From a virus, in IMG/VR virus record IMGVR_UViG_3300037189_013468, positions 1 through 30,428 of that record: a stretch of 30,428 bases of DNA. One strand, written 5' to 3'. Positions 1 to 30,428 of this stretch are shown here, in pieces; position 1 is the first letter of the stretch, and the number at the start of each line of letters is the position of its first letter. Made by a program: the position numbers and the translations under genes. The notes below the pieces were generated by a model. It did no database searches. It saw only the letters and a list, made by a program, of their open reading frames with translations, and was not told where the DNA came from.

Positions 1-66
1 GGAGCCGCCCAGCATGCGGCTTACATCATCAATAAGTTCTTGTTTGGGTGTGAGAGTTCCGCTCAT
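1..66 (-). CDS. N-terminus of a virion structural protein (cut by window edge)
   Basis: Only the first 22 codons are inside the window, beginning at the ATG at 66. The peptide contains TPKQELIDDVSRMLGG, which resembles from memory the start of virion structural proteins in marine T4-like phages. A GAGG ribosome site lies about 9 nt before the ATG. A late-promoter-like GGTAAATA lies at 93-100 at the end of the preceding methyltransferase gene, so this gene probably has its own late transcription. The specific T4 equivalent cannot be decided from so few residues; a neck or tail completion protein is possible. Confidence 0.5.
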   Translation of the reverse strand, partial: MSGTLTPKQELIDDVSRMLGGS

Positions 67-92
67 ATAAAATACCTCGCCTAGTTGGCTGG

Positions 93-100
93 TATTTACC
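93..100 (-). promoter_or_regulatory. Late-promoter-like motif GGTAAATA
   Basis: The minus strand reads GGTAAATA, the same octamer found before the gp14-like gene at 6323-6330, 27 nt upstream of the ATG at 66. It overlaps the end of the methyltransferase ORF, consistent with a switch from the cassette to late structural transcription. Confidence 0.5.
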
Positions 101-101
101 T

Positions 102-563
102 TCAGAACTCAAACATTTCTTCAAACGTGTTGTCGCTGAGTTTGTAACCGCCCTTGTGGTCTTTGACGAAGGTGTAGTTATAGGTCAGTGCATCAGTGTT
201 TACAATGTTGCCGTCATTGCCCTGCGGTGATAAGCCCAAATTGGTTCTGCACTTGATCCAGTTGTCTGTTTGCAGTTCCACACCGTAGATTTGATTATTG
301 AGTATGTGCTGCTCACGTTTCAGTGAGTCTGGTTCCCAGACTTGCAGTCCATCTATGAGCCTGCGTTTTACTTCCAGCAAAAACACACCCTCACCGCAAC
401 TGTTGTCCAACCAGGTTTTGTTGGGATCTTGCCAGATTGCCAAGGGCAATTGGTCCAGAATCTCGTTTACCAGTTCAGGAGGCGTAAACACCTCACCAAA
501 CTGCTTTTGCTTTTGTTCCTTGGTAAGCGGAACGATTTCTGTGAGTGTGCTAGTTTTGGTCAT
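102..563 (-). CDS. Split adenine-N6 DNA methyltransferase, SAM-binding half (motifs X, I-III)
   Basis: This 153-residue protein carries the AdoMet-binding half of an adenine-N6 DNA methyltransferase. FGEVFTPPELV (residues 22-32) is the typical motif X region. LDNSCGEGVFL (52-62) is motif I, which binds AdoMet. IYGVEL is motif II and the NTDAL segment is motif III. The chain stops just after motif III, exactly where a gamma-class enzyme would continue into the catalytic NPPY motif. That motif is in the ORF encoded immediately upstream (550-1089), with which this gene overlaps by 14 nt in another frame. The two products probably assemble into one enzyme. The order IV...I-III is that of a permuted, beta-class-like arrangement. 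The family call is secure; assembly of an active enzyme is inference. Confidence 0.8.
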   Translation of the reverse strand: MTKTSTLTEIVPLTKEQKQKQFGEVFTPPELVNEILDQLPLAIWQDPNKTWLDNSCGEGVFLLEVKRRLIDGLQVWEPDSLKREQHILNNQIYGVELQTDNWIKCRTNLGLSPQGNDGNIVNTDALTYNYTFVKDHKGGYKLSDNTFEEMFEF

Positions 564-1089
564 AGATTTTGATCAACTCGCTCTTGCTGAGACTGGGCAT
601 CCCTACGGTGTTTAGAGCTGTTTTCCTAAACAGTGTGCTCAACGACTGCATCTTTTGGATCACTGTTGCATCCTTGGCTTTCAAGAAATAATGAGTGTTC
701 ACACTCCTATTGTCAAATCCTTCCAGGAACACTTTACCACAAGGGCCGTTGCCCACTCTGCCTATGCACACGTTGGCTGAGGCTATGTCCACAAAATCGA
801 AATCTGCATGAGTCCGTCTACCGTTTATGGGCTCTCGCGGATTCGCCTTCACCTGCCAAATTTGATAGCAGGTGACAATGGTGCCAGGAAAAACATCATC
901 ATCTACAGTTTGATCATACATCAGATGCAGACAAGAATCCAACCTGTTTTGCACACTTTCCTTACGAAAGGTTCTGGGCAACACATAATGTATGTTGGTG
1001 CTCAAAGTCGCTGCCAAGTTCAAAAACTCCACAGCTAGATTACTGTTCTTTCCGTAAGGAGGGTTACCTATAATTATATCAAATTGCAT
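550..1089 (-). CDS. Split adenine-N6 DNA methyltransferase, catalytic NPPY half
   Basis: The 179-residue product begins MQFDIIIGNPPYG, so catalytic motif IV (NPPY, residues 9-12) stands directly at the N-terminus. It is followed by VLPRTF, as in the strand after motif IV of this family, and by a short C-terminal part that may act as target recognition (IGRVG, NTHYFL). It has no motif I or AdoMet loop; those are in the next ORF, 102-563. Start: ATG at 1089, 7 nt after the stop of the helicase C-terminal ORF, with AAGGTG about 11 nt upstream. It is the third gene of a four-ORF cassette. A frameshift cannot explain the split, because the halves are in the wrong order for a simple broken gene. 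Confidence 0.8.
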   Translation of the reverse strand: MQFDIIIGNPPYGKNSNLAVEFLNLAATLSTNIHYVLPRTFRKESVQNRLDSCLHLMYDQTVDDDVFPGTIVTCYQIWQVKANPREPINGRRTHADFDFVDIASANVCIGRVGNGPCGKVFLEGFDNRSVNTHYFLKAKDATVIQKMQSLSTLFRKTALNTVGMPSLSKSELIKIYDQN

Positions 1090-1096
1090 AAAAACT

Positions 1097-2380
1097 TTAC
1101 ACCTTGTCGTAGATCAACTCTAGCCACTGATATTTGATCACTCCTTTGTCAAAAAGATCTTTGACCACGCTCCAGGCAACACCAAATTCCTGCTCAATAC
1201 ACTCTTGAACTTCCGGTACTTGGTCCACTTGTTTGATGGCATCCATGAGGCGGTTACAGCCTGTGCCGTCACGTATCAGATCTATATTATCCACAATGGC
1301 AGTGATTCGCTCACGTGCCTTGCGAATATCCTCCACCTTTCGATCAGAGGGAGGCTCCTTACTAGGTTTTTTGGGCAGCAGTTTTGTTTTGCCCTTAGGG
1401 GCAGCAGCCACCTTGTCTGCTCTGATGTAGTCCACCGTGCCGCGTGCCAGAGCTTGGATCACATCCTTGTGTAGCTTGCTGAGATCAGCAGTGCTGCCTA
1501 TGACCCTACTAACGCTCTTGCGAGCCAACACCTGTGTTAGGTAGCTGTCCTTGTCCACCTTGACTGAGCCGTGAGCAGTGCCTGAGAATATGTCTATGGT
1601 GGCCAACACCTCCATCATGGCTTCTGCCGCACTTTTGCTCTCTGCACGCTTGGCCAGATTGAAAGTGGTCTCCAGGAGCATGGAGTCAAACTTGTCATCA
1701 CGATTGGGATCAAAGCTGAGGCTGATGATTTTTCCCACCTTGTCCACTGCGCCTGGTGTGAGTGCCCGGCTCATCTTCTGAATGGTGGCACCAGCTTCAC
1801 CACTGTCATAGGCCAGATACAGCTCAGTGATTTCGGGAATACTGAAGCTGCGCTGGGCCATCAGAGCTGAAATGATCAGCACACTCTGATTCAGTTTCTT
1901 TGCAGCCTGAACCTGTTCGCGAACAAGAGCCTCAGCATTGGCATTTTTGACCTTGCGTCCATCAATTTCATTGGTGCCGCCACCCAACACTAGAATTCGC
2001 CAGGCTGGCAATGCACTCTGAGCAATCACACCAATTGTGGCCAAGTTGCCGTCTTTGACTCGTGTGCCACCACTCACAAACATCATGGCCACTTTGCTCT
2101 TTTCTCGGCCAAACCAGTTTTGAGTTTGTAGGTCCACGTTGGCAGGATCCACACCATGTTTGCCCAGGAAAACTGATTCCAACATACGCACAAAAAAGCC
2201 CTTGCTCTTTTGGGGATGTGCCGCAAACTTGCTCCAGCTGGGCAGCAGCCGCATATCTTCATCATCAAATTCACCCGCGGCTGCACTTTGCATCACAGGC
2301 TCACTCAGATCCAATTGATATAGGCTGATGCTGGGCACCAATAAGTCACGCCTCTGATCCACTTGAAAGTTCTTAAGCAT
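1097..2380 (-). CDS. SF2 helicase, C-terminal (RecA2) half of a split enzyme
   Basis: The 427-residue product continues the helicase begun by the upstream ORF. Near residues 176-183 QRSFSIPE fits SF2 motif V, and QKMSRALTPG (201-210) fits motif VI with its arginine finger. The last ~90 residues are charged and probably helical, after a Lys/Pro-rich linker. I chose the ATG at 2380 because it overlaps the upstream stop in ATGCTTAA, the usual arrangement for termination-reinitiation. The frame stays open to 2488, but residues encoded there are Cys/Trp-rich and lie over the other half's conserved end. The pair probably forms one ATP-driven DNA translocase acting with the methyltransferase downstream. 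Substrate and role are inferred. Confidence 0.7.
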   Translation of the reverse strand: MLKNFQVDQRRDLLVPSISLYQLDLSEPVMQSAAAGEFDDEDMRLLPSWSKFAAHPQKSKGFFVRMLESVFLGKHGVDPANVDLQTQNWFGREKSKVAMMFVSGGTRVKDGNLATIGVIAQSALPAWRILVLGGGTNEIDGRKVKNANAEALVREQVQAAKKLNQSVLIISALMAQRSFSIPEITELYLAYDSGEAGATIQKMSRALTPGAVDKVGKIISLSFDPNRDDKFDSMLLETTFNLAKRAESKSAAEAMMEVLATIDIFSGTAHGSVKVDKDSYLTQVLARKSVSRVIGSTADLSKLHKDVIQALARGTVDYIRADKVAAAPKGKTKLLPKKPSKEPPSDRKVEDIRKARERITAIVDNIDLIRDGTGCNRLMDAIKQVDQVPEVQECIEQEFGVAWSVVKDLFDKGVIKYQWLELIYDKV

Positions 2381-3407
2381 GAGGTATCCCCAATTCCCTT
2401 TGAGCAAGTGTTTTCTGCACCAACAGCTCTGGGTATGTGACGCTGACAATAGTGTCCACATTCCACAGTTTGGTGGCGCGGTCAGCATTTGTGCCTGTCA
2501 TGATCAACACCTTATCGTGGGACTTGACTGCCTTCTTCAACAGTTCAGCCTGACCATTCCTATGCACACCAAAATCTGCCTCATCCACAATCAGCAGTCG
2601 TGGCACACGGCGGCTGAACAGATATTTGATGCGAGCTTCACGCTGGGCACCAGGACACATGCTCAGATATGCCACAGCAGGCTTCTTGTGCAACAAAGCC
2701 TCGCTCAGTTGCGTCTTGTAGAGCTTGTCCTGTGTGTCCACGTGGGAGTAGTTTTGCCATTGTGCAAAGCTGGTGAGGTCCTTGCCAAAGCTGGCAAAAA
2801 CTGTTTTCACATAGCTGGCCACCACCACCAGAGGGGTCTCCATCTCACGGGCCACAGCACCGCTGAACAGTGTCTTGCCAAAGCGGGCACACAGCTCAGC
2901 CAGCACTACTCTGTTGCCCCCAGAGTAGCTGGAGATCACTTCCTCAGCCATCTGGTATTGCATGGTGCTGAGGGCAGCAGAGGGCAAGGGTTGCCCAATG
3001 CTGCTCAGATGATGGTTGAGTTTGAGGATCAGCTCGTCGCTGGTGATGCTGTGGATTTCGCCCGTGGTGCCCTTGCGACTGCCCACAAACTGACGCAAAT
3101 AGTCATCCATGCGTGCGCCCTGGTATGCACGACCCACCTTCTGGGCGTAGTCGTTCACATCCCAGGCTGCATCAATCTGCACCACACCTGTATAGATCAG
3201 ATCCTTGCGAACCCCCACGCTCTCCTTGACTCGTGCCAAGATGCTGTGCCAGGGGTCATCGCCAGCCTTGACCCAACGCTCACCAAACTTACACTCTTGC
3301 GCATTGGTGGTTTCATGCCACAGATACATGAACATGCGCCCCTCACTGCTGGGCGCAAACCTGTCCGCCCAATCAGGGCGTGATACCTTTTTATCACTGG
3401 GATCCAT
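2373..3407 (-). CDS. SF2 helicase, N-terminal half, with possible GIY-YIG-like nuclease domain
   Basis: This 344-residue protein has the first RecA domain of an SF2 helicase: CARFGKT (about 163-169) as Walker A, IVDEAD (about 263-268) as Walker B, and TGTNADRA (about 284-291) as motif III. It ends shortly after motif III; motifs V and VI are in the next ORF. The first ~120 residues contain MFMYLWHE, KFGERWV, a conserved-looking Arg and GEIHS, a pattern reminiscent of GIY-YIG or T5orf172 nucleases. That part is a weak structural guess. Start: ATG at 3407, with AAGGGA about 11 nt upstream; a TTG at 3413 is the alternative. The gene heads the helicase-methyltransferase cassette, so a restriction-like or DNA-modification role is plausible. 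Confidence 0.7.
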   Translation of the reverse strand: MDPSDKKVSRPDWADRFAPSSEGRMFMYLWHETTNAQECKFGERWVKAGDDPWHSILARVKESVGVRKDLIYTGVVQIDAAWDVNDYAQKVGRAYQGARMDDYLRQFVGSRKGTTGEIHSITSDELILKLNHHLSSIGQPLPSAALSTMQYQMAEEVISSYSGGNRVVLAELCARFGKTLFSGAVAREMETPLVVVASYVKTVFASFGKDLTSFAQWQNYSHVDTQDKLYKTQLSEALLHKKPAVAYLSMCPGAQREARIKYLFSRRVPRLLIVDEADFGVHRNGQAELLKKAVKSHDKVLIMTGTNADRATKLWNVDTIVSVTYPELLVQKTLAQRELGIPHA

Positions 3408-3422
3408 GTTCAAATCTTTCCC

Positions 3423-3450
3423 TTATTAGTCAGAGATAGCTATCAATCAA
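3423..3450 (-). promoter_or_regulatory. Possible sigma70-type promoter of the helicase-methyltransferase cassette
   Basis: On the minus strand TTGATT (3445-3450) and TAATAA (3423-3428) are 16 nt apart, just upstream of the helicase start. The spacer holds a perfect 10-bp palindrome, GATAGCTATC (3435-3444), which could be an operator. Both boxes are imperfect. Confidence 0.35.
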
Positions 3451-3739
3451 GAGCTGCCTTGATATTAGCATATTGGTTCACCATCTTGTTCCAATCCACT
3501 ATGCTCATAAATCCCAGTCTCAGTGCTAGCAGCATCATCACAGTGCTGCCCATGGGAACAAACAAATAAAACAGGATACCCACCAGGGTGCTTGCATACA
3601 CATCCCTGATTACCCTACGAATCATATCCTCAGCACTGGTGCTGTAATGACAGGCCAAATAGGCGCTGACAAGACTGACCGTCCAGGCCAATCCCAGTGT
3701 CATCAGCACGCCCAAAGTTGATAGGATAAAACTGATCAT
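3443..3739 (-). CDS. Small membrane protein, unknown function
   Basis: The 98-residue product starts at the ATG at 3739, preceded by TAGGAAACAAGAA, a good ribosome site placed just after the previous gene's stop. Two hydrophobic stretches are visible: residues ~2-30 (FILSTLGVLMTLGLAW onward) and ~50-75 (TLVGILFYLFVPMGSTVMML). They are separated by a charged segment (EDMIRRVIRD), suggesting a two-span inner-membrane protein. Upstream in-frame codons to 3829 overlap the previous gene and are not needed. I do not recognise the family. Holin and superinfection-exclusion roles come to mind for phage proteins of this shape, but no specific feature supports either. Confidence 0.6.
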   Translation of the reverse strand: MISFILSTLGVLMTLGLAWTVSLVSAYLACHYSTSAEDMIRRVIRDVYASTLVGILFYLFVPMGSTVMMLLALRLGFMSIVDWNKMVNQYANIKAALD

Positions 3740-3749
3740 TTCTTGTTTC

Positions 3750-4190
3750 CTACTTAAATTGCAAGTCTGGTGGTGGCGCGCCCAAATATTCTGCCACAGT
3801 TTCTTGAAATTCTGCCTGTGTGAAAACACGCATCTGCCCCCACCGTAAGCCTGTTATTTTCCAGAGCAGCAGGTCACTTTCTGTGCTGAACCATACTTGC
3901 ACACCTGCCTCTACACCAAAAAAATTACGAGGACGGAGTAGAGTAGGGCCTGCATGCATGGTTTCAATCCATGTGAGTAGGCTGTCCAAATCTTTAAAAC
4001 AAGTAACTCTGCTTATACCCCAATGTTTTTCCAGGTCACTTCTCTCCAAGACAACCCTGGTCCAATCCCCCGAATGTGCTTCAGCCAACTGTGATTGAAA
4101 TTTCAAGATGGTGGCAAATGGCGCCTGGCGATAGGCCCTGTATTCAAAGAATCTACTACTCCAGATCCGCACAAAACTGGATTCAAGCAC
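3750..4190 (-). CDS. Hypothetical protein
   Basis: I place the start at the GTG at 4190, which overlaps the previous gene's stop as TAGTG and follows a strong GGAGGTGGAG ribosome site. This gives about 146 residues. An in-frame ATG at 4214 would overlap the upstream gene by 25 nt and ignores that ribosome site. The sequence is aromatic-rich (WSSRFFEYRAYRQAP near the start, LLLWKITGLRWGQMRVF near the end) and reads like a compact globular alpha/beta protein. No catalytic motif or membrane span is visible and I do not recognise it. It belongs to a tight run of small minus-strand genes. Confidence 0.55.
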   Translation of the reverse strand: MLESSFVRIWSSRFFEYRAYRQAPFATILKFQSQLAEAHSGDWTRVVLERSDLEKHWGISRVTCFKDLDSLLTWIETMHAGPTLLRPRNFFGVEAGVQVWFSTESDLLLWKITGLRWGQMRVFTQAEFQETVAEYLGAPPPDLQFK

Positions 4191-4477
4191 TACTCCACCT
4201 CCACAATGGCCCATTCATCTTCCAGGAAGGGCTTTACACAGGATCCTTGGCCATATTTCAGTTCGAGTACACTTGTGATCAGATGAGTATAGTAGCCGCT
4301 GCCCACATATGCCAAGCTGGGACGCTTGATATAGGCTTTGCCTTTCTTGCTCAGATTGCTCTTGATATACCTATCGCTGCCAGACACTATCTCGTCTGAC
4401 AGTTTTACCTTTACCTCACGGCTAGGACAAAAGTAGAGGCCAGTGGGCTTGTGTAGGATGCGGTAAACTTTGGTCAT
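4190..4477 (-). CDS. Hypothetical protein (95 residues)
   Basis: The small basic protein begins MTKVYRILHKPTGLYF and contains several Lys- and Tyr-rich segments. Its ATG at 4477 overlaps the previous stop as TAATG, and its own stop overlaps the next start as TAGTG. Three consecutive genes are therefore translationally coupled. The VYRILHKPTGLYF opening looks like a small beta-rich phage protein, but I cannot assign a function. Confidence 0.6.
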   Translation of the reverse strand: MTKVYRILHKPTGLYFCPSREVKVKLSDEIVSGSDRYIKSNLSKKGKAYIKRPSLAYVGSGYYTHLITSVLELKYGQGSCVKPFLEDEWAIVEVE

Positions 4478-4854
4478 TAGGTCAGCTCTAGAGCACCATG
4501 CAGATGCACTTCAGTTTCGGGATCTCCCCAGCCCAAGTCACCAATTGCATCGCAGCCTTCCTGATCATAAACTTGCTCAAACTGCTCACGTTCCTCAGCT
4601 GACATGCTTTCGGGCCATTCCCAACCGCCGCCTACACCGTCTGTCATGTCCACAAGTTCCCAGTCCAAATCGGATCCCCACACCTCATAACCATCAGGGT
4701 TATCCAAATCTATGTCTGGCTTAGAGTCGCTTTCCACAGTCCATGACCCCCAACGATACCATTCAGTGCGCACAACACAACGCCCGCCAGCACACCATAT
4801 GGTGATATGCTCCACGTTCTTCTTTTCTCTGGTGCTCAGTGTCCAAACGGTCAT
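4477..4854 (-). CDS. Hypothetical acidic protein (125 residues)
   Basis: The product is acidic and tryptophan-rich, with stretches such as DIDLDNPDGYEVWGSDLDW and a Gly-Gly-Trp turn. There is no signal peptide or membrane segment. The ATG at 4854 is preceded by AAAGGAAC at suitable spacing. The stop overlaps the next ATG as TAATG. High acidity and small size are compatible with a DNA-mimic or protein-binding phage inhibitor, but this is speculation; the family is not recognised. Confidence 0.6.
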   Translation of the reverse strand: MTVWTLSTREKKNVEHITIWCAGGRCVVRTEWYRWGSWTVESDSKPDIDLDNPDGYEVWGSDLDWELVDMTDGVGGGWEWPESMSAEEREQFEQVYDQEGCDAIGDLGWGDPETEVHLHGALELT

Positions 4855-4877
4855 TACTTTGTTCCTTTTTATAGACA

Positions 4878-4897
4878 GTGGAGGCTTACGCCTCCAC
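4878..4897 (-). other. Hairpin enclosing a stop codon in a GTAA loop
   Basis: On the minus strand the 8-bp stem GTGGAGGC/GCCTCCAC closes a GTAA loop that includes the TAA stop of the 330-residue gene. GTAA fits the GNRA tetraloop class. No T-run follows, so it is not a standard terminator; it could protect a processed 3' end or slow ribosomes. Confidence 0.5.
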
Positions 4898-5878
4898 CTT
4901 GTTCCAAAAAGCCTTCACCACACTACGGCCACGCTCCTTGCTGAGCCCCAGTTCCTGGATCACAATCTCAATCATACCCGCCTCATTGGTGCCCTTCTTG
5001 TTGGTGCGGATTAACTCGCGCACCTGGCTTGCAACAGTGGGCTGGCCCTGATTCTTGTTGGGCTTGATAGTGACAGTTTTGGTGTCCTTGCTCTTGGCAG
5101 CCTTCTGGACCACTTCCTTGGCCAGGCGCTTGACATTCTGGGCCTTGGCTGTGTCCTTGGCAGCAGGCTTGATCTTGGCCTTGGTTTCCACCTTCTTGAC
5201 CTTGGCCTTGATCTCCTGCACATCCCCACCCAGCGTGCTCACAATCTCCTGGAGCGGCTTGACCCAGTTCTTGATGGTCTTGTCCTCCAGGGCTTCCTGC
5301 AGGCTCTCGTTGTAGTGCTGCACCAGGCGCTTGCGAACCTGCGCCTTAGCGCCCTGAGCTTCAAGAACATGTTCAACTTCGCCCCTGACAGCCTTGAGCT
5401 CAATCTTGCCGTTGAGGAAGCGCGCCTTCACATTGTCAATACGGCTGTAGCAGTTCTTGTAGGTATCATTCAGCTTACCAGCCGCAGTCATTTCCAGCTC
5501 TTCAAAAATGCCCGTGTCCTTGGCTGCCACAGTAACTTCCTGATCACGCACCTTTTCCAGTGCATTGCGGATACGCAGAACGCTCTGCGGAGCCAGCTCA
5601 GCCCCCCGGTTCATGCAATAGGCAATCTTACCCAGGGTGGAAAGCTGGACACCGTCCAGGTCGCCCACATAAGCCACCAGTGCTTCAGCCTTGCGACTGA
5701 CCAGGAACTTCTCCAACTCAGCTTTGAGCTCAGTCTCGTCAACATTATAGTGGACATAGTTGAGCGCCTTCACATACTCAATACCAAAATCGGATGCTTG
5801 GTGGTTGAGCGCTGCAAAATTGGGCTCATTACCCACTAGTTCACGAACCTTCTTGTCAGTATTGGTAAGCTTCATCAT
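4886..5878 (-). CDS. Lys/Ala-rich hypothetical protein, 330 residues
   Basis: I take the ATG at 5878, which follows GGAGCAAG and lies downstream of a strong promoter; longer in-frame starts would overlap the promoter. The first ~200 residues look helical and globular (ELKAELEKFLVSRKAEALVAY and similar). A low-complexity Lys/Ala linker follows (about 225-285: KAKVKKVETKAKIKPAAK). The last ~50 residues form a compact domain (SQVRELIRTNKKGTNEAGM, LSKERGRSVVKAFWNKVEA) that resembles a helix-turn-helix or small DNA-binding fold. This architecture suggests a nucleic-acid-associated protein. I do not recognise a family. Its stop codon lies in a hairpin loop. Confidence 0.65.
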   Translation of the reverse strand: MMKLTNTDKKVRELVGNEPNFAALNHQASDFGIEYVKALNYVHYNVDETELKAELEKFLVSRKAEALVAYVGDLDGVQLSTLGKIAYCMNRGAELAPQSVLRIRNALEKVRDQEVTVAAKDTGIFEELEMTAAGKLNDTYKNCYSRIDNVKARFLNGKIELKAVRGEVEHVLEAQGAKAQVRKRLVQHYNESLQEALEDKTIKNWVKPLQEIVSTLGGDVQEIKAKVKKVETKAKIKPAAKDTAKAQNVKRLAKEVVQKAAKSKDTKTVTIKPNKNQGQPTVASQVRELIRTNKKGTNEAGMIEIVIQELGLSKERGRSVVKAFWNKVEA

Positions 5879-5907
5879 AGGGCTTGCTCCTTGCTCTCTA
5901 TGTGGCC

Positions 5908-5936
5908 AATATAGCACCATTCGTGGGCTACGTCAA
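5908..5936 (-). promoter_or_regulatory. Sigma70-type promoter
   Basis: On the minus strand TTGACG (5931-5936) and TATATT (5908-5913) are exactly 17 nt apart, 30 nt upstream of the ATG at 5878. This is a near-consensus host-type promoter, suited to early expression of the 330-residue gene and perhaps the small genes after it. Confidence 0.7.
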
Positions 5937-5994
5937 CCATTTTCTTTGGTGCGATGCGATATTTTTAGGTGGCATTATTGCAACACTGTGGCAT

Positions 5995-6168
5995 TTATGC
6001 TACAAACTCACGCCAGCCCTGAATAGGGCTCCAGCTGAGGATCAATTGCTGATCTGCATAAATTGCACATTCAAAACCAGTGGCTACAGCAGCAGCACGG
6101 GCTTGATCTAGGCTTGGACCCATATACTTGGCGTAACCAAAATTCACCAGATGGCAACGGTATTGCAT
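5995..6168 (-). CDS. Small hypothetical protein (57 residues)
   Basis: The ATG at 6168 follows a strong AAGGAGATC ribosome site; the longer in-frame start at 6207 would overlap the promoter. The product begins MQYRCHLVNFGYAKYMG and contains an Ala-rich helix (SLDQARAAAVATGFECAIY), ending in a Trp-rich tail (SWSPIQGWREFV). It has the look of a small single-domain phage early protein. No function can be assigned. It has its own near-consensus promoter at 6193-6221. Confidence 0.6.
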   Translation of the reverse strand: MQYRCHLVNFGYAKYMGPSLDQARAAAVATGFECAIYADQQLILSWSPIQGWREFVA

Positions 6169-6192
6169 TGGGATCTCCTTGCTTCTGGGCGC

Positions 6193-6221
6193 ACTATAAC
6201 AAATCATCAGCCCACTGTCAA
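6193..6221 (-). promoter_or_regulatory. Sigma70-type promoter, near consensus
   Basis: The minus strand has TTGACA (6216-6221), a 17-nt spacer and TATAGT (6193-6198), 25 nt before the ATG at 6168. The -35 box overlaps a CAACAC half-site that belongs to a set of inverted repeats (6219-6251). Confidence 0.75.
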
Positions 6222-6251
6222 CACTTTTTTTGTGTTGTATTTTTACAACAC
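6219..6251. promoter_or_regulatory. Alternating CAACAC/GTGTTG half-sites, possible operator
   Basis: Three hexamers alternate in orientation: CAACAC (6219-6224), GTGTTG (6232-6237) and CAACAC (6246-6251). They are separated by 7 and 8 A/T-only bases. The second pair extends to an 8-bp stem, GTGTTGTA/TACAACAC, around TTTT. The first half-site overlaps the -35 box, as expected for a repressor or activator site. A hairpin role is an alternative. Confidence 0.45.
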
Positions 6252-6322
6252 CCCCAAATACTTACAGTTTTGCCACTGAGAAAACTCTTGACAATGGGCA
6301 CTCTGAGCCCCTTCCTCTAGCA

Positions 6323-6330
6323 GGTAAATA
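6323..6330 (+). promoter_or_regulatory. Late-promoter-like motif GGTAAATA
   Basis: GGTAAATA lies 24 nt before the ATG of the gp14-like gene, and AGGAGA follows at ribosome-site distance. It resembles the T4 late -10 consensus TATAAATA and likely drives the plus-strand structural operon. Confidence 0.55.
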
Positions 6331-6354
6331 GTTGCATATAGGAGATTTGACGAT

Positions 6355-7440
6355 ATGCCTCCATTGACGTTTTGGAAAGGCCCCGGTGTAAAGGGCAAGG
6401 ATTACCAGTTTTTTGACCGTAAAGCCAGTGAGTATATTCGCATAGGCGGCACTGAATTGTACATACACAAATATCTGGGCCCTGTGGAAACTTATGGTAG
6501 CACCCCAGACCTTGAGGACAACTTGCTTCAGATAAGTGACGTTGTGGACATGGAAATCCGCAACCGCAAATATGATGACGATGTTTACAGCCTCAAGGGG
6601 CATTATATGGTCACAGACAGTGAGTTTGATCTAAAGCAATTTGGATTGTTTCTCACAAGCGACACTGTGTTTATGATGTTCCACATGAATGACATGGCCA
6701 CTCAGCTGGGTCGCAGGCTCATGAGCGGCGATGTGATTGAGGTGCTACATATGCGGGATGATCTTGCCCTGGACGGCAAGGTGATGAACAAGTGGTATGT
6801 GGTGGAAGAAGGCACACGTCCTGCAGAGGGATTTAGCCCTACCTGGTGGCCTCATCTGTGGCGTGTAAAATGTTCACCTCTCACCAACAGCCAAGAGTTT
6901 CAGGACATACTCAACAAAGAGCTGGAGGACCGTGGTGACGGCGTGCCTGCACAAACTGATGCAAATGGCAAACCCATCACAGTGGGTGATGCCAGCAGCA
7001 CTTATGACAAAGAAATTGAAATCAATGATCAGGTGTTGGCAGAAGCCACAGACAATGTTCCCTATCGCAATTACCAGAGCGCACATTTTTATGTGATGCA
7101 GAATGACATCAATGTGAAGCCTGATGTATTCAACAGCGATGGTATTCCTCCCAACGATAGCAAACCTGTGCCCAGTGGCACCAGTTTTCCAGCCATCTAT
7201 CAGGATGGAGACTATTTCCTACGCTTGGATTACCTGCCACCTGTTTTGTTTGTGCGACAGAGCAATCGTTGGAAGAAGCTGGAAACCAACTACAGAAGTG
7301 AATGGCTGCCTGCAGGCAGGGTGCTGGCCAGCTTCATCAACAACAAGGCCACCACCAAACTACAGGATGGCAGCACTATTGATACTCGTCAGAATTTGCG
7401 TGTTGCGGTGAAACCTAAAATCGATCCTGACATCTTTTAA
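6355..7440 (+). CDS. 14: Neck protein, gp14-like
   Basis: The 361-residue protein begins MPPLTFWKGPGVKGKDYQFF. Its middle part shows the neck-protein pattern of an FGL segment (about residue 97: KQFGLFLTSDTVFMMF), then GDVIEVLHMRD and a WYVVEE strand, as in T4-like gp14. T4 gp14 is 256 residues; here a C-terminal extension of about 140 residues adds a domain with DGDYFLRLDYLPP and a Trp/Lys strand. Its position directly before gp15 matches T4 gene order 14-15 and is the strongest support. gp14 joins the completed head to the tail. Start: ATG after AGGAGA at 10-nt spacing. gp13 is not in the window. Confidence 0.55.
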   Translation: MPPLTFWKGPGVKGKDYQFFDRKASEYIRIGGTELYIHKYLGPVETYGSTPDLEDNLLQISDVVDMEIRNRKYDDDVYSLKGHYMVTDSEFDLKQFGLFLTSDTVFMMFHMNDMATQLGRRLMSGDVIEVLHMRDDLALDGKVMNKWYVVEEGTRPAEGFSPTWWPHLWRVKCSPLTNSQEFQDILNKELEDRGDGVPAQTDANGKPITVGDASSTYDKEIEINDQVLAEATDNVPYRNYQSAHFYVMQNDINVKPDVFNSDGIPPNDSKPVPSGTSFPAIYQDGDYFLRLDYLPPVLFVRQSNRWKKLETNYRSEWLPAGRVLASFINNKATTKLQDGSTIDTRQNLRVAVKPKIDPDIF

Positions 7441-7454
7441 GGGTAGACTAGCAT

Positions 7455-9113
7455 ATGGAATTTTTTTATGGAGCACAGTTGCGTGCTTACAGAGTGCAAG
7501 TTATAAGGGCATTCAGCAACTTTCAAGTCAAATTTGGTAACAATGCTGATGGCTCTGTGCGGTTGCACCGGGTTCCTTGCCGCTGGGGAGAAACCAGTAG
7601 GCTGGCTGAAACAATAATCAATGCTGGCAGTGAAAACAAGATGCCCAGCGCACCCTTTATAAGCGTTTACACAACCAGCATGAGTTTGGCTCCTGAGCGT
7701 CGTCAAAGCCCCAGTTTGGTGAGCACCCTAGCAGTAAATGAACGTGAGTATGAAGGCAAATATCTGAACACGCCTGGCAACAGATACAGTGTGAAAAGAT
7801 ATATGCCAGTTCCGTTCAACATGACTGTAAACGTGGACTTTTGGACCAGCAACCTGAGCCAAAAGGAAGAGTTGTTTGAGCAAGTACAAGTGTTGTTCAA
7901 TGGCATGATGGATATTCAAACCAGCATGAACCCCTTGGACTGGACTTTGTTCAGCACCATTGAGCCCACCAATATAACCTGGAGCAGCAGAACAATTCCA
8001 GTGGGCACAGAAAACCCCATTGATGTGATGACTGTGGAATACAAGATACCCATCTGGGTCAATCCTCCTGCACTGGTTGAATATCAGAAGCTAATTGAGC
8101 AAGTGGTCACTAACATCAATGTTGGTGAATATGATCCCAAAAGCATGGAATGGACACAGGGAGAGCTCCTCACACGCATTGTAACCACACCTGAAAACGC
8201 TCGCATTGGTTTGACTTTGGTGAACGATGGAGTTTATGAAATCAGCCTGCAAAACTATGGAGGCACCATTGTGGACGAACAAGGGTTGCCCACACAAATT
8301 GTGGGCCGCAGCAGTCCCATCATGCAACCTGGCATGAGCTTCCTGGTCAATGATGTGAGCATAACCATTCCCAACAACAGTGTGGATGACCTGATCAGTG
8401 TTATGCGCAATAGCTTTCAGGGCAAGAACTTGAATGTGAGACTGACTCTCAGCAACAAACTGGAACTGATCAACTTGAACGGCGGGGACATAACGCTGAG
8501 AAACATCACAGGCACTCCTGTGGAAAGTTTGGGTTTTGTTCCCACCACCTACAATGGCGGCACACTAGCCTGGTGGAGACTGTTTGAGCTGTATGGTAGT
8601 TTGAGTGGCTATAAACCTGCCAGTGCTTGTGACCCTGACAGCCTACCCGAAGGTAGTGAACTGCGACTACTCAATGGAACGGATTTGGATGACCGTGCAT
8701 CTGACATAGTGGGATTCATCAGTATGCATCCCACAAACCAAAATTTGATTGTTTGGAGTGTGCAGGCTGGCACCTGGCCTCTGGCCACCATGAATCCGCT
8801 CACTGCTGTGATCAATCCACAAACTACCTATCCTGGAAATGGCTTGACTCCTCCCCGAGCTGCTGATCGCTATTTGTTAGTGGATGAGCTGGCCCCTGTG
8901 AGTGCAGCCTGGGGTGGTGTGGATGCAACAGTGAACGACATCATCGAATATGATGGCACTCAGTGGAATCGTGTGTTTGAGGCAGCTGGGAATACAACAC
9001 CCCAGTTTGTGAAAAATAATTATAGTCAAAAATGGCTCAAATACCAAGAGCAGATTTGGGATGCATTCCCACCCACCAGCTACTTTCCTGGAACTTGGCG
9101 CCTTAGACTCTAA
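7455..9113 (+). CDS. 15: Proximal tail sheath stabiliser / tail completion protein, gp15-like
   Basis: The N-terminus (MEFFYGAQLRAYRVQVIRAF, then FSNFQVKFG and RLHRVPCRWG) matches T4 gp15, which opens FGYFYNSSFRRYATLMGDLF and has FSNIQIKR and FIRVPITYA. Shared landmarks continue: NTPGNRYSVKRYMPVPFNM, DFWTSN and IPIWVNPPA near residue 200. gp15 caps the contracted sheath and tube at the neck end. T4 gp15 is 272 residues; this one is 552. The first ~220 residues hold the conserved core, and the extra ~330 form one or more beta-rich domains that I do not recognise. AAGGG stands 11 nt before the ATG. It follows the gp14-like gene by 14 nt. Confidence 0.8.
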   Translation: MEFFYGAQLRAYRVQVIRAFSNFQVKFGNNADGSVRLHRVPCRWGETSRLAETIINAGSENKMPSAPFISVYTTSMSLAPERRQSPSLVSTLAVNEREYEGKYLNTPGNRYSVKRYMPVPFNMTVNVDFWTSNLSQKEELFEQVQVLFNGMMDIQTSMNPLDWTLFSTIEPTNITWSSRTIPVGTENPIDVMTVEYKIPIWVNPPALVEYQKLIEQVVTNINVGEYDPKSMEWTQGELLTRIVTTPENARIGLTLVNDGVYEISLQNYGGTIVDEQGLPTQIVGRSSPIMQPGMSFLVNDVSITIPNNSVDDLISVMRNSFQGKNLNVRLTLSNKLELINLNGGDITLRNITGTPVESLGFVPTTYNGGTLAWWRLFELYGSLSGYKPASACDPDSLPEGSELRLLNGTDLDDRASDIVGFISMHPTNQNLIVWSVQAGTWPLATMNPLTAVINPQTTYPGNGLTPPRAADRYLLVDELAPVSAAWGGVDATVNDIIEYDGTQWNRVFEAAGNTTPQFVKNNYSQKWLKYQEQIWDAFPPTSYFPGTWRLRL

Positions 9114-9134
9114 ATCCTCAGTTCTCTCCAATCC

Positions 9135-9142
9135 CTTAAATA
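9135..9142 (+). promoter_or_regulatory. Late-promoter-like motif CTTAAATA abutting a start codon
   Basis: CTTAAATA ends 5 nt before the ATG at 9148 and overlaps the alternative ATG at 9142. There is no Shine-Dalgarno, so if active it would give a leaderless mRNA; readthrough from the gp15 unit is the alternative. Confidence 0.4.
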
Positions 9143-9903
9143 TGCCTATGACAACAGTGGCACATATAGATCCCTCACGAGTTGCACAGGCGTTGGACCA
9201 ACCCACTCAAACAGTGGTAAATTTGTTGAAACGCTATCATATCCCTCACAGGATAGTGGGCGGTGCAGTGAGAGATCTTTTACTAGGCAAAGAACCCAGA
9301 GACATTGATCTTGTGGTGGATGCTGATCCCAGCACACTGATTTATATTTTTGGTGCTCATGACATTCCGCAGGATTTGAGCGGAATTGTGCATGGCACCG
9401 TCAAGGCTGTGTTTGGCAGTGGCAAAGCAGAACAAAAAGTTGATGTGAGTAGTCTGGGCTATCGCATCCATCGTCACGGTAACAGACTGGAAACCGATCG
9501 CACTCACAATTGGGCCACTGACAGCAAGCTGAGAGATCTTACCATCAACAGCATGAGCATGGACATGGATGGCACAGTGTATGATTACACTGGTGGATAT
9601 GATGACTTGCAAAACAGCCGCATCCGCATAGGCCAGAAAGCTCGCAGTGCCATGGTGCTGGACCCCACTGGAATTATGCGCTATTTTAAGGGCGTGAGTA
9701 TGTTTCCTGACGTGCAGGTAAGGCAAAAAGATCTGGACTTCATTCAGCAAAACGTGCCCCTGTTGGCTGATGTTGCTGACGACAAAAAAACTGCCATGAA
9801 CATGGTAAGCATTCTCAAAAGCCCCAATAGAGAAAAGACACTTAAATTGATGTGCAAAATGAAGGTACAAGAGTATTTGCCTTATGCACCCTGTTTAGCA
9901 TAA
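9142..9903 (+). CDS. tRNA nucleotidyltransferase / poly(A) polymerase head domain protein
   Basis: The ~253-residue protein has the class II CCA-adding / poly(A) polymerase head: GGAVRD (about 40-45), the metal-binding DID (54-56), and RDLTINSM (about 131-138), matching the RRD(F/L)TINAM motif. [10 protein letters not shown] fits the following nucleotide-recognition helix. It ends soon after the neck; bacterial enzymes are usually about 400 residues, so body and tail domains are missing. It could repair or modify tRNA 3' ends during infection, or modify another RNA. It sits between a tail gene and fibre genes in a late operon, which is unusual. ATG 9142 or 9148 is possible; neither has a clear ribosome site. 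Confidence 0.8.
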
Positions 9904-9916
9904 CGAGGACCCAACC

Positions 9917-11206
9917 ATGACCACAGGAACAACCGGACCCACCGGATACACAGGCCCCACAGGCAATACTGGTGAACCAGGATTTGTTTACAGAACAGGA
10001 CCCACAGGCAGCACTGGTGCCCGCGGTGAGGCTGGTGTAAGTGACGTTCCTGGAGCCACAGGCCCACTGGGACAAACTGGTGCCACAGGAGCCACTGGCC
10101 TGAAGGGTAATACTGGAGCAACAGGACCAAGTGGTGAAATGGGTGCAACTGGTGCCGCTGGCGCCCCAGGGTCAGCAGCCAACACCGGTGCAACAGGTCC
10201 TCAAGGTGTTCCTGGTTTGGCCACACTCACAGGGGCAACTGGAGCAACAGGTGTAAAAGGGGACGCTGGCATCACAGGTCCTGCTGGGGAAACTGGCGCT
10301 CAGGGTGAACAGGGTCCTATGGGTGAAACTGGCGCTGATGGGGCTGCTAGCACAGTGCCTGGACCCACAGGCGCAACTGGAAGCAGAGGATCCACAGGCA
10401 GCACTGGTGCTGCTGGTGTTGCTGGATCCACTGGTGCAGCAGGAGCCGCTGGTGTAGCTGGCACCCGAGGCAGCACAGGTGCCACAGGTGTACCAGGAAC
10501 TGCTGCCCTTACAGGAGCCACTGGTCCCCGAGGAGTGCCTGGCACAGCCACCCTTACAGGAGCCACCGGAGCCACTGGTGCCCGTGGTGTAGCAGGAATC
10601 ACCGGTGCTCCTGGACTTGCAACAAACACTGGTGCCACAGGTGCCACGGGTGTGGCAGGACTTGCCACAAACACTGGTGCCACAGGCGCCACGGGTATGC
10701 CAGGACTTGCAACAAACACTGGTGCCTCAGGTGCTACCGGTGCCACAGGAGTTCAAGGCCCTGCAGGTGTTTCAGGCCCCACTGGCCCAGGTGGTGAAGC
10801 CAGCAACACAGGTGCAACAGGTTCCACAGGTGAAACTGGTGCTACCGGAGCTAGTGCAATGGTTCTGGGTGACAGTGTATTGTGTTTGCCGGAACAGGAT
10901 ACTCCTGTGTTTGTTGCCACCAGTTCCAGCATAGTAAGTGTGAGAGTTATGGCTTACTCACAGGGTTATGAAACCAGTGTCACAGATGTTGAGGACGCTC
11001 AGGCATGCGAAATTATTGCTGTTCGCAATTTTAGATTAAACACTGTGGATTTTACTGTTTATGGTGTTGTATTCAGCAGTGTGGAAGCACTCAGTTCTTT
11101 CAATGCCAATTGGCACAACAACAGAATTACTATTACGGCCAAACCCACCAGTTTGGAAAATTCAGTGCGAATCAAATGCGTTGGTTTTGAAATCACTGCA
11201 ATCTAA
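9917..11206 (+). CDS. Collagen-like tail fibre protein
   Basis: About 310 of the 429 residues are Gly-X-Y repeats rich in GAT, GPT and GXTG triplets, the bacterial/phage collagen-like pattern in which Thr and Ala replace hydroxyproline. Such regions form trimeric triple helices and serve as rigid fibre shafts. The last ~115 residues (from about [14 protein letters not shown]) form a beta-rich globular tip, the probable receptor- or sugar-binding part. A short [13 protein letters not shown] tract starts immediately after Met, so the attachment domain is minimal. GAGG lies about 9 nt before the ATG. It follows the nucleotidyltransferase by 13 nt and precedes another fibre gene. Fibre role is inferred from composition and context. 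Confidence 0.8.
10613..10747 (+). repeat. Three tandem 45-bp repeats in the collagen-like gene
   Basis: Copies begin at 10613, 10658 and 10703. Each encodes GLATNTG followed by GATGATG-type triplets (15 residues). The near-identity at the DNA level makes length change by slippage or recombination likely. Confidence 0.75.
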
Positions 11207-11220
11207 AAGGATCAAATGAC

Positions 11221-13194
11221 ATGACATTCCAACAATTTCAAACTCAAAACGGTATGAAACTTCTGGACAGTAACGACATCAGCCTGACCCAGGATAAACT
11301 GGGCTGGATGAGCATTTATGGACCAGTATATAACACTGGAGATAATATCAATTTTAGCGGTGTAGCTGCTGATTATGTGGGCCACAGTTATAGTGTGGGT
11401 GTTGACCATAACTTGAACTGGGCTGTGGTGGTCAAGTATAACAAGATTGGTGACGTGATATGGAAAAAGGCGTTCACCAATGTATCCTATTCCAACTTGT
11501 CAGCCCAAACAGTTCTGCTTGCCCCCAATGGCTCACTTCATGTGTTGGGAACCCTTTACACAGGCACAAACACTGCTGTTTACATTTTGTTACTTGACAG
11601 TGTCACAGGCTTGTATTTGGGATCCCGAATCGTCAGCAGTGATACATCTGATTTGACTGTGTTTGATGCTGCATGGTGGAACAACGATGTGGCATTTGTT
11701 GGTGGTAGCATACCCGAATATGAAGATTTTCCTGTTGTGTCACAGGCTGGCAGCGAACCAGGCATACTATATGTGGAAGCTAGTGTGTTTGCTCCCCAAA
11801 CTCCCACCACACAGTGGGTGGTGAGTGGAACAGGCATCACAGGCACAGTCACAATCTTGAATGTGGACACAAGTGTAGCTCCACTTATCAAACTTACTGT
11901 TAATAACTTGGTGGATTTTGGCGGTGCTGGATCTTGGACTGTCAAGCGTCCTCTCAACAGTCAAGGTTATATCTACACAACTGATTGGCAACAATATTTC
12001 AGTGGGGGTCAAACAGATGCCTATGATGCTCTTACTTGCATCCGAGTAAACACTGATAATCATTTGGTGGTTGCAGGACAAAGTGTGGGTGGAGTGAACT
12101 CTGGCCCCTTGATGGGCATACAAGCAGCAGTAGTCAGCAAGTTTGACACAGAGGGCAGCTTGGTGTGGAGCTATGCTATCAATGATGCGGCTCAGCCAGG
12201 TATTATCACCAGCCTTGATGTGGACAGCCAAAACAACATAGTCTTGGGACATTTTGCAGAGAGTAGTAACACAGTTTGTGTGACTCTCATGGACAGCAAC
12301 GGCACGATTATATGGCAAAAGGCCACCAGTGGTGCTTCCGCTGCCTTTGTTCCCAGTGTGATCTTTGACGAAACCCACATTTACTTTGTTGCAATAACAA
12401 CCACCAATGAAGAGTATCAGGATGCCTTCATGGTAATCAAGTTGGATATGCTGGGTAATATAGAGTGGCAAAGACTGCTGAGCACTCTCAGCAACGAATT
12501 GTTGGACATGAGTGGCAGCAGAAGATTGGCATCCAGTGCTTTGAATATACATTTTGTGGGTTCAACTCTTTATGCAGCAAATTTTGCTGAAACTGCTGTA
12601 AGCCTGAGCGTACCCAAAACAGGTGCGGATACCGGAGGCTGGGGATGGTGGTACTATTATGAAACAATCTATGCCTTTGACAGTTTTGAGGGACTGCGTG
12701 AGACTTATATTCCAGTAATCACCAACAGTGCGTTTGCTGACAATGCCAACATTGGCATGATCCCCAACACAAGCGACACAGAAGTTCACACAAAGTGGAT
12801 CTACGACGACGCTGGAGGTGCGGTTGCATTTGCCGACGGTAGTAGGCAGATGACCAGTGCCACGGATATTCCTCAAACTCTACTTTTTGGTGGAAGTTAT
12901 CGAATCATTCTAAGGGACAGGCACAAGCATCTTTACATTACTGAACCAGTGAGCACCTATATTATTGTGCCGCGCAATGTGGAAATTCCTTTTCCCAGGG
13001 GCAGTGTTGTATTGGTGGTAAACAACAGTGGACAATCAGTGACAATACAAACCAGCCATCCTGAAATTGATCTGATAAGCCCAGACTTGGGGATAAACCC
13101 TCAATACATGTTGGCAAACAGAGGTTATTTGCAACTGCTGAAAACTGAAGAAAATGTTTGGTTTGCCACAGGATGGGGCCTGTCCACCAGTTGA
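11221..13194 (+). CDS. Large tail fibre / adhesin with propeller-type repeats
   Basis: The 657-residue protein has recurring blades of the form xVVxKxDxxGxxxW: VVVKYNKIGDVIWKKAF, AAVVSKFDTEGSLVWSYA, CVTLMDSNGTIIWQKA and MVIKLDMLGNIEWQRL. Strands such as HVLGTLYTG and LVVAGQSVGG lie between them. This is typical of SBBP or delta-60-type beta-propellers. The last ~110 residues (YIIVPRNVEIPFPRGSVV, then NRGYLQLLKTEENVWF) resemble the C-terminal tip domain of many phage tail fibres. Together they point to a virion adhesin. The ATG at 11221 follows AAAGGA; an ATG 4 nt earlier runs straight into a stop. It is the last clear structural gene of the plus-strand unit. Confidence 0.7.
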   Translation: MTFQQFQTQNGMKLLDSNDISLTQDKLGWMSIYGPVYNTGDNINFSGVAADYVGHSYSVGVDHNLNWAVVVKYNKIGDVIWKKAFTNVSYSNLSAQTVLLAPNGSLHVLGTLYTGTNTAVYILLLDSVTGLYLGSRIVSSDTSDLTVFDAAWWNNDVAFVGGSIPEYEDFPVVSQAGSEPGILYVEASVFAPQTPTTQWVVSGTGITGTVTILNVDTSVAPLIKLTVNNLVDFGGAGSWTVKRPLNSQGYIYTTDWQQYFSGGQTDAYDALTCIRVNTDNHLVVAGQSVGGVNSGPLMGIQAAVVSKFDTEGSLVWSYAINDAAQPGIITSLDVDSQNNIVLGHFAESSNTVCVTLMDSNGTIIWQKATSGASAAFVPSVIFDETHIYFVAITTTNEEYQDAFMVIKLDMLGNIEWQRLLSTLSNELLDMSGSRRLASSALNIHFVGSTLYAANFAETAVSLSVPKTGADTGGWGWWYYYETIYAFDSFEGLRETYIPVITNSAFADNANIGMIPNTSDTEVHTKWIYDDAGGAVAFADGSRQMTSATDIPQTLLFGGSYRIILRDRHKHLYITEPVSTYIIVPRNVEIPFPRGSVVLVVNNSGQSVTIQTSHPEIDLISPDLGINPQYMLANRGYLQLLKTEENVWFATGWGLSTS

Positions 13195-13207
13195 ATAAAC
13201 TGGCTTG

Positions 13208-13237
13208 TTCTATGCATAATTTGTATTATGCATAGAA
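13208..13237. repeat. Perfect 13-bp inverted repeat, AT-rich hairpin
   Basis: TTCTATGCATAAT (13208-13220) and ATTATGCATAGAA (13225-13237) are exact complements around TTGT. It lies in the 52-nt gap after the fibre gene. No T-run follows, so it looks like an mRNA 3'-end or processing structure, or a protein site. Confidence 0.7.
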
Positions 13238-13246
13238 TATCCCTTC

Positions 13247-13648
13247 GTGGTGGAGTGGTGGATAGTCAATTCCATTTCACACCTCAATTCATATCCTGGG
13301 CACAAGCTCTATTTGTTTTGGGATGGTGTGGACAGAATGTTTAAGGCCCCACTCTACAGGCATGTGATGGGCCCTGAGTTCGAGGCATGGGCCAAAAACA
13401 GCTTACAGGCCAAATGGGAAATTACTCTGGGAGCAGAAAGCTACATAGAGTTTGAATCCGAAGAAGATTGTGCTGCCTATAACCTTGCTTGGTATGAACA
13501 GGTGGCGAACCATACGGTGGGTTATAAAGTACGTGCCACTGTTGATGCGTCCGTTTTTTATTGTCCTTATGTCCCTTTGACTACAACTGGTGTGATAATT
13601 GATACCACCACAATGACAGAAATTACACAAGGCCCAAATAGTATCTAA
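13247..13648 (+). CDS. Chimeric ORF ending in a major-capsid-protein segment
   Basis: The 133-residue ORF has two parts. Residues ~17-90 contain HKLYLFWDGVDRMF and YIEFESEEDCAAYNLAWYEQ, which look like a small phage protein with an EFESEEDAxxxxL-W helix. From VGYK (91) onward it aligns with residues 328-363 of the gp23 encoded across the terminator: VGYK, YCPYVPLT and GVIID are identical, about 20 of 36 positions. It ends EITQGPNSI instead of continuing into the capsid C-terminus. DNA identity is low, so the copy is old. The start is uncertain: GTG 13247 or 13250 lack a ribosome site, and ATG 13337 is possible. It may be a capsid-interacting protein or a remnant. Confidence 0.6.
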   Translation: MVEWWIVNSISHLNSYPGHKLYLFWDGVDRMFKAPLYRHVMGPEFEAWAKNSLQAKWEITLGAESYIEFESEEDCAAYNLAWYEQVANHTVGYKVRATVDASVFYCPYVPLTTTGVIIDTTTMTEITQGPNSI

Positions 13649-13657
13649 ACAAGAAAA

Positions 13658-13690
13658 AGCCCGGAATAAAAATTCCGGGCTTCGTCTTTT
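13658..13690. terminator. Bidirectional rho-independent terminator
   Basis: AGCCCGGAAT/ATTCCGGGCT forms a 10-bp stem around AAAA. On the plus strand TTCGTCTTTT follows; on the minus strand the stem is followed by TTTTCTTG. It separates the convergent plus-strand fibre unit and minus-strand capsid unit. Confidence 0.85.
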
Positions 13691-13701
13691 AAGGCATGGA
13701 G

Positions 13702-13732
13702 GATATCAATGGGTATATAACCCATTGATATC
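13702..13732. repeat. Perfect 13-bp inverted repeat beside the gp23 stop
   Basis: GATATCAATGGGT (13702-13714) and ACCCATTGATATC (13720-13732) pair exactly around ATATA, only 8 nt after the gp23 stop. It may stabilise the 3' end of the abundant gp23 mRNA. Confidence 0.7.
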
Positions 13733-13740
13733 ATTGGATC

Positions 13741-14949
13741 CTACAAAAATTTCAGGTTGGTTGTGTTAATTGCTATACCAGCCAGATAGTCGGCAGCATT
13801 ACCCAGTGAGCTGCTAGTGTTGCTCAATTCCAGGTAGCCGTAACGTGTCATGAAGCTCACCACTGGCTCGAAGGTGTTTGGATCAATGATCACACCAGAG
13901 CTTGTCAGTGGCACATATGGGCAGTAGTAGGCAGCGGCGTCAATTTCGCCTGGGCCCTTGTAGCCAACCAGCACGGGGGTGTCGTCAGCAGCATACTGGT
14001 CAACATAAACGCGTACGCTGTTGTTGAGCACGCCAACGAACTTGGTGTTGGTAGGGGCTTCAAAAGTGCCTTCAGTTGTGCGAGCAAAAGCTGAAGTTGT
14101 GGCACTCTGTAGGATGGTGAGAGCAGTTGGGCTCACAACAACCCAGTTACCAGCACCACGACGTGTGCGGGCAGCGATCAGGTTTGCACCACGGTTTACC
14201 AGCACTGCAAGAGCAGCGTGTTCGTCACCAACGAAGGTGGCTGTGCCGCTTACTGCGCCCTGGTCATAGGTGAGTGTGATACCAGCCAGTGTGCGCAGGC
14301 TGTTCAGGATTTCCTGGTCGATTTCAGCAGTGATTTCCTGAGCCAGTGCGGCCATGATTTCTGCTTCAATGTCAATGCCCTGCTGAGCCTGAGCGTCCTG
14401 GGCAGCTTCGAAAGTCCAGCGAGCGCTCAGCTTGCGGGTCTTGGCTTCCACAGTTTCCTTCAGGATCTGGATGTTCAGGCGCTTGCCTGCTGTGCCTTCC
14501 AGCACGGTTGTGTCTGCACCACGTGGGTTAGCAACACTCTGATTGCCGCTGTAAAAGCGAGCAATGTCGAATGGGCTGAGTGCTTCGCTACCAGCAATTG
14601 CACCACCGGGAACGGCGGGGCTTGGCACTGTATCAGCATAACGCACACGGAGTGTGTGGATCTGACCCACTGGGCCAGTCATGGGCTGCACGCCGATGAT
14701 TTCGTTAGCGATAACAGTTGGCATTACACGACGGATAACTGGCAGGATCACCTTGTTGAGGGTGGCCACGTTACCGGCGCTGGTGCTGCCTGGTGTTGCA
14801 TGTTCGAACAGCACGCCAGCCTTGCTGCTGAGGTCGCGCTTGGTGTTCTCTAGAACCACATCCATCACCTTCTTGCGGTTGCCGGTTAGGCCTTCGCAAA
14901 GAGCTTGCTTGGTTAGGTTCCAATTGGCTTCGAAAAGATTGCCTTTCAT
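13741..14949 (-). CDS. 23: Major capsid protein gp23
   Basis: The 402-residue protein has clear gp23 hallmarks: LPVIRRVMPTVIANEIIGVQ and MTGPVGQIHTLRVRY in the N-terminal part, and YYCPYVPLTSSGVIID followed by FMTRYG near the end. It forms the hexamers of the capsid. T4 gp23 is 521 residues, so this is a compact version, probably lacking the T4 insertion domain. The (I/L)xE cleavage rule of gp21 fits LFE/H at residues 47-50, giving a mature chain of about 353 residues; this is inference. The start ATG at 14949 follows AAAGGAG. It lies 14 nt after gp22, in T4 order 20-21-22-23, and ends at a strong terminator. Confidence 0.95.
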   Translation of the reverse strand: MKGNLFEANWNLTKQALCEGLTGNRKKVMDVVLENTKRDLSSKAGVLFEHATPGSTSAGNVATLNKVILPVIRRVMPTVIANEIIGVQPMTGPVGQIHTLRVRYADTVPSPAVPGGAIAGSEALSPFDIARFYSGNQSVANPRGADTTVLEGTAGKRLNIQILKETVEAKTRKLSARWTFEAAQDAQAQQGIDIEAEIMAALAQEITAEIDQEILNSLRTLAGITLTYDQGAVSGTATFVGDEHAALAVLVNRGANLIAARTRRGAGNWVVVSPTALTILQSATTSAFARTTEGTFEAPTNTKFVGVLNNSVRVYVDQYAADDTPVLVGYKGPGEIDAAAYYCPYVPLTSSGVIIDPNTFEPVVSFMTRYGYLELSNTSSSLGNAADYLAGIAINTTNLKFL

Positions 14950-14963
14950 TGGGGTATTCTCCT

Positions 14964-16175
14964 TTATTGTGATCTAGCAGCAACGCCTGCTAGATACAAA
15001 ATGTTTTGAAGATCAGATGATTCTTCATTTGTTGATGGTGTTTGTTGTGTTTCCACGAGACTCACTCTGTCACCAGAATGTGCCACTGTGCGTGGTTGAG
15101 CTGGTGCTGCTGCCCTACGGGGAGCATTTCCATTCATCACAGTGGGCAGGTAGCGAGTGAAGGCTTCCTTGAGACTAGCGGTACGGATATCGCTGAGTAG
15201 GTTTTCCATCACTGCACGCTTGTCGCCGCGAAGTGGGTTCAAGAGTTCGTTCATCACTTCAACTCTCTTGGCACGATCACTTGCAACTTGCACAGCCCGC
15301 TTTTCACTCTCCAGAAGTGTTTGCTTCTGTTGAATTTGAGCTTGAGCTTCAGTTAGCTGACGAGCTGACTCTTGAAGTTGCTTTTGCAACTTCTTTACTT
15401 CGCTGCCTTCGCTGAGATAGCTGCCCATGTATTCGGCAGCAACCGCTTCAAAGATCTTGCGACCGAAGTTGTTCTCACGAGCGGTTTTGATATCATCTCT
15501 CCACTGCACGAGCTCCTTGCGGATAACTTCGTTTAGAGTCTTGTCAACAACTGTGGTAGCTCTAGACACAAATGCTTCACGAGTCTCGTGTAGCTTTGTC
15601 TGGGCTTCTTTGGCCAACTTCACACGCTGTTCAACCAGTGCCTTCTTGTCAGCGGTGAACTCTGTGAGTTCCTCGCTGAGCTGACGAAGCACAAATTCTT
15701 CCAGCTTGTTTACGCGGGCTTGAACGTCGGCCTGTGCTTGAGCACGGCTTTCGTTCAGCTCTTGGGCCATGGCATTGCGCTGCTCAGCCAGTTGCTTTCT
15801 GTCGGTGCGGAATTCTGATAGTTCGCCAGCAATTTGCTTGAGCATGAAGCTCTCCAGCATCTTTACCTTGCGAGCAGCTTCCTTTTCACCAGCAGACTTG
15901 GCTTCGGCCAGGGCCTTAGCAAGCTTTACCTTTTGTGCAGCAACTGAACGCTTGTCTTGCTGGAACTCATTGAGCTCCTTGCTTATGACATCATTCAGCA
16001 TCTGATCCATGGTTTCCACAAGAACTGATCTCTCATGCTCAAAACGAGCAGCATAGCTTTCTTGCAGCTTGGATTCTGCTTCTTGGAGCTTTACGGAGAA
16101 TGCTTCCTGAAGGGCAGTGCGGGCTTCATCGCCCAGCACAGCATTCTCCAGGAGCTCTTGTAGTTGTTTTTCCAT
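14964..16175 (-). CDS. 22: Prohead scaffold core protein gp22
   Basis: Position between protease and capsid genes, high charge and continuous coiled coil identify the gp22 scaffold. It is 403 residues, against 269 in T4. Four copies of a ~51-residue repeat explain the excess: MLNDVISKELNEFQQDK (from 59), MLKQIAGELSEFRTDRK (111), VLRQLSEELTEFTADKK (162) and TLNEVIRKELVQWRDD (213). The rest includes a second coiled coil (~265-315), NPLRGDKRAVMENLLSDI and a Pro/Ser-rich linker ending in a short hydrophobic tail (LQNILYLAGVAA). The scaffold fills the prohead and is destroyed by gp21; several LxE sites are present. AAGGAGATC precedes the ATG. Confidence 0.85.
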   Translation of the reverse strand: MEKQLQELLENAVLGDEARTALQEAFSVKLQEAESKLQESYAARFEHERSVLVETMDQMLNDVISKELNEFQQDKRSVAAQKVKLAKALAEAKSAGEKEAARKVKMLESFMLKQIAGELSEFRTDRKQLAEQRNAMAQELNESRAQAQADVQARVNKLEEFVLRQLSEELTEFTADKKALVEQRVKLAKEAQTKLHETREAFVSRATTVVDKTLNEVIRKELVQWRDDIKTARENNFGRKIFEAVAAEYMGSYLSEGSEVKKLQKQLQESARQLTEAQAQIQQKQTLLESEKRAVQVASDRAKRVEVMNELLNPLRGDKRAVMENLLSDIRTASLKEAFTRYLPTVMNGNAPRRAAAPAQPRTVAHSGDRVSLVETQQTPSTNEESSDLQNILYLAGVAARSQ

Positions 16176-16194
16176 AGGAATGGGATCTCCTTGT

Positions 16195-16830
16195 TTAAAT
16201 CTTCAACTCATCAACCCACTTGAGTAGTGTTGTTTTGAGATACTGTTGTGCTTTCGCATCGTGTCTCACACTCTCAGCCAGGTCCATGATGTTTTTTCCA
16301 AACTTACCGTGTTGCAGTGCCTCATACACAGGTATGGGGTAGGCACTTGGCGCACTGGGTTTGGCGACAATATCAACAGTGAGCATTTCAAAATCGGAAA
16401 CACTACCGTTGTAGTCCACATTGCCTGAACCTCTGGAGCTGACCCCTAGCTTTACTCCACTTTCCAGCAATGTTCTTGCGATTTGACCGCAAGGTGTTGG
16501 CAACAGCTTGAGCTTACCCATGCCGTTGGGTCCATCCATCCACATCTTTGTGATGCTGTGGCTTACTCTGTCCAGGTGGATCTGTAGTTCTTGGGGATGA
16601 TCCAACTCTCCTGGCACACCATTATCTTGTCTGATGGCTTCATTGACCACTTCCACAGCACGGCGGATCTGATCAATTGGATATACTCTACCATTGTGAT
16701 TCTTGATACCGCCCTGAATGAAGATACCTTCCATGAACATGTTCTTGCCCTGGCCCTCACCTTCTCCCTCATTGAGGAGTTTGAGTCCAGCAGCATCAAA
16801 ATTCAGGTGTTCTTGTAGTAACAATGCCAT
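16195..16830 (-). CDS. 21: Prohead maturation protease gp21
   Basis: The 211-residue protein has the T4 prohead protease signature: GGIKNHNGRVYP near residue 40, GELDHP (74-79) with the catalytic His, GVSSRGSG (about 129-136) with the nucleophilic Ser, and a following DFEMLTVDIV with the third catalytic Asp. The enzyme cleaves scaffold and capsid proteins after (I/L)xE and then itself. Length is close to T4 gp21 (212). AAGGAAAT precedes the ATG and a late promoter CTTAAATA stands at 16859-16866. The terminator of the preceding gene lies just upstream, so gp21-22-23 form their own late unit. Confidence 0.92.
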   Translation of the reverse strand: MALLLQEHLNFDAAGLKLLNEGEGEGQGKNMFMEGIFIQGGIKNHNGRVYPIDQIRRAVEVVNEAIRQDNGVPGELDHPQELQIHLDRVSHSITKMWMDGPNGMGKLKLLPTPCGQIARTLLESGVKLGVSSRGSGNVDYNGSVSDFEMLTVDIVAKPSAPSAYPIPVYEALQHGKFGKNIMDLAESVRHDAKAQQYLKTTLLKWVDELKI

Positions 16831-16858
16831 TTGATTTCCTTAGCAATCTCTAGCCAGA

Positions 16859-16866
16859 TATTTAAG
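16859..16866 (-). promoter_or_regulatory. Late promoter CTTAAATA for gp21-22-23
   Basis: CTTAAATA on the minus strand, 28 nt upstream of the gp21 ATG and downstream of the 16924-16953 terminator. This fits a separate late transcript for protease, scaffold and capsid. Confidence 0.65.
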
Positions 16867-16923
16867 TTGTTGATTTAAAATCGGTTGATTTTTGCTCAAA
16901 AACTGCCAGATCTTGCATAAAAA

Positions 16924-16953
16924 GATACCGCGGAAGTTTTATTCCGCGGTATC
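16924..16953 (-). terminator. Rho-independent terminator after the prohead core gene
   Basis: The 12-bp stem GATACCGCGGAA/TTCCGCGGTATC with a 6-nt loop is followed on the minus strand by TTTTTATG. It lies 17 nt after the stop of the acidic core protein gene. Confidence 0.85.
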
Positions 16954-16970
16954 TGGTTTACTTCGCTGTT

Positions 16971-17909
16971 TTAGCGATTCTTACCGCTGATGGGGCTCTT
17001 TGTGCCAATGGCTCCATAGCCTTCGCTACGGTCCTTGTTGAGTAGGGCCTTGGCATCGCCTTCCTTGCTCACAGCGCTCATGCCGTCAGTGGCCTTCTTG
17101 CGACGGTTTGCAGTGCCTGTCATTTCAGTGCTGCTGGGGGCAGACTGTCTGTCATAACCGCTGGCCTTGGGGCCCTTGCCTGTGACAACTGGCTTTGCGC
17201 CGTTCATGCCTTCTCTCTGAGAAGGAGGAACTGCACTCTTGGTGCTGACTTCTGCACGAGCAAACTTGCCGCTGCCCACTTCACCGCTCTTGGGAGCTGC
17301 AACAGTGTCCAGGTCCATGCTTTCGTCCAGATCGTCATAGTCTTCGTCCAGATCGTCAGTGCCATCTTCCCAGGCTTCTTCAACTGCGCCCTCGTCATGA
17401 TCAGCATGTTCAGCTTCACCAGATTCTTCACCCTGCATAGCTTCGAATTCCTTCTTGAGTTCATCGATAGCAGCTTCCAGGTCATGAAGTTGATCTTGGA
17501 TATCTTCATGCTCTTCATGTTCGTCATGCTCGTGTTCGCCGCCCATGTGGTCGTCGTCGCCCATTTCCATGTCGTCTTCCACTTCAACTTCGTCAGCATC
17601 AGCATCTTCCGCAGCGTCTTCCATGTCGTCGCCCAGGTCTTCCACGGCGTCTGCAACGTCCATGTCGTCCTCTGCATCAGCATCAACAGCTTCGTCGTAA
17701 TATTCTTCGGCTTCAACTTCGTCAATGTCGCTCTTGAGCTTGTCGCCCATGTCGCCACCGAGAACCATTTCGTCCTCGTCGTCGCTGATCATTTCTTCGT
17801 GAATTGCGCGGGCCTTCTCAATGAAGATTTGGTGCAACAGGTCACGTGCCTTGTCTTCTTGTTCATTGATGAGGTATTCCATTACCTTCATCAGCTTGGT
17901 GTTTGCCAT
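16971..17909 (-). CDS. Acidic prohead core protein (gp67/gp68-type)
   Basis: The start is the ATG at 17909 after AAGGAGA, giving 312 residues. The N-terminus (MANTKLMKVMEYLINEQEDK, then ARDLLHQIFIEKARAIHEEM) forms helices like those of small T4-like core proteins. It is followed by a very acidic Asp/Glu stretch (about 40-215) with a His-rich patch (EHEHDEHEEHED). The final ~100 residues are basic, Ser/Gly/Lys-rich and probably disordered. T4 has two small core proteins, gp67 and gp68, between gp20 and gp21; this single larger gene occupies that place. It likely co-assembles with gp22 and is digested by gp21. One-to-one homology with either T4 protein is not shown. Confidence 0.65.
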   Translation of the reverse strand: MANTKLMKVMEYLINEQEDKARDLLHQIFIEKARAIHEEMISDDEDEMVLGGDMGDKLKSDIDEVEAEEYYDEAVDADAEDDMDVADAVEDLGDDMEDAAEDADADEVEVEDDMEMGDDDHMGGEHEHDEHEEHEDIQDQLHDLEAAIDELKKEFEAMQGEESGEAEHADHDEGAVEEAWEDGTDDLDEDYDDLDESMDLDTVAAPKSGEVGSGKFARAEVSTKSAVPPSQREGMNGAKPVVTGKGPKASGYDRQSAPSSTEMTGTANRRKKATDGMSAVSKEGDAKALLNKDRSEGYGAIGTKSPISGKNR

Positions 17910-17946
17910 GAGTTGTCTCCTTGGTAAAATAGTCAGACTCAATCGT

Positions 17947-17954
17947 TATTTAGT
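17947..17954 (-). promoter_or_regulatory. Late-promoter-like motif ACTAAATA
   Basis: ACTAAATA on the minus strand lies 37 nt before the core-protein ATG. It overlaps a 7-bp inverted repeat, TCAGACT (17933-17939)/AGTCTGA (17952-17958). Confidence 0.5.
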
Positions 17955-18002
17955 CTGATATATCAAACCAGCGAATATACTATGAAAAAAGGCAGATTTT
18001 GG

Positions 18003-18227
18003 TCAAATTCCAGGCATGCCGCCGCCTTCTTCCCCAGGGGCACCATACAAAAGCTCTAGCACGTCTCTGCGAACCAAATTTTCCAGCTGACGGGCTGCAC
18101 GCATCTTCTTTAGCTTGTTCAGATGCTGCAACGTGATCTTGGGTTTGCGAGTATCTCTCAGCTGTTGCTGAGTATATTGATCGTTCTCGGGAGAGTAATA
18201 TTGTGCGTCTAGATCGTCAGCTTTCAT
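18003..18227 (-). CDS. Small conserved-type protein near the prohead core gene
   Basis: The 74-residue basic protein reads as two helices (TRKPKITLQHLNKLKKMRAA, then RQLENLVRRDVLELLYG) followed by a Gly-rich tail. From memory, similar small proteins with a KITLxHLNKLKKMR core occur next to gp20/gp21 in T4-like phages, so a virion or prohead role is likely. No enzymatic motif is present. There is no Shine-Dalgarno before the ATG; instead the late motif CCTAAATA ends 8 nt upstream, hinting at a leaderless transcript. Confidence 0.65.
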   Translation of the reverse strand: MKADDLDAQYYSPENDQYTQQQLRDTRKPKITLQHLNKLKKMRAARQLENLVRRDVLELLYGAPGEEGGGMPGI

Positions 18228-18235
18228 GGTAAACT

Positions 18236-18243
18236 TATTTAGG
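18236..18243 (-). promoter_or_regulatory. Late-promoter-like motif CCTAAATA next to a start codon
   Basis: CCTAAATA on the minus strand is separated from the ATG at 18227 by 8 nt with no ribosome site between. Confidence 0.5.
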
Positions 18244-19438
18244 TGGGCGAGAGTAAAGTTACTATCTCAGGCAATACTGCACTACGATAGATGTATCCGT
18301 TTCTGTTACCCATTACAAAAATGCCGTTACCGTAGCAACCAGCAGAACCTGTGCCGTTGGTGCCTGGCCAGCTGGGTGTGTACATTCTGTCAAAGGATAT
18401 GCCATCTACACTTCCCTGGATACCAAAACCCGCAGTGCACCACATGCCATTACCATAAACAACTATCTGCTCGTTGGTCGAATCAGGGGTGTTCAGGATA
18501 CACGAAGCCCAGTTTATTCCTTCAAGGCTTGTGATAAGATTGCAGGTGTAGGGGATTGTTGCTCCTACACCGTTAGTTCCTATTATCCATCTGCCATTGC
18601 CATATTCTGTTGTGTAATGTGCGGCCAGTGGCTGACTGCTGGTGCGAACTGTCCAGTTCACACCATCAGCACTGGTTGCAATATGATTGGTTGGCGTGTT
18701 GACAACTCCACCCACTGCCAAAAATTTACCCCCGCCATAGCCCACTCCATAAATGGGAACATTGGAGTAGGTGCCATTATCCAGTGCAGGGCTTACAGTG
18801 GTCCAATTGTCACCGTCCGCACTGTAGAGTGTTACTCCAGCTCCCCCAGAATTGGCAACACTGCCCACGGCCACATAACCTTTGCCAGGAGCATAAGCAA
18901 TTCTGTAAAGATTTTGTGTATTGCCAGGGTTATGCACCAATGTCCAGTTACTACCGTCATAGCTTACAGCAATCTGCCCATTGGCACCACAGGCTAGAAA
19001 TCTGTCTTTGGCAAATGTTACACCAAAAATTCCTCCTGTGAAAGGATTATTGGCAGTGGGACTCCAGGTAGTAACCATGGGTGTTACCTTCACCAAGTCC
19101 TGCAAACTAGTGGAGCGTAAAACACCCGCTGCTCCGTTTATACCCACAGCAACAAACTTGCCTGCACCATAAGCCAGGCCAAATACTGCTGTAAAGGGTC
19201 CACCCAACGACACTGGATTTGAGCTTAGGACCCATTGACGACACAACCATTGCTGCAAACTTATACCACTACGATCCTGTGGAGCATCCTTGGTGGCTTG
19301 AAAAATTTCCCCGTCTTCCAAATACAATTTTTTGCTGGGGCTCAACATCATCACACCACCAGGAGTGATTGTACTTGCATCACGATTTAAAACATCTGCT
19401 GCGCCGCCAATTACTCTGTTATCAAGAAGCCGTGGCAT
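18239..19438 (-). CDS. Seven-bladed beta-propeller adhesin
   Basis: About seven blades follow the pattern of an aromatic-Gly strand (YGxGxFVAVG), then GxxxxSxDGxxW. Examples are VTFAKDRFLACGANGQIAVS, VGYGGGKFLAVGG with ATSADGVNW, and CYGNGIFVMGNRNGYIYRS. The count suggests a closed seven-bladed propeller over residues ~80-395, fused to an ~80-residue N-terminal part (VIGGAADVLNRD, KKLYLEDGEIFQ) that probably docks to the virion. The start ATG at 19438 follows GGAG at 7 nt and overlaps the previous gene by 17 nt. With the two genes upstream it forms an adhesin/fibre module inside the head gene cluster. The ligand is unknown. Confidence 0.65.
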   Translation of the reverse strand: MPRLLDNRVIGGAADVLNRDASTITPGGVMMLSPSKKLYLEDGEIFQATKDAPQDRSGISLQQWLCRQWVLSSNPVSLGGPFTAVFGLAYGAGKFVAVGINGAAGVLRSTSLQDLVKVTPMVTTWSPTANNPFTGGIFGVTFAKDRFLACGANGQIAVSYDGSNWTLVHNPGNTQNLYRIAYAPGKGYVAVGSVANSGGAGVTLYSADGDNWTTVSPALDNGTYSNVPIYGVGYGGGKFLAVGGVVNTPTNHIATSADGVNWTVRTSSQPLAAHYTTEYGNGRWIIGTNGVGATIPYTCNLITSLEGINWASCILNTPDSTNEQIVVYGNGMWCTAGFGIQGSVDGISFDRMYTPSWPGTNGTGSAGCYGNGIFVMGNRNGYIYRSAVLPEIVTLLSPT

Positions 19439-19841
19439 TTGCAATCTCCAGTAAACTCACAACAACATCACAGCTGGCAGCAACACTGGTTTGGATCCAC
19501 AGCTGATCGTTTGCACTAAACGCAAGATTGCCACTCAAAGGGTCAAAGCTGTTTGCTGAAATCAAAGGATAGTTTTGAACTAGTGTTCTGGCACTTGCAG
19601 CATTGAATGCAGTAGTGCTTGTGCTGTTCTGCACATAGGCACTTACTTGCACAGTGCTGGCAGTAAGATTACTCACTTGAACTGTGAGTATTACAGTGCT
19701 TACTTCACTGGGTAAAACTCCCAGGGCCAGCGTTTGGCTCTCTTGGCCTGCTACAAGCGTGTTTACGCCATAGATAAAAGTCTGACCTGTTCCGGACAGT
19801 CTTACTTTGATGTTTCTGAATTTAAAAATTGGAGCGGTCAT
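19422..19841 (-). CDS. Beta-rich virion or fibre accessory protein
   Basis: The 139-residue protein is rich in Ser, Thr, Val and Ala with alternating beta-strand patterns (TVILTVQVSNLTASTVQVSA) and almost no Lys after residue 15. This composition is typical of phage decoration or fibre head proteins. It begins MTAPIFKFRNIKVRLSGTGQ after GAGGATAAACA, 3 nt downstream of the large fibre gene, and overlaps the propeller gene. I do not recognise the family. It may bridge the fibre and propeller, or cap the trimer. Confidence 0.55.
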   Translation of the reverse strand: MTAPIFKFRNIKVRLSGTGQTFIYGVNTLVAGQESQTLALGVLPSEVSTVILTVQVSNLTASTVQVSAYVQNSTSTTAFNAASARTLVQNYPLISANSFDPLSGNLAFSANDQLWIQTSVAASCDVVVSLLEIANATAS

Positions 19842-19844
19842 TGT

Positions 19845-21614
19845 TTATCCTCGTCTTGTAAGTGCTAGTATGAAGGGAGCCATGAATCCAAATATGCTTT
19901 GGTAAAAGGCTCTACCATCAATTGCTCCACGTTGTTGATCAATACGGAAGCTGGGTATGGGGGATGCTTGGACACCAGTGGTGAGATCCCATGCGCCGGG
20001 TGTTACCACACCCACATAAAAGTCTCCGCTTTCATCTGTGCTGGTGTGGTAGACACGGCCACTGGTATAAACTGCTTGACCCAAAGTGTTCACTGCGGCA
20101 CCTCCGCTAAAATTGGTGGCCTGTTGGCTGTAAGCAATTGTGTATTTGTTGGGATCTGCTCTGCCATTTCCGCCCTGGCTGGGGCTCAGCTTGGTGTAGT
20201 CCAATCCTGCTCCAGCATAGCTGAGAGTGTAACCACTGGCCTCAATCAAACTGCTGAACCTGATGCGTGCTTGAACAGTCAACGTACCCGCGGGAGGATT
20301 TGTTAGGGTGATCAAACTGTTGTTGTTGGGGCCGTCGCTTATATTGAAGTCCACACCATAGATTTGTTGGATGTTGTTCACTTCTAACACCAGGTCACCG
20401 TATTGATCGGGATACACCTTTGTGTTAGAGGTGGTGAGGAACTGTGTGACAGTGCCGTCACTGTTCCAGGTCTGATTTACTGCCTGAGGATTATCCAGCC
20501 AGCGATAGCCTTCAGCCCAGAGACTGTAGTTTCCAAAACTGCAATTGCTGTTGAGCAATGTGGCATGTCCGCCATCCACACACAAAATTCCAAACTGACA
20601 GAAGTTGATAAAGAAGCTCACCAACTGCATGTAGCCTTTGCCCACCACCTTACAACCAATGCCGCCCAGATTGATCTGAGTAAATGCATCCACAACAATG
20701 CTGTTGATTCTGTTGGGGTCCTGGGGATCGTTGGTGAGCACACTGGGATCTACCAGCACACCACCACCGCCTGGATTTACACCACTGTCTGTGCCAGGAT
20801 CACCACTGATACTGGAACAGTTTTGGATATAGGGGCTTACCAAAATTCTGCCGCCAGGTGTAAAGCTGAAAGCCCATCCTGTTTGGGTAGTATTGCGTGG
20901 CAGGCCCAGGCCACTGGCATTGGCCCATTGATTCACATTTCCTGGGTTGTAGGGGGTGATGTCCAATGCGCTGGGATACAACTGATGTCCACGCACAGTC
21001 AAGCCATACACATAACAACCACTGCTCAGCAAAAAAACATTGCTGGTGCTGTTGGCGGGTCGCACTGTGACACTGCGCAGGTTGTCTCCTATGATGCTCA
21101 CACCAGGAGGCACGGTGATGGGGCAAGCCTCTTCATATTCTCCACTGGCTACAAGAATCGTCACATGACTTTCTTCAAACTCTCCCAGTGTGATGGAGGT
21201 GAGTGCAGCAGCACATGCACTCTTGATGGTTCTTTTGGCAGTAAACCAGCTGCGGCCGCTGTTGTTATCGTCGCCTTTTTTACTCACATAAAATCTATTG
21301 GGCACAACCCCTTCGGCAATAGTTTGCAAGCTGGTGGCATTGAGCAGAACCCATTGCAGAACTCCGCCCTGATCCTGCCACACCTTCATCTCTTTGAGAG
21401 TAGTATCAAACCACAATTGACCCACTATGGGATTGAGCGGTGGAGTCTGATTGGCAAAATGCTCCATGAGATGCACCATGTTTTCATTGAATGCAGTTCC
21501 ATAGTTTGCAAAGTTCTTGCCAAACAAAATCAAGCTGGTGGCAGTGGCATTGTAGCTGCCAGGTGGCACAGTGGCTATGAGAGTGGTATCAGTTTTGCGA
21601 ATATTGAGGGTCAT
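19845..21614 (-). CDS. Tail fibre protein with beta-helix region
   Basis: The N-terminal ~95 residues (LILFGKNFANYGTAFNENMV, HLMEHFAN, GQLWFDTT, MKVWQDQGG) form an attachment domain seen in fibre proteins of marine T4-like phages. From about residue 105, YVSKKGDDNNSGRSW and a ladder of short strands (VTILVASGEYEEACPI, TVPPGVSIIGDNLRSVTVRP, CYVYGLTVRG) fit a right-handed beta-helix of the pectate-lyase-like kind. The region 440-589 has further beta-rich sequence. Trimeric beta-helix fibres often bind or degrade surface polysaccharide; no catalytic residues can be assigned here. The late motif TTTAAATA ends only 4 nt before the ATG and no ribosome site is visible. Confidence 0.7.
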   Translation of the reverse strand: MTLNIRKTDTTLIATVPPGSYNATATSLILFGKNFANYGTAFNENMVHLMEHFANQTPPLNPIVGQLWFDTTLKEMKVWQDQGGVLQWVLLNATSLQTIAEGVVPNRFYVSKKGDDNNSGRSWFTAKRTIKSACAAALTSITLGEFEESHVTILVASGEYEEACPITVPPGVSIIGDNLRSVTVRPANSTSNVFLLSSGCYVYGLTVRGHQLYPSALDITPYNPGNVNQWANASGLGLPRNTTQTGWAFSFTPGGRILVSPYIQNCSSISGDPGTDSGVNPGGGGVLVDPSVLTNDPQDPNRINSIVVDAFTQINLGGIGCKVVGKGYMQLVSFFINFCQFGILCVDGGHATLLNSNCSFGNYSLWAEGYRWLDNPQAVNQTWNSDGTVTQFLTTSNTKVYPDQYGDLVLEVNNIQQIYGVDFNISDGPNNNSLITLTNPPAGTLTVQARIRFSSLIEASGYTLSYAGAGLDYTKLSPSQGGNGRADPNKYTIAYSQQATNFSGGAAVNTLGQAVYTSGRVYHTSTDESGDFYVGVVTPGAWDLTTGVQASPIPSFRIDQQRGAIDGRAFYQSIFGFMAPFILALTRRG

Positions 21615-21618
21615 GTGC

Positions 21619-21626
21619 TATTTAAA
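21619..21626 (-). promoter_or_regulatory. Late-promoter-like motif TTTAAATA next to a start codon
   Basis: TTTAAATA on the minus strand is separated from the ATG at 21614 by only GCAC. If active, transcription would start at or near the A of the start codon. Confidence 0.5.
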
Positions 21627-21647
21627 CGCTTTTATGTGGTGTGTTTA

Positions 21648-23411
21648 TTATGCTGGCGGAGCCGTAGGCGGTGGTGCAGCACTGGGAGCAGCTTCAGGAG
21701 GCGGTGCAGCTTCAGGCGGAGCGCCCTCTGGTGCAAAGCCACCCATACCTGGCAAGCCTTCAGGCTCCATTTCAGGTTTGACTCCAATTCCTGACAAGCC
21801 CACCTGATCAGATTCGATGGGGCTGGTGCCAGTCTTTTCCTTGACCTTCTTGGCATTCTCTTCTTTCCACATACGCTCGTTGTCCAGAATATCTGCCTGT
21901 GTCCAACCCAGATAACGCTCTAGTGCATAACGCTTGCTCATGTATTTGACTGCATCAGTGTTCATGATGCTGCTGAACACATTGATGCGCTCCTGATCCA
22001 GTGCCATGCTGCGGTATTCGCTGAAGCTCTGTGGTGGATTGAATGCCAGTTCAAACTGATTGGCAGGAATTTCAATACCCTTGTGCTTGAGGAACAACTT
22101 GAATTCACGATCCAGTGTGGGCACAACAATGTTCTGCAAACGCTGACAATACTTGTTGAAACGATATTCCTGAATGAAGGCAGTGCCCACTTTGCCGTCG
22201 TTGTAGACTGCTGTGCCATCATCTGGCCCAGTGGGCAAATAGCTGCTGGGAATCCCCAAGCCACGCATGAGCTTGTTGTTGAAATACTTGAGGTCGTCAA
22301 TGGTGCCCAAGTTCTCTCCAGCTGCCAAACTTTCAATACGTGTGCCACGTTGTTCAGTGTTGGTGGCTAGGAAAAAGTCTTCTGTGATGCTGATAGGGTT
22401 ATATGATGTATCCAAGATGCTGCTGCCGCCACCAGTTCTGTTGGGCAGACGGCGCTGATAGATTTCGTTCTTGACTCTTTCCACATAGGCCATGGCTCGC
22501 TGACCTTGCAGCTGACCCACGTCAATATAAAATACACGGCGTTCTGGTGCTCGTACGATTCGATAGATCAGAATACAATCTTCCAGCAAGTCTTTCTGCT
22601 TGTATGTCTTATACACAGCTTCCAAAATGCTGATACCAAAGGGCCAGTATTGGTCCATGCCTTCACTGAGACTCAGGTGAACCACATGCGCACCTTCCAC
22701 TGTGGTGCTGTTGGCTGGATTGTAAAAACGGCTGGTACGTCCACCTGGAGTAGTGGGCTGTCCATAGTTGATATTGCCTGCACCTGCTGCTGGATTGCTG
22801 CGGCGAGGATAACCACCAGGAAAGCTGTATTGGTCATGCACAAGGGCGTTGGTGGCAGTCATGCTCTGCATGTTGAAATCCAGGTCTCGGATAACATACT
22901 GTTCAATGGCCTTGCCTTCAGCTTCGTTGACAATGATCTTTTCCACCTTGCTGGCTTCCACATACAACAATTCGTAAGTTTCAGGATCACGAACAAAAAA
23001 CTGATCTCCATACTTGATGCAGTTGCGGAACATGCGGAAAATACGCTGCTTGAACTTGTTGATGCGGCACCACTGTTCCATGCTGCTCTTGAGCAGAGTG
23101 AGTTCAGTTTCTGTGAGCTTGTCGTTTTTGTAGATTATCTTGAATGGAACAATATCATCATCGTCCATGTTCTGTGTGCAGAACTCAGCAATGGTGTCCA
23201 GTGCTCGGTTGATTTCGCTGTCCAGATCACACTGATCGTATTGCACATATCGTTCAATACGGTTGGGTGCTCCTGAATAAACTTCAGGAAGATAACTGCT
23301 GAATTTTTGACTAGTGCCAGCTTTGCCGTTTTCACGGTTGATTTGTTCCAGCTTTTTGGTTAGCTGAACTTGACTGGGAACTGTTGTGAAGTATTTGCGC
23401 CAGGATGCCAT
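21648..23411 (-). CDS. 20: Portal vertex protein gp20
   Basis: The 587-residue protein carries the T4 portal pattern: YDQCDLDSEINRALDTIAEF near residue 58, then RIFRMFRNCIKYGDQFF, APERRVFYIDVGQLQ and an RLPNRTGGGSSILDTSY loop, and NKLMRGLGIPSSYLPTGPDD further on. These are hallmark gp20 segments. The dodecameric portal nucleates prohead assembly and is the DNA gate for packaging and neck attachment. Length is near T4 gp20 (524), with an added Pro/Ala/Glu-rich tail (last ~50 residues) that is probably disordered. The ATG follows AAAGAGA and the late motif CTTAAATA lies 30 nt upstream. In T4 the core genes follow directly; here three fibre genes intervene. Confidence 0.93.
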   Translation of the reverse strand: MASWRKYFTTVPSQVQLTKKLEQINRENGKAGTSQKFSSYLPEVYSGAPNRIERYVQYDQCDLDSEINRALDTIAEFCTQNMDDDDIVPFKIIYKNDKLTETELTLLKSSMEQWCRINKFKQRIFRMFRNCIKYGDQFFVRDPETYELLYVEASKVEKIIVNEAEGKAIEQYVIRDLDFNMQSMTATNALVHDQYSFPGGYPRRSNPAAGAGNINYGQPTTPGGRTSRFYNPANSTTVEGAHVVHLSLSEGMDQYWPFGISILEAVYKTYKQKDLLEDCILIYRIVRAPERRVFYIDVGQLQGQRAMAYVERVKNEIYQRRLPNRTGGGSSILDTSYNPISITEDFFLATNTEQRGTRIESLAAGENLGTIDDLKYFNNKLMRGLGIPSSYLPTGPDDGTAVYNDGKVGTAFIQEYRFNKYCQRLQNIVVPTLDREFKLFLKHKGIEIPANQFELAFNPPQSFSEYRSMALDQERINVFSSIMNTDAVKYMSKRYALERYLGWTQADILDNERMWKEENAKKVKEKTGTSPIESDQVGLSGIGVKPEMEPEGLPGMGGFAPEGAPPEAAPPPEAAPSAAPPPTAPPA

Positions 23412-23441
23412 GGATTCTCTTTGAGTTTTTCTATTATGGTG

Positions 23442-23449
23442 TATTTAAG
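23442..23449 (-). promoter_or_regulatory. Late promoter CTTAAATA before gp20
   Basis: CTTAAATA on the minus strand, 30 nt before the portal ATG and just after the tape-measure-like gene's stop, with AAAGAGA as ribosome site. Confidence 0.65.
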
Positions 23450-23463
23450 TAGATAATCGCAAC

Positions 23464-25605
23464 TTATGACATATTCAAGAAGCCACGATTGGTTGTGGAT
23501 CTCAGATTGTTTACTGCTCCAATCAGTTCATTGAGTTTGTTCTCTACTGTGCCTCCTGGTCCCAAATGTTGAGCTACTTGAGCCATGCTGCTATCCATTT
23601 TCACCATAGTATCTCTGAATGCCACCATTTCTGCTGATGGTGCTCCTCCACCTGCTGCTGGAGCAGCGTCTCCTCCACCCAACAAACCAAAATAACCAGC
23701 TGCGCCGCCCAAAGCTCCTCCCAATAGTGCTCCCCAAGGACCCAACATCATACCCAAGCCTGCTCCCATGCCAGCGCCAGATAGAGCTCCTCCCAATCCT
23801 GTATAACCTGCCCCAGTGGCCATTGCACCCAAACCAGCACCAGCTAATCCTAATCCAGCACCACCCAGTGCCCCGCCCACGCCCATTCTGGGAATGCCTC
23901 CTCTGGCACCTGCTGCTGGAGCCATAGGAGGCACTGCTGGGGGAGTACCCAATCCTGGCGCGGCACCTGCACCAGCCAACCTTTTGGAAAGGCTCCTATA
24001 GCCTAGATAACCTGCTCCCAACCCTAACAAGGTTCCTGCATTATCCATTATCCCCTGGCCTAATGCCCCAGCAGCTCCGCCCAGACCTGATGCTCCTGCT
24101 ACACTATTCGCTGCTTGCGCCAATCCTGCTATCCTACCAGTTAAAAACGTAAGTGCAGGAGCAGCTTGCCGCATTATTGCTGCTTCCATAGCCCCAGATG
24201 CTGATGCTATGTTGTTTTGAGCTCTATATAAGTTTTCAGTTTGCTCAGATAAAAATCTTTCTCCACGTGCAGCTAGTTCAGCACGCCTGCGTCTTTCAGC
24301 AAGCTCAGCTTCACTTCCTGGAGGGGCGCGTGTAGCAACACGACCTACATCCATCATATCAGCTAATTGAGTTGTCATTGCTTGCGCTGCACCTGTTCGA
24401 CCGTAAGCAAGACCAGTTCCGTAATCCATTGCAAATTGTTGCTGATATCGACTTAAATTGGCTCGTTGTTGCTGAGATCCTATTTCCTCTGTGCGTCCTT
24501 CTCTGATGGCTGCAACTATTTCATCAGCTTCTCCCCCCATTGTTGTTCTAGCATAAGCTGTGGCTTGTGTAGGTGCTCTTGTAATCGCCTCCATCAAAAA
24601 CCCTTCTATCAAGTCGTCAGCCATTCCCATACTTGTCAGCTTAATTTTAGCTTGTTCCTGGGCAGCTAGTTGCTCAGGACTTAGTTGTGCCTGTAGTAAT
24701 CGTAGTCTGGCACTCTGCTGAACTCTTCTTGCTTGCTCTCGTTGGCGCCTAACATCTATACCTGTGAGTATGCTTTGAGACTGCATAAGATTTACCAGTT
24801 CAAGATTGCTTGTTCTGCGTTCCTCTTCGCTGATCATAAACAGTCTGCCGCTCATGCGTTGCTGATCCATCATATCAGCCATTGCTTCAGCACCTTGAGA
24901 ACCCGTCATCCCAATTCTAGCAAATGCGTCTTGTAAGCCTCGCATACTCTCAAAGAACCGAGATTCGCCCTGTGCCATCAGAGTTTGGCCGTATTGAGAA
25001 ACCAATCTAGATCCATCCTCTAAACTGATACCGGCAGTTCTAATACTGGAAATCATACCTGTAATACTACCGTCAAATAACACACCACTTTGGATCATAG
25101 AGCGGTAGGTTTTACCACCTTCTAGAAATCTGTCCAGGAGAGCTGAGGCTGCTGCACCCAACGCCATGAATGCTATTCCTACTCCCCGGCTCACCCCAGG
25201 CAGTCTGGCCATACTGGAAGTGACCCCTTCCACAGCTCTTGGTAATTTATTAAGTGGGTCTGTACTACCTGTGATCAGTCCAGCCAGATTATCTTTAGTA
25301 CTTCGGATGCTGTAGCTAAGATCCCTCAAACTCTCTTTGTAGGATTTCCCAACATCACTCAAATCTTCGGCATGCTCCCTTAGTTTCCTACTTTGCTTGC
25401 CTATACTATCAGCAGCTACTTTTGCCCTGTTGTCTAACTCTTTAACTCCATCCAAATCCACCTTGAATTTGGCCGCCATTTTGGACAAGATTTGGTTGTT
25501 CTTGTCCGTCTTGGCTGTGAGCGATCTAAGCGTGTCCTCCTGCGCCCAAGACCTAGACTGCTCAGGATCAATTTTTATATTATTGGTGACTGTCACATTG
25601 TCCAT
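23464..25605 (-). CDS. Tape-measure-like tail protein
   Basis: The 713-residue protein has long helical, coiled-coil-prone stretches (residues ~20-120 and ~250-480). A Gly/Ala-rich hydrophobic region follows (~500-660: GGAGLGLAGAGLGAMATGAG and similar), and then a short helical tail (ENKLNELIGAVNNLRS). This mix of coiled coil and small hydrophobic transmembrane-like segments is typical of tail tape measure proteins, which set tail length and help DNA enter the cell. T4 gp29 is 590 residues but I see no clear sequence match. The neighbour across the divergent promoter is the gp26/gp51 pair, which fits chaperone genes beside a tape measure. Other internal virion proteins remain possible. Confidence 0.5.
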   Translation of the reverse strand: MDNVTVTNNIKIDPEQSRSWAQEDTLRSLTAKTDKNNQILSKMAAKFKVDLDGVKELDNRAKVAADSIGKQSRKLREHAEDLSDVGKSYKESLRDLSYSIRSTKDNLAGLITGSTDPLNKLPRAVEGVTSSMARLPGVSRGVGIAFMALGAAASALLDRFLEGGKTYRSMIQSGVLFDGSITGMISSIRTAGISLEDGSRLVSQYGQTLMAQGESRFFESMRGLQDAFARIGMTGSQGAEAMADMMDQQRMSGRLFMISEEERRTSNLELVNLMQSQSILTGIDVRRQREQARRVQQSARLRLLQAQLSPEQLAAQEQAKIKLTSMGMADDLIEGFLMEAITRAPTQATAYARTTMGGEADEIVAAIREGRTEEIGSQQQRANLSRYQQQFAMDYGTGLAYGRTGAAQAMTTQLADMMDVGRVATRAPPGSEAELAERRRRAELAARGERFLSEQTENLYRAQNNIASASGAMEAAIMRQAAPALTFLTGRIAGLAQAANSVAGASGLGGAAGALGQGIMDNAGTLLGLGAGYLGYRSLSKRLAGAGAAPGLGTPPAVPPMAPAAGARGGIPRMGVGGALGGAGLGLAGAGLGAMATGAGYTGLGGALSGAGMGAGLGMMLGPWGALLGGALGGAAGYFGLLGGGDAAPAAGGGAPSAEMVAFRDTMVKMDSSMAQVAQHLGPGGTVENKLNELIGAVNNLRSTTNRGFLNMS

Positions 25606-25637
25606 GAAGTATTTTTCTCAAAATAAAATCTTTGTGA

Positions 25638-25645
25638 TATTTAGG
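25638..25645 (-). promoter_or_regulatory. Late promoter CCTAAATA for the tape-measure-like gene
   Basis: CCTAAATA on the minus strand, 32 nt before the ATG at 25605; it stands 2 nt from an oppositely oriented late motif. Confidence 0.6.
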
Positions 25646-25647
25646 TG

Positions 25648-25655
25648 CTTAAATA
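25648..25655 (+). promoter_or_regulatory. Late promoter CTTAAATA for gp26
   Basis: CTTAAATA on the plus strand, 29 nt before the gp26 ATG, back-to-back with the minus-strand motif. Confidence 0.6.
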
Positions 25656-25684
25656 TACACATCCACATAATCTAGGTAGTTAAG

Positions 25685-26521
25685 ATGACCAATCCGTTAA
25701 ATCAATACTTTAGAGTGCCCAAAATTTACACAAGCTTGCCCTCTGGAGGGGCCTTTTATCCCAATAATTTCCTAGAAGCTGCACCCAATGGTGAACTTGC
25801 TGTCTATGCACTTAGCGCCCTTGATCAGATCCTCCTAAAGACACCTGATGCACTACTAAATGGAGAGAGTCTACTCAAAGTAGTTAAAAACTGCGTGCCT
25901 GGAATCAGCGATCCTAAGTTACTGGTTGAACCTGACATCAAGACATTGTTGCTAGCTATAAAGGTAGCCAGCACTGGTCCCTCCAGTGAATACCAAGTTG
26001 AGTGTCCCAAATGTGACACTCAACACACGTTTGATGTGAATCTTAGTAATATTTTGGACACCCTAATAGAAACAGACACAGATCCCAAAATTGATTTCAA
26101 TGGCGAACTGATTATACATGTGAGACCCTACAACTTTGAACAGAGAAATTTACAACTATTAAATGAAATAGAAGAAAATAGAGCTTTGAGGATCATTGAC
26201 GCAAATAATGAGTTGGACGATACTAATAAAATGACTGAGGTAGCCAAGTATGTGAGTAAAATGGCTGACAGGACATTCAGCTTAGTAGCCAAAAGTATCA
26301 CATCTATTACTGTAGCAAAAACAGGTGAATCTGTTACAGACCCTCAATATATTGCTGAATTTTTAAAAGGTATTACACAGGCACAAGCATCTGTTATCAT
26401 GGAAAAGATCAAAGAGCTAAATGAAAGCGGTCTTGCTGCTAAATCCAGCTTCATTTGCAGCAATTGTGGAAATGAATGGGACCAACCACTGGATTTCGAC
26501 CCAACCACTTTTTTCGGGTAA
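25685..26521 (+). CDS. 26: Baseplate hub subunit gp26-like, with split zinc ribbon
   Basis: The 278-residue protein opens MTNPLNQYFRVPKIYTSLPS and continues GAFYPNNFLEAAPNGE, TPDALLNGESLLKVVKNCVPGI and DIKTLLLAIKVAS. These segments agree with gp26 of T4-like marine phages as I recall them. Cys pairs CPKC (107-110) and CSNC (258-261) can form a zinc ribbon. gp26 is assigned to baseplate hub assembly. Its last codons are ACT TTT TTC GGG TAA; the T-TTT-TTC heptamer at 26509-26515 is a classical -1 slippery sequence, and the -1 frame is open into the next ORF. The protein may therefore exist also as a C-terminally extended form. The local sequence is AT-richer than its neighbours. Confidence 0.8.
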   Translation: MTNPLNQYFRVPKIYTSLPSGGAFYPNNFLEAAPNGELAVYALSALDQILLKTPDALLNGESLLKVVKNCVPGISDPKLLVEPDIKTLLLAIKVASTGPSSEYQVECPKCDTQHTFDVNLSNILDTLIETDTDPKIDFNGELIIHVRPYNFEQRNLQLLNEIEENRALRIIDANNELDDTNKMTEVAKYVSKMADRTFSLVAKSITSITVAKTGESVTDPQYIAEFLKGITQAQASVIMEKIKELNESGLAAKSSFICSNCGNEWDQPLDFDPTTFFG

Positions 26522-26554
26522 CGCTCCTGTCTGGTGATTCAGAAATGATCACCA
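26509..26554 (+). promoter_or_regulatory. Candidate programmed -1 frameshift site with downstream hairpin
   Basis: T TTT TTC (26509-26515) is in the correct phase for -1 slippage, one sense codon before the gp26 stop. A 7-bp stem, TGGTGAT (26532-26538)/ATCACCA (26548-26554), follows 16 nt later. After slippage the frame reads CGG GTA ACG and on to the stop at 26760, adding 81 residues. Confidence 0.55.
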
Positions 26555-26760
26555 ATTGTCTCAAGGACATGGAGCGTGATAGGGACAGAATAGAATCGGA
26601 TATAGCCAGCGTTGTATATTATATGAATGGAGGCTTATCCTTCACAGATGCCTATGGACTTAGTACTCAACAACTTAAACGACTGGGTGATACTATAACC
26701 ACTCATTTTGAAAAGCAGAATGAAGCTATTAAAAAGACACAGTCCAAACGACCTGGATAA
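26545..26760 (+). CDS. 51: gp51-like hub assembly protein / possible frameshift extension of gp26
   Basis: From the ATG at 26545 the ORF gives 71 residues (MITNCLKDMERDRDRIESDI, ASVVYYMNGGLSFTDAYGLS, then a helical Lys-rich tail). This small helical protein follows gp26 as gene 51 does in T4, and T4-like marine phages have similar short proteins there. T4 gp51 is 249 residues, so homology is not certain. The same frame is open from 26476, across the gp26 stop, so it could also be made as a -1 frameshift extension. The ATG is in the loop of a 7-bp hairpin and only GGTGA serves as a ribosome site, which would favour coupling or frameshifting over independent initiation. Confidence 0.6.
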   Translation: MITNCLKDMERDRDRIESDIASVVYYMNGGLSFTDAYGLSTQQLKRLGDTITTHFEKQNEAIKKTQSKRPG

Positions 26761-27006
26761 CTTTATATAACAATAGGTATTTCGTTAGATCCAGCCACAC
26801 TTTCCCCGAGGAGGGGAAAGATTGGTTTTGGCTTTCGTTGAGTCCTATACCACACTTGTGTCACCCCAGGTGTTCAACCAGCTGGCAGAGTGCCTATATT
26901 CCAGCATGAGGGTTCGCTTTTGAGGCCACTACAGCCTCCACTCGGTTAGGGATTTTACCCTGCACTTGATGCACAGCACAAGCTATCCACACATCAAGCT
27001 GGAGCA
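26761..27006. other. Gene-poor, hairpin-rich stretch
   Basis: No convincing ORF lies here. The plus strand has CTTTCCCC/GGGGAAAG (26800-26820) around GAGGA, which may end the gp26/gp51 transcript weakly. Other pairings are GAGGC/GCCTC near 26930, the palindrome ACACTTGTGT near 26853, and CTTGATG/CATCAAG around 26965-26998. A structured RNA, 3' UTR or origin-like element would fit. I recognise no known RNA family and no tRNA. Confidence 0.4.
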
Positions 27007-27195
27007 TCACAGTTGCCAGTGAGGGGCTCCATCCTTTCTTTGAGCTTGCTCGGCCTGGGTGCGCTCAACTTGTTCCCTGAGCGTAGTTCCCCGCCTTCGC
27101 GCGGAGAGAACGCTAGCAGACCAACTGCCATTTGGAGCCGATATAGTCACTTGGAAATGCTGTAGGCTAGTGGAAGCTCCACTGGCAGGTAGCAT
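27007..27195 (-). CDS. Possible small protein (62 residues)
   Basis: An ATG at 27195 preceded by CAGGTTTG opens 62 codons. The first half is Ser/Thr-rich (LPASGASTSLQHFQVTISAP), the second is charged and helical (LREQVERTQAEQAQRKDGAP). It follows the 265-residue gene on the same strand. The frame is open but short, its ribosome site is weak and the region forms hairpins, so it could equally be non-coding. I do not recognise it. Confidence 0.3.
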   Translation of the reverse strand: MLPASGASTSLQHFQVTISAPNGSWSASVLSARRRGTTLREQVERTQAEQAQRKDGAPHWQL

Positions 27196-27275
27196 CAAAC
27201 CTGTGGGAATTTTAGAGTGCTTATAAAAATGACTTTAGAGTCTGGGTTACTGTGTATGATTGGTTGTGCTAGTAG

Positions 27276-28073
27276 TTACTTGGGTACCCTGCCGCCGCCT
27301 ATGTCTATCAATTTGAGAAGATATTGGTTGTTGGTTTGTTTGAATTCCACCAGCCAGGGAGTGTTGTAGTCCACATACCTGCCACTTTCCTGACGCACCA
27401 CCATCACATTCCAATTGCCGCGTTCGTTTAGGTTGATACCTGGAACAACAATGGCATTGATGGTGAGTGGACAAGTGATCAGAGTTTTGTCCTCCTGGTT
27501 GTCATACTTGACTTGAACATCAGTACGCACCACCTGACAATGCCGCTTGAGCTTTTCGTCCATGCGAGTCAGGTTTGCTGGCGGCACACGATAGGCCACT
27601 TCAATCAGCTCACTGTGTTGTGGGTCCTTGATGATGTCAGCCTGATGCTGATAAAACTCCAAGACAGTGTTCACCATCATTCTCTTGGTGTTGGGCAACA
27701 CGCTGTAATTTAGCTTGCCCAGTTCCTGCAACATCAGATCCATCTGCCCGTTGATTTTGAGCCCCTTCTTGCTTTCCGTGAGTTCTTGACGCACTTTATG
27801 CAAGCTGGAGGGCCAGTTTAGTGGATTGGGGTCCACATCTTTCCATTTGATTCCACGTGCAGCCACTTCGGCAAATAGTTTGCGCTCAGTGGCACTGATA
27901 TCAAAAATCATCTGTGGGAAAACACGGGTGCGGCTTTCAAAAATGTCGATCAAACCGTTGTAGAGTGCTCGTTCATGAGAGAATAAAGCGTTCAGACGCT
28001 TCTGATCATTGGGGGTCACAAATGCAGTGTGGCTTCCGCCACCGTTGCGCCATGGTCCAGATTCTTTTCTCAT
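27276..28073 (-). CDS. Hypothetical protein, helical N-terminus and beta-rich C-terminus
   Basis: The start is the ATG at 28073, 9 nt after AGGAGAG; a TTG at 28079 is too close to the ribosome site. The 265-residue protein has a helical first half (DQKRLNALFSHERALYNGLI, FESRTRVFP, LPNTKRMMVNTVLEFYQHQA) and a beta-rich second half (VQVKYDNQEDKTLITCPLTI, NWNVMVVRQESGRYV). The first part faintly recalls the N-terminal helices of TnpB-type proteins. No RuvC catalytic residues are present, so that link is only a hunch. It is not in an obvious operon and has a possible sigma70-type promoter. Confidence 0.6.
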   Translation of the reverse strand: MRKESGPWRNGGGSHTAFVTPNDQKRLNALFSHERALYNGLIDIFESRTRVFPQMIFDISATERKLFAEVAARGIKWKDVDPNPLNWPSSLHKVRQELTESKKGLKINGQMDLMLQELGKLNYSVLPNTKRMMVNTVLEFYQHQADIIKDPQHSELIEVAYRVPPANLTRMDEKLKRHCQVVRTDVQVKYDNQEDKTLITCPLTINAIVVPGINLNERGNWNVMVVRQESGRYVDYNTPWLVEFKQTNNQYLLKLIDIGGGRVPK

Positions 28074-28099
28074 ATCCAAATTCTCTCCTGTGTAAGCTG

Positions 28100-28129
28100 A
28101 GCCTAGCTAGTAGATCGCAAGCTTGTCAA
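28100..28129 (-). promoter_or_regulatory. Possible sigma70-type promoter
   Basis: On the minus strand a consensus TTGACA (28124-28129) is followed after 18 nt by TAGGCT (28100-28105), a weak -10. It lies 27 nt before the ATG at 28073. Confidence 0.35.
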
Positions 28130-28138
28130 CACATCAAT

Positions 28139-28146
28139 TATAAATA
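28139..28146 (+). promoter_or_regulatory. T4-consensus late promoter TATAAATA
   Basis: The exact T4 late consensus TATAAATA lies 22 nt before the ATG at 28169, with GGGAGA as ribosome site. Confidence 0.7.
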
Positions 28147-28168
28147 GAGTAGATTATGGGAGACTATT

Positions 28169-28681
28169 ATGGCCACACGTGGCAAAGCCAAGGGCAACAA
28201 CGGAGAGCTCAAGATTGCAAAGTTTTTGACTGAGCTGTTTGGGGCCAAGTTTATGAGAGTGCCTAACAGTGGAGCCTACCTGGGAGGCAAAAACACAGAT
28301 CGCAAGACTCTCATGGATAGTGTGCAGATCAGCTATTTCAAAAGTGACATTATTCCTCCCACCAACATGAGACGGCTGGTTATTGAAAGCAAGTTTTACA
28401 AAGATTTTCCATTCCACAAGCTGGCAGTTCGTGAACCCATCCTACAGTTGGACAAGTGGATCAAACAAACTCTGGACACAGTGGATGAGGATGACGTTTG
28501 GTTTGTGGTGGTGCGTATCAATCACAAGGGCAGCTTTGCCTGTTTTGATCGTCGCCACCTCAAAGACTTTGTGGTGGACAACTATGGTATCTACTATGAT
28601 TATGCTTGGGTAGACTTTGAGCCATTTTTTGAAGCCAACAAAGCCAAGATCTTGGAGTTGAGCTCCACTCCTACAGGCTAG
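28169..28681 (+). CDS. Hjc-like resolvase / PD-(D/E)xK endonuclease
   Basis: The 170-residue protein has the layout of Hjc-like Holliday junction resolvases. GNNGELKIAKFL carries an N-terminal Glu (13). RVPNSGA (30-36) is the R-x-x-x-SGA segment. SDIIPP contains Asp 60, and VIESKF has the Glu 73-x-Lys 75 catalytic pair. These positions fit a PD-(D/E)xK nuclease core. It could resolve recombination or replication branches before packaging, in place of T4 gp49, whose sequence is unrelated. The gene has its own TATAAATA late promoter. Its last 11 nt overlap the convergent leucine-rich-like gene. Confidence 0.7.
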   Translation: MATRGKAKGNNGELKIAKFLTELFGAKFMRVPNSGAYLGGKNTDRKTLMDSVQISYFKSDIIPPTNMRRLVIESKFYKDFPFHKLAVREPILQLDKWIKQTLDTVDEDDVWFVVVRINHKGSFACFDRRHLKDFVVDNYGIYYDYAWVDFEPFFEANKAKILELSSTPTG

Positions 28682-29360
28682 CGTTACGACCCAGGCTGCC
28701 TTCGCCCCACTCTGCTTCCAAATCACTCATGGCTGAGGCCATTCTCAGCACGCCGCCAGGTCCTTGATGATCAGGTTGGTTGAACAGGTCTTGCAAGTCA
28801 CTCAGATGGGGATGCATATACTTGAGATGATCATCAATCATGTCTTGACTCACATCGCGGCTGTTGTCTATCTTGTCACTGACTGTATCTGTAAAATGCA
28901 CTTCGTGCTTTTTTACCAGGCACAAGCCCAACAAGGCTAGTTCAGTTGTATAACTCACATAAAGGGTGCCCGCAACCGTTTCGGGCAGTCCATCCAGACT
29001 TTGCAGTGGATGGGCTTGGGTGAACATGGCTGCGTAATATCCCATATTGCCCAACTGGGCACCCACATGAGTGGGACCCCCCACCAAACTGGTGAGATGA
29101 TTGTCAGAGCAATCAAAAAATCCAGGCACAACTTCTGGACAACCTTCCAGGCTGGTGAGTGTGTTGTTGTCTAAGCGTAGGCTGCCTGAGATACTCTTGA
29201 ACTTGACAGGCAAATGAGTGTGATGGTAGTTTGAGTAAAGATCCACATTGTAGGAATTTATCACGGTGACCAGACCCTGATCGTCCACTTCCACTGCTGC
29301 AGAAGATTCTGTGTAAAAGTACTTGCGGAATGTTTGTTCTATTTGGCTTTTGTCTACCAT
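28671..29360 (-). CDS. Leucine-rich-repeat-like protein
   Basis: The 229-residue protein has repeats of the type SL-G-xP-xVxGxxxxSxN: LRLDNNTLTSLEGCPEVVPG, CSDNHLTSLVGGPTHVGAQL, and LQSLDGLPETVAGTLYVS. Such short leucine-rich solenoids occur in phage proteins and often bind other proteins. The last ~90 residues are acidic and helical (SDKIDNSRDVSQDMIDDHLK). There is no Shine-Dalgarno before the ATG at 29360; the late motif CCTAAATA ends 7 nt upstream. Function is unknown; late expression suggests a virion or assembly role. Confidence 0.6.
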   Translation of the reverse strand: MVDKSQIEQTFRKYFYTESSAAVEVDDQGLVTVINSYNVDLYSNYHHTHLPVKFKSISGSLRLDNNTLTSLEGCPEVVPGFFDCSDNHLTSLVGGPTHVGAQLGNMGYYAAMFTQAHPLQSLDGLPETVAGTLYVSYTTELALLGLCLVKKHEVHFTDTVSDKIDNSRDVSQDMIDDHLKYMHPHLSDLQDLFNQPDHQGPGGVLRMASAMSDLEAEWGEGSLGRNASL

Positions 29361-29367
29361 GATCAGT

Positions 29368-29375
29368 TATTTAGG
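29368..29375 (-). promoter_or_regulatory. Late-promoter-like motif CCTAAATA next to a start codon
   Basis: CCTAAATA on the minus strand is separated from the ATG at 29360 by ACTGATC, with no ribosome site. Confidence 0.5.
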
Positions 29376-29419
29376 ATTCATAGGTTCCTGTCTCCAACAA
29401 CTTTCTTTTTGTATTTCTT

Positions 29420-30148
29420 TTAGTAGCGATTCTCTTTAGGAATCGCTGTGCATTTTAGACCATGTCTTTTAGTAATAGTTCCTTTATTGGATTCAATACC
29501 ACAATACAGACACGTCGCACGTTGTTGTGGACCGCGTGGCCTCCTCAACTTCTCAAGAACATGCTGGGGAGTTTTCCTACCTTTTGTAGTAGCTCTGTAT
29601 TTTTCTCTTTTAGCCTTTGCTCCTTCAATACCATACAGTTCTTCCCAAGTCTTTCCTTTTTTAGCTACACTCATCAAAGCTCTGGTTTGTTCAGTATGTG
29701 TTTGTCCAAAGAAGCTATTGTTTTCTCCAGATCTATCAAGAAGGGCCAATGCTGCTTTTACATTGGCAATGGTTTGTTTGCTGCGTTTTTGCCCGCGATT
29801 CTTTTTACTGCTTTGAACCCTGGACGATTTAGTAACTATTTTTCCAGTAGATCCTTGTCCGCCGTCAGTTCTGTTGTGCAGGATTCCTGTGCCATTATCT
29901 ATTCTTCCCCACCATCTTATCAATCGCCTTTCCAAAGCGAAGGCACCCAGTTCAGTCAATCCTTGAGAGAGAAGAATAATTCTCCACCCTTCTTTTGGTA
30001 CTGGGACATTGTGTCGTTCTTTGTATCGAATACCTATACCTTTTCCTATATAGTAAGGTGTTCCTGCCGGACCATTTTTGGATGTGGTTTTTCTCAAATA
30101 AGCATAAACATAGAATCCATCAGGAATCTTATTGCGATAAATAGACAT
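29420..30148 (-). CDS. GIY-YIG homing endonuclease (Seg-like)
   Basis: The 242-residue protein has a GIY-YIG nuclease domain: YVYAYL (13-18), YYIGKG (32-37), Arg 41, Glu 73 in [12 protein letters not shown], and HNRTDGGQG (91-99). NUMOD3-type helices follow ([17 protein letters not shown] and nearby), then a C-terminal Cys-Cys-His-Cys zinc finger (213, 216, 229, 233). This is the free-standing homing endonuclease layout of T4 Seg proteins. It promotes its own spread by cutting phages that lack it. It lies beside gp46, is AT-richer than surrounding genes, and has its own late promoter, all consistent with recent arrival. AAGGGGGC stands 9 nt before the ATG. Confidence 0.9.
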
Positions 30149-30176
30149 ATAGCTGTTGCCCCCTTAAAGCAATAGA

Positions 30177-30206
30177 GCCGATGGACCTGCCAGGGTCGTG
30201 ATCGGC
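30177..30206 (-). other. 5' leader hairpin of the homing endonuclease mRNA
   Basis: GCCGAT (30177-30182) and ATCGGC (30201-30206) pair, with an inner GACC/GGGTC region. It would form at the very 5' end of a transcript started from TATAAATA, about 11 nt upstream of the ribosome site. It may control or stabilise the mRNA. Confidence 0.5.
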
Positions 30207-30215
30207 ACCTAGTGC

Positions 30216-30223
30216 TATTTATA
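30216..30223 (-). promoter_or_regulatory. T4-consensus late promoter TATAAATA
   Basis: The exact TATAAATA consensus on the minus strand, 67 nt before the homing endonuclease ATG and just after the gp46 stop. Confidence 0.7.
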
Positions 30224-30233
30224 GGACCAGTAA

Positions 30234-30428
30234 CTATAAGTTATCAGAGTAATCACTACTAAATCTAGTAAATCCTGATTCTTTGACAACTGATAAAATA
30301 TTGCTGACTCGTGGAATAAGTTCCTCCCTGTGACTGATCAGGAAAATGTTCTTGCCCCTGTCACGTGTCATGCCCTTGAGTATCTCCAAGGCCTTTTCCA
30401 CACCGCTCTGATCAGTGCCCTGGTCCAA
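30234..30428 (-). CDS. 46: Recombination endonuclease subunit gp46, C-terminus (partial)
   Basis: Sixty-four codons of a longer gene are inside the window, which continues beyond the right edge. LDQGTDQSGVEKALEILKGM and FLISHREELIPRV are the Walker B-proximal end and the H-loop (ISHRE) of SbcC/Rad50-type ATPases. This is the C-terminal ATP-binding lobe of gp46, which with the gp47 nuclease resects DNA ends for recombination-dependent replication. The apparent internal start is an artefact of truncation. A homing endonuclease gene follows its stop. Confidence 0.85.
   Translation of the reverse strand: MDQGTDQSGVEKALEILKGMTRDRGKNIFLISHREELIPRVSNILSVVKESGFTRFSSDYSDNL

Follow-up and report, generated by a model that had tools for sequence, protein, structure and literature searches.

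The window analyzed here is a 30.4-kb virus record (30,428 nucleotides, taken at its full length) that carries a T4-type portal gene together with gp23 and gp15-like genes. Its gp26-like gene occupies positions 25685–26521 on the plus strand and encodes a 278-residue protein, hereafter the short form, which is predicted to be a tail-assembly chaperone (TAC-N). The protein matches PF12322 with an E-value of 6e-17 (62.5 bits, with a cut-off of 24.5) and the family phrog_150, labeled 'baseplate hub', with an E-value of 3.4e-21. On the opposite strand, across a short divergent intergenic region, lies a gene for a tape-measure-like protein of 713 residues (23464–25605, minus strand). Its match to phrog_167, 'tail length tape measure protein' (E 3.7e-10), bears out the preliminary description of the locus, in which a tape-measure-like gene had been placed across a divergent promoter.

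The slip site and the -1 reading frame

The 3' end of the gp26-like gene reads ...CCA ACC ACT TTT TTC GGG TAA, so that a slippery heptamer U UUU UUC in the X XXY YYZ phase (26509–26515) stands one codon ahead of the zero-frame stop (TAA, 26519–26521), exactly where the preliminary description had located it. The -1 frame is open, as also described there, from 26476 to the TAA at 26758–26760, and spans 83 codons counted from the heptamer, running past the zero-frame stop. The part that would be translated after a slip (26515–26760, plus strand; CGG GTA ACG ... TAA) specifies an extension of 81 residues and is recognized by its open frame, its conservation and its substitution pattern. The conceptual product of a simultaneous -1 slip is ...DPTTFF followed by RVTLLSGDSEMITNCLKDMERDRDRIESDIASVVYYMNGGLSFTDAYGLSTQQLKRLGDTITTHFEKQNEAIKKTQSKRPG and a stop, which amounts to 277 + 81 = 358 residues. 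The junction peptide expected from such a slip is ...DQPLDFDPTTFFR, and its zero-frame counterpart is ...DPTTFFG.

Ten canonical heptamers occur in phase among the 29 genes (28 kb) of the window, and the gp26 site is the only one of them followed by a -1 frame of at least 30 codons. A chance heptamer is ruled out by this unique long frame together with the conservation documented below. The -1 frame contains an ATG at 26476, 11 codons upstream of the slip site. It is unlikely to be a genuine gene start, because it sits within gp26 and its counterpart is absent from most relatives.

A model of the window protein obtained with AF2 has a pLDDT of 91 and strong matches among predicted gp26-type viral proteins, and a Foldseek search of the same model against the PDB returned nothing significant. 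The HK97 chaperone 2ob9 aligns to the model with a VIA-align Z of 6.5 and an rmsd of 4.8 over 100 of 107 residues; the fold match is only suggestive, since other helical matches score about as high. The structure 2ob9 is absent from the structure-match list of the gp51 model, and a sequence search of solved structures found no relative.

Several other features of the window were observed. A short open reading frame beside the gp23 gene (13247–13648) holds FYCPYVPLTTTGVIID, which is near YYCPYVPLTSSGVIID of gp23, and looks like a duplicated gp23 fragment within a different open reading frame. The structural gene region includes a collagen-like protein of 429 residues with Gly-x-Thr/Gly-x-x repeats (9917–11206). 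Two overlapping frames on the minus strand (102–1089) contain methyltransferase-like motifs, with NPPYG upstream and DNSCGEG downstream, and their order points to an enzyme that is split or permuted. A putative GIY-YIG homing endonuclease (YVYAYLRK...TPYYIGKG) was recognized by eye at 29420–30148 (minus strand).

Heptamer and -1 frame in related loci

Seventeen reference relatives were picked by similarity of their gp26 proteins (26–42% identity), the heptamer not being a criterion. Their hosts range from Agrobacterium, Sinorhizobium and Pseudomonas to enterics, Vibrio, Stenotrophomonas and Salicola. All 17 have an in-phase heptamer at the aligned position (T TTT TTT in one, T TTT TTC in the others), and in all 17 the homologous -1 frame is open for 71–82 codons from the heptamer. 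The end of the zero frame varies among them, from one to about a dozen codons past the heptamer. Upstream of the slip, the -1 frame has merely 0–3 open codons in 16 of the 18 reference loci.

The same arrangement recurs in environmental sequences. Among marine IMG/VR contigs, T TTT TTC followed by the -1 tail was found in 80 of 80, one tail being cut by the contig end, and T TTT TTC is also present in 16 of 17 freshwater contigs. Of the jumbo-type IMG/VR contigs, 71 of 80 share it; in the remaining nine its place is taken by A AAT TTT, followed by a homologous tail (KFFIRSL...). A AAU UUU is another canonical heptamer for two-tRNA slippage. Named phages with T TTT TTC include PhiW-14, S-SKS1, S-RIM8, Bakedbeans and Aeromonas CC2, and T TTT TTT occurs in phiM19 and Pelagibacter HTVC008M. 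Overall, the heptamer and a conserved -1 protein sequence are found together in about 190 related loci, and the check proposed with the preliminary description, that homologues keep both the heptamer and the -1 overlap, is decisively passed. No heptamer was found in the frame of one weak relative (L202), which may be truncated or disrupted, and an IMG/VR scan based on Bakedbeans found no relatives.

Codon choice and substitution pattern

The codons of the heptamer are strongly constrained. In 48 clusters defined at less than 60% protein identity, the first Phe codon is TTT in 48 of 48 and the second is TTC in 45 of 46, against a background TTT/TTC usage of 63/37, although the loci are related and the counts are hence not fully independent trials. 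Conserved residues elsewhere in the gp26-like gene use mixed codons. The codon that precedes TTT TTC in the 80 marine loci is AGT (45), TCT (29), GCT (4) or AAT (2), and always ends in T.

Differences between aligned loci follow the codon positions of the -1 frame. Over 62 disjoint pairs, to which the same caveat of relatedness applies, the differences at the three -1 codon positions are 0.19, 0.12 and 0.32 in the first ten codons past the slip, and 0.15, 0.07 and 0.38 further downstream. Judged by this pattern of substitution, the -1 frame is shown to be coding from the slip onward.

A stem-loop downstream of the slip site

The 7-bp hairpin that had been noted after the slip site (GGTGATT/GATCACC, 26533–26553) is present, but it forms the tip of a larger putative frameshift-stimulating stem-loop (26521–26577, plus strand), the basal stem of which begins 5 nt past the heptamer, a classical spacing. 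The whole structure has a minimum free energy of -25.4 kcal/mol and a z-score of about -3.4. In 48 cluster representatives, the 70 nt past the slip have a mean z of -1.81 versus -0.35 in controls from the same loci (p 3.5e-9), and z falls below -2 in 42% of the post-slip stretches versus 7% of the controls. Scans of the window with Rfam and for tRNAs found nothing.

Covariation was assessed in eight loci, namely the window together with seven of its near relatives that have comparable frames; some of the eight had already been recognized as folding well. The proportion of pair cells kept is 86.6%, which none of 500 shuffles matched and which drops to 49% at most when the structure is slid by 1–3 columns; the test leans towards structure, since the loci were preselected and their alignment also served to derive the structure. 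Some lineages have a weak stem or lack it, as expected for an auxiliary stimulator.

A separate DNA-conserved stretch of about 700–800 bp was observed in several jumbo phages between the -1 frame and the endonuclease VII gene (L005:5038-5873, L006:4044-4846, L007:4041-4723, L008-L011 and L016:4969-5760). It is roughly 67–80% conserved between genera, partially so with L016, has mostly no long open reading frames and no Rfam match, and is a candidate non-coding element. The 515-bp gap at the same place in the window has no detectable similarity to it.

Origin of the downstream frame

The alternative that retains most credit, though still improbable, is that the downstream frame is a separate small gene, translated through reinitiation or from a start codon of its own. 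Many genome annotations treat it in that way ('gp51 baseplate hub assembly catalyst' or 'hypothetical protein'); TAATG or ATGA overlaps occur in Cygsa01, Vibrio D524, 121Q, Phosso and Atu_ph07, and the window itself offers the ATG at 26476. Against it, many genomes have no ATG, GTG or TTG ahead of the conserved -1 motif (there is no ATG before the RxxLLxxxPEEI-type motif in phi30-3, Munch, RaK2, GAP32, CBB and XaC1, for example), and the -1 frame is coding right from the slip. A separate gene with its own start is ruled out as a general rule by these two observations. Such a gene would also leave the frozen codons of the heptamer and the switch to A AAU UUU unexplained.

Transcriptional slippage at the six consecutive T, which would alter the frame in the mRNA, is more doubtful still. 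The site is a T run, of seven residues in RAS14 and phiM19, but bacterial polymerases usually slip only on longer A or T runs. The A AAT TTT of the nine jumbo-type contigs offers just four T after three A and fits tandem tRNA slippage, the codon phase is kept everywhere, and the downstream stem-loop fits stimulation of the ribosome. Finally, a by-product of a conserved terminal Phe-Phe with a coincidental -1 frame, as the conservation of FF in the protein and the EFFELL with which T4 gp26 also ends might suggest, can be dismissed in view of the frozen Phe codons, the T that precedes TTT TTC whichever amino acid it encodes, the conserved -1 protein in the approximately 190 loci and the -1 codon-position signature.

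We therefore consider it very probable, from the comparison of sequences, that the locus encodes a programmed -1 ribosomal frameshift in the tail-assembly chaperone gene of a T4-related jumbo-type myovirus. The G/GT-like chaperone frameshift put forward at the outset is supported by the conserved heptamer, the coding -1 frame and the tape-measure-like neighbor. The majority of ribosomes would terminate at the TAA at 26519 and release the short protein of 278 residues. A minority, with tRNA-Phe in both the P and A sites, would slip from U UUU UUC to UUU UUU and continue with CGG GTA ACG..., yielding a predicted fusion of about 358 residues. If the products behave like lambda gpG/gpGT and T4 gp26/gp51, the tape-measure protein would be coated by many copies of the short form, the tail-tube subunit would be recruited by the extra domain of a few long copies, and neither form would remain in the virion. 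T4 and RB43 would make the same two product types from two genes, with gp26 as the short form and gp51 combining a short-type domain with the C-terminal extension.

Relation to T4 gp26 and gp51

Both T4 gp26 (208 residues) and gp51 (249 residues) belong to PF12322, and gp51 is a full-length paralogue of gp26 with about 50 additional residues. When the two are aligned to the fusion proteins, T4 gp26 stops at the slip (...KEFFELL) and gp51 runs on with the extension. The downstream frame, which the preliminary description had called gp51-like and joined to gp26, corresponds only to the C-terminal extension of gp51 and not to the whole protein. Homology of the extension holds for the cyanophage -1 tails, which match the gp51 C-terminus with an hhalign probability of 94% and an E-value of 2.9e-8 and also match phrog_634. 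The jumbo tails alone give an E-value of 0.01, with 0.26 for a reversed control, and direct homology of these tails to T4 gp51 is not established by sequence. The -1 frame of the window has no match to phrog_634.

The number of PF12322 genes differs between the two arrangements. Each of the 14 complete jumbo genomes that matched has exactly one copy (SCTP-2 has none above the cut-off), as does each of 10 further genomes with a frameshift or stop-start layout, and two were found in T4 and in RB43. The window, a fragment, holds a single PF12322 gene with its extension in the -1 frame, unlike the continuous gp51.

The cyanophage "gp51" is the frameshift tail, and T4 gp51 is the continuous long form. 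The S-RIM8 protein annotated as 'gp51 baseplate hub assembly catalyst' is the -1 tail begun at an internal ATG, and other cyanophage and pelagiphage 'gp51' genes are likewise annotated from a downstream start within the tail (L020:3732-3869, L023:3710-3874 and L219:1353-1490). For this reason, the start sites of 'gp51' are probably wrong in many public records. The remark that gp51 of cyanophages and marine vibriophage lacks the first approximately 200 residues (PMC3037559) would be explained in the same way, the 'gp51' of these phages being the -1 extension of a fused gp26. Both gp26 and gp51 have been listed as hub assembly chaperones, gp51 being required yet absent from the final particle, and some genetic work puts gp26 in the hub (PMC3004832).

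Variant lineages

Some members of the family depart from the common arrangement. The heptamer is missing in Cygsa01 (L022:3300-3482) and Vibrio D524 (L218:1315-1540), which have a TAATG stop-start overlap instead. In the Ackermannviridae Escherichia phage CBA120 (L214:1380-1600), the gp26 homologue ends ATT TTC ATT TAA; the site, G ATT TTC, is non-canonical, and the -1 frame is open, looks homologous and has no ATG. S-SCSM1 (L023:3685-3880) has an intact heptamer with a gp51-like tail in the +1 frame; its sister S-SKS1 shows the usual arrangement, which makes an indel or a sequence error possible. In 121Q, Phosso and Atu_ph07, the zero-frame stop overlaps an ATG, and reinitiation could add a free tail in these phages.

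Tentatively, with the balance slightly against it, the PF12322 family may represent a natural series of interchangeable routes to the same short and long pair: U UUU UUC or U UUU UUU with a covarying stem-loop, A AAU UUU, stop-start reinitiation (Cygsa01 and Vibrio D524), G AUU UUC without an ATG (CBA120), and duplication (T4 and RB43). If true, the series would display recoding being gained, shifted and replaced.

PmgB of phage P1 was considered as a frameshifting relative and rejected, as it has no heptamer near its end (L024:44492-45373). Its relationship to the gp26 family is weak: it matches PF12322 with an E-value of 0.008, and its family phrog_1854 matches the window gene with an E-value of 1.5e-4. 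The P1 pmgB gene is located upstream of the tape measure gene sit. PmgB is an essential tail protein proposed to be a tape-measure chaperone (PMC9024508).

Comparison with known systems

The findings support an extension of the G/GT logic known from long-tailed phages to the T4-related phages, among them jumbo phages and the abundant cyanophages and pelagiphages of the sea. For this group, a 2016 review words the rule as 'except T4' (PMC5009743). Many records appear to carry wrong starts or to miss the -1 tail gene. The fusion also offers a clear proteomic target, and the stem-loop is a candidate RNA stimulator.

Vladimirov, Gautam and Davidson (2022; Virology 566:9-15) are said to have identified the tail-assembly chaperone genes of T4-like phages, and frameshifting is reportedly conserved in several T4-like groups according to their work, with T4 using separate genes 26 and 51. 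A later paper credits these authors with the finding that TAC-N genes in T4-like phages carry poly-T -1 signals (PMC12846349), so that the earlier statement that no such report was known for gp26/gp51 is out of date. As described there, the T4-like TAC-N genes belong to the same gene family and carry the same kind of poly-T -1 signal as the window. The general finding of a frameshift in T4-like chaperone genes is already published; it may be extended here by the breadth of the device among jumbo phages, by the A AAU UUU heptamer, by a stem-loop that covaries and by the stop-start variants.

The programmed -1 frameshift of lambda gpG/gpGT was reportedly established by Xu, Hendrix and Duda in 2004. 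In the lambda model, the short form coats the tape measure and the long form recruits tube subunits (PMC5009743). The window shares with lambda a heptamer near the 3' end of the chaperone gene, an adjoining tape measure gene, and predicted short and long products. It differs in its PF12322 protein, in the U UUU UUC heptamer and in the strong stem-loop found in part of the PF12322 family. The lambda chaperone gene is upstream of the tape measure gene in the same operon, whereas the tape-measure-like gene of the window is divergent.

In Pseudomonas phage Adele and in the Vandenendeviridae/Andersonviridae, an invariant GTTTTT lies near the 3' end of TAC-N, and every genome inspected by the authors has an open -1 frame (PMC12846349). 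The poly-T near the 3' end of TAC-N and the open -1 frame of Adele resemble the window, but this phage belongs to another family. T4 itself has the same PF12322 proteins, with gp26 ending at the slip position and gp51 carrying the extension. In T4, however, these are the products of two divergently transcribed genes with no frameshift, whereas the window has one gene with a -1 tail.
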